Of a stretch of 61,703 bases of DNA, positions 1 through 61,703 are shown in pieces; position 1 is the first letter of the stretch, and each line of letters opens with the position of its first letter. Made by a program: the position numbers and the translations under genes. The notes beneath the pieces are model-generated. The model did not search any database. It saw nothing but the letters and a program-made list of their open reading frames with translations, and was not told the origin of the DNA. Where the stretch lies: the NCBI GenBank assembly GCA_904420525.1, contig CAJFVT010000149.1, forward strand, positions 1 through 61,703, given 5' to 3'. Source of the DNA: an uncultured Clostridia bacterium (GTDB lineage Bacteria; Bacillota; Clostridia; UBA1381).

Positions 1-2976
1 GTTGCTTGAAGCTATAGCTCCGCCGCCGCCACCGCCGCTTGAGGTTCCTGTCGACGAAGTACTTCCTCCGCCGCCACCGCCGCCGCCGTTATTTCCCTTA
101 CCGGCTACAGTGATCGCAAAAGTCTTTGTCTCTGATGAGGCACCCTTCAATATCGTAGCTGTAAGATTGACTGTCCTTGTAGCATTTGCCTGACTTACAG
201 TACCGGTATTTGATATTATTGCAGGAGCATCCGAGTTCCATGTGATAGCTGAACCAAAATGACCTGTCTGCGGCAGTGTTATATTCGAGGTAGTGCTTGT
301 CGGTATCGATGAGAAATTAGCATCGTATGCTGCATCGAAGCGTACCTTGTATTTGTCGTATACAGTATCTTCCGAATCCACAGCGCTCTCCGGGAACTGC
401 ACATTATATGTATAGCTGCCTATTTCCTTTGAAATAACGTCCTGACCGTTCTTAACATAGGTGGCAGTTCCTGTTATCGTTACCTCATGCTCATCGAAAT
501 CTGATACAGTATATTCTGCAACTCCATTGTTTATCTTTAAATTTGAACTTTCAGTTGTCCAATCTATTCTTACGCTTCCGTCAAATGTTTCCCAGTCTAT
601 GATCGTTATATTTGTCGGCAGCCTCAAATCTGTTGAGACTGTTCCAATCTCATCAATAGGATACGTTACCGTCTCATCATCCGCGCTTGCAACCGTGAGA
701 CTTTCAGTTGCGGGATCTATATAATCTGTTATTGCATTAGGCAATGATACAGTAAACGTCTTTGTTGTTGACGCTCCCTTGAAGCTTACTGTTGCTGTGA
801 TCGTGATATCTTCATCACTGTCATTCGGATATACGCCTCCGGCAGATGTTATACGACTATCAGATGCCGACCATGAAATAACTGATCCATCAGCTCCGCT
901 TGTAGCAAAAGAAAGATCACTTTCAACATTGTACACTCCTTCTGTTGCAATAAGCGGACTTCCATCAGCATGGGCGATCTCTACATCTTCCACTGCCGCA
1001 TCGACAACATCCTGCGGAGTCAAAATGTTCAGCGTATATTCTCTTGTTGCCTCTGCTTCACCGCATGTAGCTGTGGCTCTGAGAACAATATCATAATTTT
1101 CAATACCGTCAGCCGGAGATATCACAAGGTTGCTTCCGTCGATTGCGGCGAAAGTCGTATCTTCAAGCTCAGCTCCGCTTGTTTTTGCACGCTGATAAAC
1201 ACTCCATGTGACAGCTGAATCCATCAAAGGATATGACGGTAATGCAAAATCATCAGTTACCCTGTAAGCGTTCCCACTCTCAGATATGCTTATCTGCGTT
1301 GTGTCAATGTTAAGATTAAATACAACCGCATCGACCACCTGCTGATCTGTAACTGCAAATTCCGGAACATCCGCTATATACAAATTATTCAGACCGAGGT
1401 TGGATACATTAGCCGTAGGAACTGTTATTCTGGCCACATCTGCAAGCGCAGCTTCAAGCTGCTGTATAGTTACAATGTCATCACCGTTATAAACCAGAAC
1501 ATACGTTCCTGAACCAGTCACTGCGATTTGATAATGCAGCCATGTATTCACAAGGCTTTCTGACGGGGCAGCCAGTGTTACAACACTGCCCATAGAATCA
1601 TACACCAAAAGCTGTGCAGCTGTTGTCGGGAACAATGCATCAAGCTCTATCAAAAGATTGTTGATAACATTTATTCCTGTACTTCTTGACAAATGTATCT
1701 TCGGCATTCTTTCATCCGTTGCATTGCTGGTTATATTAAAGTTCAGATACCGGTCACCTGTCGGATCACCTTCTGAATCCGTTATATCAGCTGCTGTCAG
1801 AGCTATACCAGAGTTGCCATCTCTATACGCAGACGTAAAAGTAAATCCATATGCTGCTTCATATGCAGTATTATTCGACAATTCTGTACTGAGGTCAGCA
1901 AGAGTTCCTGAGAAGGAATCAAAACTTTCATCATAATATACGATCGGCTGTGTTGTATCTATAGGTTCGATCACGAATGTAAAGCTTCGTTGTGCCGTAA
2001 CATCCCTATATGATACTACAGCATCCGCTTTTACATAGTAATTAGCCGAATCCTCACTTGGATTTATAACCAAGGTGTTTCCATCTATGGAAGCAAAGCT
2101 TGTCGGCTCCCAATTATCACCGGTATCTGAGATCGCCTTCTGACTGAGTGTCCATTCAACTTCAGTTCCGGTCGGCGCTTCAGGCAGCGTCACATTCCGA
2201 TTGACAACATAATGATCATCGACCTTTTCCATTCCAAGCTGTGTCTCAACAATGTTGAATGTTGTCATGGCTGCATCAAGAGTGTCTTGATTTGACGGTA
2301 AATATTGATATACATTAAAGTTAGCTATATAAAATTCATTATATCTGCCGAGTTGTGCTGTGACTCTCTGAATCGTCTCAGATGCATCAGCCGTTGCATA
2401 ACCTGTAGTTCCTGAATATATCTCTTCTCCGCTGTCTGCATATGTAATCACTGTCGATACAAGATTAGACGCTGTCATTATTGTATTGGACACGTGTATC
2501 AATGCCGTTGTATAACCTACATCACCTGATATGGTCGCAGTATGTTCCGTATCACCATTAACGGTTACCGCACCGCCTCCGGATGATGACCCTTGTTCAA
2601 ATTCCAGTACTACAAGACTGCTGCTGCCACTTGGTCCAAATCTGAATTGCGTCTTCTCTCTGTCTCCGCGGCTATATGACATAATATCATATTCAACGAC
2701 AACATCCATACCGCTTATAGGATTACTCAGCTCTTTATATGTTACTACACTTCCGTTTGTACGTTCGTTCTGAAGGTAGAGCATACCATTTTCGTTTATA
2801 GATTGTGCTGACTGTGCTGAATTCTCAAGAGTCCAGTCTGCAGTTGCCCCGTCTTCAGAATAATCCCAGCTTAAAAGATTGTATCCAACATCAGCCATTG
2901 CAGGCATTGCCGCTGCCGATGCAAGAATGGCTGCAGCTGAAGCGGCCGCAACAAGCTTTTTTAATAATTTAGCCAT
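1..2976 (-). CDS. Large secreted surface protein with aBig (atrophied Ig-like) domains, 3' end outside window
   Basis: The reading frame is open from an ATG at 2976 to the window edge: 992 codons with no stop, so the C-terminus is missing. AGGAGG lies 6 nt before the ATG. A signal peptide (MAKLLKKL, then an Ala-rich core) probably ends at AMA, residue 28. Residues about 30-260 look like a concanavalin-type beta-sandwich. The rest is a chain of Ig-like modules; the last contains GSAITWNSDAP and VNLTATILKG, typical of the aBig family. Residues 961-992 are Gly/Ser-rich (GNNGGGGGGGG). In clostridial surface proteins such a linker often precedes a C-terminal anchor such as SLH repeats, but that part is not visible. 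It lies 80 bp after an SLH-protein gene on the same strand. The role is inferred to be cell-surface binding of carbohydrate or matrix; no catalytic motif was recognised. Confidence 0.85.
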   Translation of the reverse strand, partial: MAKLLKKLVAAASAAAILASAAAMPAMADVGYNLLSWDYSEDGATADWTLENSAQSAQSINENGMLYLQNERTNGSVVTYKELSNPISGMDVVVEYDIMSYSRGDREKTQFRFGPSGSSSLVVLEFEQGSSSGGGAVTVNGDTEHTATISGDVGYTTALIHVSNTIMTASNLVSTVITYADSGEEIYSGTTGYATADASETIQRVTAQLGRYNEFYIANFNVYQYLPSNQDTLDAAMTTFNIVETQLGMEKVDDHYVVNRNVTLPEAPTGTEVEWTLSQKAISDTGDNWEPTSFASIDGNTLVINPSEDSANYYVKADAVVSYRDVTAQRSFTFVIEPIDTTQPIVYYDESFDSFSGTLADLSTELSNNTAYEAAYGFTFTSAYRDGNSGIALTAADITDSEGDPTGDRYLNFNITSNATDERMPKIHLSRSTGINVINNLLIELDALFPTTAAQLLVYDSMGSVVTLAAPSESLVNTWLHYQIAVTGSGTYVLVYNGDDIVTIQQLEAALADVARITVPTANVSNLGLNNLYIADVPEFAVTDQQVVDAVVFNLNIDTTQISISESGNAYRVTDDFALPSYPLMDSAVTWSVYQRAKTSGAELEDTTFAAIDGSNLVISPADGIENYDIVLRATATCGEAEATREYTLNILTPQDVVDAAVEDVEIAHADGSPLIATEGVYNVESDLSFATSGADGSVISWSASDSRITSAGGVYPNDSDEDITITATVSFKGASTTKTFTVSLPNAITDYIDPATESLTVASADDETVTYPIDEIGTVSTDLRLPTNITIIDWETFDGSVRIDWTTESSNLKINNGVAEYTVSDFDEHEVTITGTATYVKNGQDVISKEIGSYTYNVQFPESAVDSEDTVYDKYKVRFDAAYDANFSSIPTSTTSNITLPQTGHFGSAITWNSDAPAIISNTGTVSQANATRTVNLTATILKGASSETKTFAITVAGKGNNGGGGGGGGSTSSTGTSSGGGGGGAIASSN

Positions 2977-3001
2977 TGTTATCCTCCTATTGATATCATA
3001 T

Positions 3002-3033
3002 ACGGCGCGGAGGCCGGATCAACCTCCCGCCGT
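3002..3033 (-). other. Intercistronic hairpin between the SLH gene and the aBig gene
   Basis: The arms ACGGCG(C)GGAGG and CCTCC(C)GCCGT form an 11-bp stem in the 80-bp gap. No U-tract follows, so it is more likely an mRNA processing or stabilising hairpin than a terminator. Confidence 0.4.
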
Positions 3034-3056
3034 TATCTCTCCATTATTCTTTTATA

Positions 3057-6000
3057 TCATGCATCGATCACAAATCTGATCACATATCCTACCTGGATAG
3101 TACCTCTGTAACCCTTGAACATAGCATAGTCAAACTCATACGGGTCATCGCCAAAGCACATTATCTCTGCCGGCTCCATACCGTCTGCCTTTTCAACTTC
3201 TACTCCGGTTATATTACCATTCGAATCCACATTAAGCGTTACACAGTTAAGCACAGCCGAAGCATCTATAGCTACCTCGCCGAATGCCGTTCCATCATAG
3301 GATGAAAGTGTTATAAATGCAGAATCCTGAATATCAACTCCTGTTATAAATCCGCCGTAATACGAATCACGAGTTGAAGATATACCGTTACCAGCAGGCA
3401 CATTTATAAATGCAGGATAACCCGGCGCAGCACCTGACGCATCCGCGCCTGTTACCGCGATCTTTGCTGCTTTTTCAATATCTACTAATCTTATCAAGGT
3501 TCTTGCGGCTCCGTTGCCTACACCTACATAGAATATATCTCCCAAATTGACCGCATTCGTAAATTCTGAAGCGTCATCAGAGGTCGCATCAAATATAAGA
3601 TCGCCGCCGTATTCTCTGTTATTATCTTCGCTCCATCCTGTGTAATCGTATACACCTGTATTCGAAGCTGTTGTATAGGACACTTCCTGACCGTTCGAAT
3701 AACCAACAAGCTGGAATACCTCATTACCCTCTGAGTCTACCGCTTCATTGATCGAGCTGAGCATAAAGGTAGGACCGTTGCTTGCCGTGTCTGTAAAGTT
3801 ATTTACAGGTGATAACGTCGAGCTGCCCGACTCAAACTTTATAAGCACCTGCGGATATCTTTCATTTAACATATCTCCGACAGCATATACCGCATTTGAA
3901 CCTCCGTCATAGATCGTATATGAAGATGAAACAACTTCTCCTGTTGAATATGATTCTTCATTCATACGCTCTGTAGCAGTATCAGGAACAGAAAATTCAG
4001 TAATTCCATCCTGAATATAATTTCCGCCTACAGTACCGCCTATTGAAGCTACATTTTGAAGTGAAGTGCTTCCGCTTGAATTTGCGTATATTCTCAAAGC
4101 GTCAGTATCGGTTACCGTATTTCCGTTGACTGCAACATAAAGCTTTGTAAGCTCATTATTTGAATTTACACTGTATTTACAAAGCTTTATCGGATTGCTT
4201 CCGCATGTTATATAGCTGCCTTCACTGCTGAGCTGGGCAACAATATCATCCGCACTCATTGAGGTCGTCATTTCTGTCATCTTCGGTCCCCAATATCTGG
4301 TCCTGCCTGATACCTTAAGCGTTACGGTCTCACCGTCCTGATTGAACAGCTTTACAACGTTGTCTCCGTTATCCTCTCTGTAAGCGTTTACTATAACTGC
4401 ATACTTCTCATTCGAGGAAAGCATCGAACCTGATGATGACTCAATGTAGCCTACTCTGTCAAACATATCAAGATACAGCACTACGGAAGCGCCGGCCTTA
4501 ACGTTGCTCTCGGCATTCTTATCTACCTCATAGGTCTGTCCGTTCACAACTATCGTCATATCGCCGTCATCATAGCCGAAGCTTTCGATAGTGCCGGTTA
4601 TCGTCTCACCTGTAACAACGATGTCTATAAGCGTGCCGTCAAGATTTCTCTTGATAGAAGCCACATCGTTTTTGCTGAGGTTTCTTACTGTAGCCGTAAT
4701 TCCCGCCTTTGTTACTGTTATGGTCTTGTCGTTCGAGTCGTTATTTACATCAATAACAGTATCAGTATCGTTTATTTTACCTGAAAGTCTTGATGATGTA
4801 GCACTGGTCACCAGCATTGTCTCATAAGAGTCAACAAATACAACATCATATGTACCGTCTGAATCATAATCTGTTATCCTTACAGTACCTACCTTCGGAA
4901 CAAGGAATTCACTGTATGATACGGAGCTGTCATATTTATCCGAGTTCTGGTAATCAGCCGCCGATGTTACTGTTCCGTTATATACGATAGTAGCGTTCGA
5001 TATATTGTAACGTCTTGTGGATGAGCTGGTCTCACTCGCGTAAGCCTGTACCGTACCTGACTCATAGTCGATACTGTCTATCTGATCCGCGCTGAACTCC
5101 TGCTGCGTCATTGTGCCGCTTTGAGCCATTACGATTATTTCAGGCGTGTCAGAGGTCGAATCGAGATAATAGAATTTGACCTTAGTGCCTATGAAGTCAT
5201 CTGCATTTTCCATATTGCATCTATAGCCGACGCCGTCTATAAATACCATGCCGTCTCTTGCTTCTGTTGAGGATGAGATCGTCAAATTCGGAGTAGTAGT
5301 TACTATGCCTTCATCCTCATAGAGCTTGAACAGCTCAACTCCCAGACAATCCCTTGCCGCATATACAGGGTTTCCGCCCGAAAACTCGGTTATAACTCTG
5401 TACGGAGCAAAAAGAGCATTCGCTACCGCTTTTATTACCTCTCCTCGCGGCATATCGGTCCCTACTGTTCCCGATACTCCGTCAAGCAGCGAAAGCGTCG
5501 ATGATGCTACAGATATATAGCCGTTCGGGTATCCGCCGGTCCTTTCAGCATCTGTGCCGTAATTGAGCGCGCATACAAGCATCTTCATTACCTGCTCATA
5601 CTGTACATTTCCGTCCGGAACGAACGTACCGTCTCCCATACCGTTTACGATACCCTGCTCAACGGCTGTCTGTATATTGTTTGCCGCCCAATGGTCACTT
5701 GAAACATCCGCAAATACATTCGCATATGTAGAAGTGCTTGTATTATTAAGCATCCTCAATATTATAGTAGCCATTTCCGCTCTGGTCACAGTCGACTCAG
5801 GCTGGACCGAACCGTCCTCATAGCCTTCGATTATACCAAGAGCAGAGCATACCTGCAATGCGACCTGATAATCAGAATCGTCTGCATACTTATCACCGGC
5901 AGGGGACTCTGTTGACTCTGCCGGAGCTTCTGTCGCATCCGCAGGCGCCTCAGTTGCCGCGGTCTCTTCAACATCCTTCTCATCCTCCGGTATATCTGCT

Positions 6001-6194
6001 CCGGCGCCGGCTTCACCTGATTCATACAGCTCCTCGTCAGATGCCGCGGGAGTAGCCGTAGCTTCCGCCGATTCTGATGCCGTATTATCGGCTGATGTAT
6101 CTTCATCTGCTGCCAACGAGGTTATCCCGCATGAGGTGGTTACCATCATACCCGCTATCAGCGCACAGATGAACCCTTTTATTCTCTTACTCAT
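3057..6194 (-). CDS. S-layer homology (SLH) domain surface protein, 1045 aa
   Basis: This is an exported cell-wall protein. A signal peptide (MSKRIKGFICALIAG) probably ends near SLA-A at about residue 28. A Cys at 22 is not in a convincing lipobox. Residues about 30-105 are an acidic, Ala/Glu/Pro-rich linker. Two SLH repeats follow at about 108-215, with the marks GYEDGSVQPESTVTRAEMA and DVSSDHWAANNIQTA; SLH repeats bind pyruvylated secondary wall polymers. The remaining 800 residues are Ser/Thr/Asp-rich beta-structure with no enzyme motif recognised, resembling S-layer or large adhesin proteins. GGAGG lies 7 nt before the ATG. It starts 25 bp after the AraC-type regulator gene, so the two may be co-transcribed. 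A major S-layer subunit or an SLH-anchored adhesin are both possible. Confidence 0.85.
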   Translation of the reverse strand: MSKRIKGFICALIAGMMVTTSCGITSLAADEDTSADNTASESAEATATPAASDEELYESGEAGAGADIPEDEKDVEETAATEAPADATEAPAESTESPAGDKYADDSDYQVALQVCSALGIIEGYEDGSVQPESTVTRAEMATIILRMLNNTSTSTYANVFADVSSDHWAANNIQTAVEQGIVNGMGDGTFVPDGNVQYEQVMKMLVCALNYGTDAERTGGYPNGYISVASSTLSLLDGVSGTVGTDMPRGEVIKAVANALFAPYRVITEFSGGNPVYAARDCLGVELFKLYEDEGIVTTTPNLTISSSTEARDGMVFIDGVGYRCNMENADDFIGTKVKFYYLDSTSDTPEIIVMAQSGTMTQQEFSADQIDSIDYESGTVQAYASETSSSTRRYNISNATIVYNGTVTSAADYQNSDKYDSSVSYSEFLVPKVGTVRITDYDSDGTYDVVFVDSYETMLVTSATSSRLSGKINDTDTVIDVNNDSNDKTITVTKAGITATVRNLSKNDVASIKRNLDGTLIDIVVTGETITGTIESFGYDDGDMTIVVNGQTYEVDKNAESNVKAGASVVLYLDMFDRVGYIESSSGSMLSSNEKYAVIVNAYREDNGDNVVKLFNQDGETVTLKVSGRTRYWGPKMTEMTTSMSADDIVAQLSSEGSYITCGSNPIKLCKYSVNSNNELTKLYVAVNGNTVTDTDALRIYANSSGSTSLQNVASIGGTVGGNYIQDGITEFSVPDTATERMNEESYSTGEVVSSSYTIYDGGSNAVYAVGDMLNERYPQVLIKFESGSSTLSPVNNFTDTASNGPTFMLSSINEAVDSEGNEVFQLVGYSNGQEVSYTTASNTGVYDYTGWSEDNNREYGGDLIFDATSDDASEFTNAVNLGDIFYVGVGNGAARTLIRLVDIEKAAKIAVTGADASGAAPGYPAFINVPAGNGISSTRDSYYGGFITGVDIQDSAFITLSSYDGTAFGEVAIDASAVLNCVTLNVDSNGNITGVEVEKADGMEPAEIMCFGDDPYEFDYAMFKGYRGTIQVGYVIRFVIDA

Positions 6195-6219
6195 TATAAT
6201 ACCTCCATATTGTTTATAT

Positions 6220-7482
6220 TCAAAAAGCTGCTGCCTTTTTTGAATCGCTGTTCAATTGTTTCTTCGAGGACAGCCTGGTTATCTCCTTGTATTCAAGCGG
6301 CGATATGCCTGTATATTTCTTGAATACCTGACTGAAATACTGCGAATTTGAGCCGTATCCGACCTTTTCCGCAACCTCGTATATCCTGTCCTTTTTGCCT
6401 TCCATTATGAGCTTTTTCGCCAGCTCCATCCTCTTTTCCATAACATAATGCGAAAAATTCATACCTGTCTCTTTTTTGAAGATCTTTCCCAGGTAATCTA
6501 CATTAGTATATAGGATAGTACCGGCGATCCATCTCAATGACAATTTTTCATTTCCGATATTCTCGTCTATGATACGGATCGTATCCTTGATAAGTGAACT
6601 GTAAATATTGGTGTCCTTCGGCGTGTTTGACCGCGCGATCTCCGCCGCCTTGACCTTTATGAATTCCTTGATCTCATTAAAGCTTCTGCCTTCCTGGATC
6701 GATACTATCCCTTTCATATATATATCGATCTTTTCAACCTCACAGCAGCGTATCATACAGACATAAAGCTCCAGACAATATGTCTTTGCCACCGCGGGAG
6801 TAGGCATGCTCCGCTCAAGCTCTAAAAAGAATTCCTCCAGCAGCACAAGCGTTTTCTTCTCGTTGCCGCTTGAGACCGCTTCCTCAATACCCGTGTACTG
6901 AGGCGTCAGCGTAACCGGATCCGCGCTTATTTTGATATCACTTTCACATATTACCCTGGTGGACTCAGAATAGAACGAATACTCTGTGCATACCTTCATT
7001 CGCCTGAAGGTCTCCGGCGCCTCCTGAATAGGTATCATTTGGCTGTACACAGACATGATATCCAAACCATAACACTCGCGCACAACGTATGCTATATGCT
7101 GCAAAAGCTCATCCATGTCCCTGCCGCCCAGCTCGTCTGTGATCAACAGTACACAGTCCTGCATAGAAGTGCTCAATATAACGCTTTCCTCGCCAAGATA
7201 GCCCTGCGCCGTGTTTTTGATATAAAACAGATCGTCATATGTATCAGCCTTGTTTGGCTTTATGACCACCATCCTGACCGGAGTCCGCCTGTCCGCCGCA
7301 AATGCGCTGCAATACATATTGAACGCCTCATCGGCATCACCGATACCGAGTATGTAATCCTTTAGAAATCTCTCCTTTAGGATCGGCTTGACCAGCTTGG
7401 CATCCTGCAAAACAAGTCTTTCAAAGCTTTCATTCGCCTCATTGTCACAAAGGTCATGTGAAAAAACTTTTTTCTGACGCAT
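6220..7482 (-). CDS. AraC-family transcriptional regulator, YesN-like but without a receiver domain, 420 aa
   Basis: The C-terminal 100 residues (about 310-405) are an AraC double helix-turn-helix: LRWIAGTILYTNVDYLGKIF is the first helix pair, and VAEKVGYGSNSQYFSQVFKK with GISPLEY the second, conserved part. The N-terminal 300 residues resemble the middle region of YesN-type response regulators. The phospho-acceptor receiver domain usual in that group is absent, so input must come from a ligand, a partner or this middle domain. A GGAGGGAGAG ribosome site precedes the ATG. It has its own promoter (7580-7608) and is followed after 25 bp by the SLH gene, its likely target or operon partner. YesN-like regulators often control carbohydrate uptake or surface genes; the ligand here is unknown. 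Confidence 0.85.
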   Translation of the reverse strand: MRQKKVFSHDLCDNEANESFERLVLQDAKLVKPILKERFLKDYILGIGDADEAFNMYCSAFAADRRTPVRMVVIKPNKADTYDDLFYIKNTAQGYLGEESVILSTSMQDCVLLITDELGGRDMDELLQHIAYVVRECYGLDIMSVYSQMIPIQEAPETFRRMKVCTEYSFYSESTRVICESDIKISADPVTLTPQYTGIEEAVSSGNEKKTLVLLEEFFLELERSMPTPAVAKTYCLELYVCMIRCCEVEKIDIYMKGIVSIQEGRSFNEIKEFIKVKAAEIARSNTPKDTNIYSSLIKDTIRIIDENIGNEKLSLRWIAGTILYTNVDYLGKIFKKETGMNFSHYVMEKRMELAKKLIMEGKKDRIYEVAEKVGYGSNSQYFSQVFKKYTGISPLEYKEITRLSSKKQLNSDSKKAAAF

Positions 7483-7579
7483 AAGTCTCTCTCCCTCCGC
7501 ATCTCAATATGTTTTTTTACATGGCTCCTATAGGTATAAGCTTACTAACTTCTGCTATATAACAAAAGCCTTTATCTTA

Positions 7580-7608
7580 ATTATACACTATATATATCCG
7601 AAATTCAA
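7580..7608 (-). promoter_or_regulatory. Sigma-A-type promoter of the AraC-family gene
   Basis: On the minus strand TTGAAT (7608-7603) and TATAAT (7585-7580) are 17 nt apart, in an AT-rich stretch about 100 nt before the start codon. The 330-bp gap 7483-7812 otherwise holds the terminator at 7755-7788 and nothing else I recognise. Confidence 0.6.
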
Positions 7609-7754
7609 GTAAAAGTTTATTAAAAATAAGCAAAACTCTAAAAAAATTTTTACATATATAATATATTGTACCTATTATTTTTAAAACACAATATATTGGT
7701 TGCCGGTCTTTGGGGAAACAGACATCATTATGAGTTTTTAGCATTCAAATGAAA

Positions 7755-7788
7755 TTCTGCCGGACATTCCGATGAATATCCGGCAGAA
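7755..7788 (-). terminator. Terminator hairpin after the secreted lectin-like gene
   Basis: A perfect 10-bp stem (TTCTGCCGGA / TCCGGCAGAA) with a 14-nt loop lies 25 bp past the stop codon. The downstream T-tract on the minus strand is short (TTTCATTT), so efficiency may be modest. Confidence 0.6.
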
Positions 7789-7812
7789 CATTCTATGCTT
7801 TTCTGAATTCAA

Positions 7813-8589
7813 TTATAATGAAAACGGATTTGTTGAGTCAGTTGAATTCTGGATCGTGACATTTGTCAGATCATAATCATATGCATTGCCTCTGAGGTAT
7901 CCGAAACACCAGATCCTTACCTTATCACAATCTGACTGCTGATATGCCGCATCGGTAAGTGAACCTATTACCTTTCCGTCCATATCAGTTACCGACATGC
8001 TTACTGATTTAAGCACATTGTTTACCACTATTTTAACCGTATACCATTCGCCGTCCTTGATGCTTGCAACATTGGAGGTCCTTGAGCCGTCCGTAGCCGT
8101 TATAGATCCGTTTCCGAACGTGAGCGTATTTGCAAGATAGTCCGTCGATGAAGTCGGATCCGTAAAGGAACCTAGCGTAAGCTGGAACACTCCCGAATTC
8201 ATTCTTACATCAAACTGGCAATAGCCGTAAGTCTGTGAGAATGTAGTTGTAGTATCTCTCTGATACATGTACATCGAACCGGCACCATCGTCACTGCCCG
8301 ACTTATCACTGTTTGAATACATATTGCAGTAATTTACGTCACGTTCATCATCATGCATATAGGTCTCATAATGCTCGCTCGCGGAGCCCTTCGTGAGCCA
8401 CGGAGCACCGTCCTGAATGATGTTTAAACCATATATTCCCTGACCGGTATTTCCGCCTACAGAGCAATCGGTGAAATCCGAATTGGTTATATACGTAACA
8501 CTTGCTTCAGCGTTTGCTATCATCGGCACAGCGGCCGCCTGAATACTGAGCACCGCAGCGGCGAATAATGAAACAAACTTTTTGTTCAT
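7813..8589 (-). CDS. Secreted protein, probable concanavalin/LamG-like beta-sandwich, 258 aa
   Basis: I do not recognise a named family. A clear signal peptide (MNKKFVSLFAAAVLSIQAAA) ends near ANA at about residue 27. The mature part is Ser/Thr/Asp/Tyr-rich and beta-stranded. Its pattern YGYCQFDVRMNSGVFQLTLG, then GEWYTVKIVVNNVLKSVSMS, is the two-sheet rhythm of concanavalin-like or CBM folds, which bind sugars. No catalytic acidic motif is evident. AAGGAG lies before the ATG. It sits between the GH13 amylase and the AraC-type gene on the same strand, with a terminator after it. Similar folds are inferred at the N-terminus of the aBig protein (1-2976) and the C-terminus of the PL11 lyase (34477-37761). 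A free extracellular lectin is the best guess. Confidence 0.6.
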   Translation of the reverse strand: MNKKFVSLFAAAVLSIQAAAVPMIANAEASVTYITNSDFTDCSVGGNTGQGIYGLNIIQDGAPWLTKGSASEHYETYMHDDERDVNYCNMYSNSDKSGSDDGAGSMYMYQRDTTTTFSQTYGYCQFDVRMNSGVFQLTLGSFTDPTSSTDYLANTLTFGNGSITATDGSRTSNVASIKDGEWYTVKIVVNNVLKSVSMSVTDMDGKVIGSLTDAAYQQSDCDKVRIWCFGYLRGNAYDYDLTNVTIQNSTDSTNPFSL

Positions 8590-8731
8590 ATTAAATCTCT
8601 CCTTTTAGCGTTTATAGCTTAATATAATGACCCTACACTCTTTCCTATTCTATTATAATGATACAACACTGTTCCGGAAATATCAATACAAAAAACAGGT
8701 TTTTTTGTTTGATTTTTCGGTATACTCCGTG

Positions 8732-10669
8732 TCATTCAGCTTTAAAGATAACAAGTGACTGCGGCGCTGTTTTTATAAAGAATATACCGTCACAGGATTC
8801 ATATTCACAATTGCAGTTGTCTGTGGCAAGGAGAACTCTCAGCCCCGTAACACCATAACGCGCCGCGTCAAGACGTATATCCTTCATTGTACTGTCAAAA
8901 TTCCCAAGGATTATATACTTATCATCTTCGTATTCCCTTATATAGCCGTAAGTAAAGCCTATCCTGTGTACATAGTTAAATTCCCCTATGCTCAGCGCCT
9001 TCGCAGACTTGCGCAGCTTTGCCAGCTCCTTTATCCACGTTCTCATCTCAGCGTTCGGATCTATTTCATCCATAGACTCCCAAGGGAATGTGCTCCGGCA
9101 GAACGGATCGCCGTAGCCCTGAACACCCAGCTCGTCACCGTAAAACAGACAAGGTACTCCGGGCATGGTCATTATCATTCCTATAAGCTGCTTGACACGT
9201 TTCCTTGCAATAGCAAGGGCATAGCCGTTGAGACTGAATGCCGCCTGCTCCTCGCGGCTGACCTCGTGTCTTGTCGGGACTCCACCCATAAGAGTCACTA
9301 TCCGCTCCACATCATGAGATGACAGCATATTCAAAAGCGAATAGAAAGCCGGAGCCGGATAATTTTCCTTTAGGCTCATGACACGCCTGTTGAATTCAAC
9401 GGCATCTATCCTGCACAAAGCCATATCTATCATGGCGTTTCTGAGAGGATAGTTCATTACGGAATCAAGCTCGTCGCCGTAAAAATACTGCCTGCGCTCA
9501 CCGTATGCGATCTTGTTCGACGCGTCCTCCCAGACCTCGCCGATTATCACTGCTTCAGGATCAGTTTCCTTAACGTTCCTGCGAAGCTCCTTTACAAAAA
9601 AATCAGGAAGCTCATCCACCACATCCAGTCTCCAGCCTGAAGCGCCGCATCTCAGCCACTTCTTTATTATAGCGTCCTTCCCGGAGAGCAGATACTCTCT
9701 GAGCTCCGGACTCGTTTCAACTATTTGCGGCAGCGTGTCGATGCCCCACCAGGATTCATACACATCCGGGTAGTCTATAAATTTATACCAGGTATAGTAC
9801 GGCGATTCCTTTGACTGGTAAGCGCCGATGCTGTCATAATTGCCATACTTATTGAAATATTTGCTGTCGGAGCCTGTATGATTGAACACTCCGTCAAGTA
9901 TTATCCTGATCCCATGCTTTTGGGCCTTGCCGCAAAGCTCTCTGAAAGTCGACTCATCACCAAAGCTGGGATCTATCTCTTCATAATTTCCTGTGTTGTA
10001 TTTATGGTTCGAACATGATCTGAAGATCGGGTTCAGGTATATCACCGTTATTCCCAGATCCTCAAGATACGGAAGTTTTTTTATTATACCCTTGAGATTT
10101 CCCCCGAAAAAGTCGTTGTTTTTATACTCGCCGCCGAACTGCTCCGCTTTATAGTACGGCTGCTCGCCCCATTTTCGCTTGATTATATCTCCGCTCTCAT
10201 ATAAAAATGCTCCATCCTCATTCCCGTTATAAAATCTGTCGGGAAATATCTGATACGCTATCGCTTCCTTGAACCAGTCCGGAGTCTTGTACCTTTCATC
10301 ATAAACGGTTATCTGGAACGAATGCGACGGCGTTTGAAAGCTCATCTCTCCCTTTCCCCCAAGATTTTCTGAGTTGTTTCCATAATATACAACACCTATA
10401 TCCGTTTCAAGCTCAAAATAGTACCAGATCAGTCCCGGCTCATCCGTCACCTTTATTACAGTCTCGTATATACAGCTGTCAAGCACAGAAAAAACATACG
10501 GCATATCCTTATAGACCGCTTCACCGTTATCAGTCTTATAAATGATCTTTACCGAACGCGGTATCCCCATTCCGTAAGCCGAGATCCTCAAACGCACCTC
10601 CGTACCGCAGGTCACAGCGCCGAACGGAGCGCGAAAAAATTCTTGTCTGGAATTGTGTTCTATCTTCAT
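8732..10669 (-). CDS. GH13 alpha-amylase family enzyme (neopullulanase/maltodextrinase type), 645 aa
   Basis: It hydrolyses alpha-1,4-glucosidic bonds in maltodextrins or glycogen. An N-terminal beta-domain (about 1-125) precedes the (beta/alpha)8 barrel. Seen in the barrel are AYQIFPDRF, the substrate-binding DGVFNHTG, the nucleophile D349 in GWRLDVVDE, the acid/base E378 in IIGEVWED, and the third acid in LSSHDVER. There is no signal peptide, so it is cytoplasmic, unlike secreted amylases. AGGAG lies before the ATG. It is the last gene of the glycogen block, 190 bp after glgP and beyond a terminator. It probably trims limit dextrins or imported maltodextrins alongside glycogen phosphorylase. 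The exact specificity (cyclomaltodextrinase, neopullulanase or alpha-glucosidase) cannot be told from the motifs. Confidence 0.9.
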   Translation of the reverse strand: MKIEHNSRQEFFRAPFGAVTCGTEVRLRISAYGMGIPRSVKIIYKTDNGEAVYKDMPYVFSVLDSCIYETVIKVTDEPGLIWYYFELETDIGVVYYGNNSENLGGKGEMSFQTPSHSFQITVYDERYKTPDWFKEAIAYQIFPDRFYNGNEDGAFLYESGDIIKRKWGEQPYYKAEQFGGEYKNNDFFGGNLKGIIKKLPYLEDLGITVIYLNPIFRSCSNHKYNTGNYEEIDPSFGDESTFRELCGKAQKHGIRIILDGVFNHTGSDSKYFNKYGNYDSIGAYQSKESPYYTWYKFIDYPDVYESWWGIDTLPQIVETSPELREYLLSGKDAIIKKWLRCGASGWRLDVVDELPDFFVKELRRNVKETDPEAVIIGEVWEDASNKIAYGERRQYFYGDELDSVMNYPLRNAMIDMALCRIDAVEFNRRVMSLKENYPAPAFYSLLNMLSSHDVERIVTLMGGVPTRHEVSREEQAAFSLNGYALAIARKRVKQLIGMIMTMPGVPCLFYGDELGVQGYGDPFCRSTFPWESMDEIDPNAEMRTWIKELAKLRKSAKALSIGEFNYVHRIGFTYGYIREYEDDKYIILGNFDSTMKDIRLDAARYGVTGLRVLLATDNCNCEYESCDGIFFIKTAPQSLVIFKAE

Positions 10670-10691
10670 AATTTCTCCTGACCCCCTTCGA

Positions 10692-10749
10692 TAATGGTTT
10701 TAGGCTCCCGCGAAACACTGCAGCGTTTCGTAATTGCCTGTAATGATTT
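10692..10749. repeat. Palindromic mini-element, copy A, with 9-bp flanking direct repeats
   Basis: The core CGAAACACTGCAGCGTTTCG (10711-10730) is a near-perfect palindrome. Outer AGGC (10702-10705) and GCCT (10736-10739) extend the symmetry. The 40-bp unit 10701-10740 is bounded by TAATGGTTT and TAATGATTT, which match at 8 of 9 positions. It lies between glgP and the GH13 gene. It shares the GTTTCG-AATT-CCT arm with the copies at 26743-26780 and 60374-60417. Confidence 0.6.
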
Positions 10750-10757
10750 GTCCGCAT

Positions 10758-10790
10758 AAAAAAAATCCCAATATTGATCCGGGATCTTTT
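10758..10790 (-). terminator. Rho-independent terminator of glgP
   Basis: On the minus strand AAAAGATCCC and GGGATTTTTTTT flank an 11-nt loop, giving a GC core plus A/U extension and a run of eight T. It lies 70 bp past the glgP stop codon. Confidence 0.8.
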
Positions 10791-10860
10791 ACCGGAGCGG
10801 CGGCATATACCAACGCTCCGGCACAATTTTTATACATGAGTTTGAACGCTTGCCCCTACC

Positions 10861-13332
10861 TTATTTAATAGGCGTGAGGTGCCAGATAAGATCGTTATAT
10901 TCACGGATAGTTCTGTCGCTTGAGAAATATCCTGACATAGCTGTATTCATGATCTGCTTTGCGATCCAGGTCTTTCTGTCCTGATAATCCTTCGATATCT
11001 GTTCCTGTGTCTTCATATAATCCTCGAAATCGCGAAGAACCATATAGGTATCCGGATAACCGTAGTCACCGAACAGAAGCGTGTTGTACAGATCCATGAA
11101 CAGATTTGTATTCTCCGGAACTATGCTTCCGTCTATAAGCTGCTCAAGCGCATGGCGCAAAGTAGCATTTGTAGCGTATATTTTCTTTACTTCATCGCCG
11201 CCCGGCATATGAGCGCGGGCTGCAACTTCATCAGAACGCAGACCGAATATATAAATATTGTCATCTCCGACCTGCTCATACATCTCAACATTAGCTCCGT
11301 CCATCGTACCGATAGTTACAGCGCCGTTGAGCATGAACTTCATATTTCCAGTTCCTGATGCTTCCTTTCCGGCTGTTGAGATCTGCTCCGATACATCAGC
11401 GGCGGTAACAAGCTTTTCTGCAATGGAAACACCGTAGTTCTCAATAAATACGACCTTTATCTTATCGTTTATACGAGCGTCATTATTGATCATATCGCCG
11501 ACTGAGTTTATAAGCTTGATGATGAGCTTAGCGCGCTTATATCCGGGAGCCGCCTTCGCCCCGAATATATACGTCTTCGGATAATAGCTCTCAGCATAAA
11601 CCTTATCATTCAGTATCCTGTTATATTCGGCGATAATATGAAGAACATTCATCATCTGACGCTTATATTCATGAAGCCGCTTGCACTGGATATCAAAGAT
11701 AGAGTCCGGATCTACCTTGATGCCATTGTGTTCAAGAATATAATCTGCGACCATCTTCTTGTTCGCCTTCTTTATAGCATCAAATTTTTTCTGGAAGACC
11801 GGATCCTCCGCATATTCAGCAAGCTTTGACAGCTTTTCTGACTCCTTGAGCCAGCCATCGCCGATAGTCTCGTCGATAAGCTTTGTCAGCTCAGGATTGC
11901 AGTTCGCTATCCATCTTCTGAAGGTTATACCATTAGTTATAGCATGAAACCTCTTTTTATCCATCAGGTAATAATCCCTGAATATATCATTCTTGAGAAT
12001 GTCAGTATGAAGCTTTGAAACGCCGTTCACCGCAAAGCAGCTTGCAAGACACGTATTGGCCATCGATACCTGACCGTCCGCCAGTATAGCCATATATCTA
12101 TGCTTTGCGCTGTCACCCGGATAGAACGCCTCAAGCCTTTCCATAAGACGTCTGTTCATCTCCTCAAGGATCATATATATTCTCGGCAGTATCCTTCTGA
12201 ACATATCCTGCGGCCACTTTTCTAGAGCCTCGCTCATTACAGTGTGATTAGTATATGCGAATACATGAGTAACGATATCCCAGGCCTCATCCCAGCCCAG
12301 ACCTTTTTCATCCATGAGCAGACGCATCATTTCCGGTATTGCCATCGTAGGATGCGTGTCATTTATATGGATAACTATCTTCTCCGGGAGCAGTCCCCAG
12401 TCATCACCGTTTCTCATCTCAAATTCCTTCAGTATCCACTGCAGCGTAGCCGATACCAGGAAATACTGCTGCTTCATTCGAAGCTCTTTTCCCTCTGTAT
12501 GATTATCCTCAGGATAAAGCACCTTCGAGATGACCTCAGCAAGCTCCTTTTCCTCTGTTGCTCTTATATAATCGCCCTGATTAAATGCACGCATATCAAA
12601 ATCTGTCGATGATTTCGCGCTCCACAGTCTCAGCTTGTTGACTACCTTAGAATCATATCCACACAGCGGAACATCATACGGAACCGCCATAACAGAACGC
12701 TCGTTGCTGTAGCTTATCTTCATAGAGCCGTTTTCCCAGTTTGTATGCACCTCGCCGCCAAAGGTCACCTTAACTGCCTCCTCCGGGCGGGCGACCTCCC
12801 ATGCGTTGCCGTATTCCAGCCATGAATCCGGAAGCTCTGTCTGGTAACCGTCAACTATCTTCTGTCTGAACAGTCCATACTCATATCTGAGCGTGCAGCC
12901 GTATGCCGGCAGATCCAAAGTTGTAAGCGAATCAATAAAGCATGCCGCCAAACGTCCGAGACCGCCGTTGCCGAGCCCCGCATCGTTCTCAAGCTCCGCT
13001 ACCTCCTGCAGGGAATATCCCAGATCCTCCAAAACCGCCTTATAATCGTCGGTCTGCATAAGATTTAGAATATTTGTGCAAAGAAGTCTTCCCATGAGGA
13101 ACTCAAAAGATAAATAGTACAGCTTCTTCGAGCCCTCTTCCTTTACTTCCTTATGAGAAACGGCCCATTTCTCCATTATCCTGTCACGGACCGTAAGAGC
13201 GCACGCCGCATATACCATATGCGGTGTTGCCTCCTCAAGGATCTTTCCGAAGTGTCTGTTTATCTTTCCGATGATCTCACTCTTAAGCAGCTCTTGATTT
13301 GGAGTGAGCTTTTTTGTTGTTTTTACTGCCAT
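10861..13332 (-). CDS. glgP: Glycogen phosphorylase, 823 aa
   Basis: GlgP releases glucose-1-phosphate from the non-reducing ends of glycogen by phosphorolysis. The length is typical of GT35 enzymes. Seen are LYYLSFEFLMGR near residue 75, ENDAGLGNGGLGRLAACF, HINDTHPTMAIPE, and the pyridoxal-phosphate site EASGTGNMKFMLNG, in which K665 should carry the cofactor. AAGGAG precedes the ATG. The gene starts 68 bp after the glgA stop and ends before a strong terminator, so glgA-glgP is likely one transcript from the promoter at 15281-15309. It works against GlgA/GlgB in the same cluster and hands limit dextrins to the GH13 enzyme downstream. Regulation by AMP, as in animals, cannot be inferred. Confidence 0.97.
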   Translation of the reverse strand: MAVKTTKKLTPNQELLKSEIIGKINRHFGKILEEATPHMVYAACALTVRDRIMEKWAVSHKEVKEEGSKKLYYLSFEFLMGRLLCTNILNLMQTDDYKAVLEDLGYSLQEVAELENDAGLGNGGLGRLAACFIDSLTTLDLPAYGCTLRYEYGLFRQKIVDGYQTELPDSWLEYGNAWEVARPEEAVKVTFGGEVHTNWENGSMKISYSNERSVMAVPYDVPLCGYDSKVVNKLRLWSAKSSTDFDMRAFNQGDYIRATEEKELAEVISKVLYPEDNHTEGKELRMKQQYFLVSATLQWILKEFEMRNGDDWGLLPEKIVIHINDTHPTMAIPEMMRLLMDEKGLGWDEAWDIVTHVFAYTNHTVMSEALEKWPQDMFRRILPRIYMILEEMNRRLMERLEAFYPGDSAKHRYMAILADGQVSMANTCLASCFAVNGVSKLHTDILKNDIFRDYYLMDKKRFHAITNGITFRRWIANCNPELTKLIDETIGDGWLKESEKLSKLAEYAEDPVFQKKFDAIKKANKKMVADYILEHNGIKVDPDSIFDIQCKRLHEYKRQMMNVLHIIAEYNRILNDKVYAESYYPKTYIFGAKAAPGYKRAKLIIKLINSVGDMINNDARINDKIKVVFIENYGVSIAEKLVTAADVSEQISTAGKEASGTGNMKFMLNGAVTIGTMDGANVEMYEQVGDDNIYIFGLRSDEVAARAHMPGGDEVKKIYATNATLRHALEQLIDGSIVPENTNLFMDLYNTLLFGDYGYPDTYMVLRDFEDYMKTQEQISKDYQDRKTWIAKQIMNTAMSGYFSSDRTIREYNDLIWHLTPIK

Positions 13333-13400
13333 TCTTTCATACTCTCCTTAGTTTCATCTATACAGTTTTTTCGGCTGCGCCGACATATATGGTTTCAGAC

Positions 13401-15236
13401 TCAAGATTTCTTCGTATTCTTAACAGTCTTTTTGACTGACGATCTGCCTGTCGTTTTTTTCGCGGACGCAGATGTTGCGTTTTCTATACGCTCGACAGCT
13501 TTTCCCACGCTTGCTTTGGGCTTCGTCGTTTTTGCCGCTGAGCCGGCTTTTTTCGTCTTTGCAGCGGTTTTTGCCGGCTTCTTTTTCACGGGCTTTTTGA
13601 CCTCTCTTGGATCGGCGTCCGAAACGTCATCTCCGAACGGATTTGGCACCTCTATTATGCCTCGCTCCGCCGCAAGCTGCTCAAGCGTACTCTCCGAGTT
13701 AGCAAAATCGCCTCTGATACGCTCCGCAAAATCAGGCAAATTCTCTAGATCCCATTCGGGCTTACTGTTTTTTTTTATACTTCCGGCCGACGGTCTTTCC
13801 AGACCTGTAAGCTCACAGTACATATCTATATACTTTTCAGCCGAAACTCCCCATGAATAGTCGGCCTCCATACCATGCTTGACTATCGCCTCCCATGAGC
13901 CCTTGTCATTATAGTATACATCCATCGCGCGCCATACACACTGGATCATGTCATCAGCGTTATAGTTTGCGAACGTAAAGCCGGTGCCTTCTCCTGTAAA
14001 CTTATTATACGGCACAACGGTGTCCTTCAGACCTCCCGTCTCTCTCACGATCGGCACAGTGCCGTAATGCATGGATATGAGCTGCGAAAGTCCGCACGGC
14101 TCAAATGCTGACGGCATCAAAAACGCGTCACAGCCCGCATATATCTTATGCGAAAGCTCATTTGAATATGTTATCCTCGCGGCAAATCTGTCCGGATACT
14201 TCCACGAATAATGCCTGAATAAATTCTCGTACTGCTCCTCGCCGGTACCCAGGACAACTATCTGGGCGCCGCCGTTGCAGAGATCCTCAAGCTTATATGC
14301 GATCAGGTCAAAGCCCTTCTGATCCGTCAGACGCGATACTATGCCTATGAGCATCTTGCCCGGATCCTCAGGAAGTCCCATCTCGCGCTGGAGCTCCGCC
14401 TTGTTTGCCGCCTTGCCCGACTTGAACGTTCTTGTATTGTACTTTTTGTTTATGAATGCATCCTTTGACGGGTTCCAGTCATCATATGATATTCCGTTTA
14501 CTATGCCTACCAGATCACCGCTTCTTGCCCGGAGCAGCGCATCGAGACCCTCTCCGTACTGCGGCGTGGTTATTTCATAAGCATATGTGTTAGATACGGT
14601 GGATATCTTATTAGCATAGACCATGCCGCCCTTAAGAAGGTTGGCGTCCTTATAATACTCCATCTTATCCGGAGTGAAATAATAATCCGAAATACCCATG
14701 GCGTCCTTTATGCCCTTAAGATCCCAGCGTCCTTGGAATTTAAGATTGTGGATCGTTATTACCGTCTTTATACCTCTGAAAAACGGATTATCCTGAAATG
14801 TATCAAGAAATACAGGGATCGGCCCCGTCTGCCAGTCGTTGCAGTTTATAACATCCGGCCTAAATCCTACCGTCGGCAGTATCGACAATACTGCTTTTGA
14901 AAAGAATATGAACTTTTCACAGTCAAGATGGATATAATCATATGGCTTGTCGCCGTTGAAATAGAATTTATTATCTATAAAATAATATATACAATTATTA
15001 TAGTCCAGTTCAAAGACCCCGCAATACTGCTTTCGCCATGCCATATCGATATAGATATGGTCAATATAGCGCATCTGATCCTTGAAATGCTGCGGTATAC
15101 AGTTATAAAGCGGCAGCACGACTCTTGCATCTACATTTTTTTCTCTGAGCGCCTGCGGAAGCGAACCCGCAACGTCTCCTAAGCCGCCTGTTTTCACAAA
15201 CGGCGCACATTCTGAGGTCGCAAATAATACCTTCAT
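13401..15236 (-). CDS. glgA: Glycogen synthase with a lysine-rich C-terminal tail, 611 aa
   Basis: GlgA adds glucose from ADP-glucose to the growing alpha-1,4 chain (GT5). The ADP-glucose-binding KTGGLGDV motif is at residues 15-22, and the C-domain has MPSAFEPCGLSQL and TGGLKDTV. The catalytic unit ends near residue 485, the usual full length. About 125 residues follow: an acidic linker, then a tail of repeated Lys/Ala/Pro/Thr (KKPVKKKPAKTAAKTKKAG, ending KKTVKNTKKS) that resembles the C-terminus of histone H1. Such a tail is not part of the enzyme family. It may bind nucleic acid, acidic polymer or membrane; this is inference. AAAGGA precedes the ATG, and a TTGACA-N17-TAAAAT promoter lies 45 bp upstream. 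Confidence 0.95.
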   Translation of the reverse strand: MKVLFATSECAPFVKTGGLGDVAGSLPQALREKNVDARVVLPLYNCIPQHFKDQMRYIDHIYIDMAWRKQYCGVFELDYNNCIYYFIDNKFYFNGDKPYDYIHLDCEKFIFFSKAVLSILPTVGFRPDVINCNDWQTGPIPVFLDTFQDNPFFRGIKTVITIHNLKFQGRWDLKGIKDAMGISDYYFTPDKMEYYKDANLLKGGMVYANKISTVSNTYAYEITTPQYGEGLDALLRARSGDLVGIVNGISYDDWNPSKDAFINKKYNTRTFKSGKAANKAELQREMGLPEDPGKMLIGIVSRLTDQKGFDLIAYKLEDLCNGGAQIVVLGTGEEQYENLFRHYSWKYPDRFAARITYSNELSHKIYAGCDAFLMPSAFEPCGLSQLISMHYGTVPIVRETGGLKDTVVPYNKFTGEGTGFTFANYNADDMIQCVWRAMDVYYNDKGSWEAIVKHGMEADYSWGVSAEKYIDMYCELTGLERPSAGSIKKNSKPEWDLENLPDFAERIRGDFANSESTLEQLAAERGIIEVPNPFGDDVSDADPREVKKPVKKKPAKTAAKTKKAGSAAKTTKPKASVGKAVERIENATSASAKKTTGRSSVKKTVKNTKKS

Positions 15237-15280
15237 CTTTAAATCCTTTCCCTGGAATATCGCCTATATACTACGTTTAT

Positions 15281-15309
15281 ATTTTACTATGGTTTCTGTT
15301 ATTTGTCAA
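15281..15309 (-). promoter_or_regulatory. Promoter of glgA-glgP
   Basis: On the minus strand TTGACA (15309-15304) and TAAAAT (15286-15281) are exactly 17 nt apart. This gives glgA-glgP a start separate from glgB-glgC-glgD. Confidence 0.75.
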
Positions 15310-15430
15310 TTTACACGTTGAAAAACTGTTTTTTTGACACAATCACAAACAGTAATCCTTGATTTATTATGTAAATTTCATAACAGAACTGCGTTCTCAG
15401 CCGTACTTAATATTATAATACCGGGTCATA

Positions 15431-15456
15431 AGGCTGCCGCGTTGATCCAGCAGCCT
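15431..15456 (-). terminator. Weak terminator-like hairpin after glgD
   Basis: AGGCTGC and GCAGCCT form a 7-bp stem 20 bp past the glgD stop. No T-tract follows on the minus strand, so read-through into glgA is possible. The rest of the 239-bp glgD-glgA gap holds only the glgA promoter. Confidence 0.4.
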
Positions 15457-15475
15457 CTTTTCATTGCCCGTATTC

Positions 15476-16594
15476 TCAGATCCTTGTACCCTTTGAGATC
15501 GCCAGCGGATAGCTCTCCTGTCCGATAAGCTTTCTTCCGCTCGTTATGCAGACCTCCTTATCGAATACGACATGGTTCAGCTCAACACCCTCTTCTATAA
15601 CGCTGTCCTGCATTATTATAGAATTCTGGACTACCGCTCCCTTCGCTACCTTAACGCCTCTTGACAGTACTGAATTTATTACTGTTCCTTCTATCACGCA
15701 GCCGTCAGAGATAAAGCTGTTAGTGCAGACAGCCTCTTCTCCGTACTTAGTAGGACTCTGATCCTTTGTCTTCGTGTATATAGGACGCTCACGGTTAAAA
15801 AGCTCATTTCTGAATTCTGCATTGAGGAAATCCATATTTGTCTTATAATAAGATCTCATCGAATCCACCTTATAGCACTGTCCCTTGAATTCATAGCCAA
15901 ATATGCGCATTCCGCCCATCTTCTTTATTATAGCATCCTTTACAAAGTCAAGCTCTCCTCTTGCCGAGCACTCATCCACGATACTCTCAAGCAGGACCTT
16001 TTCCATTACATATATCTCCATGCTCGCATTCGATGTCTTCGGATAGTAAGGCTGGACCTCTATATCCTTGACCCTGTTGTCCTCATCGAGCTCAAGAAGC
16101 GTAAAGCGTGTCAGATCGCTTTCCGGTCTTCCGCGAAGATTCTTATATACAGCCGTTATATCAGCCTGTGTTTCTATATGTTTTTTAACTACATCCTCCA
16201 AATCCATATTGTAGACCATATTTCCGAGTGAAAGTATCACATATGTCTGATTGCTTCTGTGTATGTAATCGCTTATGCCTGCAAGAAGATCAATATTTCC
16301 CTTGATAACTCCGAACTGCTGCTTTTCAAGATTAGGAGGCAGGATATTCAATCCCTGTGTCTTTCTGTCAAGATCCCATGGTTTTCCTGATTTTATATGA
16401 TCCATCAGCGATGAATAATTCGACTCTGTAGCAACACCCACATTGATTATTCCCGCATTTGCCATGTTTGATAATACGAAATCTATAATTCTGTATCTTC
16501 CTGCGACAGGCAGCGCGCTGTTAGCTCTTATATCGGTCAACGGCGCAATTTTTTCGTCTCCCGTAAGAATAATACCCATTGTATCATTTCTCAT
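15476..16594 (-). CDS. glgD: Glucose-1-phosphate adenylyltransferase subunit GlgD, 372 aa
   Basis: GlgD is the second subunit of the heteromeric ADP-glucose pyrophosphorylase of Firmicutes. It is a nucleotidyltransferase-fold paralogue of GlgC, shorter, and it carries a divergent version of the GG-x-G-x-RL loop (ILTGDEKIAPLT near the N-terminus in place of [10 protein letters not shown]). It is therefore thought to be non-catalytic and to activate GlgC. A left-handed beta-helix of hexapeptide repeats (GCVIEGTVINSVLSRGVKV) forms the C-terminus. AAAGGAA precedes the ATG. It lies 42 bp after glgC on the same strand. The loss of the Gly-rich loop is visible here; the activating role is known from the family. 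Confidence 0.95.
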   Translation of the reverse strand: MRNDTMGIILTGDEKIAPLTDIRANSALPVAGRYRIIDFVLSNMANAGIINVGVATESNYSSLMDHIKSGKPWDLDRKTQGLNILPPNLEKQQFGVIKGNIDLLAGISDYIHRSNQTYVILSLGNMVYNMDLEDVVKKHIETQADITAVYKNLRGRPESDLTRFTLLELDEDNRVKDIEVQPYYPKTSNASMEIYVMEKVLLESIVDECSARGELDFVKDAIIKKMGGMRIFGYEFKGQCYKVDSMRSYYKTNMDFLNAEFRNELFNRERPIYTKTKDQSPTKYGEEAVCTNSFISDGCVIEGTVINSVLSRGVKVAKGAVVQNSIIMQDSVIEEGVELNHVVFDKEVCITSGRKLIGQESYPLAISKGTRI

Positions 16595-16636
16595 AATTCA
16601 ATTCATTCCTTTCAATCTTTAATATTCAGATGTCCT

Positions 16637-17845
16637 TCAGACCTGGACCATCGAGCCTTTCAAAATGTCGGCTCCAGCTTCAACTTCCGCGCCGCCTTCG
16701 ATAAGAACTATGCCGTGCGTGCAGTATTTTGACTTGTACGGATTGTCCTCCGACTCGTGGTTCACACCGATCTTTGCGTTTGAGCCTACGACCGCGTCGG
16801 GACCTATCACTGATTTTTCAATTACAGCCCCTTCTCCGATCACTGCGCCGGGCATTACCACTGAATCTCTTATTACAGCATCCTTGCCCACGGTCACGCC
16901 GCTGAATATTACCGAATGCTCTATTTTTCCTTCGATCGAACAGCCTTCTGTTACAGTTGATCTTGTAACCACTGCATTTTCGCCCATATAATGAGGCATG
17001 AGCGCATAATTCCTTGAATATATTATCCAGCTCCTATCATTCAGATCGAACTTCGGGGGATCGTCTATCAGATCCATATTCGCTTCCCAAAGAGACTGGA
17101 TCGTTCCGACATCCTTCCAATACCCCTCAAATCTGTATGACATCATCTTTTCTCCGTCCGCAAGCATCTTCGGGATGATGTTCTTTCCGAAATCGTTTGC
17201 AGATTCCGTGTCCCGTTCATCATCCGTAAGATACTTCTTGAGAAGCTCGTACTTGAATATATAAATACCCATCGAAGCGAGATTGCTCTTTGGCTCCGCA
17301 GGTTTTTCTTCAAATTCAACTATCTCGCCGGTCTCATCGGTATTCATGATGCCAAATCTGCTGGCCTCCTCCCACGGCACAGGCATAACCGCGATCGTTG
17401 CCGCAGCGCCTGACTCTACGTGGGCCTTCAGCATCTCACCATAGTGCATCTTATAGATATGGTCGCCGGAAAGGATCAGCACATTCTTTGGGTTGAAGCC
17501 TTCAAGGAAGCCTATGTTCTGGTATATGGCATTCGCAGTACCCTTGTACCATTCTCCCGACTCGCCGCTCTGATACGGAGGGAGCACATACGCGCCGCCG
17601 TGCGAACGGTCAAGATCCCACGGATTTCCGTTTCCTATATATGTGTTGAGCTCAAGAGGCTCATACTGTGTCAATACGCCAACTGTATCTATCCCCGAAT
17701 GAACACAGTTTGAAAGCGGAAAATCTATAATCCTATACTTACCTCCGAAAGGAACTGCCGGCTTTGCAACATTCTTTGTCAATGCGCCGAGTCTGGAACC
17801 CTGTCCGCCAGCCAGTATCATAGCTACACAGTTTTTTGATACCAT
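16637..17845 (-). CDS. glgC: Glucose-1-phosphate adenylyltransferase, catalytic subunit, 402 aa
   Basis: GlgC makes ADP-glucose from ATP and glucose-1-phosphate, the committed step of glycogen synthesis. The N-terminus has the pyrophosphorylase loop [16 protein letters not shown] and the sugar-binding [30 protein letters not shown] and [10 protein letters not shown] are further family marks. The C-terminal third is a left-handed beta-helix ([19 protein letters not shown]). AGGAGATGATT precedes the ATG. It lies 23 bp after glgB and 42 bp before glgD, consistent with a glgB-glgC-glgD operon. In relatives the enzyme is tuned allosterically by glycolytic intermediates; the effector cannot be read from sequence. 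Confidence 0.97.
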
Positions 17846-17868
17846 AATATAATCATCTCCTAAATCAA

Positions 17869-19785
17869 TTATTTTTTCTTTACTATCTTTCTTTTTAAAA
17901 TCATTGCAGAATTTCCGTCAATAGGCACGCTCAGAGTGTAGTCCATATCACTGAACTGCTGCTTCTGAGTGTGATACACCATCTTATTGATCTTTCTGTT
18001 CCCGCCGAATTCAGTTGAATTCGAATGCAGTATCACCTCATAATCGCCCTCGTACGGAACGCCGAGCTTATAATTCTGCCTGTCGCACGGCGTGAAATTA
18101 GCGGCTACCACCAGCAGCTCCGTTGCTCTCTTACCGCGCCTTATATAGGATACCACCGAATTTTCGCTGTCCGCCTCATTTATCCATCTGAAACCGTCCC
18201 AGCTCTGCTCAAGCTCCCAAAGCGCCTTGCTTTCGAGATAGAGATGATTGAGTGTTTTTATATATTCATGGAGTTTTTTATGCGGCTCCATATCCAGAAC
18301 ATTCCACTCAAGCTGATCATCGTAACGCCATTCAAGGAATTGACCTATTTCACCTCCCATAAACATAAGTTTTTTACCCGGCATCGTCATGAAGTATGTC
18401 AGAAATGTTTTATATGACTCAAATTTTTCTTCGTACGTACCGTACATTTTATCTATCAGAGATTTCTTTCCATGCACGACCTCATCATGCGAGAGAGGCA
18501 GTATGAAATTCTCTGAATATGCATACATCATAAGGAACGTGAGGAGGGAATGATTATCCTTTCTGAAATACGGATCCATCGAAACATATCGAAGAGTGTC
18601 GTTCATCCAGCCCATATTCCATTTGAAATTGAAGCCCAGACCGTCATTCTCGGGCGGAGCCGTAACAAGCGGCCACGCTGTTGACTCCTCCGCTATCATC
18701 ACGAAGCCCGGCGATTCAACACCCATGATCTTGTTTATCTTCCGGAGCAGGTCGACTGCTTCAAGGTTTCCGTTTCCGCCGTATTTATTCGCTACCCATT
18801 CCCCGTCTTTTCTCGAATAGTCACGGTAGAGCATTGACGAAACAGCATCAACCCTGAGTCCGTCCATATGGTATTCCTCGGCCCAGAAATGCGCTGAAGA
18901 CGAAAGAAAAGAGATCACCTCGCCCTTGGCAAAGTCAAACACCATGGTCCCCCAATCCTTATGCTCACCCTCGCGCCAGTCGGCATACTCATAGCACGGC
19001 GTTCCGTCAAACAGTCTGAGTCCGTGAGCATCGCGCGGGAAGTGCGCCGGCACCCAGTCCATTATTACAGCTATGCCTGCCTTATGACACTTGTTCACAA
19101 AGCTTTTAAGCTGTTCGGGGGTTCCGTAACGCGAGGTTGCGGCGAAGTATCCTGTGACCTGATATCCCCATGATCCGTCGAACGGATATTCCGTCAATGG
19201 CATCAGCTCAAGATGTGTATAGCCCATATCCTTAAGATACGGTATCAGCTCATCCGCAAGCTCTTCATAATTATAGAAGGTCCCGTCCTCATGTATCTTC
19301 CATGAACCGGCATGACATTCATAAATATTCATCGGCTGATGGATACTGTCGCGTTTAGCACGTTTTTTCAGCCAGTTTTTATCGCTCCATTTAAAATCCC
19401 CCCCGTCATATACCTCCGACGCCGTACCCGGTCTCAGCTCACATCTTGCAGCATACGGATCAGAACGCATATACACGGTATCATCAGGAGCAGTTATGGC
19501 ATACTTATACAAATCCCCGTTTTTGAAATCCGAAAAAAATCCATACCATATCCCGGTTTCCCCGTACCGGCAAAGCTCCTTGCCGCTGCCGCTCCATCCA
19601 TTTGAATCACATGCGATCTTTACGTCCTTAGCGTTAGGCGCCCACACCGCAAATCTCCATCCGTCCACCCCATTCTCCTGCATACGGTGAACTCCAAGCA
19701 GCTCGTACGATCTGAAATTGTCCCCGGAATTGAACAAATAGGTCTGGAAATCACTTATTCCAAAGATCTCTTTTTTGTCTTCCAT
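17869..19785 (-). CDS. glgB: 1,4-alpha-glucan branching enzyme, 638 aa
   Basis: GlgB cuts an alpha-1,4 chain and rejoins it as an alpha-1,6 branch. A CBM48-type N-domain (about 25-120, with [14 protein letters not shown]) precedes the GH13 barrel. Seen are the nucleophile D313 in [10 protein letters not shown], the acid/base E366 in VMIAEEST, and the third acid in [14 protein letters not shown] chose the ATG at 19785. A GTG 9 nt further upstream is in frame but lies inside the ribosome site GAGGTG, which is spaced 6 nt from this ATG. It heads the synthesis operon, with a TTTACT-N17-TATAAT promoter about 90 bp upstream. Confidence 0.96.
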
Positions 19786-19875
19786 CAATTTCACCTCACT
19801 ATTAATACAGAATAAACTTTCATATCAAGGGAGTTCAACTGCAGACAGTTTTTCCCCAAAGATCATTCTATGTTA

Positions 19876-19904
19876 ATTATAACACAAAATACTTTGTGAG
19901 TAAA
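19876..19904 (-). promoter_or_regulatory. Promoter of glgB-glgC-glgD with an internal palindrome
   Basis: On the minus strand TTTACT (19904-19899) and TATAAT (19881-19876) are 17 nt apart. The spacer holds CACAAA-N4-TTTGTG (19883-19898), a perfect 6-bp inverted repeat placed as an operator would be. The 619-bp gap 19786-20404 between glgB and rny also holds the rny promoter and leader. The stretch 19905-20121 is AT-rich and shows only a small hairpin near 20060-20088. Confidence 0.6.
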
Positions 19905-20121
19905 GACTATATTTTCAATAAAATTATTTCTTTTTTTTAGTCAAACCGCTTAAAAATTGTGCTAAATATCCATAAATATACTGATTTATACGTTATTTAG
20001 ACGGTTTTTATATATTTTTGAGGTATTTTCAATAATAATTACGAAAAATGCACTGCCTCGGCATACATTCGCGCCAAAGCGTTATGCCCAACAAAAAGTG
20101 TGTGTATTTTTAATAAAAATC

Positions 20122-20150
20122 TTGACATTTGACTTAAAATATTATAAAAT
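20122..20150 (+). promoter_or_regulatory. Promoter of rny
   Basis: TTGACA (20122-20127) and TAAAAT (20145-20150) are 17 nt apart, about 250 bp before the rny start, implying a long leader. Confidence 0.7.
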
Positions 20151-20156
20151 ATATAT

Positions 20157-20404
20157 GCTTAATGTTCTTTAAAAATAGTTTTCTGTATATTTTACAGTAA
20201 TTGCAGCCGCACAAAGGTTTAACAGGTGTTCTGTGACGGTTGCTTACAAAGACGGCACACGCGCCCTACACCTGCACGGCGCCCTGCCGCCGGAATATAC
20301 TTTTAATGAAATAGATGACATATCATTATAAAAGATAGCAACCATTATTGACAGGTTCACCTCCATAGTTTGTGCGGATATAGAAAGTCACATAATATAC
20401 GGGG
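20157..20404 (+). promoter_or_regulatory. Long, GC-rich, possibly pseudoknotted 5' leader of rny
   Basis: About 248 nt lie between the promoter and the start codon. CAGGTGT (20223-20229) is complementary to ACACCTG (20268-20274). GGTTGCT (20238-20244), inside that loop, is complementary to AGCAACC (20337-20343) outside it. Together these would make a pseudoknot. CGGC/GCCG (20277-20289) forms a further hairpin. No known riboswitch was recognised. It could be an autoregulatory leader of RNase Y or a small RNA. Confidence 0.4.
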
Positions 20405-21988
20405 GTGTTTAAAATAACTGTAATAATCTTAAGTGCAGTCATTTTTATAGTGGCTGCAGCCGGAGTGTTCGCTGGTATCACCGCTTACAAAAAGGGGTTT
20501 TCTGCCGGTATCGAACACAGAAAACAAATTGCAGAAGCACAATTCGGCTCTGCTGAGGAAAAGGCAAAGGCCATAGTTGCCGATGCCGAGCGCGCCGCTG
20601 ACTCAAAAAAGCGCGAGGCTTTGCTTGAGGCCAAGGAGGAAAATCAAAAGCTGCGGCAGGAGCTTGAAAAGGAGCTCAAGGATCGCAGAAGCGAGATCTC
20701 CCGTCAGGAACGGCGTATAAATCAGAAAGAGGAAGCTTTAGACAAAAAGACCGAAAACCTCGAAAGAAAGGAGCAGTCGCTCAACGGCAGGCTTCGGTCA
20801 TTGGATAAAAAGGAGCATGAAATAGCAGAAATCAAGCAGAAGCAGACAGATGAGCTGGAACGCATTTCCGGTATGACGCGCGATGAGGCGAAGGAGAGCC
20901 TTATCCGCGAAATAGAGGTCAGCGCAAGGCATGATGCTGCTGTTATGGTTAAAGAAATTGAGCAAGAGGCAAAGGATACCGCAGAGAAAAAGGCTAAGAA
21001 TATTGTTGCAATGTCCATTCAAAAGGTAGCCGCGGATCATGTTGCCGAAACGACCGTTTCTGTCGTTAATCTGCCAAGCGATGAGATGAAAGGACGTATA
21101 ATAGGCCGCGAGGGCAGGAATATACGAACGCTTGAAACGCTTACCGGAGTTGATCTGATAATCGATGATACTCCTGAGGCTGTTATAGTTTCAAGCTTCG
21201 ATCCGATCCGCCGCGAGGTCGCAAAGCTGTCACTCGAAAAGCTTATCGTTGACGGAAGAATACATCCCGCAAGGATAGAGGAAACGGTTGAAAAATCGCG
21301 TAAGGAAGTTGACGCTATAATAAAGCAGGAGGGCGAGAACGCAGCGTTCACCACAGGAGTCCACGGGCTTCATCCTGAGCTTATAAAGCTTATAGGTAAG
21401 CTTAGATACAGGACAAGCTATGGTCAGAATGTACTCAAGCACTCGATAGAGGTAGCACAGCTTGCGGGAGTAATGGCAGGCGAGCTGGGCTGTGACGTGA
21501 CCCTTGCAAAAAGAGCCGGACTGCTCCACGATATAGGCAAGGCAGTAGACCATGAGGTCGAGGGCTCGCACGTTACGATCGGCGCGGACATAGCAAAAAA
21601 ATTCCGTGAAAACAAGGATGTTATCCATGCGATCATGGCTCATCACGGAGATGTTGAACCGCAGACGATAGTCGCAACGCTAGTACAGGCCGCCGATGCC
21701 ATATCCGCAGCGAGACCCGGCGCAAGACGCGAAAATCTTGAAACATACATAAAACGTCTGCAGAAGCTCGAAGAGATATCAAACAGCTTCGACGGTGTTG
21801 AAAAGTCTTTCGCAATACAGGCCGGACGCGAGATAAGGATAATGGTCAAGCCCGAAGCGGTAAACGATGACGGTATGATCATTGTAGCCAAGGAAATTGC
21901 AAAGAAAATCGAAAGCGAACTGGAATACCCCGGTCAGATAAAGGTAAGCCTTATAAGAGAGACCAGAGCGGTAGATTACGCTAAGTGA
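20405..21988 (+). CDS. rny: Ribonuclease Y, 527 aa
   Basis: RNase Y is the membrane-anchored endonuclease that starts mRNA decay in many Firmicutes. An N-terminal membrane helix (residues 3-25) is followed by a long charged coiled coil (about 45-200), then a KH domain ([17 protein letters not shown]). An HD domain follows, with the metal-binding pair in [14 protein letters not shown]. The C-terminal domain ends in [12 protein letters not shown]. The only start with a full N-terminus is GTG at 20405, because an in-frame TAA lies 9 bp upstream. Its ribosome site is poor (GGGGG abutting the GTG), which suggests weak or leader-controlled translation. It is followed by a structured RNA and then ymdB, a pairing common in Firmicutes. 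Confidence 0.96.
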
Positions 21989-22019
21989 TCCGGTTCCGAA
22001 AAAGAAAAAAAGCAAAATG

Positions 22020-22124
22020 AGGAGCATCCGCCGGATGACGCCCGCGTTCCCCTTGTACGATAAAGGTGCATCGGTTAAACGAATGTGGCGCAGCTTCTAC
22101 CCCGTCCGGCACGCTCCTTTTTTA
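22020..22124 (+). ncRNA. Structured RNA with U-tract between rny and ymdB, class unknown
   Basis: The transcript would fold into nested helices. GGAGC (from 22021) pairs with GCTCC just before TTTTTT. GCCGGATG (from 22030) pairs with CGTCCGGC near 22110, an 8-bp helix with one G-U pair. Inside that, CGCC pairs with GGCG, leaving an asymmetric loop that contains CAGCTTCTACCC. An inner CCTT-AAGG hairpin completes it. The outer helix plus T6 is an intrinsic terminator. This is more elaborate than a plain terminator and precedes ymdB by only 33 nt, so it may be a cis-regulatory element or a processed small RNA. I compared it mentally with purine, ZTP, THF, glutamine and c-di-GMP riboswitches and found no convincing match. 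Confidence 0.45.
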
Positions 22125-22156
22125 TTAACGGAATAATTCCTTAGAAAGGATATTAA

Positions 22157-22936
22157 ATGAAAATACTTTGTATAGGCGATATCGTCAGCAGGACCGGAAG
22201 AGATATGCTCTTTAAATATGTTGACGATTTCAAATACGGCACGGATATAGACTTTGTTATAGCCAATGCCGAAAACTCCAACCACGGCAGAGGCATGACC
22301 CGCCGCTGTTATGATGAAATGTCCGGCGCGGGAGTGGATTTTTTCACGCTCGGCAACCATACCTGGGGCGCAAAGGATATAGTGGATATACTTGACAATG
22401 AGGACAATGTTATACGTCCGCTGAATTTTCCCGGAAAAGTGCCGGGCAGAGGCAGCGCTGTCGTCAGGACCGCATCGGGTGTCCCCATCGGCATAATAAA
22501 CCTCATAGGCCAGACGAACATGGCTCCATGCAACTCGCCTTTTGAGGCGGCGGAGCGCGAAATAAAAAAGCTGTCGGATAAGGTAAGGATAATCCTTGTC
22601 GATTTCCACGCAGAGGTGACATCGGAAAAAATGGCTATGGGCTATTTTCTTGACGGAAAAGTCAGCGCGGTATTCGGCACTCATACGCATATCCAGACCT
22701 CCGATTCAAAAATACTCCCGAACGGGACGGGATATATTACCGATCTTGGAATGACAGGTCCGGCCGATTCAATACTCGGTATGAACAAGAATATAATAAT
22801 AAACCGTTTTCTGACGGGCATGCCGCAGAAATTTGAGATCGCAAACGGCAAAGGCCAATTCTGCGGCTGCATATTCACGATAGATGAAGACAGCGGCAGA
22901 TGCACAAATGTTGAAAGGCTGTTTATTTATGAATAA
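22157..22936 (+). CDS. ymdB: YmdB-family metallophosphoesterase (cyclic nucleotide phosphodiesterase), 259 aa
   Basis: YmdB hydrolyses 2',3'- and 3',5'-cyclic nucleotides in Bacillus subtilis and affects biofilm and motility genes. It is a dinuclear metal enzyme. Seen are the ligand motifs GDIVSRTGR (8-16), ANAENSNHG, FTLGNHTWG, ILVDFHAE and FGTHTHIQT, in the canonical order. The length equals the family norm. An AGAAAGGAT ribosome site precedes the ATG. It follows rny across the structured element at 22020-22124, so its expression may be uncoupled from rny by that element. A strong terminator follows. Confidence 0.95.
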   Translation: MKILCIGDIVSRTGRDMLFKYVDDFKYGTDIDFVIANAENSNHGRGMTRRCYDEMSGAGVDFFTLGNHTWGAKDIVDILDNEDNVIRPLNFPGKVPGRGSAVVRTASGVPIGIINLIGQTNMAPCNSPFEAAEREIKKLSDKVRIILVDFHAEVTSEKMAMGYFLDGKVSAVFGTHTHIQTSDSKILPNGTGYITDLGMTGPADSILGMNKNIIINRFLTGMPQKFEIANGKGQFCGCIFTIDEDSGRCTNVERLFIYE

Positions 22937-22938
22937 AG

Positions 22939-22993
22939 AAATCCGGAAGATCAGCTGCGTTCCGATAAAGTCTCACGATCTTCCGGATTTTTT
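22939..22993 (+). terminator. Rho-independent terminator of ymdB
   Basis: A perfect 14-bp stem (AAATCCGGAAGATC / GATCTTCCGGATTT) with a 24-nt loop ends in TTTTTT, starting 3 bp past the stop codon. Confidence 0.9.
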
Positions 22994-23023
22994 GCATTTT
23001 ACAGAAGTTTTTTCTTTTATCTA

Positions 23024-23052
23024 TTGCATTTTGACATAAAAGGTGTTATAAT
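23024..23052 (+). promoter_or_regulatory. Extended -10 promoter of the alcohol dehydrogenase gene
   Basis: TTGCAT (23024-23029) and TATAAT (23047-23052) are 17 nt apart, and TGT before the -10 makes it an extended -10. The nearer TTGACA at 23031 is only 10 nt from the -10 and is not used in this reading. Confidence 0.7.
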
Positions 23053-23058
23053 GTGTTT

Positions 23059-23076
23059 GTGTTAAAAAAATAACAC
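23059..23076. promoter_or_regulatory. Rex-like operator at the alcohol dehydrogenase transcription start
   Basis: GTGTTA-A6-TAACAC is a perfect inverted repeat that fits the clostridial Rex consensus TTGTTAA-N4-TTAACAA at 11 of 14 positions. It lies just after the -10, over the expected start site, where a bound repressor would block transcription. Rex senses the NADH/NAD+ ratio and represses fermentative dehydrogenases in relatives. Confidence 0.65.
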
Positions 23077-23154
23077 TCGACTTTTTCAAATCAAGGTCAT
23101 TGTTCAATAAAATTTTACAATGACCCGTTCAAATTCTTAAGGAGGATTTTTGCA

Positions 23155-24339
23155 ATGTCAAAAAGATTTACATTACCAAGAGACTTGTATTACGGCAAAG
23201 ACGCTCTTGAGACTCTCAAAACTCTTGAAGGAAAGAAAGCAATAGTTGTTACCGGCGGCAGCTCAATGAGGCGCGGCGGCTTCCTCGGCAAAACAGAAGA
23301 ATATCTTAAGGAAGCCGGAATGGAGGTACGGCTGTTTGAAGGCGTTGAGCCTGATCCATCTGTAGAAACAGTAATGAAGGGCGCGGCGGCGATGACAGAA
23401 TTCCAGCCGGACTGGATCGTTGCGATCGGCGGCGGCTCGCCTATAGACGCAGCAAAGGCTATGTGGGCATTTTATGAGTACCCCGACACGACCTTTGAGG
23501 CTCTCTGCACACCGTTCAATTTCCCGAAGCTCAGAACAAAGGCTAAATTCTGTGCTATCCCTTCGACCTCAGGCACAGCTACGGAGGTAACGGCTTTCTC
23601 AGTAATAACGGATTACGCAAAGGGCGTTAAATACCCGCTTGCCGATTTTGAGATCACACCTGATGTTGCCATAGTAGATCCGGCGCTCGTTGAAACTCTT
23701 CCGCCGAAGCAGGTCGCTTATACCGGCATGGACGCGCTTACACACGCGATCGAGGCATACGTTTCAACACTCAACAGCCCGTTTACAGATCCGCTTGCAA
23801 TAAAGGCGATCGAAATGGTATTTGACTATCTGCCTCAGTCATACAATCTTGATATGGACGCAAGAGAGCAGATGCACTATGCGCAGTGTCTTGCAGGACA
23901 GGCATTCTCAAACGCGCTCCTCGGCATAGTTCACTCGATGGCGCACAAGACCGGAGCTGCTTTCTCGACAGGTCACATCCCGCACGGATGCGCTAACGCT
24001 ATATATCTTCCGTACGTTATAAAATACAACGCTCATGAGCCTGAGGCTATGAGAAGATATGCTGATATAGCAAGAAGAGTTGGTCTCGGCGGCACATCTG
24101 AAAAAGCACAAGTAAACGCACTTATCGCTAAGATCGAGGACTTCAACCGTCAGCTCAATATACCCAAGACTCTTAAGGAGTTCGGCGTAAACGAGGATGA
24201 GTTCAAGGAGAAGCTCGATAATATAGCAGAGCTTGCAGTAGGCGACGCATGCACAGGCTCAAATCCGAGAAGCATAACGCCGGAACAGATGGCTAAGCTG
24301 CTTACATGTACATATTACGGTACAGAAGTAGATTTCTGA
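23155..24339 (+). CDS. Iron-containing alcohol dehydrogenase, 394 aa
   Basis: This is a group III Fe-dependent alcohol dehydrogenase that interconverts aldehydes or ketones and alcohols with NAD(P)H, probably recycling NADH in fermentation. The N-domain has the dinucleotide site VAIGGGSPIDAAKAM. The metal ligands are in place: Asp and His in GMDALTHAIEAY, and two His 14 residues apart in HSMAHKTGAAFSTGH. The length is typical. AAGGAGG precedes the ATG at ideal spacing. It is a single-gene unit between two terminators, with an extended -10 promoter and a Rex-like operator. Butanol dehydrogenase, 1,3-propanediol dehydrogenase and ethanol dehydrogenase all share these motifs, so the substrate is open. 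Confidence 0.93.
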   Translation: MSKRFTLPRDLYYGKDALETLKTLEGKKAIVVTGGSSMRRGGFLGKTEEYLKEAGMEVRLFEGVEPDPSVETVMKGAAAMTEFQPDWIVAIGGGSPIDAAKAMWAFYEYPDTTFEALCTPFNFPKLRTKAKFCAIPSTSGTATEVTAFSVITDYAKGVKYPLADFEITPDVAIVDPALVETLPPKQVAYTGMDALTHAIEAYVSTLNSPFTDPLAIKAIEMVFDYLPQSYNLDMDAREQMHYAQCLAGQAFSNALLGIVHSMAHKTGAAFSTGHIPHGCANAIYLPYVIKYNAHEPEAMRRYADIARRVGLGGTSEKAQVNALIAKIEDFNRQLNIPKTLKEFGVNEDEFKEKLDNIAELAVGDACTGSNPRSITPEQMAKLLTCTYYGTEVDF

Positions 24340-24357
24340 TAAATACATTTAAAATAC

Positions 24358-24393
24358 AGGAGCAGTCCTTTTTGGGTCTGCTCCTATATTTTT
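24358..24393 (+). terminator. Terminator of the alcohol dehydrogenase gene
   Basis: AGGAGCAG / CTGCTCCT make an 8-bp stem with a 12-nt loop, followed by ATATTTTT, 19 bp past the stop. Confidence 0.85.
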
Positions 24394-24433
24394 GCCCGCA
24401 GACCCACTGCTGGCATTATCGAAAAAATTGATA

Positions 24434-24462
24434 TTGACAATACGACGTTATTAATGTAAAAT
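24434..24462 (+). promoter_or_regulatory. Promoter of the xpaC-telA pair
   Basis: TTGACA (24434-24439) and TAAAAT (24457-24462) with a 17-nt spacer, 24 bp before the start codon. Confidence 0.75.
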
Positions 24463-24486
24463 ATCATTAAAGGACGTGATATATAA

Positions 24487-25593
24487 ATGGATATAAATAA
24501 ATACAGCGATATGGCGGAAGATATAAAAAAGATGGTTTCCGATGCAGTCTCGTCGCAAAACTATGACAAGCTCGGTGAAAATATTTCAAGCATGGTAAAC
24601 ACCGCCGTGACCTCTGCCGGAGCAGGGATCAAGCAGGCGGTAAAAAACGGATTTTCACGTAACACGAGCACAGCAGAACGCGGTTATCCTCTAAATCCAT
24701 CAGCGCTTCCCGCAGGTTATGGAATGGTACCGCTCATACTTGGGATCGCCGGCGCCGCGGTGTTTTTCACTGCCGCATTCGCAGCCTTTGTCATCGGTTT
24801 GTTCAAATCGACGTTTATTCCCTCGGCATTCCTTGCGTGCTGCGCAGCTGCCTGCTGTATCATTTCTGTGCGAGGCTATAAATCGGCCCGCTTGAAAAAA
24901 AGGTTCAAGCGCTATTCACTGCTTATGAGCCGCGGCAAAAACTTTTTGATCGATGATATAGCCTCAGCATATCCGCTCGGCAGAAAGCAGGTATGCGCCG
25001 ATCTCGAAAAGCTTACAAAGCTCGGAGTGTTCCCGCAGGGACATATCACAAAAAAATACTTCATCTGTGACAATGAGACCTACGATCACTATACACGCTC
25101 GCTGGAAATTGAACAAAAGCTGATGAAGGATCCCGAAACAGCACAAAAGCTCTCTGAAACCAAAGCTTCCATCGAGCGCGGCAGGGAATATATAACCGGC
25201 ATCCGCAGTGCAAATGATATAATTATTGATAAGGAAATGTCAGACAAGCTTGACACTACGGAAGCTCTGTTAAGGAACATCTTCGACCGTCTAGAAAAGC
25301 GGCCTGAGCTTTTCAGCGAAGCTCGCAGGCTCATAGAATACTATCTTCCGATAACGCAAAAGCTGCTAAATGCCTATATAGATCTCAACAGGCATGAGAT
25401 CGAAACAGAAAATATAAAAAAATCGAAGCTTGAGATCGAAAGATCCATCGATTCGGTCAATACGGCTTTCTATAATTTATACAACGACCTGTTCCTCGAT
25501 GAAAAAGTGGATATAATATCGGATATATCCGTGCTCAATTCCATGTTCGCAAATGAGGGACTCAACAACAGCGACTTCAATAAGAAAGGATGA
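24487..25593 (+). CDS. xpaC: XpaC-like membrane protein (halogenated indolyl phosphate hydrolysis family), 368 aa
   Basis: The family was named for hydrolysis of 5-bromo-4-chloroindolyl phosphate in Bacillus, but its biochemical role is unclear. The N-terminal 75 residues are hydrophilic and partly amphipathic. Two membrane segments follow at about 80-130 (LILGIAGAAVFFTAAFAAFV and an Ala/Cys-rich stretch). The region 145-205 looks like a small winged-helix or PCI-like unit (FLIDDIASAYPLGRKQVCADLEKL). The rest is helical with a high charge. AAAGGA lies 11 nt before the ATG. Only 5 bp separate it from telA, the usual partner of this family, so the two probably act together at the membrane in response to toxic anions or envelope stress. 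Confidence 0.8.
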   Translation: MDINKYSDMAEDIKKMVSDAVSSQNYDKLGENISSMVNTAVTSAGAGIKQAVKNGFSRNTSTAERGYPLNPSALPAGYGMVPLILGIAGAAVFFTAAFAAFVIGLFKSTFIPSAFLACCAAACCIISVRGYKSARLKKRFKRYSLLMSRGKNFLIDDIASAYPLGRKQVCADLEKLTKLGVFPQGHITKKYFICDNETYDHYTRSLEIEQKLMKDPETAQKLSETKASIERGREYITGIRSANDIIIDKEMSDKLDTTEALLRNIFDRLEKRPELFSEARRLIEYYLPITQKLLNAYIDLNRHEIETENIKKSKLEIERSIDSVNTAFYNLYNDLFLDEKVDIISDISVLNSMFANEGLNNSDFNKKG

Positions 25594-25598
25594 TATGA

Positions 25599-26723
25599 AT
25601 GGAAATCGAGAAACCGTCACTCACACTCACACCGAATATTGAAACGGCTCCGGCTGAAAAAAAACCTGAGCCGCAAACAGCCGTGATCGATAAGGAGGAC
25701 ACTCTCACAGCTGAGGAAAAAGCGATGGTAGAAAGCTTTTCCCGCCAGATCGATATCAAAAATACGGCAATGGTAATGCAGTACGGAGCCGGAACGCAGC
25801 AAAAAATGGCCTCCTTCTCAGAAAAAGCGCTCGCCTCGGTAAGAACCAAGGAGCTTGGAGAGGTCGGAGATATGCTCACAGATATCGTCAAGGAGCTGCA
25901 GTCCTTTGACGCAGCCGATGATGATAAAGGCGGGATATTCAAGCTGTTCAGGAAGGGCGCGGATAAAATAGAGACCCTAAAGGGGAAATACAGCAAGGTC
26001 GAAGGCAATATAGACAGCGTTGTAGAAAGTCTTGAACATCACCAGATCCAGCTTATGAAGGATATCTCAAGCTTGGACCAGCTCTACGAGTCAAACCTTG
26101 TTTACTATAAAGAGCTTACTATGTACATCCTCGCAGGCAAAAAGAGTCTTGAAGCCTTCAGAGCGACCGAGCTCATGACCGCGCAGGAGAAGGCCGCTGC
26201 CAGCGGGCTTCCCGAGGACGCGCAGGCCGCTAAGGATCTCAGCGATATGGCAGATCGATTTGAAAAAAAGCTGCACGATCTTGAGCTTACTCGAATGATC
26301 GCAATACAAACGGCGCCTCAGATCCGCCTTATCCAGAGCAACGACACAGCCATGGCCGAAAAAATACAGTCAACTATAACTAACACTATACCTCTCTGGA
26401 AGAGTAGGATGGTCCTTGCCCTCGGCATCGCGCACGCGACAGAAGCTGCAAAGGCACAGCGCGCAGTCACAGACATGACGAATGAGCTGTTAAAAAAGAA
26501 CGCGCAGCTGCTTAAGCAGGCGTCTATCGATACCGCGCGCGAGACGGAGCGCGGCATAGTAGATATTGAAACGCTTTCTGAAACAAATGAGACCCTCATC
26601 TCAACGCTTGACGAGGTGCTGGCTATACAGGCCGAGGGACGACAAAAGCGGCATGACGCCGAAGCAGAGCTGGTAAGGATCGAGGACACGCTCAAAAATA
26701 AGCTGCTTGAAATGAGCAGATAA
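25599..26723 (+). CDS. telA: TelA/KlaA-family toxic anion resistance protein, 374 aa
   Basis: TelA-family proteins are associated with resistance to tellurite and other toxic anions, and to some cell-wall antimicrobials; the mechanism is not settled. The protein is soluble and almost wholly helical. An acidic N-terminal tail (1-45) precedes the family core. Seen are the signatures LDQLYESNLVYYKELTMYI, IAIQTAPQIRLIQSNDTAMA, and IPLWKSRMVLALGI, all strongly conserved. AAAGGATGA lies 9 nt before the ATG. It is translationally close to xpaC (5 bp) and is followed by a palindromic mini-element, then a patatin-like gene. Confidence 0.9.
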   Translation: MEIEKPSLTLTPNIETAPAEKKPEPQTAVIDKEDTLTAEEKAMVESFSRQIDIKNTAMVMQYGAGTQQKMASFSEKALASVRTKELGEVGDMLTDIVKELQSFDAADDDKGGIFKLFRKGADKIETLKGKYSKVEGNIDSVVESLEHHQIQLMKDISSLDQLYESNLVYYKELTMYILAGKKSLEAFRATELMTAQEKAAASGLPEDAQAAKDLSDMADRFEKKLHDLELTRMIAIQTAPQIRLIQSNDTAMAEKIQSTITNTIPLWKSRMVLALGIAHATEAAKAQRAVTDMTNELLKKNAQLLKQASIDTARETERGIVDIETLSETNETLISTLDEVLAIQAEGRQKRHDAEAELVRIEDTLKNKLLEMSR

Positions 26724-26733
26724 GCTCAAATAC

Positions 26734-26789
26734 TATATGCAGTAGATAATTGTGAAACGATCGTTTCGCAATCACCTAATTATATGCAG
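26734..26789. repeat. Palindromic mini-element, copy B, with exact 9-bp direct repeats
   Basis: A 38-bp unit (26743-26780) is bounded on both sides by TATATGCAG (26734-26742 and 26781-26789). Its core GTGAAACGATCGTTTCGC is an almost perfect palindrome, and ATTG/CAAT plus TAG/CTA extend the arms to 18 bp with two mismatches and one G-U pair. It sits 10 bp past telA and 4 bp before the patatin ribosome site. The direct repeats look like a target-site duplication. Confidence 0.65.
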
Positions 26790-26808
26790 CCGAAGGAGGC
26801 TGATGATC

Positions 26809-27855
26809 ATGAGATATGCACTTGCTCTTGCAGGCGGCGGGACGCGAGGAGCATTCCAGGCCGGAGTCTGGCGCGCTCTGCGCGAAATGGATATGGAGAT
26901 AGCCGCTATAACCGGCACATCCATAGGCGCGGTCAACGGAGCCATGTTCGCTCTGAACAAGGATACGGAGGAAATGTGGCAAAGCATATCGGTAGACGAC
27001 ATAGTAGACGTGCCGAAAAAGAACTCTAATCTCCTCTCTCTTGAATCACTGCCGGGCATCGTAAAAAAAGGAGTGGGCGAGGGAGGTCTTGACGCCTCGC
27101 CTTTTAAACAGCTCCTAAGCTCGCTTATAGACGAGGATGAGCTGCGCCGTTCACCGGTCGAATACGGTCTATGCACATTTTCAATAACTGACAAAAAATC
27201 CGTTGAGGTTTTCACAGAAGACATTCCCAAAGGGCAGCTTGTGGATTTCATCCTGGCAAGCGCATGCTTCCCAGTTTTTAAGCCTGTGGTAATAGACGGA
27301 AAGGAATACACAGACGGAAGCACAAGGAACAATCTCCCTATAAATATGCTCACAGACCGAGGTTATGACACTATAATAGCCGTATCTGTAAAAGGCGTAG
27401 GTGCCATACGCGATTATAACGGCTGCGGCGCAAACGTGATCAGGATAGACGCGCAGACGCCCGAAGTCGGACTTATGGATTTTGACCGTGAAGCTATAGG
27501 ACGCAGCATAAAAAGCGGTTATTTCGAATGTATGAGGACCTTCGGGAAATACTCCGGAAGCATTTACTCTTTCTATAACGCATCATACAGGGAAGCTTTG
27601 TCAGTTTTCGGCGAAGAGCTGATACGCGGTGTTGAAGCTGCCGCAAAAATGACGGGCATGGATCCTTATGTTCCATATTCGTTTAAGGATCTATCGCTCA
27701 CCGTTCTTGCTGAATACAGAAAAAAACCAAGACTGCGCAGACTTACCGACTATATAGCCCGCGGCAAAAACAATTTTATAAATGAAAAGCTAGATCTGCT
27801 CGGTGAGCTTTATACAGCCGCAAATTCGATCGTATATTTGTCCAAATATCTTTAA
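26809..27855 (+). CDS. Patatin-like phospholipase family protein, 348 aa
   Basis: Patatin-like proteins are lipid acyl hydrolases with a Ser-Asp dyad. Seen are the oxyanion-hole stretch ALAGGGTRGAFQAGV, the nucleophile in GTSIGAVNGA (GxSxG), and the catalytic Asp in YTDGSTRNN. There is no signal peptide, so it is cytoplasmic or peripheral. I chose the ATG at 26809: AAGGAGG is 9 nt upstream. An earlier in-frame GTG lies inside the palindromic mini-element and has no ribosome site. An unusual basic C-terminal tail (about 300-348) holds no known motif. The substrate is unknown; a membrane phospholipid is likely. A terminator follows. Confidence 0.88.
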   Translation: MRYALALAGGGTRGAFQAGVWRALREMDMEIAAITGTSIGAVNGAMFALNKDTEEMWQSISVDDIVDVPKKNSNLLSLESLPGIVKKGVGEGGLDASPFKQLLSSLIDEDELRRSPVEYGLCTFSITDKKSVEVFTEDIPKGQLVDFILASACFPVFKPVVIDGKEYTDGSTRNNLPINMLTDRGYDTIIAVSVKGVGAIRDYNGCGANVIRIDAQTPEVGLMDFDREAIGRSIKSGYFECMRTFGKYSGSIYSFYNASYREALSVFGEELIRGVEAAAKMTGMDPYVPYSFKDLSLTVLAEYRKKPRLRRLTDYIARGKNNFINEKLDLLGELYTAANSIVYLSKYL

Positions 27856-27867
27856 ATATGTATAAAA

Positions 27868-27919
27868 AAGACCTTTTTCCCTTGAATTTCTTAAAAAAAA
27901 GGGAAAAAGGTCTTGTATT
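27868..27919 (+). terminator. Terminator of the patatin-like gene
   Basis: A perfect 16-bp stem (AAGACCTTTTTCCCTT / AAGGGAAAAAGGTCTT) with a 15-nt loop is followed by TTGTATTTT. Confidence 0.85.
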
Positions 27920-27941
27920 TTGCGCTGAAAAATTATATAAT
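27913..27941 (+). promoter_or_regulatory. Promoter of the division gene cluster
   Basis: TTGTAT (27913-27918) and TATAAT (27936-27941) are 17 nt apart, 54 bp before the HlyD-like gene. The -35 overlaps the last bases of the preceding terminator. Confidence 0.55.
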
Positions 27942-27994
27942 AGATTATATGTATAGACAAAAATCTACATAGACCGATAATAAAGGAACTGATA

Positions 27995-29188
27995 ATGAAA
28001 AAGTTTTTTATAATAGTGATCGCGGTCGCGATCCTGGCCATAGCCGGGTACGGGATAGCCTATCTTGTTACTCCGGTCAATTCGGTCGCGCTGGAGGAAT
28101 ATGTCCACGAGGTAGGTATCTCGTGTCCGGACGCTTTTATCTCAAGGAGCGAGTCGGTGTATTACGCGACCTCATCAGGAACAGTTTATGACATGACTGC
28201 GGAAGGTGACCGCGTTTCGCGGGATACCGTAATAAGCACGGTATACAACGGAAATGTTGACAGCAGCGTTTTACGTGAGCTGCAGACGCTCGACAGCAAA
28301 ATAAACAGGCTCAGGCAAAGAGAAGCTCAGAGCACTCTTTATTCTCAGGATACCGGCTCTGTCGAAAGCGAAGTAGCGTCGAGAATAAACTCTATATCCG
28401 AACTTGCCGAATCTGGTGACATAGAGGAAATACACGAATACAAGGAAGACATAAACAGCCTAAGAGCAGGGGAGGACATATCGCTTTCCGGTAAAATAGA
28501 AGAGCTTACAAATGAAAAAAGCACGCTTGAAAGCTCTATCGCCGGAGGAAAAACGGATATAGTATGCGATCGTTCCGGTATATTCTCATCGTATATCGAC
28601 GGTCTGGAATCAGTCCTCTCCCCGGACAGGATACAGGAATACAATGTATCCTATATACGCAGCCTTTCAGTTCAAAATATAAAGCATACCAGCGGCACCG
28701 CCGTGCTCACAGGCGACCCGATATGCAAGGTCATGAACAATCATAAATGGTATGTCATCGGCATAGGCGGCGAGGCAAATGCTTCTCTCTGTCAGGAGGG
28801 GACAGATGTCACCGTAAGATTTACCAATCTTTCCGGTTCGTCTGCACCGGGTACGATAACATATGTTTCCGCACCGGATGAGAACGGGGAATTTCTGTTT
28901 CTTGTAGAGGTGTCGACATATCTTGAAAGTCCGTTCTCCTACAGAACGATAGATACTGATATAATATTTGAGGAATATTCGGGCTATAAGATCCCTTCAG
29001 AGGCGGTGCGCACAGGCGAAACGCTTGACAGCTATTACGTATATGCCACTGTTGGCTCCACTACCTACCGCTGTGACTGTGAAATTCTTTACACCGATAT
29101 GGAAGAGGGCTATTCGATAATCCAGTCCACGGAGGACGCTGAAAACAAGCTTGCATCAATGGAACGGCTGGTCGTGGGCGAACGCTAA
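27995..29188 (+). CDS. HlyD/RND-type adaptor-like membrane protein of the division cluster, 397 aa
   Basis: This protein has the membrane-fusion adaptor plan: an N-terminal membrane anchor (residues 4-26), then an extracellular part. A lipoyl-like half (SGTVYDMTAEGDRVSRDTVIS), a helical hairpin region (about 85-185), and a second beta-barrel half (GDPICKVMNNHKWYVIG) follow. Gram-positive proteins of this plan occur next to yggS-sepF in many Clostridia; their function is unknown. No efflux pump gene is nearby, which argues against a standard exporter and for a role in the septum or envelope. It is 12 bp before yggS, so it is co-transcribed. Confidence 0.8.
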   Translation: MKKFFIIVIAVAILAIAGYGIAYLVTPVNSVALEEYVHEVGISCPDAFISRSESVYYATSSGTVYDMTAEGDRVSRDTVISTVYNGNVDSSVLRELQTLDSKINRLRQREAQSTLYSQDTGSVESEVASRINSISELAESGDIEEIHEYKEDINSLRAGEDISLSGKIEELTNEKSTLESSIAGGKTDIVCDRSGIFSSYIDGLESVLSPDRIQEYNVSYIRSLSVQNIKHTSGTAVLTGDPICKVMNNHKWYVIGIGGEANASLCQEGTDVTVRFTNLSGSSAPGTITYVSAPDENGEFLFLVEVSTYLESPFSYRTIDTDIIFEEYSGYKIPSEAVRTGETLDSYYVYATVGSTTYRCDCEILYTDMEEGYSIIQSTEDAENKLASMERLVVGER

Positions 29189-29200
29189 GGAGTGATAACT

Positions 29201-29899
29201 TTGAGCATTGAACAAAGACTTGACGAGGTAAGGCAGCGGATCAGGTACGCAGCTGAGAGCTGCGGCCGAGATCCGGGCGATGTAACACTGATAGCCGTTA
29301 CAAAGACCCATCCGCCTGAGATGATGAACGAGGCAATAAGACTCGGCATCACAGATATAGGAGAAAACAAGCCTCAGGAGGTACGCGATAAATTCGATAA
29401 GGTGCTTCCGGTGCGCTGGCATCTTATAGGTCATTTACAGACCAACAAGGTGAAATATGTTATTGACCGCTGTGTTATGATACACAGTGTTGATTCAATA
29501 AAGCTAATGGACGAGATAGAGCGTCTTGCCGTCTCACACAGCAGAGACATGGATATCCTTATACAGGTAAACATCTCCGGAGAAAGCACCAAATCGGGGA
29601 TCGCTCCGGAAGAGCTGGAAAGCCTGCTCTCCCATGCCGAAAAACTCCAAAGGACCCATGTCAAGGGACTTATGACTATTGCTCCCAAAGCAGTATCGGG
29701 CGATCCCGGCATCCATTTTCACAATATGCAGCTGCTTTTTGAAGAAATGAAGAAACGCAGCTTTGCAAATGTCGAGATGCGGGAACTGTCAATGGGAATG
29801 AGCGGAGATTACGAGACGGCTATAAAATACGGAGCAACTCTCGTAAGAGTCGGCAGCGCTATTTTCGGACCGCGCAGCTATGATGTTCCGTCAGAATAA
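29201..29899 (+). CDS. yggS: YggS-family pyridoxal phosphate homeostasis protein, 232 aa
   Basis: YggS binds pyridoxal 5'-phosphate and keeps its free level in check; it has an alanine-racemase-like barrel without an effective C-domain. The cofactor Lys is in LIAVTKTHP (about residue 35). GENKPQEVRDK, WHLIGHLQTNK and LSMGMSGDYETAIKYGATLVRVGSAIFG are the family signatures. I take TTG at 29201 as start: AAGGAG is 8 nt upstream, and the N-terminus becomes SIEQRLDEVRQRI, as in relatives. The GTG 9 bp earlier overlaps that ribosome site. It lies in the sepF cluster, a position conserved across Firmicutes and Actinobacteria. Confidence 0.93.
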   Translation: MSIEQRLDEVRQRIRYAAESCGRDPGDVTLIAVTKTHPPEMMNEAIRLGITDIGENKPQEVRDKFDKVLPVRWHLIGHLQTNKVKYVIDRCVMIHSVDSIKLMDEIERLAVSHSRDMDILIQVNISGESTKSGIAPEELESLLSHAEKLQRTHVKGLMTIAPKAVSGDPGIHFHNMQLLFEEMKKRSFANVEMRELSMGMSGDYETAIKYGATLVRVGSAIFGPRSYDVPSE

Positions 29900-29951
29900 A
29901 TGCTAGCACTGCCTTCAGCCGGCAGATGTATAACAGAAAGGATGTGCAGAT

Positions 29952-30566
29952 ATGTCAATATTTGATACTACTAAAAGAGCCTTTGGCTCCGGTTACGATG
30001 ACTATGATGATTACGACGGCTATGATGATGAAATGTACGATGATGAATACGAGGAGGAAAAGCCACACAGAAAAAGCTTCTTCTCATTCTTCTCCAAGAA
30101 GAAGGACAGCTTTGACGATGACTATGAAGAGGATCTCAGCGACCGCAGCGTAAGAGATCAAAGGAGCAGAGATTACAACAGCAGAGACTACAGCAGCAGG
30201 AGCTATTCCGGCAGCAGCAGAAGCTCATATTCATCCTCCTCAAGAGGGATCTCTTCATCAAGAACGGCGTCATCGCAGTCCTCGATACGTTATGATTCAA
30301 ATCCGGGAGAAATAGAGGTAAAGGTGCTCTACCCGACAAGCTTTGATGATTCTGCCGAGCTTGTCAGAGAGGTAAAGGCCGGAAAGATAACTATCTTTGA
30401 TGTTTCGGGAATACCGTCGAACGAAGACGCGCGCAGAGTAGTAGATTACATAAGCGGTGCGGCGGCAGGCATGGAATGTCCGTTTTCACGGCTGTGTCCC
30501 AGCATATTCTGTATCGCGCCTAAGGGTGTAAGGTTAAATAACACCGGCTCAAGATATAAAACATGA
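29952..30566 (+). CDS. sepF: Cell division protein SepF, 204 aa
   Basis: SepF tethers FtsZ to the membrane and shapes the septum. The N-terminus MSIFDTTKRAF is a short amphipathic membrane anchor. Residues about 14-110 form a disordered linker, first Asp/Tyr/Glu-rich (GYDDYDDYDGYDDEMYDDEY), then Ser/Arg-rich. The globular core follows (EVKVLYPTSFDDSAELVREV, then GKITIFDVSGI and RRVVDYISGAAAGM). A C-terminal CIAPKGVRL closes the fold. The linker is longer than in Bacillus. AAAGGA precedes the ATG. Its stop overlaps the ylmH start by 4 bp, so translation is coupled. Confidence 0.95.
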   Translation: MSIFDTTKRAFGSGYDDYDDYDGYDDEMYDDEYEEEKPHRKSFFSFFSKKKDSFDDDYEEDLSDRSVRDQRSRDYNSRDYSSRSYSGSSRSSYSSSSRGISSSRTASSQSSIRYDSNPGEIEVKVLYPTSFDDSAELVREVKAGKITIFDVSGIPSNEDARRVVDYISGAAAGMECPFSRLCPSIFCIAPKGVRLNNTGSRYKT

Positions 30567-31309
30567 ATTATGACAAAAAGCTTCTGACGGCAAAAGCTGA
30601 AGACCTCTTTGACCTTTGCGATAAATATTCCTCAGCTCGGTTCTCGGATTTCCTTGACGGCGCTGAGCAGGCAATTATAAATAAGGAATTTATTATACCA
30701 TATGGCTATAATGTTATGCTTTACGGCGGCTTTGACGGTGCTGAAAAGAGGATCATGGGTGTTTTTCCGGAATGGGAAGAGCCTGACACTGCTGCTTTCC
30801 CGATAGTATGCATAAAAGCCGAAACTGCTCTGCCGCTCACACACCGGGATTATCTCGGCTCTCTGATGGGCTTAGGCATTACTGCGTCCAAGCTGGGAGA
30901 TATAGTTGTATCCGACAGCTGCGCATATATATTCCTTCATCAGGATATTTCGGAATATATTTTAAGCTCCATGCATAGGATAGGTAATCAGCACGTCAGC
31001 CTTGCGCCTGTCCCGGACACATCATCGGTCAACATCGAACGAAGATACAAGACCATTGAAGCGGTTTGCGCCTCGAACAGGCTGGACGCACTGACAGCAG
31101 CCGCCGCGAATATATCACGCTCAGAGGCGGCTAAGCTTATAGAAGGCGGTAAGATAAAGCTTAATCATCTTGAGGTATGCAAGCCTTCTGAAGCTGCGGC
31201 AGAGGGCGATCTGCTCTCGATACGCGGCAGCGGAAGATATATTATTTATAAATTCGGCGCTCAAACACGAAAAAAACGGATTCATGTTACATTAAAAAAA
31301 TATATTTAG
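30563..31309 (+). CDS. ylmH: YlmH-family S4-domain RNA-binding protein, 248 aa
   Basis: YlmH binds RNA through an S4 domain. In Bacillus it is part of the sepF-divIVA region, and homologues have been linked to ribosome rescue of peptidyl-tRNA. The N-terminal 170 residues are the family-specific domain (FSDFLDGAEQAIINKEF, GFDGAEKRIMGVFPEW, LGSLMGLGI, LGDIVV). The S4 fold is at about 178-235 (RLDALTAAAANISRSEAAKL, KLNHLEVCKPSEAAAEGDLL). The ATGA overlap with sepF implies coupling. It lies 48 bp before divIVA. Confidence 0.92.
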   Translation: MNYDKKLLTAKAEDLFDLCDKYSSARFSDFLDGAEQAIINKEFIIPYGYNVMLYGGFDGAEKRIMGVFPEWEEPDTAAFPIVCIKAETALPLTHRDYLGSLMGLGITASKLGDIVVSDSCAYIFLHQDISEYILSSMHRIGNQHVSLAPVPDTSSVNIERRYKTIEAVCASNRLDALTAAAANISRSEAAKLIEGGKIKLNHLEVCKPSEAAAEGDLLSIRGSGRYIIYKFGAQTRKKRIHVTLKKYI

Positions 31310-31357
31310 GGTAAGTACCGGCGCAGCGTAATGCCGCGGACCCGGAACGGAGGATCT

Positions 31358-31795
31358 ATGCTGAAACCAATTGATATTCAGAACAAAGAGTTTGAAAAGA
31401 AGCTCAAGGGCTATGACTGCGACGAGGTGGATGATTTTCTTGATGTTATCATCCAGGATTACGAGGCGCTGTGTCAGGAAAACCAAAGCCTGAAGAACAA
31501 GATCGGACTTCTCACTGATGCCGTTGAACGGTATAAACAGATAGAGGATACAATGCACAAATCTCTCGATGTTGCAAGACAGTCCGCGCAGGATATCAAA
31601 AACAACGCCAACATGGAGGCTCAGGCGATCATAAACAGGGCAAAACTTGACGCTACACGCCTGGCACGCCAGATAGACGAAGAGCATATCAAAAAGCATC
31701 AGGAGATGCTGAAGGTCAAGCAGGAGGTAGATACCTACAAGGTAAGGATAAAGACCGTATGTGAAAACCTTATGAAGACGCTTGATGATATGTGA
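31358..31795 (+). CDS. divIVA: DivIVA-family cell division protein, 145 aa
   Basis: DivIVA recognises curved membrane at poles and septa and recruits division or wall proteins. The N-terminal lipid-binding module reads PIDIQNKEFEKKLKGYDCDE, then VDDFLDVIIQDYE; a coiled coil runs from about 35 to the end. The protein is short for the family but complete. The ATG at 31358 follows GGAGG after 4 nt. An upstream in-frame ATG at 31331 lacks a ribosome site and would add a non-homologous peptide. It is the last gene of the cluster, before a two-way terminator. Confidence 0.93.
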   Translation: MLKPIDIQNKEFEKKLKGYDCDEVDDFLDVIIQDYEALCQENQSLKNKIGLLTDAVERYKQIEDTMHKSLDVARQSAQDIKNNANMEAQAIINRAKLDATRLARQIDEEHIKKHQEMLKVKQEVDTYKVRIKTVCENLMKTLDDM

Positions 31796-31806
31796 TCATA
31801 CAATAG

Positions 31807-31842
31807 AAGGGGCTGATACATTTTGACGTGTCAGCCCCTTTT
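31807..31842. terminator. Two-way terminator between divIVA and the HAD gene
   Basis: AAGGGGCTGA-TAC and GTG-TCAGCCCCTT form a long GC-rich stem with T4 on the plus side. It also overlaps the last codons of the convergent HAD gene, so it can serve both. Confidence 0.8.
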
Positions 31843-32409
31843 GTTATTATATTCATCCCATGGTGTCAGGGTGTTTTTTCTTACAATATATGCTTTTTCA
31901 GCTATCTCGGCAAGAGGAGTGTCGCTCAGGCTGTCCGAATAAAAGCTGTCACAGGCCTTTATCCCGTATTCCTCATCCAAACGCCTGACCTTTTCACTGC
32001 CCCAGCAATTTTCCCCGGTATATTTCCCCGTTCTGCTGTCCACCCTTGATGCGATAAGCCTATCCACGCCCAATCTTTGACATATCGGTCTAAGCAGGAA
32101 CTCAGGAGACGCCGAGATTATTATATCATCATCTCTATGCTGACTTTTATAATAATCCATTATCCCGCCTTCATGTCTGTCCCAAAATTCATTTACTGCA
32201 GTATCTATATCAGGCACCTTTTTCAAAAATCCATACATCCGTTCCTTGAACTGTGTTTTTGTATAGATGTGCAGGACATATAAAATAAATGCATACAGCG
32301 TGGGAAATACCCATTTCCGCGTCTTCCTGTATCTTACGGCGCAGAATTTTATAAAATCAGCAGTCGAATCACCGTCATAAATAGTTTTATCGAAATCATA
32401 AATATTCAA
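31831..32409 (-). CDS. HAD-IB family phosphatase, 192 aa
   Basis: This is a haloacid dehalogenase-type phosphatase of the SerB-like IB subgroup. Motif I is DFDKTIYDGDST, with both catalytic Asp. Motif II is ISASPEF, and motifs III/IV are the K in GSEKVRRL and SDSLSDTPLA. A helical cap lies between motifs I and II, with an aromatic, possibly membrane-touching stretch WVFPTLYAFILYVLHIY. I favour TTG at 32409 (AAAGGA 11 nt upstream, giving MNIYDFDKT as in relatives). The ATG at 32451 is in frame but has no ribosome site and overlaps ispF by 14 bp. The substrate is unknown; phosphoserine, or lipid or sugar phosphates are possible. Confidence 0.82.
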   Translation of the reverse strand: MNIYDFDKTIYDGDSTADFIKFCAVRYRKTRKWVFPTLYAFILYVLHIYTKTQFKERMYGFLKKVPDIDTAVNEFWDRHEGGIMDYYKSQHRDDDIIISASPEFLLRPICQRLGVDRLIASRVDSRTGKYTGENCWGSEKVRRLDEEYGIKACDSFYSDSLSDTPLAEIAEKAYIVRKNTLTPWDEYNNKRG

Positions 32410-32437
32410 AACATATAAGTTCCTTTCGTCATTTGCT

Positions 32438-32914
32438 TTACTGATCTTCATTCAGAAGCGACACAGCATATGCACTGATGCCCTCGCCGCGCCCCTCGAA
32501 ACCAAGCCGTTCTGTGGTTGTTGCCTTTATACTGACCCTGGTAATATCTATACCAAGATCCTTTGACATATTCTCACGCATTTTCTCTATATAAGGCATA
32601 AGCTTAGGCCGCTGCGCCGCGATAGTTATATCAGTGTTTTCTATGCTGAAACCGCATTCGCACACCCTATCAACTACTCTTCGGAGCAGTATCCTGCTGT
32701 CTATCCCTTCAAATTCCGCTGCGGTATCAGGGAATGATCTTCCTATATCACCCAGCGCCGCGGCTCCCAGAAGGCTGTCACAAAGAGCGTGTACGGCCAC
32801 ATCCGCATCGGAATGCCCCAGCAGTCCCAAACTGTGCGGTATGTCCACACCGCATATTATACACTTTCTGCCCTCCGCCAGCTTATGCACATCATATCCA
32901 AAGCCTACTCTCAT
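32438..32914 (-). CDS. ispF: 2-C-methyl-D-erythritol 2,4-cyclodiphosphate synthase, 158 aa
   Basis: IspF closes the cyclodiphosphate ring in the MEP route to isoprenoids. It is a trimer with a zinc at the subunit interface. The signature [11 protein letters not shown] (zinc Asp and His) and [21 protein letters not shown] are present, as are the C-terminal [17 protein letters not shown] residues. The length is standard. Its ATG overlaps the ispD stop (ATGA), so the two are coupled; ispD supplies the substrate two steps earlier. No ispDF fusion is present, unlike in some bacteria. Confidence 0.97.
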
Positions 32915-33594
32915 TTACTTTCCCTCATTTCAAGAATTCTTTCACCCATGATCATATCCTCAGGCGTTGTTATCTTTATATTTTCATATTTTCCCGGCGT
33001 GAAATGTACGCTTCTGCCGTACCTTTCAAGCACAGAACAGTCATCTGTTACAGCTCCGCCCTCTTTCTTGAGCCTCTCATGCAGATCCATAAGCTCTAAA
33101 CGGTCAAACACCTGAGGAGTCTGGATCTGAACAGTCCTTTCTCTGTTTACGGTAGCTGTTATATTTCCGCTCTCGTCTATCGTCTTGAGCGTATCCTTTA
33201 CCTTCACGCCCAGCGCGGCTGCTCCGTATTTTTCAGCATCCGCAACAACGCTGCGTATCTCATCATCCGTTACAAGACATCTTGCACCGTCGTGTATCAC
33301 AGCCACATCGCCATGTGCCAAGGACAGACCGATATATACCGACTCCTGACGCTCTTTGCCTCCCTCGGAAACTGCGGTGACCTTTGTTATACCATCCCTT
33401 TCTATTATAGAACGGCAGCTGACGATATCCTCATAGCCGGTCACGACAACTATCTCATCGATCACCTCACAGCTTTGAAACACACCGAGAGTCCGCGCCA
33501 GTATTTCCTTTCCTCTTAGCTCCAGATACACCTTATTTATACCCGCGCCCATTCTTTTTCCCTTGCCTCCGGCGGCAATCACAGCTGATACCAT
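32911..33594 (-). CDS. ispD: 2-C-methyl-D-erythritol 4-phosphate cytidylyltransferase, 227 aa
   Basis: IspD couples CTP to methylerythritol phosphate. The nucleotide-binding start [19 protein letters not shown], the [14 protein letters not shown] stretch and [13 protein letters not shown] are seen. The ending [20 protein letters not shown] is typical. I use the ATG at 33594, which GGAGG precedes by 8 nt; an in-frame codon 15 bp upstream has no proper site. It follows carD by 91 bp, a pairing common in Firmicutes, and overlaps ispF. Confidence 0.96.
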
Positions 33595-33685
33595 ATATAT
33601 TTCCTCCAATAATAATGGGGCTGCAGCAAAATGCGCAGATCAGATCTTATCAGCTCTGCACCATTTTTCTAAAGCCCCATGCATC

Positions 33686-34177
33686 TTATTCTCCGACCGT
33701 TTCCGAAACAGTATCCTCCAGAATAAGCTCGATATCACTTTCACCGGCGACTCCGGAAAGCATGAGCTCGCTCATAACGATCTGTCTGGCGGAGCTGAGT
33801 GTTTTTCTCTCGCTCGTTGAAAGTCCTTTTCTTCTGTCACGGCACATAAGCTCCTTCAAAACACCGGCGACCTGATATATATCTCCTGATTTTATTTTTG
33901 CCATATTTTCGCGCTGGCGCTTATTCCAATTTATATCATCGCCGACCTTCTGCTTGTGGAAATAGTCAAGGACCCGCTTTGCCTCGTCCTTTGATATAAC
34001 GTCTCTAATTCCTATCTGCTCACAGCCGTTGACCGGGATATCGGAAACCATATTTCCCACAGCAAAACATACAACATAGTATTCACGCTCCACACCGCCG
34101 AGAACTATCTTCTTTATATCCTTAACTATCCCGGCACCGTGCATAGGATGCACGACTTTATCTCCGACACTATACAT
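33686..34177 (-). CDS. carD: CarD-family RNA polymerase-binding regulator, 163 aa
   Basis: CarD/CdnL proteins bind RNA polymerase beta and stabilise open complexes at many promoters. The N-terminal Tudor-like RNA polymerase interaction domain is at about 1-60 (YSVGDKVVHPMHGAGIVKDI, then EYYVVCF). The helical C-domain carries the basic and aromatic DNA-facing part (NWNKRQRENMAKIKSGD, then RRKGLSTSERKTLSSAR). AAGGAG precedes the ATG by 10 nt. A TTGACA-N17-TATAAT promoter with an extended -10 lies 45 bp upstream. It probably heads a carD-ispD-ispF-HAD transcript; the 76-bp gap to ispD has a long-loop hairpin (ATGGGGCT at 33616, AGCCCCAT at 33674). Confidence 0.93.
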   Translation of the reverse strand: MYSVGDKVVHPMHGAGIVKDIKKIVLGGVEREYYVVCFAVGNMVSDIPVNGCEQIGIRDVISKDEAKRVLDYFHKQKVGDDINWNKRQRENMAKIKSGDIYQVAGVLKELMCRDRRKGLSTSERKTLSSARQIVMSELMLSGVAGESDIELILEDTVSETVGE

Positions 34178-34221
34178 GCTTCACCGCTCCTTTGCAAAAA
34201 CACAATTGCCCAACTATAGTA

Positions 34222-34250
34222 ATTATATCATATTTTTTGCAAAATGTCAA
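34222..34250 (-). promoter_or_regulatory. Promoter of the carD-ispD-ispF unit
   Basis: TTGACA (34250-34245) and TATAAT (34227-34222) are 17 nt apart on the minus strand, with TGA before the -10. It matches consensus at every base. Confidence 0.85.
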
Positions 34251-34384
34251 ATGATTTATTTTATCACATTTCACAAAAAAAATCAATATAAAAATTGATT
34301 GTTATATACATGATATCATTGCATAATTTTATGCATATTGTACAAATAGTCAAAAGCTCTTTATCAAAAGGTTTTTTGATAAAG

Positions 34385-34428
34385 GAAAGAAAGCGCACCA
34401 AACGACGTCTTTGCCGTGCAGTGCGCTC
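34385..34428 (-). terminator. Terminator of the PL11 lyase gene
   Basis: AGCGCAC (34393-34399) and GTGCGCT (34422-34428) pair around a 22-nt loop, followed on the minus strand by TTTCTTTCC. An AT-rich hairpin (CTTTATCAAAA / TTTTGATAAAG, 34359-34384) lies directly after it. Confidence 0.65.
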
Positions 34429-34476
34429 TGTTTAATGTCCTATATTGAAATAAGCTCCGTACCCCTGACGATAGGA

Positions 34477-37400
34477 TCACTGATCAGCCACTCCAAATTT
34501 CATATTATCTATCTCAGTTGACCATTCCCAGTTTTTTTCGTCCCTTACCGCCAGGACCTCTATTGCTGAAAAATCCTCCGCCCCCTCAAAGGTCATATCT
34601 TTTATTTCTGCAGTTTTTCCGTCCTGTGTGACCTTAAACGAGACTGTTTTTGTATCAAAATCTATTTCTGCCTCTATATTCGTTACACCTGTACCGGTAA
34701 ATCCGATCCCGACATTTGTCCACGGCAGCGTTTCAAGTCCCTGATTTGAGATCTTTCCACCGTAATTATACGAAAGCTCTTCTCCCTCACGCGTCTTAAA
34801 TGAAAGGAACACATTCCCTTCACTGTCGGCAAATCTAAGCTCACCGACTGAGCTGCCGCCGGTCATTGCGCCGACCGTCCAGTCAAGATTTATATATACC
34901 CTGCCATCCATATATCCAGGAAGAGTATACACGGCATTTCGGTTACCCTTATCTGTCCCTCCAAAATGCATCGCGCCGGATACTGTTCCGATCTCGCCCA
35001 TAGGCGCCGGCTTTGTTCCCTCCCAGCCTGCCGTATCACCATCGGCATATTCTGAGTAATCCTCGTCAATATATATTCTGTAAACCGCGCCGTTTATCTG
35101 CTCCATAGTGTAATCCATGCTCTCTAACGGGTTCTCAGTCTCTGCAGGCTCCGGTTTCGGCTCAGGCGTCGGGCCGGGCGTTGGATCGGGATCTTTTCCT
35201 GCTGTCAAAACGCCTATTACAGTCTCCGATACCCCTATACCATCCATAACCGTATCTGCTATCGCTATAATACGCTCAGCGTCATACCAGCTTAACATTT
35301 TCCCGAACGCCTCCGAGACAGCCCTTATCGGTACCATTGTTCTGTCATTTATTATCTCCGGCGCCGCCTCAAGCGTCCTTGATTCTCCGTTCACGGTATA
35401 CTCCGTTTCAGCTACGCGCATGACGATCTCTCTTCCATTCCCGGAAGCCGTTATCTTCTGCCCTGCAGCATCCCATTCCACCTCCATGCCAAGAAGCTCG
35501 GAAACAAATCTGACCGGGACCAGCGTTCTATCATTTATGATCACAGGTACAACATTTCTGTTGTCCTCATCTATTATAACGCTCCTGCCATCGGCATAGG
35601 CATAGGGACTGCCCACAGCGAGCATTATTTCCTCCGCTTTTTTCTTCGAATAACCAACATCTATAATATAGCTCTCAGCTGTATCAGGATTTTTATATAC
35701 CGCTCCGTCCTTTTCTATATAAACAGCCGGAACAGGGATCTCCTTAGTTTCATAGCCAAGATAATAGCTGACATTCGCAGGCTGATTGTAATGATTATTC
35801 TGCATTGCTACAGAAGCTCTGTAAAAATAGTCATGCATCAGTGTCGGTATCTTATAGCGTGTTTCTATATTTGTCGAGTATATCCTTATCCCTGCCTCGT
35901 CATCAGTTTTCCAAACAACTTCGTCACGCCAGTCACCGAATAGATCTGCGGCGATACACGGAACAGCCTTTGTTCCGCAGTTTGACGCACAGCCGTCCGC
36001 GTCCATTATAACATCAATGATCTTATCCGTCCAGTTCCATTTCGATATACGCGTACCGTCAAGAAACTCGCTGAGCAGATCCCCGTCCCAGTATATCTTG
36101 AAATTCATAGGCAGCGTCCCCTGAAGCTCTGAGCCGTCCGTGTCCTTCTGATACGTTCCGTCAGGAAGCCTAGTATAAAACTCATTAAAGCCATCAGCTA
36201 TCTTTTCACCACCAATATTCATCGGTACAGTCGCTGTTGACCCCCACAGCTCATATCCGGGATAATTCGGGTCTATATCTGCTGCACGGCTCCTGCCGGT
36301 ATCCTTATTCTTTCCCCAGCCAAAGAGAAGCTGACCCGTTCTTGCATCGTGCAGCTCAATATTTGCCGGAAGATTTGATTCCTCATGACACGCCCATACA
36401 TAATATCCCGGATGATGCGGATCCATAACTGCAACATCAAACGCGTCACCGTGACCAAGCTTTATTGTATTTCCCTCAGCATCTTCGCCTTTTACCGCAT
36501 ACATAGGGCTTCCGTCATCATCTATGGCCATGGGTCCGGAAAGGATCTCATCCCTGCCGTCAAAATCCACATCGACGACCGCAAGGTTATGGTTTGCAGC
36601 TCCGTATATGCTGTTAACATCCTCAGCACTCGGCGTAAGAGTTTCCCAATCAAGAACAAATTTATTATCCTCAATATGCCATGCTGCTGCGCGCACGTTG
36701 TCCCATGCGCCTCGAACCTCAACAAAGCTCGGCGTTTCACCGTCAAGATACGCAAGCCCGAACAGATGATGACTTGCGCGCTTTGTCAGTCTGCCAGTAT
36801 CGGTATAACGGTACGACCACTCCGAAAGCGGCGTCTTTGACGGGAGAAGCTCAATCCTATCCATCTCCTCGCCCGTTTCACCGTTATACATTGAAAGATA
36901 CTCAGGCGTTGAAACTATGTACTGTCTATCCTGAAAGATCGCAAGATTTTCCGGATCATCAGTATAGTCCCTGACCTCGCCGTTTTCGCCCGTGATAACA
37001 TTTCCTGTGCCGTCCGCGGTCCCCTCAAATGAGCGCATGATCACTTCTGACTTTCCATCGCCGTTGAAGTCGTAGACCATCATATTCAGATCATGCTCAT
37101 TTATTTCATTGGGTCCAATGTTTATCGTCCACATATATTCCCCGGTAAGCTCGTACGCCTCTATGATCGGATATGCCACCCTCGTGTCCACATTCATATC
37201 CTTTGGAACACGCCGCAGCAAAAGTTCATACTGACCGTCTCCGTCAAGATCGCCGATAGCGCCGTCATCGATCATATAATCACCAGCTTCATATTCTTTG
37301 ACCTTAAACTCTGTATATTCCTTATCCCACGCTGCAGCAGCTGTTTTTGCACCAGTCTCAATCCCGTCAACAACCTCTGCAAGTGTATACTCCGCGTCCG

Positions 37401-37761
37401 CAGGCGCTCCGCTGTCAAAAAAGTTCGTTCCTGTTATAGGCGATGAGTTCAGCTTTTCGCCGTTTCTGTAAAGATTCCATTTCAGATCCTTTGAATCCGT
37501 TCCGAGGAATCTCCAGCTTACAAGCGTTCCTCCGTCGCCCGGCACCGCAGTCAGACCCCTGTCAAGATACTCCATGCGCCGTATCTGAGACGGACGGTTT
37601 TCGTACATATTCTCTGTTTCCGCCTTCGCAGCCGCATCCTCAGTTTCCTCATAATAACCGGTGGTGAAACCGTCATTCGATGTATCCGTTGTAAAAGCCG
37701 CATAACCCATTGGAGATAATCCCATTGCCGCCGCCATAAAAACCGCTGTAAATTTCTTCAT
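34477..37761 (-). CDS. Secreted rhamnogalacturonan lyase (PL11) with copper amine oxidase-like and beta-sandwich modules, 1094 aa
   Basis: It should cleave the rhamnogalacturonan I backbone of pectin outside the cell. A signal peptide (MKKFTAVFMAAAMGLSPMGY) is followed at about 55-670 by the PL11 eight-blade propeller. Repeated calcium loops are seen, such as DLDGDGQYE, DFNGDGKSE and DFDGRDE, as well as ADIDPNYPGYELW. Residues about 720-850 hold two copper amine oxidase N-terminal-like repeats (VIINDRTLVPVRFVSELLGM), often used as wall-attachment stalks. A Pro/Glu linker (DPDPTPGPTPEPKPEP) and a C-terminal concanavalin-like domain (about 890-1094) complete it. It stands alone, with a promoter and terminator of its own. 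The sugar kinase next door may handle released or related sugars. Confidence 0.93.
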   Translation of the reverse strand: MKKFTAVFMAAAMGLSPMGYAAFTTDTSNDGFTTGYYEETEDAAAKAETENMYENRPSQIRRMEYLDRGLTAVPGDGGTLVSWRFLGTDSKDLKWNLYRNGEKLNSSPITGTNFFDSGAPADAEYTLAEVVDGIETGAKTAAAAWDKEYTEFKVKEYEAGDYMIDDGAIGDLDGDGQYELLLRRVPKDMNVDTRVAYPIIEAYELTGEYMWTINIGPNEINEHDLNMMVYDFNGDGKSEVIMRSFEGTADGTGNVITGENGEVRDYTDDPENLAIFQDRQYIVSTPEYLSMYNGETGEEMDRIELLPSKTPLSEWSYRYTDTGRLTKRASHHLFGLAYLDGETPSFVEVRGAWDNVRAAAWHIEDNKFVLDWETLTPSAEDVNSIYGAANHNLAVVDVDFDGRDEILSGPMAIDDDGSPMYAVKGEDAEGNTIKLGHGDAFDVAVMDPHHPGYYVWACHEESNLPANIELHDARTGQLLFGWGKNKDTGRSRAADIDPNYPGYELWGSTATVPMNIGGEKIADGFNEFYTRLPDGTYQKDTDGSELQGTLPMNFKIYWDGDLLSEFLDGTRISKWNWTDKIIDVIMDADGCASNCGTKAVPCIAADLFGDWRDEVVWKTDDEAGIRIYSTNIETRYKIPTLMHDYFYRASVAMQNNHYNQPANVSYYLGYETKEIPVPAVYIEKDGAVYKNPDTAESYIIDVGYSKKKAEEIMLAVGSPYAYADGRSVIIDEDNRNVVPVIINDRTLVPVRFVSELLGMEVEWDAAGQKITASGNGREIVMRVAETEYTVNGESRTLEAAPEIINDRTMVPIRAVSEAFGKMLSWYDAERIIAIADTVMDGIGVSETVIGVLTAGKDPDPTPGPTPEPKPEPAETENPLESMDYTMEQINGAVYRIYIDEDYSEYADGDTAGWEGTKPAPMGEIGTVSGAMHFGGTDKGNRNAVYTLPGYMDGRVYINLDWTVGAMTGGSSVGELRFADSEGNVFLSFKTREGEELSYNYGGKISNQGLETLPWTNVGIGFTGTGVTNIEAEIDFDTKTVSFKVTQDGKTAEIKDMTFEGAEDFSAIEVLAVRDEKNWEWSTEIDNMKFGVADQ

Positions 37762-37866
37762 GATCTCTTACGCTCCTTCCATGATAAAATATTTTTCCGT
37801 TTGATAAAAAAGCAGGAAAATATAAAACTTATCTCAACTATATCTTCCCGCTCCGTCTTATAGATT

Positions 37867-37896
37867 ATTTTATCATAAAATTTACGTCAATGTAAA
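37867..37896 (-). promoter_or_regulatory. Likely promoter of the PL11 lyase gene
   Basis: TTTACA (37896-37891) and TAAAAT (37872-37867) with an 18-nt spacer on the minus strand, 105 bp before the start. A nearer TTGACG is only 12 nt from the -10. Confidence 0.45.
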
Positions 37897-37976
37897 TCAA
37901 ATCATCAGTCAATAATTTGTATTTTTCAGATATTGTCCGTTATTCCTGCACCGCCGCGGCTTATTCACTCTCCTGA

Positions 37977-38192
37977 TCATTGCTTTATCTCGTTCGCCCT
38001 ATGTGCGAAAAGCTCAGCGGGTGCATAACCGTCATCCTTATTCATATACCAAAGCCTGCCGTCATTCGTTACGGCAACCGCTCCGTTGCTCGAGAAATCC
38101 ACAACATTATCCATAAGTTTCACTCTCTCACCGATACTATCCTGTGTGAATTTTATTATATGCTGTTTGCTGTGATTTGCAAAGAGATTTTG
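37977..38192 (-). pseudogene. Short remnant resembling an RCC1-type repeat protein
   Basis: The frame is open for 71 codons between a TAA and the TGA at 37977. Its middle reads VVDFSSNGAVAVTNDGRLWY, then MNKDDG. This is the rhythm of RCC1/BLIP-II-like beta-propeller repeats in clostridial surface proteins (val-ser-x-G-x-x-x-x-A-V-T-x-D-G-x-L-W). A single repeat cannot fold as a propeller, no signal peptide is present, and the best internal ATG (38114) gives only 45 residues with no clear ribosome site. It is most simply the degenerate tail of a lost gene. A small expressed protein is not excluded. Confidence 0.45.
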
Positions 38193-38205
38193 TTATATTT
38201 ACCCA

Positions 38206-38245
38206 AAAGACCGGCAAGGCTCAATTTGGGCTTTGTCCGGTCTTT
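38206..38245 (-). terminator. Terminator of the FGGY kinase gene
   Basis: AAAGACCGG and CCGGTCTTT form a 9-bp stem, extended inward by CAAAGC with GCCTTG (wobble). It starts 5 bp past the stop codon; the tail is TCTTTTGGG. Confidence 0.75.
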
Positions 38246-38249
38246 GAGA

Positions 38250-39836
38250 TCATCTTAAATTATCCACCGCGGCTCTTTCTATCGCAAGACCCTTTTTGTA
38301 TCTCTCTATGAATACATTGAACCCCTCGACCTCCTCCGGCTGCGGAGCAAGCACCGTGCCTTCGTTTCCGGCAAATACCTTGTTTTCAAGATACATATCC
38401 AGCGTTTCGCCGCCATCCTTTGATATCATATAATCAGCAAGCAGCGCGATACCCCATGCGCCGCCTTCTCCGGCAGTTTTCATCACCGATACCGGCGCGT
38501 TTATGGCGTTTGCCGTTATCTGCTGTCCCACTCTCGGTGTTTTGTAAAGTCCGCCATGACCTGTTATCCTGTCAAGCTTAACGCCCTCTTCAACAAGCAT
38601 TATATCAAGCCCGGCCTTGAGCGCGCCCAGCGCGGTATAAAGATTTACCTTCGCAAAATTCGCGAAGCTGAATTTATCGTCCGGTCTCCTCACGAACATA
38701 GGCCGTCCCTCCTCAAAGCCTGTGGTATGCTCACCTGAGAAATAATTATAAGCAAGCAGTCCGCCGCAGTCCGGATCCCCCTTTTCCGCTTCATAGTAGA
38801 ACGTGTCATAGATCTTCGGCATGCTTACCTCAACTCCGAGACTTCCAAGAAACTCCTTGAAGCAGTTCACCCACGCATTCAGATCGGAGGTACAGTTATT
38901 GCAGTGTACCATGCCGACAAGACTTCCGTCAGGCGTAGTTACAAGATCGATCTCAGGATGTACCTTTTTAAGCTCATGCTCAAGCACCACCATTCCGAAT
39001 ACAGAAGTTCCGGCAGATATGTTTCCCGTTCTGACGCGAACACTGTTCGTCGCCGCCATACCCGTTCCGGCATCGCCCTCCGGCGGACACATCGGCGCTC
39101 CCGGCTGAAGCTTTCCGGAAGGATCAAGCAGCCTTGCCCCCTCAGCGGTAAGCGTCCCCGCATTTTCTCCGGCAACAAGCACTTTGGGGAATATCTCCTC
39201 AAGCGTCCACGGATACTTTGCAGCCTTTTCATTGAACTGCGCCATCATCCTCTTATTGAAATCCTTGGTCTCTATATCTATAGGGAACATACCCGATGCC
39301 TCGCCGACACCGAGCACCTTTTCACCGGAAAGCTTCCAGTGTATGTAACCGGCAAGCGTGGTCTGGAAAGCTATGTCCTTCACATGCTCTTCGCCGTTAA
39401 GCATTGCCTGATACAGATGTGCTATGCTCCATCTCTGGGGGATCGGGTATCCGAAAAGCTCAGTGAGCTCCTCCGATGCCTGCTCGGTTATCGTATTCCT
39501 CCATGTTCTGAACGGCACCAGCAGCTCTCCGTCCTTATCAAACGCCATATATCCATGCATCATAGCGCTGAAGCCTAAAGCGCCCAGCTTTGTTATCTCC
39601 GCGCCGTACTGTTCATATGCGTCCGCCGCCATCTTTGAATAGCAGTCCTGAAGTCCTGCCCAGATCTCCTCAAGGCTGTAGGTCCAGATCCCGTCCACAA
39701 GGCTGTTTTCCCAGTCATGACTGCCGCTCGCGATTGGTGACTTATCCTCTCCGATAAGCACTGCCTTTATTCTTGTTGAGCCGAATTCGATACCGAGCAC
39801 TGCTCTTCCGGATTCAATATATTCCTTCATACACAT
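38250..39836 (-). CDS. FGGY-family carbohydrate kinase (xylulokinase/ribulokinase-like), 528 aa
   Basis: FGGY kinases phosphorylate pentuloses or related sugars with ATP. The N-lobe has the phosphate loop [15 protein letters not shown] and the substrate stretch [12 protein letters not shown]. The C-lobe has [24 protein letters not shown] and the [20 protein letters not shown] hinge, then [15 protein letters not shown]. The sequence is longer than E. coli XylB (484 aa) and differs in the substrate loop, so L-ribulose or L-xylulose are also possible. AAAGGAAG precedes the ATG. The promoter is a consensus TTGACA-N17-TATAAT with a palindrome over the -35. There are no isomerase or transporter genes beside it. 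Confidence 0.85.
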
Positions 39837-39870
39837 TTCTTCCTTTCCAAGTATTTTGATCTATGCTATA

Positions 39871-39899
39871 ATTATATATTATTGACAGTTGATTGTCAA
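39871..39899 (-). promoter_or_regulatory. Promoter of the FGGY kinase with a palindromic -35
   Basis: TTGACA (39899-39894) and TATAAT (39876-39871) are 17 nt apart on the minus strand. The -35 is the right half of ATTGACA-N6-TGTCAAT (39881-39900), a perfect inverted repeat that could bind a dimeric regulator. Confidence 0.75.
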
Positions 39900-39951
39900 T
39901 GATCAAAAAGGCAATTTAATGATTAAAAAGCATGATTTGATGATTTTCGGC

Positions 39952-39980
39952 TTGCAAAAGCAGTTCGCATATGCTATAAT
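39952..39980 (+). promoter_or_regulatory. Promoter of the DUF362-to-metG run
   Basis: TTGCAA (39952-39957) and TATAAT (39975-39980) are 17 nt apart, with TGC before the -10. Two hairpins follow in the 100-nt leader: TTTTTTCAG/CTGAAAAAA (40006-40030) and GGGGC-ATAC-GCCCC (40041-40054). Confidence 0.65.
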
Positions 39981-40077
39981 ATGATAGGGGTGGTGGTTTT
40001 GTAATTTTTTTCAGTCTATAGCTGAAAAAATAAAATCACAGGGGCATACGCCCCGTATCAAGGCAAGGTGAAAAATC

Positions 40078-41241
40078 ATGAATAATTCTGCTTGCGAACC
40101 GGTAAGCATAGTAAGGTGCGGCAGCTATGATGAATGCCGCAGGAGGATCGACGAAGCTCTGCAGCTCATAGGCGGTATTGAGAAGTTCGTCCACAGAGGA
40201 GACAAGGTGCTTATAAAGCCGAATCTTGTTTCAAAAAAACGTCCGGAGGATCCGGTAACAACAAACCCTGATTTTCTGCACGCCGTTATCTGCGCGGCAG
40301 AAGAGGCCGGCGGAAATGTTATTATAGCAGAGAGTCCGGGCGGTCCGTATAATTCGGGGATCTTAAGATCCATCTACAATACCTGCGGAGTCGTTAAGGC
40401 CGCAGAGGGTACAAGCGCGGTATTGAATTACGACGCCTCATTTACTGATGTTGAATACCCTGAGGGACATACAGTCAAAAAATTTCCGGTCATCGACCCT
40501 GTACTTGACGCTGATGTTATTATATCCCTGCCAAAGCTGAAAACCCATGCCATGACAAGCTACACAGGTGCGGTCAAGAACCTTTTCGGAGTCATCCCCG
40601 GCACACATAAGGCCGAGCTGCATTTCAGGCTCGATGACAGAGCGGCATTCTGCTCGATGCTTGTGGACCTTTGCGAGTTCGTAAAGCCGACGCTCAGCAT
40701 TATGGACGCAGTGATCGGTATGGAGGGCGACGGACCGACATCCGGAACAGAAAGATTCGTAGGACTCATCATGGCAAGCGCTGATCCGTACGCTCTTGAC
40801 ATGGCAGCCTGTGATCTAATAGGCTATTCACCGAAGGAGGTAGACACCGTAAGGATCGCCGCCGAAAGAGGTCATACTCCAAGCTCCCCGCGGGATCTGG
40901 AAATACGCGGGCTTTCTCTTGATGAAGTGCGCATATCCGACTATGTAAAGCCGGAAAGCCATTTCAATCTGTTAAAGCTCATAAATCTTCCGTCCGCGCT
41001 GAATGCGCGTCTTACATCGGCGCTATCTTCACGGCCCGAAATAAACTATAAGAACTGCGTTTCCTGCGGTGAATGCGCGCGGTGCTGTCCTCCAAAGGCT
41101 ATAAGCATGGAAACGGGCGTACCTGTCATAGACAGATCAGTATGCATCAAATGCTTCTGCTGCCAGGAGCTTTGTCCAAAAAGCGCTGTTTACATAAAAC
41201 GTCCGCCGCTAAACAAATTTATGATAAAAATTCTTAAATAA
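40078..41241 (+). CDS. DUF362 domain protein with two 4Fe-4S clusters, 387 aa
   Basis: The function of DUF362 proteins is not established; many are fused to ferredoxin modules. The DUF362 domain covers about 1-290 (VLIKPNLVSKKRPEDPVTTN, DVIISLPKLKTHAMTSYTGA, LSIMDAVIGMEGDGPTSGT). The C-terminus (about 325-375) is a 2[4Fe-4S] ferredoxin: CVSCGECARCCP and CIKCFCCQELCP, with all eight ligand Cys seen. There is no signal peptide. The start is an ATG with a weak GCAAGGTG site. It heads a five-gene plus-strand run with short gaps (22-78 bp), though the others are housekeeping genes. A role in electron transfer or cofactor handling is inferred only from the clusters. Confidence 0.9.
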   Translation: MNNSACEPVSIVRCGSYDECRRRIDEALQLIGGIEKFVHRGDKVLIKPNLVSKKRPEDPVTTNPDFLHAVICAAEEAGGNVIIAESPGGPYNSGILRSIYNTCGVVKAAEGTSAVLNYDASFTDVEYPEGHTVKKFPVIDPVLDADVIISLPKLKTHAMTSYTGAVKNLFGVIPGTHKAELHFRLDDRAAFCSMLVDLCEFVKPTLSIMDAVIGMEGDGPTSGTERFVGLIMASADPYALDMAACDLIGYSPKEVDTVRIAAERGHTPSSPRDLEIRGLSLDEVRISDYVKPESHFNLLKLINLPSALNARLTSALSSRPEINYKNCVSCGECARCCPPKAISMETGVPVIDRSVCIKCFCCQELCPKSAVYIKRPPLNKFMIKILK

Positions 41242-41263
41242 TAAAAATACGAGGGTGACTTAA

Positions 41264-41761
41264 ATGTTCAATGTGGTTCTTGTTGAACCGAGAATACCGC
41301 AGAATACCGGAAATATAGCGCGCACCTGCGCCGCCACCGGCTGCGGTCTGCACATAGTCAAGCCTACGGCATTCGAGATCACTGATAAAAATCTCAAGCG
41401 CGCCGGACTTGACTACTGGCAGTATCTTAACGTTCAGTATTACGAGGGACTCGATGATTTCTTTGAAAAGACTCAGAGTGAAAATACACGGTATTTTTAC
41501 GCCACGACCAAAGCTCCGCACACATACACCGAAGCTCAGTTCATGGATAACGATTATCTTCTGTTCGGACGCGAGGACGCGGGGCTTCCTGAGGAGCTTT
41601 TATATGAGCACGAGGAAAGGTGTATCCGTATACCGATGATACCTGAGGCGCGCAGCCTCAATCTTTCAAACTCAGTCGCGATAATAGTATATGAAGCCAT
41701 GCGGCAGATGGGGTTTGAGAACCTGAAAAATCTCGGACAGCTCACTAAATTTCATTGGTAA
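41264..41761 (+). CDS. trmL: tRNA (cytidine(34)-2'-O)-methyltransferase, 165 aa
   Basis: TrmL methylates the 2'-hydroxyl of the wobble base in tRNA-Leu isoacceptors. It is a small SPOUT-fold dimer without an added RNA-binding domain. The family motifs are present: motif 1 EPRIPQNTGNIARTCAATG, motif 2 LLFGREDAGLPEEL, and motif 3 RIPMIPEARSLNLSNSVAI, which forms the S-adenosylmethionine knot. The length is standard. GAGGGTGA precedes the ATG. It lies 22 bp after the DUF362 gene. Confidence 0.95.
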   Translation: MFNVVLVEPRIPQNTGNIARTCAATGCGLHIVKPTAFEITDKNLKRAGLDYWQYLNVQYYEGLDDFFEKTQSENTRYFYATTKAPHTYTEAQFMDNDYLLFGREDAGLPEELLYEHEERCIRIPMIPEARSLNLSNSVAIIVYEAMRQMGFENLKNLGQLTKFHW

Positions 41762-41839
41762 AATTCCTTTTACATAAAAGAAATGATCGAAAAACGTGCG
41801 TTTTGCGGTCACACAAAAACTACCGAAAGGATGATAAAT

Positions 41840-43051
41840 ATGAAGTATATTGTAATTCTAGGCGATGGAATGGCGGATTATCCTGTCGAATATTTCGACG
41901 GCAAAACCATTCTTGAAGCTGCTGACAAGCCGACTATCGACTATATGTGCGCTCACGGCGAGCTTGGCATGTGCAAGACCGTACAGGACGGGATGAAGCC
42001 CGGCTCGGACGTTGCAAATCTCTCAGTAATGGGCTATGACACTGCAAAAAGCTACACAGGACGTTCGCCTCTTGAGGCCGCGTCGATCGGAGTTGAGATG
42101 CGTGATGACGATGTTACATTCAGAACAAATCTCGTGACGCTCTCAGACGAAGAGGATTATGCGGACAAAACCATGCTCGACTACTCTGCGGGAGAAATAA
42201 CGACTGAGGAAAGCACAAAGCTTATGAGGTCGATAGCAGATGCGCTTGACACTGATAAGATCAAATTCTATCCGGGCATAAGCTACCGTCATCTCTGCGT
42301 ATGGAACGGCGGCTCGACAGATGTTGATCTTACGCCGCCTCATGACATCTCAGACAAGCCGATCCGTGACCATCTTCCAAAGGGTACAGGGGCGGATAAG
42401 CTGCTGGAAATGATGAAGGCCTCCGAAAAGATCTTAAAGGATCACCCTGTCAACAAGGCGAGGATCGAAAATGGACTCAATCCCGCTACCTCCATCTGGG
42501 TATGGGGAGAGGGAACAAAACCGAACGTTGGCAATTTTGAAGCGAAATACGGAGTCAAGGGGGCGGTCATCTCAGCGGTAGACCTGATCAAGGGCATCGC
42601 CAAATGCGCGGGCATGAGATCGATCGATGTTCCCGGAGCCACAGGCAACTGTGAAACAAACTGGAACGGCAAAGCTCAGGCAGCTCTTGACGTTCTCCTT
42701 GAAGGCTATGATTTCGTATATGTGCATATGGAGGCTCCGGATGAAATGGGACATCAGGGCAAGCCCGACAAGAAAAAATTCGCAGTTGAAACTATAGACT
42801 CGAAGGTCGTTAAATTCCTCAAAACCGAGCTTGAAAAGCGCGGTATTGATTACCGGATGCTTATAATGCCGGATCATCCGACGCCTATCAGCCTTAAAAC
42901 TCATGTAAGCGACCCTGTTCCTTACGTTATATATGACTCAACTAAGACGGACGGAGGCTCCGGACTGACCTATACCGAGAAAAACGGGGAAAGCACAGGT
43001 ATCTATATAGAAAAAGGCTACACGCTCATGGACAGATTTCTCGGCAAATGA
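41840..43051 (+). CDS. apgM: Cofactor-independent phosphoglycerate mutase, ApgM type, 403 aa
   Basis: It belongs to the alkaline-phosphatase superfamily and probably interconverts 3- and 2-phosphoglycerate without 2,3-bisphosphoglycerate. Seen are the metal-binding starts ILGDGMADYP and GSDVANLSVMGYD, where the Ser/Asp-containing loop carries the nucleophile. YTGRSPLEAASIGV and HMEAPDEMGHQGKPDKK are the family marks, and MPDHPTPISLKTHVSDPVPY ends the fold. The ATG at 41840 has GAAAGG 9 nt upstream; the ORF start 57 bp earlier has no site and codes for unrelated residues. A subset of this family has been proposed to act as homoserine kinase; no threonine genes lie here, so I prefer the mutase. 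Confidence 0.88.
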   Translation: MKYIVILGDGMADYPVEYFDGKTILEAADKPTIDYMCAHGELGMCKTVQDGMKPGSDVANLSVMGYDTAKSYTGRSPLEAASIGVEMRDDDVTFRTNLVTLSDEEDYADKTMLDYSAGEITTEESTKLMRSIADALDTDKIKFYPGISYRHLCVWNGGSTDVDLTPPHDISDKPIRDHLPKGTGADKLLEMMKASEKILKDHPVNKARIENGLNPATSIWVWGEGTKPNVGNFEAKYGVKGAVISAVDLIKGIAKCAGMRSIDVPGATGNCETNWNGKAQAALDVLLEGYDFVYVHMEAPDEMGHQGKPDKKKFAVETIDSKVVKFLKTELEKRGIDYRMLIMPDHPTPISLKTHVSDPVPYVIYDSTKTDGGSGLTYTEKNGESTGIYIEKGYTLMDRFLGK

Positions 43052-43106
43052 GCGGCGCCGGTCTGAAAAACTGTAGGAGACCTACAGCATACACGGAGGT
43101 GACGAT

Positions 43107-44276
43107 ATGAAACTGCGGGATAACATAAAAAAGATCCTTATTGTTATCGGCACACTGATATTCCTCGGTCTGCTTGTTTATTTTGCCGGACCGGTGGTGA
43201 TCAGAGCAGCAATTTATATTTTCAGACTGTTCTCTCCGTTCATATTCGGATTTTTGATATCGAGACTCATCAATCCGGTCGCCGACAGGCTGCAGAAACG
43301 CTTAAAGATCCCGCGCGCCGCATCCGCCGCTATGGTAGTTATCCTCACCATCGCTATAATAATAGGCATAATAGGCGGTGTGGGCTACAAGCTTTTCGAT
43401 GAGATAAAGAACCTGTATTACCAATGGCCGTCCATGGTGGAATCCTTCCAGAACGGCTGGAACGATCTTACCGGTCAGCTGAGCAGCTTATATATCGACC
43501 TTCCAGATTCGGTACAGAACATGCTGGATAATCTGTACAACAATATAACAAATCAGATATCGCAGTTCATGTCAAATATTGAGGTCATAAATAATGCTCA
43601 GGACTTTGCAAGAGCCTTGCCCGGCGGTTTTATATGGACGATAGTTTTTGTTATTGCAATGTTCTTTATGGTCTCTCAGAAAGAAAGCATCGACAGATCT
43701 ATAAAACGTTTTCTCGGTCCCAAAAAGGTCGCGAAGCTTACGGAGATAAACAACGAGTGCAGAAAATATCTCGGAGGCTATGTGCGGGCGCAGATAATAC
43801 TGATGTTCATCATATTTGTTGTGATCGCAATAATACTTTCGATCCTGGGCGCGCCGTATTCACTGCTTGTAGCCGCAGCCACGGCTATACTTGACGCACT
43901 GCCGTTCCTGGGAAGCGGTATAACCCTGTGGCCGCTGGCGTTTATTTATTTTGTCAACGGCAATCTCAAGCTTGGCATCGGTTATGTGTGCGTTTATATA
44001 GCGGTAGCCATCCTCAGACGTTTGGTCGAGCCGAAGCTTGTCAGCGACAAAATGGGACTTAATCCGATAATGACGCTTGTGGCTATGTATATAGGCTACC
44101 GCTGGTGGGGGATCATCGGAATGCTGATAGGCCCGATACTTTTGATGATAATAATAAGTCTGTATAAGGTCGGATTATTCAACGGTGTAATAAAAATATT
44201 AAAGCAGCTATGGGGCTTTGCAGTCCGCGAGGTAAAGATGTTTATTGAGTATATAAACAACATTTTGAATAAGTGA
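43107..44276 (+). CDS. ytvI: AI-2E/YtvI-family membrane protein, 389 aa
   Basis: This polytopic protein belongs to the PerM/AI-2E exporter superfamily. The order of segments is as in YtvI, a membrane protein expressed in sporulating Bacillus. Two N-terminal helices (ILIVIGTLIFLGLLVYFAG, FIFGFLISRLI) and a third (MVVILTIAIIIGIIG) precede a long soluble loop (about 110-175). The remaining helices follow, with LGAPYSLLVAAATAILDALP and the conserved GSGITLWP and LGIGYV stretches. VEPKLVSDKMGLNPIMTLVA is the most conserved part. AGGTG precedes the ATG. The cargo is unknown. It lies 11 bp before metG. Confidence 0.85.
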   Translation: MKLRDNIKKILIVIGTLIFLGLLVYFAGPVVIRAAIYIFRLFSPFIFGFLISRLINPVADRLQKRLKIPRAASAAMVVILTIAIIIGIIGGVGYKLFDEIKNLYYQWPSMVESFQNGWNDLTGQLSSLYIDLPDSVQNMLDNLYNNITNQISQFMSNIEVINNAQDFARALPGGFIWTIVFVIAMFFMVSQKESIDRSIKRFLGPKKVAKLTEINNECRKYLGGYVRAQIILMFIIFVVIAIILSILGAPYSLLVAAATAILDALPFLGSGITLWPLAFIYFVNGNLKLGIGYVCVYIAVAILRRLVEPKLVSDKMGLNPIMTLVAMYIGYRWWGIIGMLIGPILLMIIISLYKVGLFNGVIKILKQLWGFAVREVKMFIEYINNILNK

Positions 44277-44287
44277 GGAGTATGAGA

Positions 44288-46216
44288 ATGGATAAAGAAA
44301 AATTTTATGTTACTACCGCCATTGCGTACACATCGAAAACACCGCACGTAGGCAACACCTATGAATTGGTTCTTACAGATGCGATCGCACGGCATAACCG
44401 GTATATAGGAAAGGATGTATACTTTCTTACCGGAACTGACGAGCATGGTCAGAAGATACAGGAGATCGCCGAGGAACAGGGGATAACTCCGCAGCAGCAT
44501 GTTGACAAGATAGCCGGTGAGATAAGAGATATAGCCGATATGCTCAACATAAGCTACGATGGATTCATAAGAACAACGGACGACCATCATGTGAAAGCTG
44601 TCCAGAAGATATTCAAAAAGCTGTATGATCAGGGCGACATATACAAGAGCGAATACGAGGGCTGGTACTGCACACCGTGCGAATCCTTCTGGACTCAGAC
44701 ACAGCTCAAGGACGGCTGCTGCCCCGACTGCGGCAGACCGGTACAGAAAACAAAGGAAGAGGCATACTTCTTCAAAATGTCAAAATACCAGAATCAGCTT
44801 GAGCGGTACATTGAGGAAAACCCGGACTTTATACAGCCGGAATCAAGAAAAAATGAGATGCTCAACAACTTCATAAAGCCCGGACTTCAGGATCTGTGCG
44901 TTTCACGTACCAGCTTTACATGGGGCATACCTGTGGATTTCGATCCCGGGCATGTGATATATGTGTGGATCGACGCGCTTTCAAACTATATAACAGCTCT
45001 GGGATATTCAGTCGATGAAAAGGGCGAGCTTTACAAAAAATACTGGCCTGCTGACGTCCATGTAATAGGCAAGGACATATTGAGATTTCACACTATCTAT
45101 TGGCCGATAATGCTTATGGCTTTGGGCGAGCCGCTGCCTAAGAAGGTATTCGGTCATCCATGGATGCTTTTCGGCGAAGAAAAAATGAGCAAGTCGCGCG
45201 GGAATGTTATATACGCGCAGGATCTTGTGCGTCATTTCGGAGTTGACGCGGTCCGCTATTATATGCTCCATGAGATGCCGTTCGCTCAGGACGGGACCAT
45301 CACCTATGAGGTGTTCATAAGCCGCTACAACAGCGACCTTGCAAATACGCTCGGAAACCTCGTTACAAGAACTGTAGCCATGGTGAACAAATACTTCGGC
45401 GGTATCGTCCCGGCTCCGGCTGAGGAAGGCGAGTTTGACGCTGATCTGAGATCTGCCGCTCTGAACGCTATGCCGGCTATCGAAAAGAAGATGGATTCTC
45501 TGCGTGTGGCAGACGCGCTCGATGAGATATGGAAGGTCGTAAACCGTGCAAACAAATATATCGATGAGACCACTCCTTGGATACTGGCAAAAAATGATGA
45601 AACAAAGCCGAGACTCGGCACTGTATTATATAACCTTATCGAAGCTATACGGATAATAGCCTCGCTTTTAAGCTCATATATGCCTGAGACCTCTAAAAAG
45701 ATACTTGATGAGATCGGAGCGGAGGAGTCGTCATATGAGAGCGTCAAGACCTTCGGCGCATACAAGTCCGGCTCAAAGGTCGGCAATGCCGATGTGCTGT
45801 TCGCAAGGATAGACTCTGAAAAGAAGCTTGAGGAGCTTTCCGTTGAAATGGAGCAGGCACAGAAGCCTGATATAGATATCGCGCCCTACAAGGATTATAT
45901 TGAATTTGACGAATGGGAAAAGCTCGATATAAGAGTTGGAAAGGTGCTAGAATGCGAGCCTGTGAAAAAGTCGAAAAAGCTTCTGCGCTTCACGCTTGAG
46001 GTCGGGAACGAAAAGCGCCAGATACTTTCCGGCATATCGCAGTACCACAAGCCGGAGGAGCTTATAGGGAAAAATGTCGTATTCATCGCAAATCTCAAGC
46101 CGAGAAAGATGATGGGACTTGAATCCTGCGGAATGATCCTTTCCGCGGAGCATGACGGAAAGCTTACCGCGCTTACAACGATAAACGACATCCAGTCAGG
46201 CGCTGAGATAGTGTGA
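44288..46216 (+). CDS. metG: Methionine-tRNA ligase, 642 aa
   Basis: MetG charges methionine on tRNA-Met. Here the class I HIGH-type motif reads TPHVGNTYE, and the KMSKS motif is present exactly (EEKMSKSRGN). A zinc-finger-like insert with CTPCESF and CPDCGRP (four Cys) is seen. The anticodon-binding helical domain follows at about 380-510. The last 110 residues are a tRNA-binding dimerisation domain (KLDIRVGKVLECEPVKKSKK, MMGLESCGMILSAEH). The ATG at 44288 follows GAGGAG after 7 nt; the GTG and ATG just upstream overlap that site. It ends the plus-strand run, before a hairpin and the convergent rpoC. Confidence 0.96.
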   Translation: MDKEKFYVTTAIAYTSKTPHVGNTYELVLTDAIARHNRYIGKDVYFLTGTDEHGQKIQEIAEEQGITPQQHVDKIAGEIRDIADMLNISYDGFIRTTDDHHVKAVQKIFKKLYDQGDIYKSEYEGWYCTPCESFWTQTQLKDGCCPDCGRPVQKTKEEAYFFKMSKYQNQLERYIEENPDFIQPESRKNEMLNNFIKPGLQDLCVSRTSFTWGIPVDFDPGHVIYVWIDALSNYITALGYSVDEKGELYKKYWPADVHVIGKDILRFHTIYWPIMLMALGEPLPKKVFGHPWMLFGEEKMSKSRGNVIYAQDLVRHFGVDAVRYYMLHEMPFAQDGTITYEVFISRYNSDLANTLGNLVTRTVAMVNKYFGGIVPAPAEEGEFDADLRSAALNAMPAIEKKMDSLRVADALDEIWKVVNRANKYIDETTPWILAKNDETKPRLGTVLYNLIEAIRIIASLLSSYMPETSKKILDEIGAEESSYESVKTFGAYKSGSKVGNADVLFARIDSEKKLEELSVEMEQAQKPDIDIAPYKDYIEFDEWEKLDIRVGKVLECEPVKKSKKLLRFTLEVGNEKRQILSGISQYHKPEELIGKNVVFIANLKPRKMMGLESCGMILSAEHDGKLTALTTINDIQSGAEIV

Positions 46217-46228
46217 TATATACGTAAG

Positions 46229-46266
46229 AGGCTGTTGCAAAACTCAACGAGTTTGCAACAGCCCCT
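46229..46266 (+). terminator. Hairpin after metG
   Basis: GGCTGTTGCAAAACTC and GAGTTTGCAACAGCC pair over 15 bp with one bulged A. No good T-tract follows. A second perfect 10-bp hairpin (CATGCCAGCG / CGCTGGCATG, 46323-46352) lies downstream in the 248-bp metG-rpoC gap. Confidence 0.65.
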
Positions 46267-46414
46267 TAACTATGTTCAACAGTCACTACTGATCCTTTCT
46301 TGGTATCATTATAGCAATAAAACATGCCAGCGTCAATATAACCGCTGGCATGGATCGTATGTTTTCTGGCATAGAATGCAACGTTTTTTATAAATATATT
46401 ACTGTATTTTTGAT

Positions 46415-46458
46415 CAAAAAAGCTCCCGGCATCGGCGCTTGCGCTGATGCCGGGAGCT
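46415..46458 (-). terminator. Strong terminator of rpoBC
   Basis: On the minus strand AGCTCCCGGCATC-A-GCGC and GCGC-C-GATGCCGGGAGCT pair over about 17 bp, with a 2-nt loop region and one mismatch, followed by TTTTTT. It begins 7 bp past the rpoC stop. Confidence 0.92.
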
Positions 46459-46464
46459 CTATTT

Positions 46465-49400
46465 TTATTCTATATTCTCGCTGAGTATTTCTTCGCCGTT
46501 TATTGTTATATTAACGTCCTTATACATGCTCATTCCTGTGCCTGCCGGTATGAGCTTACCGATAATAACGTTCTCCTTAAGTCCCATAAGCGGATCTATC
46601 TTGCCCTTGATCGCAGCTTCAGTGAGGACCTTTGTGGTCTCCTGGAACGATGCCGCTGAGAGGAACGACTCCGTTGCAAGCGAAGCCTTTGTTATACCAA
46701 GGAGCACAGGCGATGCGACTGCTTCTCCGCCGCCCTTCTCCTGCACTATCTCATTGGCCTCCTCGAATTCAAGGTTATCGGTAAGCGAACCGATAAGGAG
46801 ATCTGTATCTCCCGCATCCTCGATCCTTACCTTACGCAGCATTTGTCTTGTGATGACCTCAACGTGCTTGTCGTTGATATCAACACCCTGCATACGGTAT
46901 GTTCTCTGAACCTCACGCGTTATATACATCTGAACTGCGTCAGGTCCGTTGATGCGGAGTATATCATTCGGATTGACAGAACCAGCAGTGATCTCGCCGC
47001 CCTTTTCTATATAATCACCGTCATGCACCTTTATAGAAGCACCGTACGGTATCGCATAGGTCCTTGATTCGCCAAGCTCGTTATTCGTGATAACGACCTC
47101 TCGCTTCTGCTTTGAATCATTCACCTTTACAGTACCTTCTATTTCCGATATTATAGCAACACCTTTAGGACGTCTTGCCTCGAAAAGCTCCTCAACACGC
47201 GGGAGACCCTGTGTGATATCACTGCCTGAGGCAACACCGCCGGCATGGAACGTTCTCATCGTAAGCTGTGTACCCGGCTCACCTATCGACTGCGCCGCGA
47301 TTATACCCACGGCCTCACCGATATTTACAAGCGTTCCAGTCGCCAGGTTCTTTCCGTAACACTTAGCGCATACACCGATCTTTGACTTGCATGTGAGCAC
47401 TGAACGGATCTTTACCTTGCTTATTCCTGCTTTGACTATCTTTTCAGCCTGTCTCGGCGTTATAAGCTCCCCGCCGACTGCGATCACCTCGCCTGTGGCA
47501 GGATCCACTACATCCTCCCAAGCTGTACGGCCCTCGATACGGTCATAAAGCGGCTCTATTACCTCATTGCCGTCCTTTATGTCCTCCACCTCAGCATATT
47601 TGTTAGTTCCGCAGTCTATCTCGCGGACGATAACATCCTGCGCGACATCGACAAGTCGTCTCGTAAGATAACCTGAGTCGGCCGTTCTGAGCGATGTATC
47701 AGTAAGGCCCTTACGAGCGCCGTGAGAGGATACGAAATACTCAAGCACGTTAAGACCTTCACGGAAGTTCGCTCTGATAGGTATCTCGACAGTACGTCCC
47801 TGTGTGTCGGCCATAAGACCGCGCATAGCAGCAAGCTGACGGATCTGGTTCGTCGAACCACGCGCTCCGGAATCCGCCATCATGTAGATCGGATTGAACT
47901 CGCCAAGATGCGCAAGCATGGCATCCGTTACCTGAGATGACGCATCAGCCCAGATCTTGATTACCTGCTGATACCTCTCCTCGTTCGTCAATTCACCAAA
48001 ACGGTAGCGGGCCGTTATTCCCTCGACCTTCTTTTCCGCATCTGCAAGTATACCCGGCTTTTCCTTAGGAACAGTGATATCCGATACCGAAACGGTGAGC
48101 GCGCCTATAGTCGAATACTTATAGCCGGTAGCCTTTATCTTATCCAGCATTACAGATGTTACAGATGTTCCGTGTGTATCTATACATTTAGCTATGATAT
48201 CGCCTAGCTGTCCCTTCTTGACAATGAAATCTACCTCAAAATCAAATGCCTTTTCAGGATCAGTCCTGTCAACAAAGCCAAGATCCTGCGGGATATTATC
48301 ATTGAATATGATCCTTCCCGCCGTTGTTTCTATAAGCTTTGTTCTTTCAGCTCCGTCAAATTCCTTCGTTACCTCTACTTTTATTTTTTCATGCAAGGTT
48401 ATCACATGTGTTGTATAAGCCAGAAGCGCCTCCTCAGTTGAAAGGAACTTCTTTTCTGTAACTGTTTTGGCCTTTGCGAGGAAGCTGTCCACCGATATTG
48501 TAACATTTCTTCCGCCAACAGCAACTGTTATAGGATTTTCATTAGATATCTTCGTTTCATTGAGCTTTACCTTTTCAAGCGTCAGCACATACTCATATGC
48601 TTCCTTACATGAACCGAAGCTCTCTATCGGTTTTGACTCATCCACAACTGCCGGAGTTTCATCCGATCCTGCCAGCAGCTGCTCGAACGCCGTCTGCTTG
48701 TTCTCGTCTCCGCTGATTATGTCATATATCTTCTTATAATCCTCTTTTACGATGGTAAGATAGTACGATCCGAGGATCATGTCCTGTGTCGGAACAGTGA
48801 CAGGATGACCATCCTGAGGCTTCAGCAGATTGTTGGCCGAAAGCATAAGGAAACGCGCCTCCGCCTGCGCCTCAGGCGAAAGAGGAACGTGTATAGCCAT
48901 CTGGTCGCCGTCGAAGTCAGCATTATAAGCCGTACATACGAGCGGATGCAGCTTAAGCGCGCGTCCTTCAACAAGGCGCGGCTCAAATGCCTGTATGCCC
49001 AGACGGTGAAGTGTGGGCGCTCTGTTGAGAAGGACAGGATGCTCCTTGATTACCTCCTCAAGCACATCCCATACCTCCGGACGCGTCCGCTCTACCATAC
49101 GCTTAGCGCTCTTTATGTTATGAGCTATACCTCTTGATACAAGCTCCTTCATAACGAACGGCTTGAACAGCTCTATAGCCATCTCCTTAGGCAGACCGCA
49201 CTGATATATCTTCATCTCCGGTCCTACGACGATAACCGAACGCCCTGAATAATCGACACGCTTACCAAGCAGGTTCTGTCTGAAACGTCCCTGCTTACCC
49301 TTGAGCATATCCGAAAGCGACTTTAGCGCTCTGTTTCCCGGACCCGTTACAGTTCTGCCGCGGCGTCCGTTGTTTATAAGCGCATCTACCGCTTCCTGAA

Positions 49401-50277
49401 GCATACGCTTTTCATTTCTTATAATGATATCAGGCGCGCCGAGCTCAAGAAGTCTCTTAAGACGGTTATTTCTGTTTATCACGCGCCTGTAAAGATCGTT
49501 CAGATCGCTCGTGGCAAAACGGCCGCCGTCAAGCTGGACCATAGGACGAAGCTCCGGCGGAATAACTGGAACGACAGTTAGTATCATCCATTCCGGACGA
49601 TTTCCTGAGAGCCTGAACGCCTCAACTATTTCCAGTCTCTTTATTATACGCGCCTTCTTCTGCCCCTGTGCTTCCTCAAGCTCAGCCTTGAGCTCATCTG
49701 CAAGCTCTTCAAGATCTATCGCCTCAAGGAGAGTCTTTATAGACTCGGCTCCCATTCCCGCGCTGAACGCATTCTTTCCGTATTTTTCAAGATATTCGTT
49801 ATATTCTCTGTCTGAAAGTATCTGTCCGACAGAAATATCGTTATTAACAAGCTCATCATTTACATATGTTACTATATAAGATGCAAAATACAGTACCTTT
49901 TCAAGCTGTCTCGGCGATAAGTCGAGCATAAGTCCGATCGATGACGGAACACCCTTGAAATACCATATATGTGATACCGGCGTTGCAAGGTCAATGTGTC
50001 CCATTCTCTCGCGGCGTACCTTTGACTTAGTTACTTCAACTCCGCAGCGCTCGCACACCTTGCCCTTAAATCTGATTTTTTTGTACTTACCGCAGTGACA
50101 TTCCCAATCCTTTGTCGGTCCGAAGATCCTTTCGCAGAATAATCCGTCCTTCTCAGGCTTAAGCGTACGGTAGTTTATTGTTTCCGGCTTTGTCACCTCG
50201 CCATGCGACCACTTCAGTATGGTTTCCGGAGAGGCAAGACCGATCTTTATCGCTTCAAAGCTGTTAAATTCTAGCAT
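46465..50277 (-). CDS. rpoC: DNA-directed RNA polymerase subunit beta', 1270 aa
   Basis: RpoC forms half of the RNA polymerase cleft and holds the catalytic magnesium. The first zinc site is seen ([20 protein letters not shown]). The catalytic [10 protein letters not shown] has D454, D456 and D458. A clamp ([20 protein letters not shown]), the bridge helix region ([20 protein letters not shown]) and the second zinc site ([13 protein letters not shown]) follow in order. The length matches Firmicute beta' without large insertions. GGAGG precedes the ATG. A 70-bp gap with a GCGCCT-GTAA-AGGCGC hairpin (50308-50323) separates it from rpoB. The usual following genes (rpsL, rpsG) are absent. Confidence 0.98.
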
Positions 50278-50347
50278 TCAAAAACCTCCATAGCAAATCA
50301 CCGACAGGCGCCTTTACAGGCGCTCCGTCTGAAACTGTCAAAACACA

Positions 50348-53300
50348 TCAAAAATCACTGTCGTCGAAGTCCATTAAGGAGCTGTCATCATCAAGATCAA
50401 GAGACAGCTCAGGCTCGTCATCATCATCTTCAAGGAGCATGTTTGCATCATTGAGATCATTCTCATCGAGCGAATCTGAAATGCCGTCGCCTTCCTCCAT
50501 TGTTTCAACTATATCATCGCTTACCGTATCAGCATCGTCATCATCAAACGTAGCGTCAAGGTCGATCTCCTCCATGTTATGATTGAGTATCCTGATATCG
50601 AGCGCCAGCGACTGAAGCTCCTTAACGAGTACCTTAAACGATTCAGGAACACCGGATTTAGGTATATTCTCACCTTTTACTATAGCCTCATATGTCTTGA
50701 CACGTCCTACGATATCGTCCGACTTAACGGTCAGTATCTCCTGGAGCGTATATGCCGCGCCGTATGCCTCAAGCGCCCAAACCTCCATCTCACCAAATCT
50801 CTGTCCGCCGAACTGTGCTTTACCGCCGAGCGGCTGCTGAGTTACGAGCGAGTAAGGGCCGGTCGAACGCGCGTGGATCTTATCATCAACAAGGTGATGC
50901 AGCTTCAGGTAATACATTATCCCGACCGTTACCGGATTATCAAACTTTTCACCTGTGCGTCCGTCATATACGACAGATTTATATGTTTCATTTAGTCCTG
51001 CTTCCTTAAACGCTTCCTTAAGGTCTGAATCCTGCGCGCCGTCGAATACCGGTGTCGCTATCTTTATGAACTTGCCCGGTCTTGCGGCGTCCTTTGCTGT
51101 GAGAACAGCTTCTCTGAAGGTGTCGCTTGATATCTTTTCAAGCTCTTCTCTGGTTTTCAGGCTCAGATTCCTGTACGCATAGCCGAGATGCATCTCAAGC
51201 ACCTGTCCTATATTCATTCGCGACGGAACGCCCAGAGGGTTAAGAACTATCTGCAGCGGTGTACCATCCTCAAGGAACGGCATATCCTCCTGCGGAAGGA
51301 CTCTTGAAACAACGCCCTTGTTTCCGTGACGTCCTGCCATCTTATCGCCGACGCTTATCTTACGCTTCTGAGCTATATAGCATACTACCGAATGATTTAC
51401 TCCCGGCGACATCTCATCCTGATTTTCACGCGAGAACTTCTTTACATCTACTATTATACCTGACTCACCGTGCGGTACGCGAAGCGATGTATCACGGACC
51501 TCACGCGCCTTTTCCCCGAAGATCGCGCGGAGCAGACGTTCCTCTGCGGTAAGCTCTGTTTCGCCCTTAGGTGTAACTTTTCCTACCAGTATATCGCCCG
51601 CATGTACCTCTGCGCCTATTCTAATGATACCGTTTTCATCGAGATCCTTCAGCGCGTCCTCTGAAACGTTCGGGATATCTCTTGTTATCTCCTCGGCTCC
51701 GAGCTTTGTATCTCTTGCTTCACACTCGTATTCCTCAAGATGGATCGAAGTGAATACATCGTTCTTTACAAGCTCCTCGCTTATTAGGACGGCGTCCTCG
51801 TAGTTATAGCCCTCCCAGGTCATGAAGCCTATAAGGATGTTTTTACCTAGCGCAAGCTCTCCGTTATCCATAGCGGGACCGTCTACTATGATATCGCCGC
51901 GCGATACTCTTTCGCCCTCCTTGACTATCGGGCGCTGATTTATACACGTACTCTGGTTTGAGCGGGCAAACTTGATCAGCTTATGCTCATGCTTCTTTCC
52001 GCTGTCACCCTTTATTATAATTCTGTTCGCATCTACCTTTTCAACTACGCCGTCTTCCTTCGCCAGCACTGCCGAGCCGGAATCCTTCGCAGCCTTATAT
52101 TCCATACCTGTGCCTACGATCGGAGAATCGGTGGTCAGAAGAGGCACCGCCTGACACTGCATGTTCGAGCCCATGAGCGCACGGTTAGCGTCATCGTTTT
52201 CAAGGAACGGTATACATGCAGTAACGACTGATACGAGCTGACGCGGCGATACGTCCATGTAGTCTATCCTTGAAGGCTCTGCCTCCAGTATATCCTCACG
52301 GTGACGGGCCGATACTCTCTTTGAAAGGAAATAACCGTTTTCATCAAGCGGCTCGTTAGCCTGTGCTATTATAAATCCGTCCTCCACATCGGCTGTCATG
52401 TACTCGATAACGTCTGTAACTCTTCCGTCAACGACCTTTCTGTACGGAGCTTCGATAAATCCGTATTCATTGACTCTTGCGAACGTCGCAAGAGAGGTGA
52501 TAAGTCCGATATTAGGACCTTCAGGGGTCTCTATAGGACACATTCTTCCGTAGTGAGAATAGTGGATATCACGAACCTCAAAGCCCGCCCTCTCTCTTGA
52601 AAGACCTCCGGGACCGAGCGCCGAGATCCTTCTCTTATGACGAAGCTCCGCAAGCGGATTTGGCTGGTCCATGAACTGTGAAAGCTGTGATGATCCAAAG
52701 AACTCGTTTATCGTTGCAATTATAGGTCTTATATTTATAAGAGATGAAGGCGTTATTATCTCAAGCTCCTGTGTAGACATCCTCTCTCTTACCGTTCTTT
52801 CCATCCTCGAAAGACCGATCCTGAACTGGTTCTGCAAAAGCTCGCCGACACACCTTAAACGTCTGTTTCCGAGATGGTCTATATCGTCGCAGTTTCCGGT
52901 ACCCTTTGTAAGGTTCAGACAGTAATTTACCGAAGCGAATATATCATCTATCGTGATATGCTTCGGGCTCAGCTCCGAAAATCTGTATTCGATCTGGCGT
53001 CTCGCATCCTCGTCATCCTCAGCATTTTCGAGAATGTCCATAAGAACGCTTCTTCTTACCTTGTCGCCGTGGATATCCAGATCATCGACCTCAAAGTCAA
53101 CGTATTCCTTAAGATATACCATATCGTTCGAGAATACCTTTACCAGCTGTCCCTCGATCTCCAGCATTACGCTGTTTACACCTGCGCGGTCGATCTTTTC
53201 AGCCATATCCTTGGATACTGTGTCACCGGCTTCGGCAAGTATTTCGCCTGTTCTCGGATCTGCAACGTCCTCCGCAAGCTTATGACCTCTGATCCTCGCC

Positions 53301-54142
53301 TTTATCTCAAGCTTTTTATTGTACTTATATCTTCCCACACGCGCAAGATCATAGCGCTTGGGATCAAAAAGCATATTCGTTATCAGTGATTCCGCATTCT
53401 CAACATTCAGCGGCTCGCCGGGACGAAGCTTCTTATATATTTCAAGCAGCGCTTCGTCTCTCGATGTTGACGGATCCTTTTCAAGCGTTGAGGTGATCTT
53501 AGTATCGTCTCCGAACATCTCGATGATCTCGCCGTTTGTTTCGAGTCCCATCGCTCTTAAAAGAACAGTTACCGGAAGCTTTCTGGTCCTGTCTATGCGG
53601 ACCGAGAAAACATCGTTTGAATCCGTTTCATATTCAAGCCATGCGCCGCGGTATGGAATAACGGTAGCTTTATAAAGCGGCTTACCGTTCTTATCGCGCT
53701 CAAATTCATAGTAGATACCAGGTGAGCGGACGAGCTGGCTGACGATAACTCGCTCAGCGCCGTTTATTATGAAGGTTCCCTGCTCCGTCATAAGAGGGAA
53801 ATCACCCATAAATATTTCCTGCTCCTTGATCTCTCCGGTCTCATTATTGATAAGCCTTACGCTTACCTTGAGCGGCGCCGCATACTTAACATCGCGCTCC
53901 TTGCATTCCTCTACCGTGTACTTGGGATTGTAATCGATATGATAGTCGTAAAACTCAAGAGAAAGCTTTTCAGCATGATCCTTGATAGGGGAGATGTCAC
54001 TGAAAACTTCTTTCAAGCCTTCCTCCAGAAACCATCTGTAGGAATCCTTCTGGATCTCAATGAGGTTTGGCATGTCCAAAGCCTCTTTGATTTTCGCATA
54101 GCTGAGTCGTATGTTTTTTCCGGCCTTCTGTGCGTGTAACAT
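50348..54142 (-). CDS. rpoB: DNA-directed RNA polymerase subunit beta with acidic C-terminal tail, 1264 aa
   Basis: RpoB makes the other half of the polymerase cleft. The rifampicin pocket reads [20 protein letters not shown], then [12 protein letters not shown]502 and S507 equal E. coli H526 and S531, and both are the drug-sensitive residues. An Arg replaces the Thr just before this His. [17 protein letters not shown] and [14 protein letters not shown] are further conserved parts. The core ends near LALDIRIL (about residue 1180). The last 80 residues are an Asp/Glu-rich tail ([30 protein letters not shown]). The ribosome site AGGTGA is 8 nt from the ATG. Confidence 0.98.
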
Positions 54143-54172
54143 TTAGAAAATCACCTCATCAATTTGTACTCT

Positions 54173-54268
54173 TAAAAAAACGCCCTCCGCAAAAACCGCA
54201 TTTTTATGCGACTTTTCACGGATTGCCAACGATTTCAAACCGTTTTAGGGCAAACTTCTGATTTTATA
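54173..54268 (-). promoter_or_regulatory. Leader of rpoB with two terminator-like structures
   Basis: The transcript leader is about 120 nt. CGCAT-AAAA-ATGCG (54197-54210) is followed by GTTTTTG. Further on, AGGGCG (54182 side) can pair with TGCCCT (54247-54252 side), and a run of seven T follows it. Either could end transcription early, so the leader may attenuate rpoBC. Confidence 0.4.
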
Positions 54269-54297
54269 ATTTTAACACAAATCGCCTCATTTGTCAA
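54269..54297 (-). promoter_or_regulatory. Promoter of rpoBC
   Basis: TTGACA (54297-54292) and TAAAAT (54274-54269) are 17 nt apart on the minus strand, so rpoBC has its own start, divergent from the DUF6056-like gene. Confidence 0.8.
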
Positions 54298-54375
54298 TAC
54301 GAAAACGGAAATTTTTTCTGAGCTTTTTTCTTTTTCTTTTTTCTTTTTTTTACTTGATAATATTCAAAAACATAT

Positions 54376-54422
54376 ATTATACATCAAACCATATTGACAT
54401 AAAAAGCAAATTGATGTATAAT
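54376..54422 (+). promoter_or_regulatory. Consensus promoter enclosed in a 12-bp inverted repeat, DUF6056-like gene
   Basis: TTGACA (54394-54399) and TATAAT (54417-54422) are 17 nt apart: a full-consensus promoter. The -10 lies in TTGATGTATAAT (54411-54422), whose exact inverse ATTATACATCAA is at 54376-54387, upstream of the -35. The arms are perfect over 12 bp and their centres are 35 bp apart, as expected for a regulator that bridges the promoter. Confidence 0.75.
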
Positions 54423-54468
54423 TAAAGAAATTCTATAAAATCAATAGCTGAAGAATTTGGGAGGTACT

Positions 54469-55848
54469 ATGAAAAAAGAGTTTAAGATCAACGATTTATT
54501 CATAAATCACAGGGATGAGTTATGTACAGGAGCCATTATATTTATCTTCTTTATATTTACAATGATCCTGAATTTCCATACCGATTACACATCGGATGAC
54601 TTCAAGTATCATTTTCTTTATGATACGCTTCATACTCCGCATGAGGGAACAAAAAGGATATCGAGCCTATGGGATGTTATAATATCGCAGATAAATCATT
54701 GGAAGATCTGCAACGGCCGTGTTGTGGCTCACGGCTTGCTTCAGACCATTCTTCCTTTCGGTAAGGTTTTCTTCAGGATATTCAACTCTCTTACATATTC
54801 GGCGCTGGGATTTCTTGTATATAAGCACGCCAGCTTTAAACGCAGCGATCCGTTTTTGCTCTGTATCATTTATATATTGATGTGGTTTTTTATACCTCAA
54901 TATGGCCTTACTGTCCTTTGGGCCTCCGGAGCAGCAAATTACCTGTGGTGCGCGGCAATAATACTCGCCTATCTGCTGCCCTACAGAAAATATGCCCTGA
55001 GCGATAACGGCAAACCTGATGATAGTACAAAAAATCTTGTTATCATGTCTGTTTTCGGACTTTTTGCAGGCTGCACGAGTGAGAATACCGGCGGCGGTCT
55101 TGTTCTCATGTGTATGCTGTTTGTCATACTATACAAAATCAAGGGACTTAAGATACCGAGATGGTCATTGGCAGGCATACTTTCCTCGGCAGCCGGAGCA
55201 TTTGTACTCATAAGCGCTCCGAGCAGCGGGAACAAGCTTTCAGGGGATCTGACTCTTGAGCTGATCTCAGCGCGAATTAAAGATATTTTCGGGATAAGCG
55301 CCGAGCTTACATATATTCTTCTGCTTATTATCACTGTGTTGCTGATACTGATGATCGTATTCAAAAAAACAGATACTCTCGGCGAGACAAATATGCTGCT
55401 GCCGTTTGTATACATAATAGGAGCTTACGCTATGATAGGCGTGCTTATCCTGTCGCCGCAGTATCCGGAACGGTCATGGTTCACACCGGTCATATGCCTG
55501 ATTATCACAGCCGGGATGCTATTCTCATGTCTCCGGACCGGGATAAACGGCCTATTTGACGCTGCCAGCGTCATCGCGGCGACAGCAGCATTTTCAATAT
55601 TTATAGTCTCTTTCAGCATAGTCTTCAAGGATGTGAATAAGACCTATAAAACAGTCAAGGAAGGCGTGGACCGTATCGAACAAGCGATAGAGCAGGGAAA
55701 GGACGAGGTCACTATACCTATCGTTACTCCTACCGACAGCAAATACGATCCGTTCAACGGCGCAGGCTATGTGAAAAAGTCGGCGGATGACTGGCTCAAT
55801 GCCTGGATGGCAGAATATTATGGTATCGACAGGATAAACGGGCAATAA
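54469..55848 (+). CDS. Polytopic membrane protein, DUF6056-like, 459 aa
   Basis: I do not know the function. The first membrane helix is at about 22-40 (IIFIFFIFTMILNF). It is followed by an extracellular loop with YTSDDFKYHF and W-K-x-x-NGRVVAH, the acidic/NGR pattern of DUF6056 and of GT-C-like glycosyltransferase relatives. About ten more hydrophobic segments follow, and the last 60 residues are hydrophilic (TIPIVTPTDSKYDPFNGAGYV, WMAEYYGI) and probably outside. GGGAGG lies 4 nt before the ATG at 54469. It is a single-gene unit with a very strong, probably regulated promoter. A role in wall polysaccharide or lipid-linked sugar transfer is inference from the fold type. Confidence 0.75.
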   Translation: MKKEFKINDLFINHRDELCTGAIIFIFFIFTMILNFHTDYTSDDFKYHFLYDTLHTPHEGTKRISSLWDVIISQINHWKICNGRVVAHGLLQTILPFGKVFFRIFNSLTYSALGFLVYKHASFKRSDPFLLCIIYILMWFFIPQYGLTVLWASGAANYLWCAAIILAYLLPYRKYALSDNGKPDDSTKNLVIMSVFGLFAGCTSENTGGGLVLMCMLFVILYKIKGLKIPRWSLAGILSSAAGAFVLISAPSSGNKLSGDLTLELISARIKDIFGISAELTYILLLIITVLLILMIVFKKTDTLGETNMLLPFVYIIGAYAMIGVLILSPQYPERSWFTPVICLIITAGMLFSCLRTGINGLFDAASVIAATAAFSIFIVSFSIVFKDVNKTYKTVKEGVDRIEQAIEQGKDEVTIPIVTPTDSKYDPFNGAGYVKKSADDWLNAWMAEYYGIDRINGQ

Positions 55849-55967
55849 AACTCGGCCGCCAATGCACAGGCAATTCTCTCATTCAAAAAACGCAGATCTG
55901 ATTTTTAAGGATCTGATACAGGCATTAAAAAATGACCTTTTTCACGAGCCGCATACAAATTTTTTCG

Positions 55968-55996
55968 TTGACATAGACGCGGCAGTGTGATAAAAT
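55968..55996 (+). promoter_or_regulatory. Promoter of the dnaD-like gene
   Basis: TTGACA (55968-55973) and TAAAAT (55991-55996), spacer 17 nt, 44 bp before the start. The preceding stretch 55849-55967 holds only a small CAGATC/GATCTG hairpin (55893-55915). Confidence 0.8.
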
Positions 55997-56039
55997 AGTT
56001 TTTGCAGATAAGATCGGTCTGCGGTTTGGAGGAGATAAA

Positions 56040-56972
56040 ATGCCTAATTTCAAATTTAACATGGACTTTGTTCCCGTTCCGCGGGATTTCATAGAGCATA
56101 TAATGCCTTCGTCGAACGCTTCCTATGTTATGGTATATATATATATACTTATGCTCGCATCGACCGGCAAAAACATAAGCACAGCAGAGATCGCAAAAAA
56201 GCTTGGGCTTATAGAATCTGACGTTGTGAACGCTATCAAATACTGGAACAACAAGGGCGTTATGTACGGAACAGGCGACAACATAATCATAAAAAAGTCA
56301 GTTGACGAGGAGATCTCACCGGAGACCGACAAAAAGTCGATAGAGGATATATCCGAAATAATAAACGGAAACAAAGCTCTTTCCGATCTTTGCACGATCT
56401 CACAGGAAATACTGGGAAAAACCCTGGCAAACAGCGATATAGAAACTCTTTACTGGTTTTATGACGAGCTCGGATTTTCGCCGGAGGTCATCGCAATGCT
56501 GCTGGAATACTGCGCTTCGATGGGAAAGCGGAATATGAAATATATCGAAAAAGTCGCTCTTACGTGGCATGAGAACAACATCACCACAATGGATGATGCG
56601 CAGGCGTACATAACCAATGCCGCTTCGCGCAGCGACTATGTTTCCACGCTGCGCCGCCTTTTTGGGATAACAGAAAGAAATCTTTCACAGACTGAAAAGT
56701 CATATATAGAATCGTGGCGAGACGAGCTTAAAATGAGCTCTGATATGGTCGGACTTGCATATGACTACTGCGTTCTTGCAGTAGGAAAGCTTTCATTTCC
56801 GTATATCAACACGATACTAAAACGCTGGGCGGAGCAGAATATACACACTATCCCGGATGCTGAACGCGATCATGAATCGTTCCGTCAGCAGAATAACCGG
56901 GAAAGCAGCGGAACAGAAACACAGGGCATAAGCGATATTGAACGTCAGTTCATGAGCAATTATGATAAATAA
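56040..56972 (+). CDS. dnaD: DnaD-domain replication protein, 310 aa
   Basis: DnaD-like proteins help load the replicative helicase or remodel DNA at the origin. An N-terminal winged-helix domain (about 15-90; NISTAEIAKKLGLIESDVVNAIKYW) is followed by two copies of the DnaB_2/DnaD C-domain. Copy 1 is about 120-195 (LYWFYDELGFSPEVIAMLLEYC, then YIEKVALTWHENNI). Copy 2 is about 215-270 (YIESWRDELKMSSDMVGLAYDYC, then YINTILKRWAEQNI). Both carry the YIxxxxxxW motif. GGAGGAGATAAA precedes the ATG. A two-way terminator follows. Whether it acts at oriC or is one of several paralogues cannot be told. Confidence 0.9.
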   Translation: MPNFKFNMDFVPVPRDFIEHIMPSSNASYVMVYIYILMLASTGKNISTAEIAKKLGLIESDVVNAIKYWNNKGVMYGTGDNIIIKKSVDEEISPETDKKSIEDISEIINGNKALSDLCTISQEILGKTLANSDIETLYWFYDELGFSPEVIAMLLEYCASMGKRNMKYIEKVALTWHENNITTMDDAQAYITNAASRSDYVSTLRRLFGITERNLSQTEKSYIESWRDELKMSSDMVGLAYDYCVLAVGKLSFPYINTILKRWAEQNIHTIPDAERDHESFRQQNNRESSGTETQGISDIERQFMSNYDK

Positions 56973-56978
56973 CTTATA

Positions 56979-57034
56979 AAAAGCAGGTATCGGGCGGTTC
57001 TCTTTTATGCACCGCTCCCCAAATACCTGCTTTT
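56979..57034. terminator. Two-way terminator between dnaD-like and metH genes
   Basis: AAAAGCAGGTAT / ATACCTGCTTTT form a perfect 12-bp outer stem, with GCGGT/ACCGC inside. T-rich tails occur on both strands, so it can stop both convergent genes. Confidence 0.88.
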
Positions 57035-57047
57035 ATATTTTCTTTTA

Positions 57048-59453
57048 TCAGTTCCCAAAAAATTCGTTCGCATAATTCACGGACGAAAGCGCATCCTTGC
57101 AGTATTTATCGGCGCCGATCATATCGGCGTACTCCTGAGTAAGCACCGCTCCGCCTACCCATACCCTCGCATCTATTCCCGCCGAGCGGATGGCCTTTAT
57201 CGTTTCCTCCATACTCAGGACCGTCGTAGTCATAAGCGCGGAAAGTCCGCATAAATGGATATCGTTCTCCTGCATACAGCGCACTATATCCTCCGGCGGA
57301 ACATCCTTTCCGAGATCGTACACATCGTAGCCGTAATTTTCGAGCAGGACCTTAACTATGTTCTTGCCTATATCATGGATATCCCCCTTTACAGTAGCAA
57401 CAACTATCTTTCCCTTTGAAGCCTGCGGCGTTCCGCTGCTCTGTATCTTTTCCTTTACAGCATCGAATGAATTCTTTACCGTTTCAGCGCTCATCATAAG
57501 CTGCGGCAGGAACATGGTCCCTTTTTCAAATTCATTTCCCACCGCATCGAGCGCGGGTATAAGTATGCCGTTTATGATATCCATCGGCTCCCTTGTCTCA
57601 AGCAGCTTTTTTGTTTCTGTATAAGACTGATCCCTAAGCCCCTTTACTATGATCTCAAAAAGCCTTTCACGCTTTTCCTCCGCCGCCTCGGCAGTCGCCT
57701 CCGCACGGACAACCGTCGTTTCAGATTTTGTTCCTGCATAAGCCGCAACATAATCGGCGCAGTCAGTATCTATACACGCAAGAGCGCGGTAAGCCCGGTA
57801 AGTATTCATCATAGAATCAGCGCACGGATTTATTATACACGCGTCAAGTCCGTTATACAGAGCAAGCGCAAAAAAAGTTCCGTTAACTATCTCGCGCCGC
57901 GGCAGTCCAAAGGAGATGTTTGACACGCCAAGCACGGTTTTTATACCAAGCTTTTTCTTTATCATGCTGAGTGCCTTTACCGTTTCGGCGGACTCCCTCT
58001 GCTGCGCCGAGATCGTAAGCGTAAGCGCGTCCATAACGAGATCCTTTTTCTTTATCCCGTACTTAGCCGCCTCATCCGCTATTCTTTCCGCGATAGCCGC
58101 TCTTTCCTCCGCCTTCGGCGGTATACCGTCCTCATCAAGACACAGCCCTACCAAAACTCCGCCGTATTTCTGTACGATCGGCAGTATCTGCTCAAGACTC
58201 TCCTTCTTTCCGTTTACGGAATTGACCATTGGTTTGCCGTTGTATATCCTGAGCGCACGCTCTATTACCTCCGGATCGGACGAGTCTATCTGCAGCGGAA
58301 GATTGACCGCCGCGCTGACCGCCTTAACAGCACGCTCCATCATGGCGCATTCATCGATCTCCGGCAGACCCACATTCACATCAAGTATATGCGCTCCGGC
58401 ATCGCGCTGCTTGAACGCCTCATTAACTATATAGTCAACATCGCCCTCTCTCAGCGCTTCCTTGAACTTCTTTTTTCCGGTCGGATTTATCCTTTCTCCG
58501 ATTATTACAGGACGGTCGTTAAGATATACTGCTTTTGAATATGACGCAGCCACAGTGAGATCCTTTTCGGTGACCTCAGGGGTATATCCGCCGCAGTATC
58601 TTATAAGCTCCTTTATATGCTCAGGCGTGGTGCCGCAGCAGCCGCCGAGCACACTTACGCCGCATTCAGCCATTTTAACGCATTCCCGGCCGAACTGTCC
58701 TGGATCAACATCATATACGGTTTTTCCGTCAACTATCTGCGGAAGCCCCGCATTCGGCTGCGCCATTATAGGGATTGAGCTTATTTTTGAAAGCTCCTCT
58801 ATCATAACAGCGATCTGCTCAGGTCCGAGACCGCAGTTGATGCCAAGACAGTCTACGCCCAGTCCTTCAAACATCGCAGACATGACATGAACATCCGCGC
58901 CTGTAAGCGTTTTATAGGTCTCGTCAAAGGTCATTGTGAGAAATACCGGCAGCTTTGTGTTTTCCTTTACCGCCAGTACCGCGGCCTTGGCCTCCAAAGT
59001 GTCGGACATCGTTTCTATTATAACGAGATCTGCTCCGGCAGCCTCAGCCGCCTTTGCCGTCTTTGAAAATTCCTCATACGCCCGGTCAAAGCTAAGATCT
59101 CCTATCGGCTCCATCAGACGTCCTGTAGGTCCAATATCGAACGCTATATATCTCTGCTTGCCGCCGCATTTATTTACCGCACGCCTCGCGTTGCCGACCG
59201 CGGCTGCGATCACAAGCCCGGCCTGTGCACCCATTTCTTCGGATTTCAACGGATTTGCACCGAATGTATTTGTAGTGATTATATCCGCCCCGGCATTCAG
59301 ATATTCCGTATGGATCCGCTCTATCAGCTGCGGATCTGTTATATTCAAAAGCTCAGGGATCTCGCCGCCCTTCATTCCATGCTGCTGCAGCATAGTTCCC
59401 ATACCGCCGTCAAAGAACAGCAGTCTTTTGCCAAGTACGTCTCTTATATCCAT
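57048..59453 (-). CDS. metH: Cobalamin-dependent methionine synthase without reactivation domain, 801 aa
   Basis: MetH moves the methyl group of methyl-tetrahydrofolate to homocysteine through cobalamin. Domain 1 (about 1-285) binds homocysteine, with zinc ligands in GINCG and GGCCGTTPEH. Domain 2 (about 315-575) binds the folate (GERINPTGKKKF, DVNVGLPEID, QIDSS). Domain 3 (about 590-801) is the cap and B12 unit, with the cobalt-ligating His in VKGDIHDIGKN. The protein ends there; the roughly 340-residue S-adenosylmethionine reactivation domain of E. coli MetH is absent. Such core-only enzymes occur in anaerobes and rely on another reductase. GGAGAGG precedes the ATG. It lies 24 bp after metF. 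Confidence 0.95.
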   Translation of the reverse strand: MDIRDVLGKRLLFFDGGMGTMLQQHGMKGGEIPELLNITDPQLIERIHTEYLNAGADIITTNTFGANPLKSEEMGAQAGLVIAAAVGNARRAVNKCGGKQRYIAFDIGPTGRLMEPIGDLSFDRAYEEFSKTAKAAEAAGADLVIIETMSDTLEAKAAVLAVKENTKLPVFLTMTFDETYKTLTGADVHVMSAMFEGLGVDCLGINCGLGPEQIAVMIEELSKISSIPIMAQPNAGLPQIVDGKTVYDVDPGQFGRECVKMAECGVSVLGGCCGTTPEHIKELIRYCGGYTPEVTEKDLTVAASYSKAVYLNDRPVIIGERINPTGKKKFKEALREGDVDYIVNEAFKQRDAGAHILDVNVGLPEIDECAMMERAVKAVSAAVNLPLQIDSSDPEVIERALRIYNGKPMVNSVNGKKESLEQILPIVQKYGGVLVGLCLDEDGIPPKAEERAAIAERIADEAAKYGIKKKDLVMDALTLTISAQQRESAETVKALSMIKKKLGIKTVLGVSNISFGLPRREIVNGTFFALALYNGLDACIINPCADSMMNTYRAYRALACIDTDCADYVAAYAGTKSETTVVRAEATAEAAEEKRERLFEIIVKGLRDQSYTETKKLLETREPMDIINGILIPALDAVGNEFEKGTMFLPQLMMSAETVKNSFDAVKEKIQSSGTPQASKGKIVVATVKGDIHDIGKNIVKVLLENYGYDVYDLGKDVPPEDIVRCMQENDIHLCGLSALMTTTVLSMEETIKAIRSAGIDARVWVGGAVLTQEYADMIGADKYCKDALSSVNYANEFFGN

Positions 59454-59477
59454 CTGTATCCTCTCCGAACATCATTT

Positions 59478-60344
59478 TCAGAACATCGCGTTTACAGCGC
59501 CTACTATTTTTTCCGCTGTTTCAGGATTGTTCATAGTATATATATGTATACCGCTCGTATCATTAGATACAAGGTCTATTATCTGATTTATCGCATATGC
59601 TATCCCGGCCTGCTTGAGAGCCTCAGGGCTGTCGATATGCTTTGATATTATCTTTACAAAACCGGACGGCATTGACGCTCCGCCTGAAAGCACACACATT
59701 TTTTCTATCTGCTTCGCATTTGTGAGAGGCATTATACCGGCCGTTATAGGTACGTTTATACCCTTTTTCACACATCTGTCGCGGAAGTCATAAAATGCAT
59801 TATTATCAAAAAACATTTGAGTTACAAGAAAATCCGCGCCTGCGTCCACCTTCCGCTTAAGATTATCTATATCCTCGTCCAGGCTGCCGCAGTCCGGATG
59901 ACATTCCGGATAACACGCGCCGCCCACGCAGAAGCCTCCGAATTTATTTATTTCCTCAACAAGCTCCGACGCGTAGCTGTAGCCGTTTTTTACCGGGAAT
60001 TCGCTGCCCGCAGGGATATCTCCGCGCAGCGCGAGTATATTTTTTATTCCCTTGTCCTTAAGCCGTGTGAGCATTTCCCTCAGCTCCGGCTTTGTGAGAG
60101 ATATACAAGTCAGATGCGCCAGCGCTGTGACCTCCAGCTCCTTCTGCATATACTCCGCTATCTCAGCGGTCAGCTTTGATGTTGAACCTCCGGCGCCATA
60201 GGTGACGCTCATATAATCAGCAGGCACCTCTGAGATCTTTGCCACTGTCGTCTTTACCTTCTCAAGATTTTCCGTTTTCTTGGGCGGGAACACCTCAAAT
60301 GATAAGACCGGTTTTTTTGAATCGAATATATCCTTTATAAACAT
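59478..60344 (-). CDS. metF: Methylenetetrahydrofolate reductase, 288 aa
   Basis: MetF reduces methylene-tetrahydrofolate to the methyl donor used by MetH. It is a flavin barrel enzyme. The start FEVFPPKKTEN holds the catalytic Glu; MSVTYGAGGST, LTCISLTKPEL, LALRGDIPAG, GGACYPECHP and DFLVTQMFFDN follow in canonical order. I chose the ATG at 60344, with GAGG 8 nt upstream. The frame continues 63 bp further, but that extension runs into a palindromic mini-element and codes for a non-homologous peptide. It heads a metF-metH pair. No SAM riboswitch was recognised before it; the leader instead carries the palindrome. Confidence 0.95.
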   Translation of the reverse strand: MFIKDIFDSKKPVLSFEVFPPKKTENLEKVKTTVAKISEVPADYMSVTYGAGGSTSKLTAEIAEYMQKELEVTALAHLTCISLTKPELREMLTRLKDKGIKNILALRGDIPAGSEFPVKNGYSYASELVEEINKFGGFCVGGACYPECHPDCGSLDEDIDNLKRKVDAGADFLVTQMFFDNNAFYDFRDRCVKKGINVPITAGIMPLTNAKQIEKMCVLSGGASMPSGFVKIISKHIDSPEALKQAGIAYAINQIIDLVSNDTSGIHIYTMNNPETAEKIVGAVNAMF

Positions 60345-60364
60345 ACTCTTTACCTCTCTTATAT

Positions 60365-60426
60365 AAAATATAGGGAAGTAATTGCAAAACGCTGCCGCGT
60401 TTCGCAATTACCTAATAAAAATATAG
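60365..60426. repeat. Palindromic mini-element, copy C, in the metF leader
   Basis: The 44-bp unit 60374-60417 is bounded by exact 9-bp direct repeats AAAATATAG (60365-60373 and 60418-60426). Its core GTAATTGCAAAACGC-TGCC-GCGTTTCGCAATTAC is a 15-bp inverted repeat with one mismatch. It lies 20 bp before the metF start codon and next to the rnpB terminator. The arm TTTCGCAATTACCTAAT matches copy B at 16 of 17 positions. Confidence 0.65.
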
Positions 60427-60451
60427 CCGCCGCGCAGCACATGCCGCCGGC
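60414..60451 (-). terminator. Probable terminator of rnpB
   Basis: On the minus strand GCCG, an inner GCGGC-ATGT-GCTGC hairpin and CGGC form a GC-rich structure followed by TATATTTTTATT, about 32 nt past the rnpB 3' end. It overlaps one direct repeat of the mini-element. Confidence 0.5.
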
Positions 60452-60482
60452 AGCGTTTCTTTACGCAGTATGCAAAGCCAAA

Positions 60483-60810
60483 AGCAAGCCTGTAAGCCGG
60501 GTTCTGTCTTGGACGATCATCTATCTGGTCCGCCCGTCACCGGGCGGCTCAAGCCTTGAAAGGGAAAACGGCGGGCCGCCTTAGCATTCCCAAAGTTGCT
60601 CCGGATGGGGTTTACACGGGACCACAGTTACCTGTGTTCCCTGTGCGCTCTTACCGCACATTTCCACACTTACTCCGCATATGCGAAGCGTTTATTTTCT
60701 GTTGCACTATCCTTGAAGTCGCCTTCACCTGCCGTTAGCAGGCATCCTGCCCTGTGGAGCCCGGACTTTCCTCATGCATAAAACACGCGATCATCCGGCT
60801 TACTTTTGCT
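60483..60810 (-). ncRNA. rnpB: RNase P RNA
   Basis: This is the catalytic RNA of ribonuclease P, which cuts the 5' leader from tRNA precursors. On the minus strand the conserved core GAGGAAAGTCCGGGCTCC (start of P4) is near 60770, followed by ACAGGGCAGGATGC. The 3' conserved part ACAGAACCCGGCTTAC is near 60500. GTAAGCC near the 5' end pairs with GGCTTAC near the 3' end (P1 region), and AAGCAA with TTGCTT at the very ends. The overall length of about 325 nt and the order of elements suggest bacterial type A, usual in Clostridia. The ends are approximate. It has its own promoter (60821-60849). Open reading frames inside it are not genes. Confidence 0.95.
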
Positions 60811-60820
60811 TCACAACATA

Positions 60821-60849
60821 ATTTTATCACAATTTACGGTCAAAATCAA
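60821..60849 (-). promoter_or_regulatory. Promoter of rnpB
   Basis: TTGATT (60849-60844) and TAAAAT (60826-60821) are 17 nt apart on the minus strand, placing the start about 10 nt before the RNA 5' end. Confidence 0.75.
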
Positions 60850-60875
60850 GTGTTTTATTTTGTTACCATTTTTTA

Positions 60876-60904
60876 TTGACACACCGCAAATTTTGTTGTA
60901 AAAT
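60876..60904 (+). promoter_or_regulatory. Promoter of the LytTR regulator gene
   Basis: TTGACA (60876-60881) and TAAAAT (60899-60904) with a 17-nt spacer, 60 bp before the start. Confidence 0.8.
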
Positions 60905-60964
60905 GTAATTAATTGAATAATGCTTGCATTATCATAAGCATAATAAAAAAGGTAGGGTAGAGCC

Positions 60965-61696
60965 GTGCATCTAAAATTTGCTATTTGTGAAGATGATACT
61001 GAAACATTGAAAAATGAGTACAAGCTGATAGATGATCTGTTAAAAAGCAGGGGATCTGAGTATAGCTTTGACTCATTTGATGATCCCTCAAAGCTGATGT
61101 CCTCCAATACAGCTTACGATATAGTCTTTCTCGATATTGAAATGGGCAATATCAACGGCATAGATGTCGGGAAAAAGCTTATTGAGATGAATCAAGACTG
61201 CTGTATCTTTTTCATAACAGATTATCCTGCATATATCGATAAGGCATTTGATATAAGGGCGCACAGATATCTTTCAAAGCCGATGGATCCCAAACGCGTA
61301 AGCGACGGGCTGGACAGCGCATTGGAAAAATTTAAGGATAAAACAAAGATATTAAAGATAGCCGATACAAGGCTTAAACGCAAAATAGGAATACCTATAA
61401 TATCCATAGTTTATATTGAAAATATAGGCAGGGGTACAAAAATATACTTCAAATCAGATACGGTCTTCATCACGGACGAGGTATTTTCAAATGTAAAAAA
61501 AGCTATTGAAAGCGAGGTGAACTATTTTGCAATGCCGCATCAAAGCTTCTTTGTAAACATGCATTATGTCAGAAGCTTCGACAAGGATGGAGTCAAATTA
61601 ACCTACGGAACAAAAAACTACGAAACGACAGTTTCACGCAGAGGGTTAGCAGACTTCACCGATAGGATGTTTGAGTATGCAAAATCGTGTATATGA
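60965..61696 (+). CDS. LytTR-family response regulator, 243 aa
   Basis: This is an AgrA/LytR-type two-component regulator. The receiver domain (1-120) has the acidic pair E9-D10-D11, the phospho-acceptor D57 in VFLDIEM, T/S in FFITDYPAY, and K in RYLSKPMDP. The LytTR DNA-binding domain (about 140-238) has IVYIENIGRGTKIYF and HQSFFVNMHYVRSFDKDGVKL, the strand-loop parts that read the DNA. The start is GTG at 60965, with AGGTAGGG upstream. No sensor kinase gene is visible; it may lie past the window edge 7 bp on. LytTR regulators often control peptide signalling, bacteriocin or surface genes. Confidence 0.92.
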   Translation: MHLKFAICEDDTETLKNEYKLIDDLLKSRGSEYSFDSFDDPSKLMSSNTAYDIVFLDIEMGNINGIDVGKKLIEMNQDCCIFFITDYPAYIDKAFDIRAHRYLSKPMDPKRVSDGLDSALEKFKDKTKILKIADTRLKRKIGIPIISIVYIENIGRGTKIYFKSDTVFITDEVFSNVKKAIESEVNYFAMPHQSFFVNMHYVRSFDKDGVKLTYGTKNYETTVSRRGLADFTDRMFEYAKSCI

Positions 61697-61703
61697 GTTT
61701 AAA

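Follow-up and report, generated by a model that had tools for sequence, protein, structure and literature searches.

Does the small palindrome between telA and the patatin gene mark the insertion of a mobile element, and if so, what placed it there? Within the window, i.e. the whole stretch of 61,703 nucleotides analyzed here, and in the genome to which it belongs, dozens of tiny inserted palindromes, many just 36 bases in length, lie at a nearly constant distance from a GGAG motif, usually the ribosome-binding site of a gene, which points to a mobile element that selects its insertion sites with unusual precision. At a probability of roughly 0.8, we read them as inserted members of a non-autonomous family with terminal inverted repeats (MITE) that targets GGAG, mobilized by a putative trans-acting transposase and yielding its shortest copies, the solos, by interior deletion.

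The window palindrome and its family

The near-perfect palindrome is flanked by exact copies of TATATGCAG at positions 26734-26742 and 26781-26789, which confirms the starting point of the sequence-only reading. This reading had described a 38-bp palindrome between 9-bp repeats; the palindrome stands, but the better boundaries are those of a 36-bp element (26743-26778) between 11-bp repeats (Table 1). It had also assigned 9-bp direct repeats to two sister copies. As judged by eye, these are exact for the copy at 60374, where the 9-mer AAAATATAG lies inside a 10-bp repeat with one mismatch, but not for the copy at 10701-10740, whose flanks TAATGGTTT and TAATGATTT agree at only 8 of 9 positions.

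Table 1. Coordinates of the three window copies, their flanking repeats and the adjacent motifs.
Feature	Position	Strand	Basis
Copy A, 36-bp solo element TAGA...CCTA, between telA and the patatin gene (names by Pfam)	26743..26778		
Copy A, left target repeat ACTATATGCAG	26732..26742	+	
Copy A, right target repeat ATTATATGCAG, 10/11 identical to left	26779..26789	+	
Copy A, 5-nt spacer from target repeat to motif	26790..26794	+	
GGAGG, Shine-Dalgarno sequence of the patatin gene (Pfam), ATG at 26809	26795..26799	+	
Copy B, 40-bp solo, upstream of an alpha-amylase-family gene (Pfam; minus strand, start 10669)	10701..10740		partly by eye
Copy B, left repeat TAATGGTTT	10692..10700	+	by eye
Copy B, right repeat TAATGATTT, 8/9 identical to left	10741..10749	+	by eye
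GGGGG variant motif, 5 nt from the copy B repeat; scored as a miss in the motif-window count	10682..10686	-	
Copy C, 43-bp solo with a right-end-type palindrome (6-nt centre), upstream of an MTHFR gene (Pfam; minus strand, ATG 60344)	60374..60416		
Copy C, left repeat TAAAATATAG	60364..60373	+	by eye
Copy C, right repeat AAAAATATAG, 9/10 identical to left	60417..60426	+	by eye
GAGAGG variant motif, 5 nt from the copy C repeat; scored as a miss in the motif-window count	60353..60358	-	

With up to 3 mismatches allowed, the 18-base arm CGTTTCGCAATTACCTAA was matched three times in the window, by both arms of copy A and one arm of the copy at 60374 (expected 0.09). The genome of the window (G000; an 88% complete draft of 2,495,277 bp in 232 contigs) contains 92 matches to the arm, compared with a single match for the reversed control pattern, and the three window copies are therefore members of a dispersed family. 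The earlier count of three copies thus fell well short, as dozens were found together with longer forms.

All forms have common ends and fall into size classes: solos of 36-43 bp, intermediate forms of 79-85 bp and long forms of about 216 bp, or 278 bp in the relative G007. The copies analyzed in G000 comprise 34 solos, 3 intermediate and 3 long forms, the last being under-counted at contig breaks. Several contigs end inside long copies. Long forms carry a palindrome at either end (the left one with a 2-nt centre, the right one with a 6-nt centre) and hairpins between them, and two that were folded are far more stable than shuffled sequences, with z scores of -11.2 for one of 278 bp as DNA and -10.0 for one of 216 bp as RNA. 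As in a MITE, forms from 36 to 278 bp bear the same 17-bp ends in inverted orientation, and this end, TAGGTRATTGCGAAACG, would be the unit of recognition. Two 85-bp copies have almost identical deletion junctions but occupy different sites and have different flanks, so this deletion derivative was probably still mobile after it had formed. On contig C44, two copies spanning 1 kb resembled a full element but proved to be solos around other sequence.

Target-site duplications and empty sites

When the two flanks of the same copy were compared, their identity rose in a single register, over 11 positions, with the element taken as TAGG...CCTA; these edges were set after the identity profile had been inspected. 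At a length of 11, at least 80% flank identity was observed in 11 of 40 G000 copies, while 0.13 were expected from flanks of different copies. Likewise, the longest exact flanking repeat reached at least 8 bp in 18 of the 40 (expected 0.82). The possibility that the flanking repeats arose by chance, raised along with the initial observation, is thereby answered, as mismatched flanks yield such repeats far less often.

In the full set of 59 two-sided copies (40 from G000, 18 from G007 and one from G014), strong repeats were found in 21, compared with an expected 0.02, as a target-duplicating MITE predicts; 27 copies showed no clear repeat (score below 5). For each copy the best repeat length between 6 and 15 was taken and the mismatched-pair control was given the same freedom, while copy C51:24 was left out on account of its short flank. 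The strong repeats measure 9 (one copy), 11 (12 copies), 12 (six copies) or 13 bp (two copies), with a mode of 11. The proposed length of 9 bp is accordingly not retained: clear repeats are mostly 11-12 bp long, and the 9-mers represent the exactly matching portion of these longer duplications.

Orthologous sites were then compared among relatives. At the window site, three of the four relatives aligned (G006, G014 and G003) lack the element. The sequence-only reading would have been contradicted by orthologous loci that are always occupied, and this is not what the relatives show. The long copy C49 is absent from all three relatives aligned (G006, G014, G007), and the solo C27 from all four (G006, G007, G014, G003). 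Together with its dispersal, the empty orthologous sites at three loci are as expected of a MITE, and, combined with flank repeats beyond chance, they bear out the earlier view that a very small element was inserted and duplicated its target site.

Comparison of the 40 G000 copies with 19 copies from relatives revealed flanking sequence in common at just one locus, the window pair. In G007, a palindrome (L113:737-774) precedes the same patatin gene as copy A and has other flanking repeats. It is either an independent, recurrent insertion or an old shared insertion that has since diverged.

A search for the 17-base end with at most one mismatch in 95 genomes of the order gave 60 matches in G000, 17 in G007, three in G014, two in G006 and one each in G003 and G025, and none in the other 89. 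Across 391 genomes of the class, a sample outside which G007 falls, G000 alone was positive. G003 and G006 also contain long forms that have diverged. The exact palindrome matched one contig in a wider contig collection, apparently G007:C29, an exact 18-mer search of viral contigs gave no match, and neither did phage and plasmid collections queried with the 216-bp form. The MITE family occurs chiefly in one Clostridia genus, two species of which have the highest copy numbers. Diverged palindromes with similar ends were also seen singly, in G013, a poorer genome of the same genus (L086:1501-1544), and in G025 of another genus (L087).

Insertion at a nearly fixed distance from GGAG

To describe the position of the copies relative to nearby motifs, the start positions of GGAGG, AGGAG and GGAGA were counted outward from the element edges in 148 flanks of 89 copies, with overlapping motifs counted separately. 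No motif starts at 1-9 nt, and the counts peak at 16 and 17 nt with 26 each, while the complementary motif occurs zero to one time per position in the same flanks. The motif lies 10-22 nt from an edge in 60 of the 89 copies; 30 of the 89 are seen from one side alone and do not enter the counts of two-sided copies below. In 47 of the 59 two-sided copies, one edge has the motif at a distance of 14-20 nt, and in no copy do both edges have it. Control positions in the surrounding sequence have it at this distance in 3.8% of cases (1890 of 49,281), and AT-rich ones in 3.2% (326 of 10,129). Apart from GGAGR, AT-richness is the only target feature observed.

The majority of the landing motifs are Shine-Dalgarno sequences: in a gene-start test, a Shine-Dalgarno sequence was located 10-19 nt away from 26 of the 40 G000 copies and from 54 of 633 random non-ORF positions. 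Since GGAG is the Shine-Dalgarno core, copies gather in gene leaders immediately 5' of ribosome-binding sites, with both gene and site left intact. A count of ORF overlaps (22 of 40) was set aside because any 80-codon open frame in six frames had counted. As judged by eye, four of the 12 two-sided copies that miss the 14-20 nt range have the motif at 10-13 nt (C156, C81, C88, L115), six have a G-rich variant (the two other window copies, L111, L101, C72 and C44:2704) and two have nothing similar (C193:10006, C63:57392).

The distance to the motif is coupled to the length of the duplication. In 18 of the 21 strong-repeat copies, the GGAG distance minus the repeat length equals 6 for lengths from 9 to 13, so that exactly 5 nt separate the end of the repeat from GGAG irrespective of how long the repeat is. 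When lengths were shuffled among copies with the distances kept, the mean was 7.6, and 18 was never reached in 20,000 shuffles. Where several GGAGs were on offer, as in C103:8902 and C65:13832, the one nearest to 17 nt was chosen. The 18 copies span solos, the intermediate C64 and the long forms C49, L103:4883 and L099. Three copies depart from this spacing: C88, L106 and, at the window site in G007, L113. Locus L152, which belongs to the diverged subfamily of G003, shows by eye a 12-bp repeat, then 5 nt, then CTCC.

Random insertion into AT-rich DNA, with survival only just upstream of ribosome-binding sites, could account for the AT-rich target repeats, and leaders may well tolerate insertions. 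However, nearby AT-rich positions rarely have the motif at this distance, and a sharp distance that tracks repeat length one for one is not predicted by survival alone. The coupling links the duplication and the motif to a single cutting event, which makes an explanation by survival of harmless insertions alone very unlikely.

Five copies (C64:11213, C153:3993, C116:16220, C44:2704, C188:16207) lie beside strong hairpins, and their G-rich motif is the stem on the other strand. Four of the five hairpins have the T-rich side typical of terminators. The gene-start test covered four of the five copies and found no gene start at the motif in any of them. The location of the motif in a hairpin stem suggests that the landing cue is probably a DNA motif and not translation, although five cases are few.

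The fixed spacing to the Shine-Dalgarno sequence would also suit a regulatory hairpin or operator that is conserved in leader regions and kept at that distance by selection. Such an origin is highly improbable given the flanking duplications, the empty orthologous sites, the single locus in common with relatives and the copies that adjoin hairpins instead of ribosome-binding sites. In addition, cmscan of 5 loci with long copies gave no Rfam match at E<=1, and in 43 solos, pairing between the two arms of a copy (577 of 774 cells) is no better than between arms taken from different copies (572, sd 6.7). This lack of the covariation expected from a structured leader RNA gives no sign that a hairpin is being maintained.

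The MITE reading remains the preferred one. A trans-acting transposase, addressed by the purine-rich GGAG motif, would duplicate an AT-rich target of about 11-12 bp, the motif-proximal cut usually falling exactly 5 nt 5' of GGAG and the other 9-13 bp further away.

Decay of the copies and origin of the solos

Once inserted, the copies decay. Of the 34 end bases, a mean of 1.44 are changed in 9 long and intermediate copies, 2.5 in 15 strong-repeat solos and 5.55 in 20 weak-repeat solos; ends and target repeats thus decay together.

In long copies (about 216 bp, or 278 bp in the relative), which have a palindrome at each end, the palindrome arms are near-identical repeats about 180 bp apart, so that a simple deletion would give a solo whose two ends differ in type, one left and one right. 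Most likely, the solos of 36-40 bp are two outward-facing ends left after deletion of the interior between such arms; the 36-bp form is thus probably a two-ended remnant of longer forms that have collapsed. A mixture of left and right end markers was found in 11 of 15 strong-repeat solos compared with 11 of 28 others (P 0.055), an excess that favours collapse without proving it.

Alternatively, the 36-bp solo could itself be the mobile unit, inserted by a transposase or integrase, with the long forms being composites of solos. In the complete set of 43 solos, left and right end markers combine at random. This pattern is not expected if present-day long forms simply collapse, and it leaves room for mobile solos; solos also outnumber the long forms, under-counted as these are, and follow the same landing rule. 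Against this, most strong-repeat solos are left/right mixed, as deletion predicts, solos of the 38-bp class have more changed ends (mean 4.07 versus 1.44 of 34), and back-to-back ends should give no slack for a classical paired-end complex. We consider a mobile solo unlikely. It is equally doubtful that both parts of a stronger claim hold, namely that the Shine-Dalgarno core GGAG is read as a DNA address, with the cut exactly 5 bp 5' of it and insertions placed before ribosome-binding sites genome-wide with genes left unbroken, and that the two-ended 36-bp palindrome is itself mobile, which would place it among the smallest units of DNA transposition.

Search for a transposase

The sequence-only reading had proposed a full-size partner acting in trans. 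No such partner turned up among four Pfam families in five to six draft genomes: transposase genes with matching ends were found neither for PF01609 (6 genomes) nor for PF01797, PF00872 and PF06782 (5 genomes), G000 being an 88% complete draft. PF01609 matches are present in four of the six genomes, with one gene in G000 (L180), four in G004, two in G014 and one weak match in G007. The end of the G000 gene (DDE_Tnp_1), CAGGGTTTTTGAATGAG, is unrelated to the palindrome family, and we take this transposase to be ISAs1-like. None of the eight loci L179-L186 contains a stretch within 4 mismatches of the 17-bp end. The single PF00872 gene (Transposase_mut, L189, in G000) has an equally unrelated end, TCCCAAGTTTTGTGTAAA, and the one PF06782 gene, in G006, has no matching ends. 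For PF01797 (Y1_Tnp), no gene was found in G000, G007 and G006, and partial genes were found in G003 and G014. Inspection by eye of 13 one-armed or contig-end copies showed no transposase.

Relation to known elements

Like prokaryotic MITEs such as QMITE1 of Coxiella burnetii, whose copies range from 39 to 400 bp, the family is presumably non-coding and mobilized in trans and has terminal inverted repeats, target duplications and graded deletion derivatives down to about 40 bp (PMC10969869). Unlike them, it has palindromic termini, lands at GGAG-anchored sites and includes 36-bp stubs that retain two ends and are clearly duplicated at the flanks, and the part of PMC10969869 available to us mentions no such target rule. 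Literature searched for such a landing rule and for 11-bp duplications, mostly outside subscription journals, likewise gave no description of the rule in titles and abstracts.

The repeats of 9-13 bp with a mode of 11 agree with a stagger of about one helix turn (10-13 bp), and the portion of PMC2266710 consulted gives direct repeats of 10-13 bp for the IS4 subgroup and of 10-12 bp for IS231. It also describes strong target-arm specificity in some IS4-subgroup members and 5'-NA ends in most subgroups, to which TAGG conforms. However, TAGG differs from the subgroup signatures given there (CAT, CA, -AATR, CT, CW and YT), and no DDE/YREK transposase with these ends was found among the PF01609 matches of the six genomes searched. 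We therefore class the copies as a lineage-specific MITE family whose behaviour would fit a transposase with an IS4-like stagger, and not as an IS4 member.

Short palindromes in many copies between genes are also characteristic of REPs and REPINs (PMC3116915 and PMC3733652, both available in part), which are moved by a REP-associated Y1 (HUH) transposase. A REP-type origin is the least probable of the explanations considered here, as the target is duplicated by the element, G000, G007 and G006 contain no PF01797 gene, and the copies lie before gene starts, whereas in the two genomes plotted in the accessible part of PMC3733652 the REPs lie near the 3' ends of genes. The GTAG/CGTC tag at one palindrome end described in the same source is also lacking, the ends here being TAGG/CCTA. 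Pneumococcal BOX, RUP and SPRITE are likewise small structured repeats, and BOX and RUP duplicate their target. In contrast to the present copies just before ribosome-binding sites, they are over-represented between convergent genes, according to the section of PMC3049150 consulted.

Selfish DNA must avoid killing its host, and the landing cue here seems to be a short motif that precedes very many genes of such a bacterium. A GGAG cue would offer the element plenty of transcribed sites where insertion does no harm. Should this be confirmed, the enzyme to be sought would be a transposase that recognizes a short target code and places DNA in front of ribosome-binding sites with near-base resolution. 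The 36-bp stubs could then serve as datable scars in work on the evolution of gene leaders.

Two minor observations were made within the repeats. Some G000 solos (C193:10006, C87:31017, C208:2990) have the same unusual base in both arms, despite the overall lack of covariation between arms, perhaps reflecting sublineages or arm-to-arm correction. In addition, a module of about 60 bp with three small hairpins occurs inside several unrelated-looking repeats, in G003 (L167, L175), G007 (L103:4883-5160) and G084, G004, G083 and G070 (L154-L157, L163-L165, L169, L170, L173, L176, L177). The G003 module occupies a hairpin loop flanked by direct repeats of the GGGTACAC type and is doubled in tandem at one locus; it may be a separate, nested mini-element.
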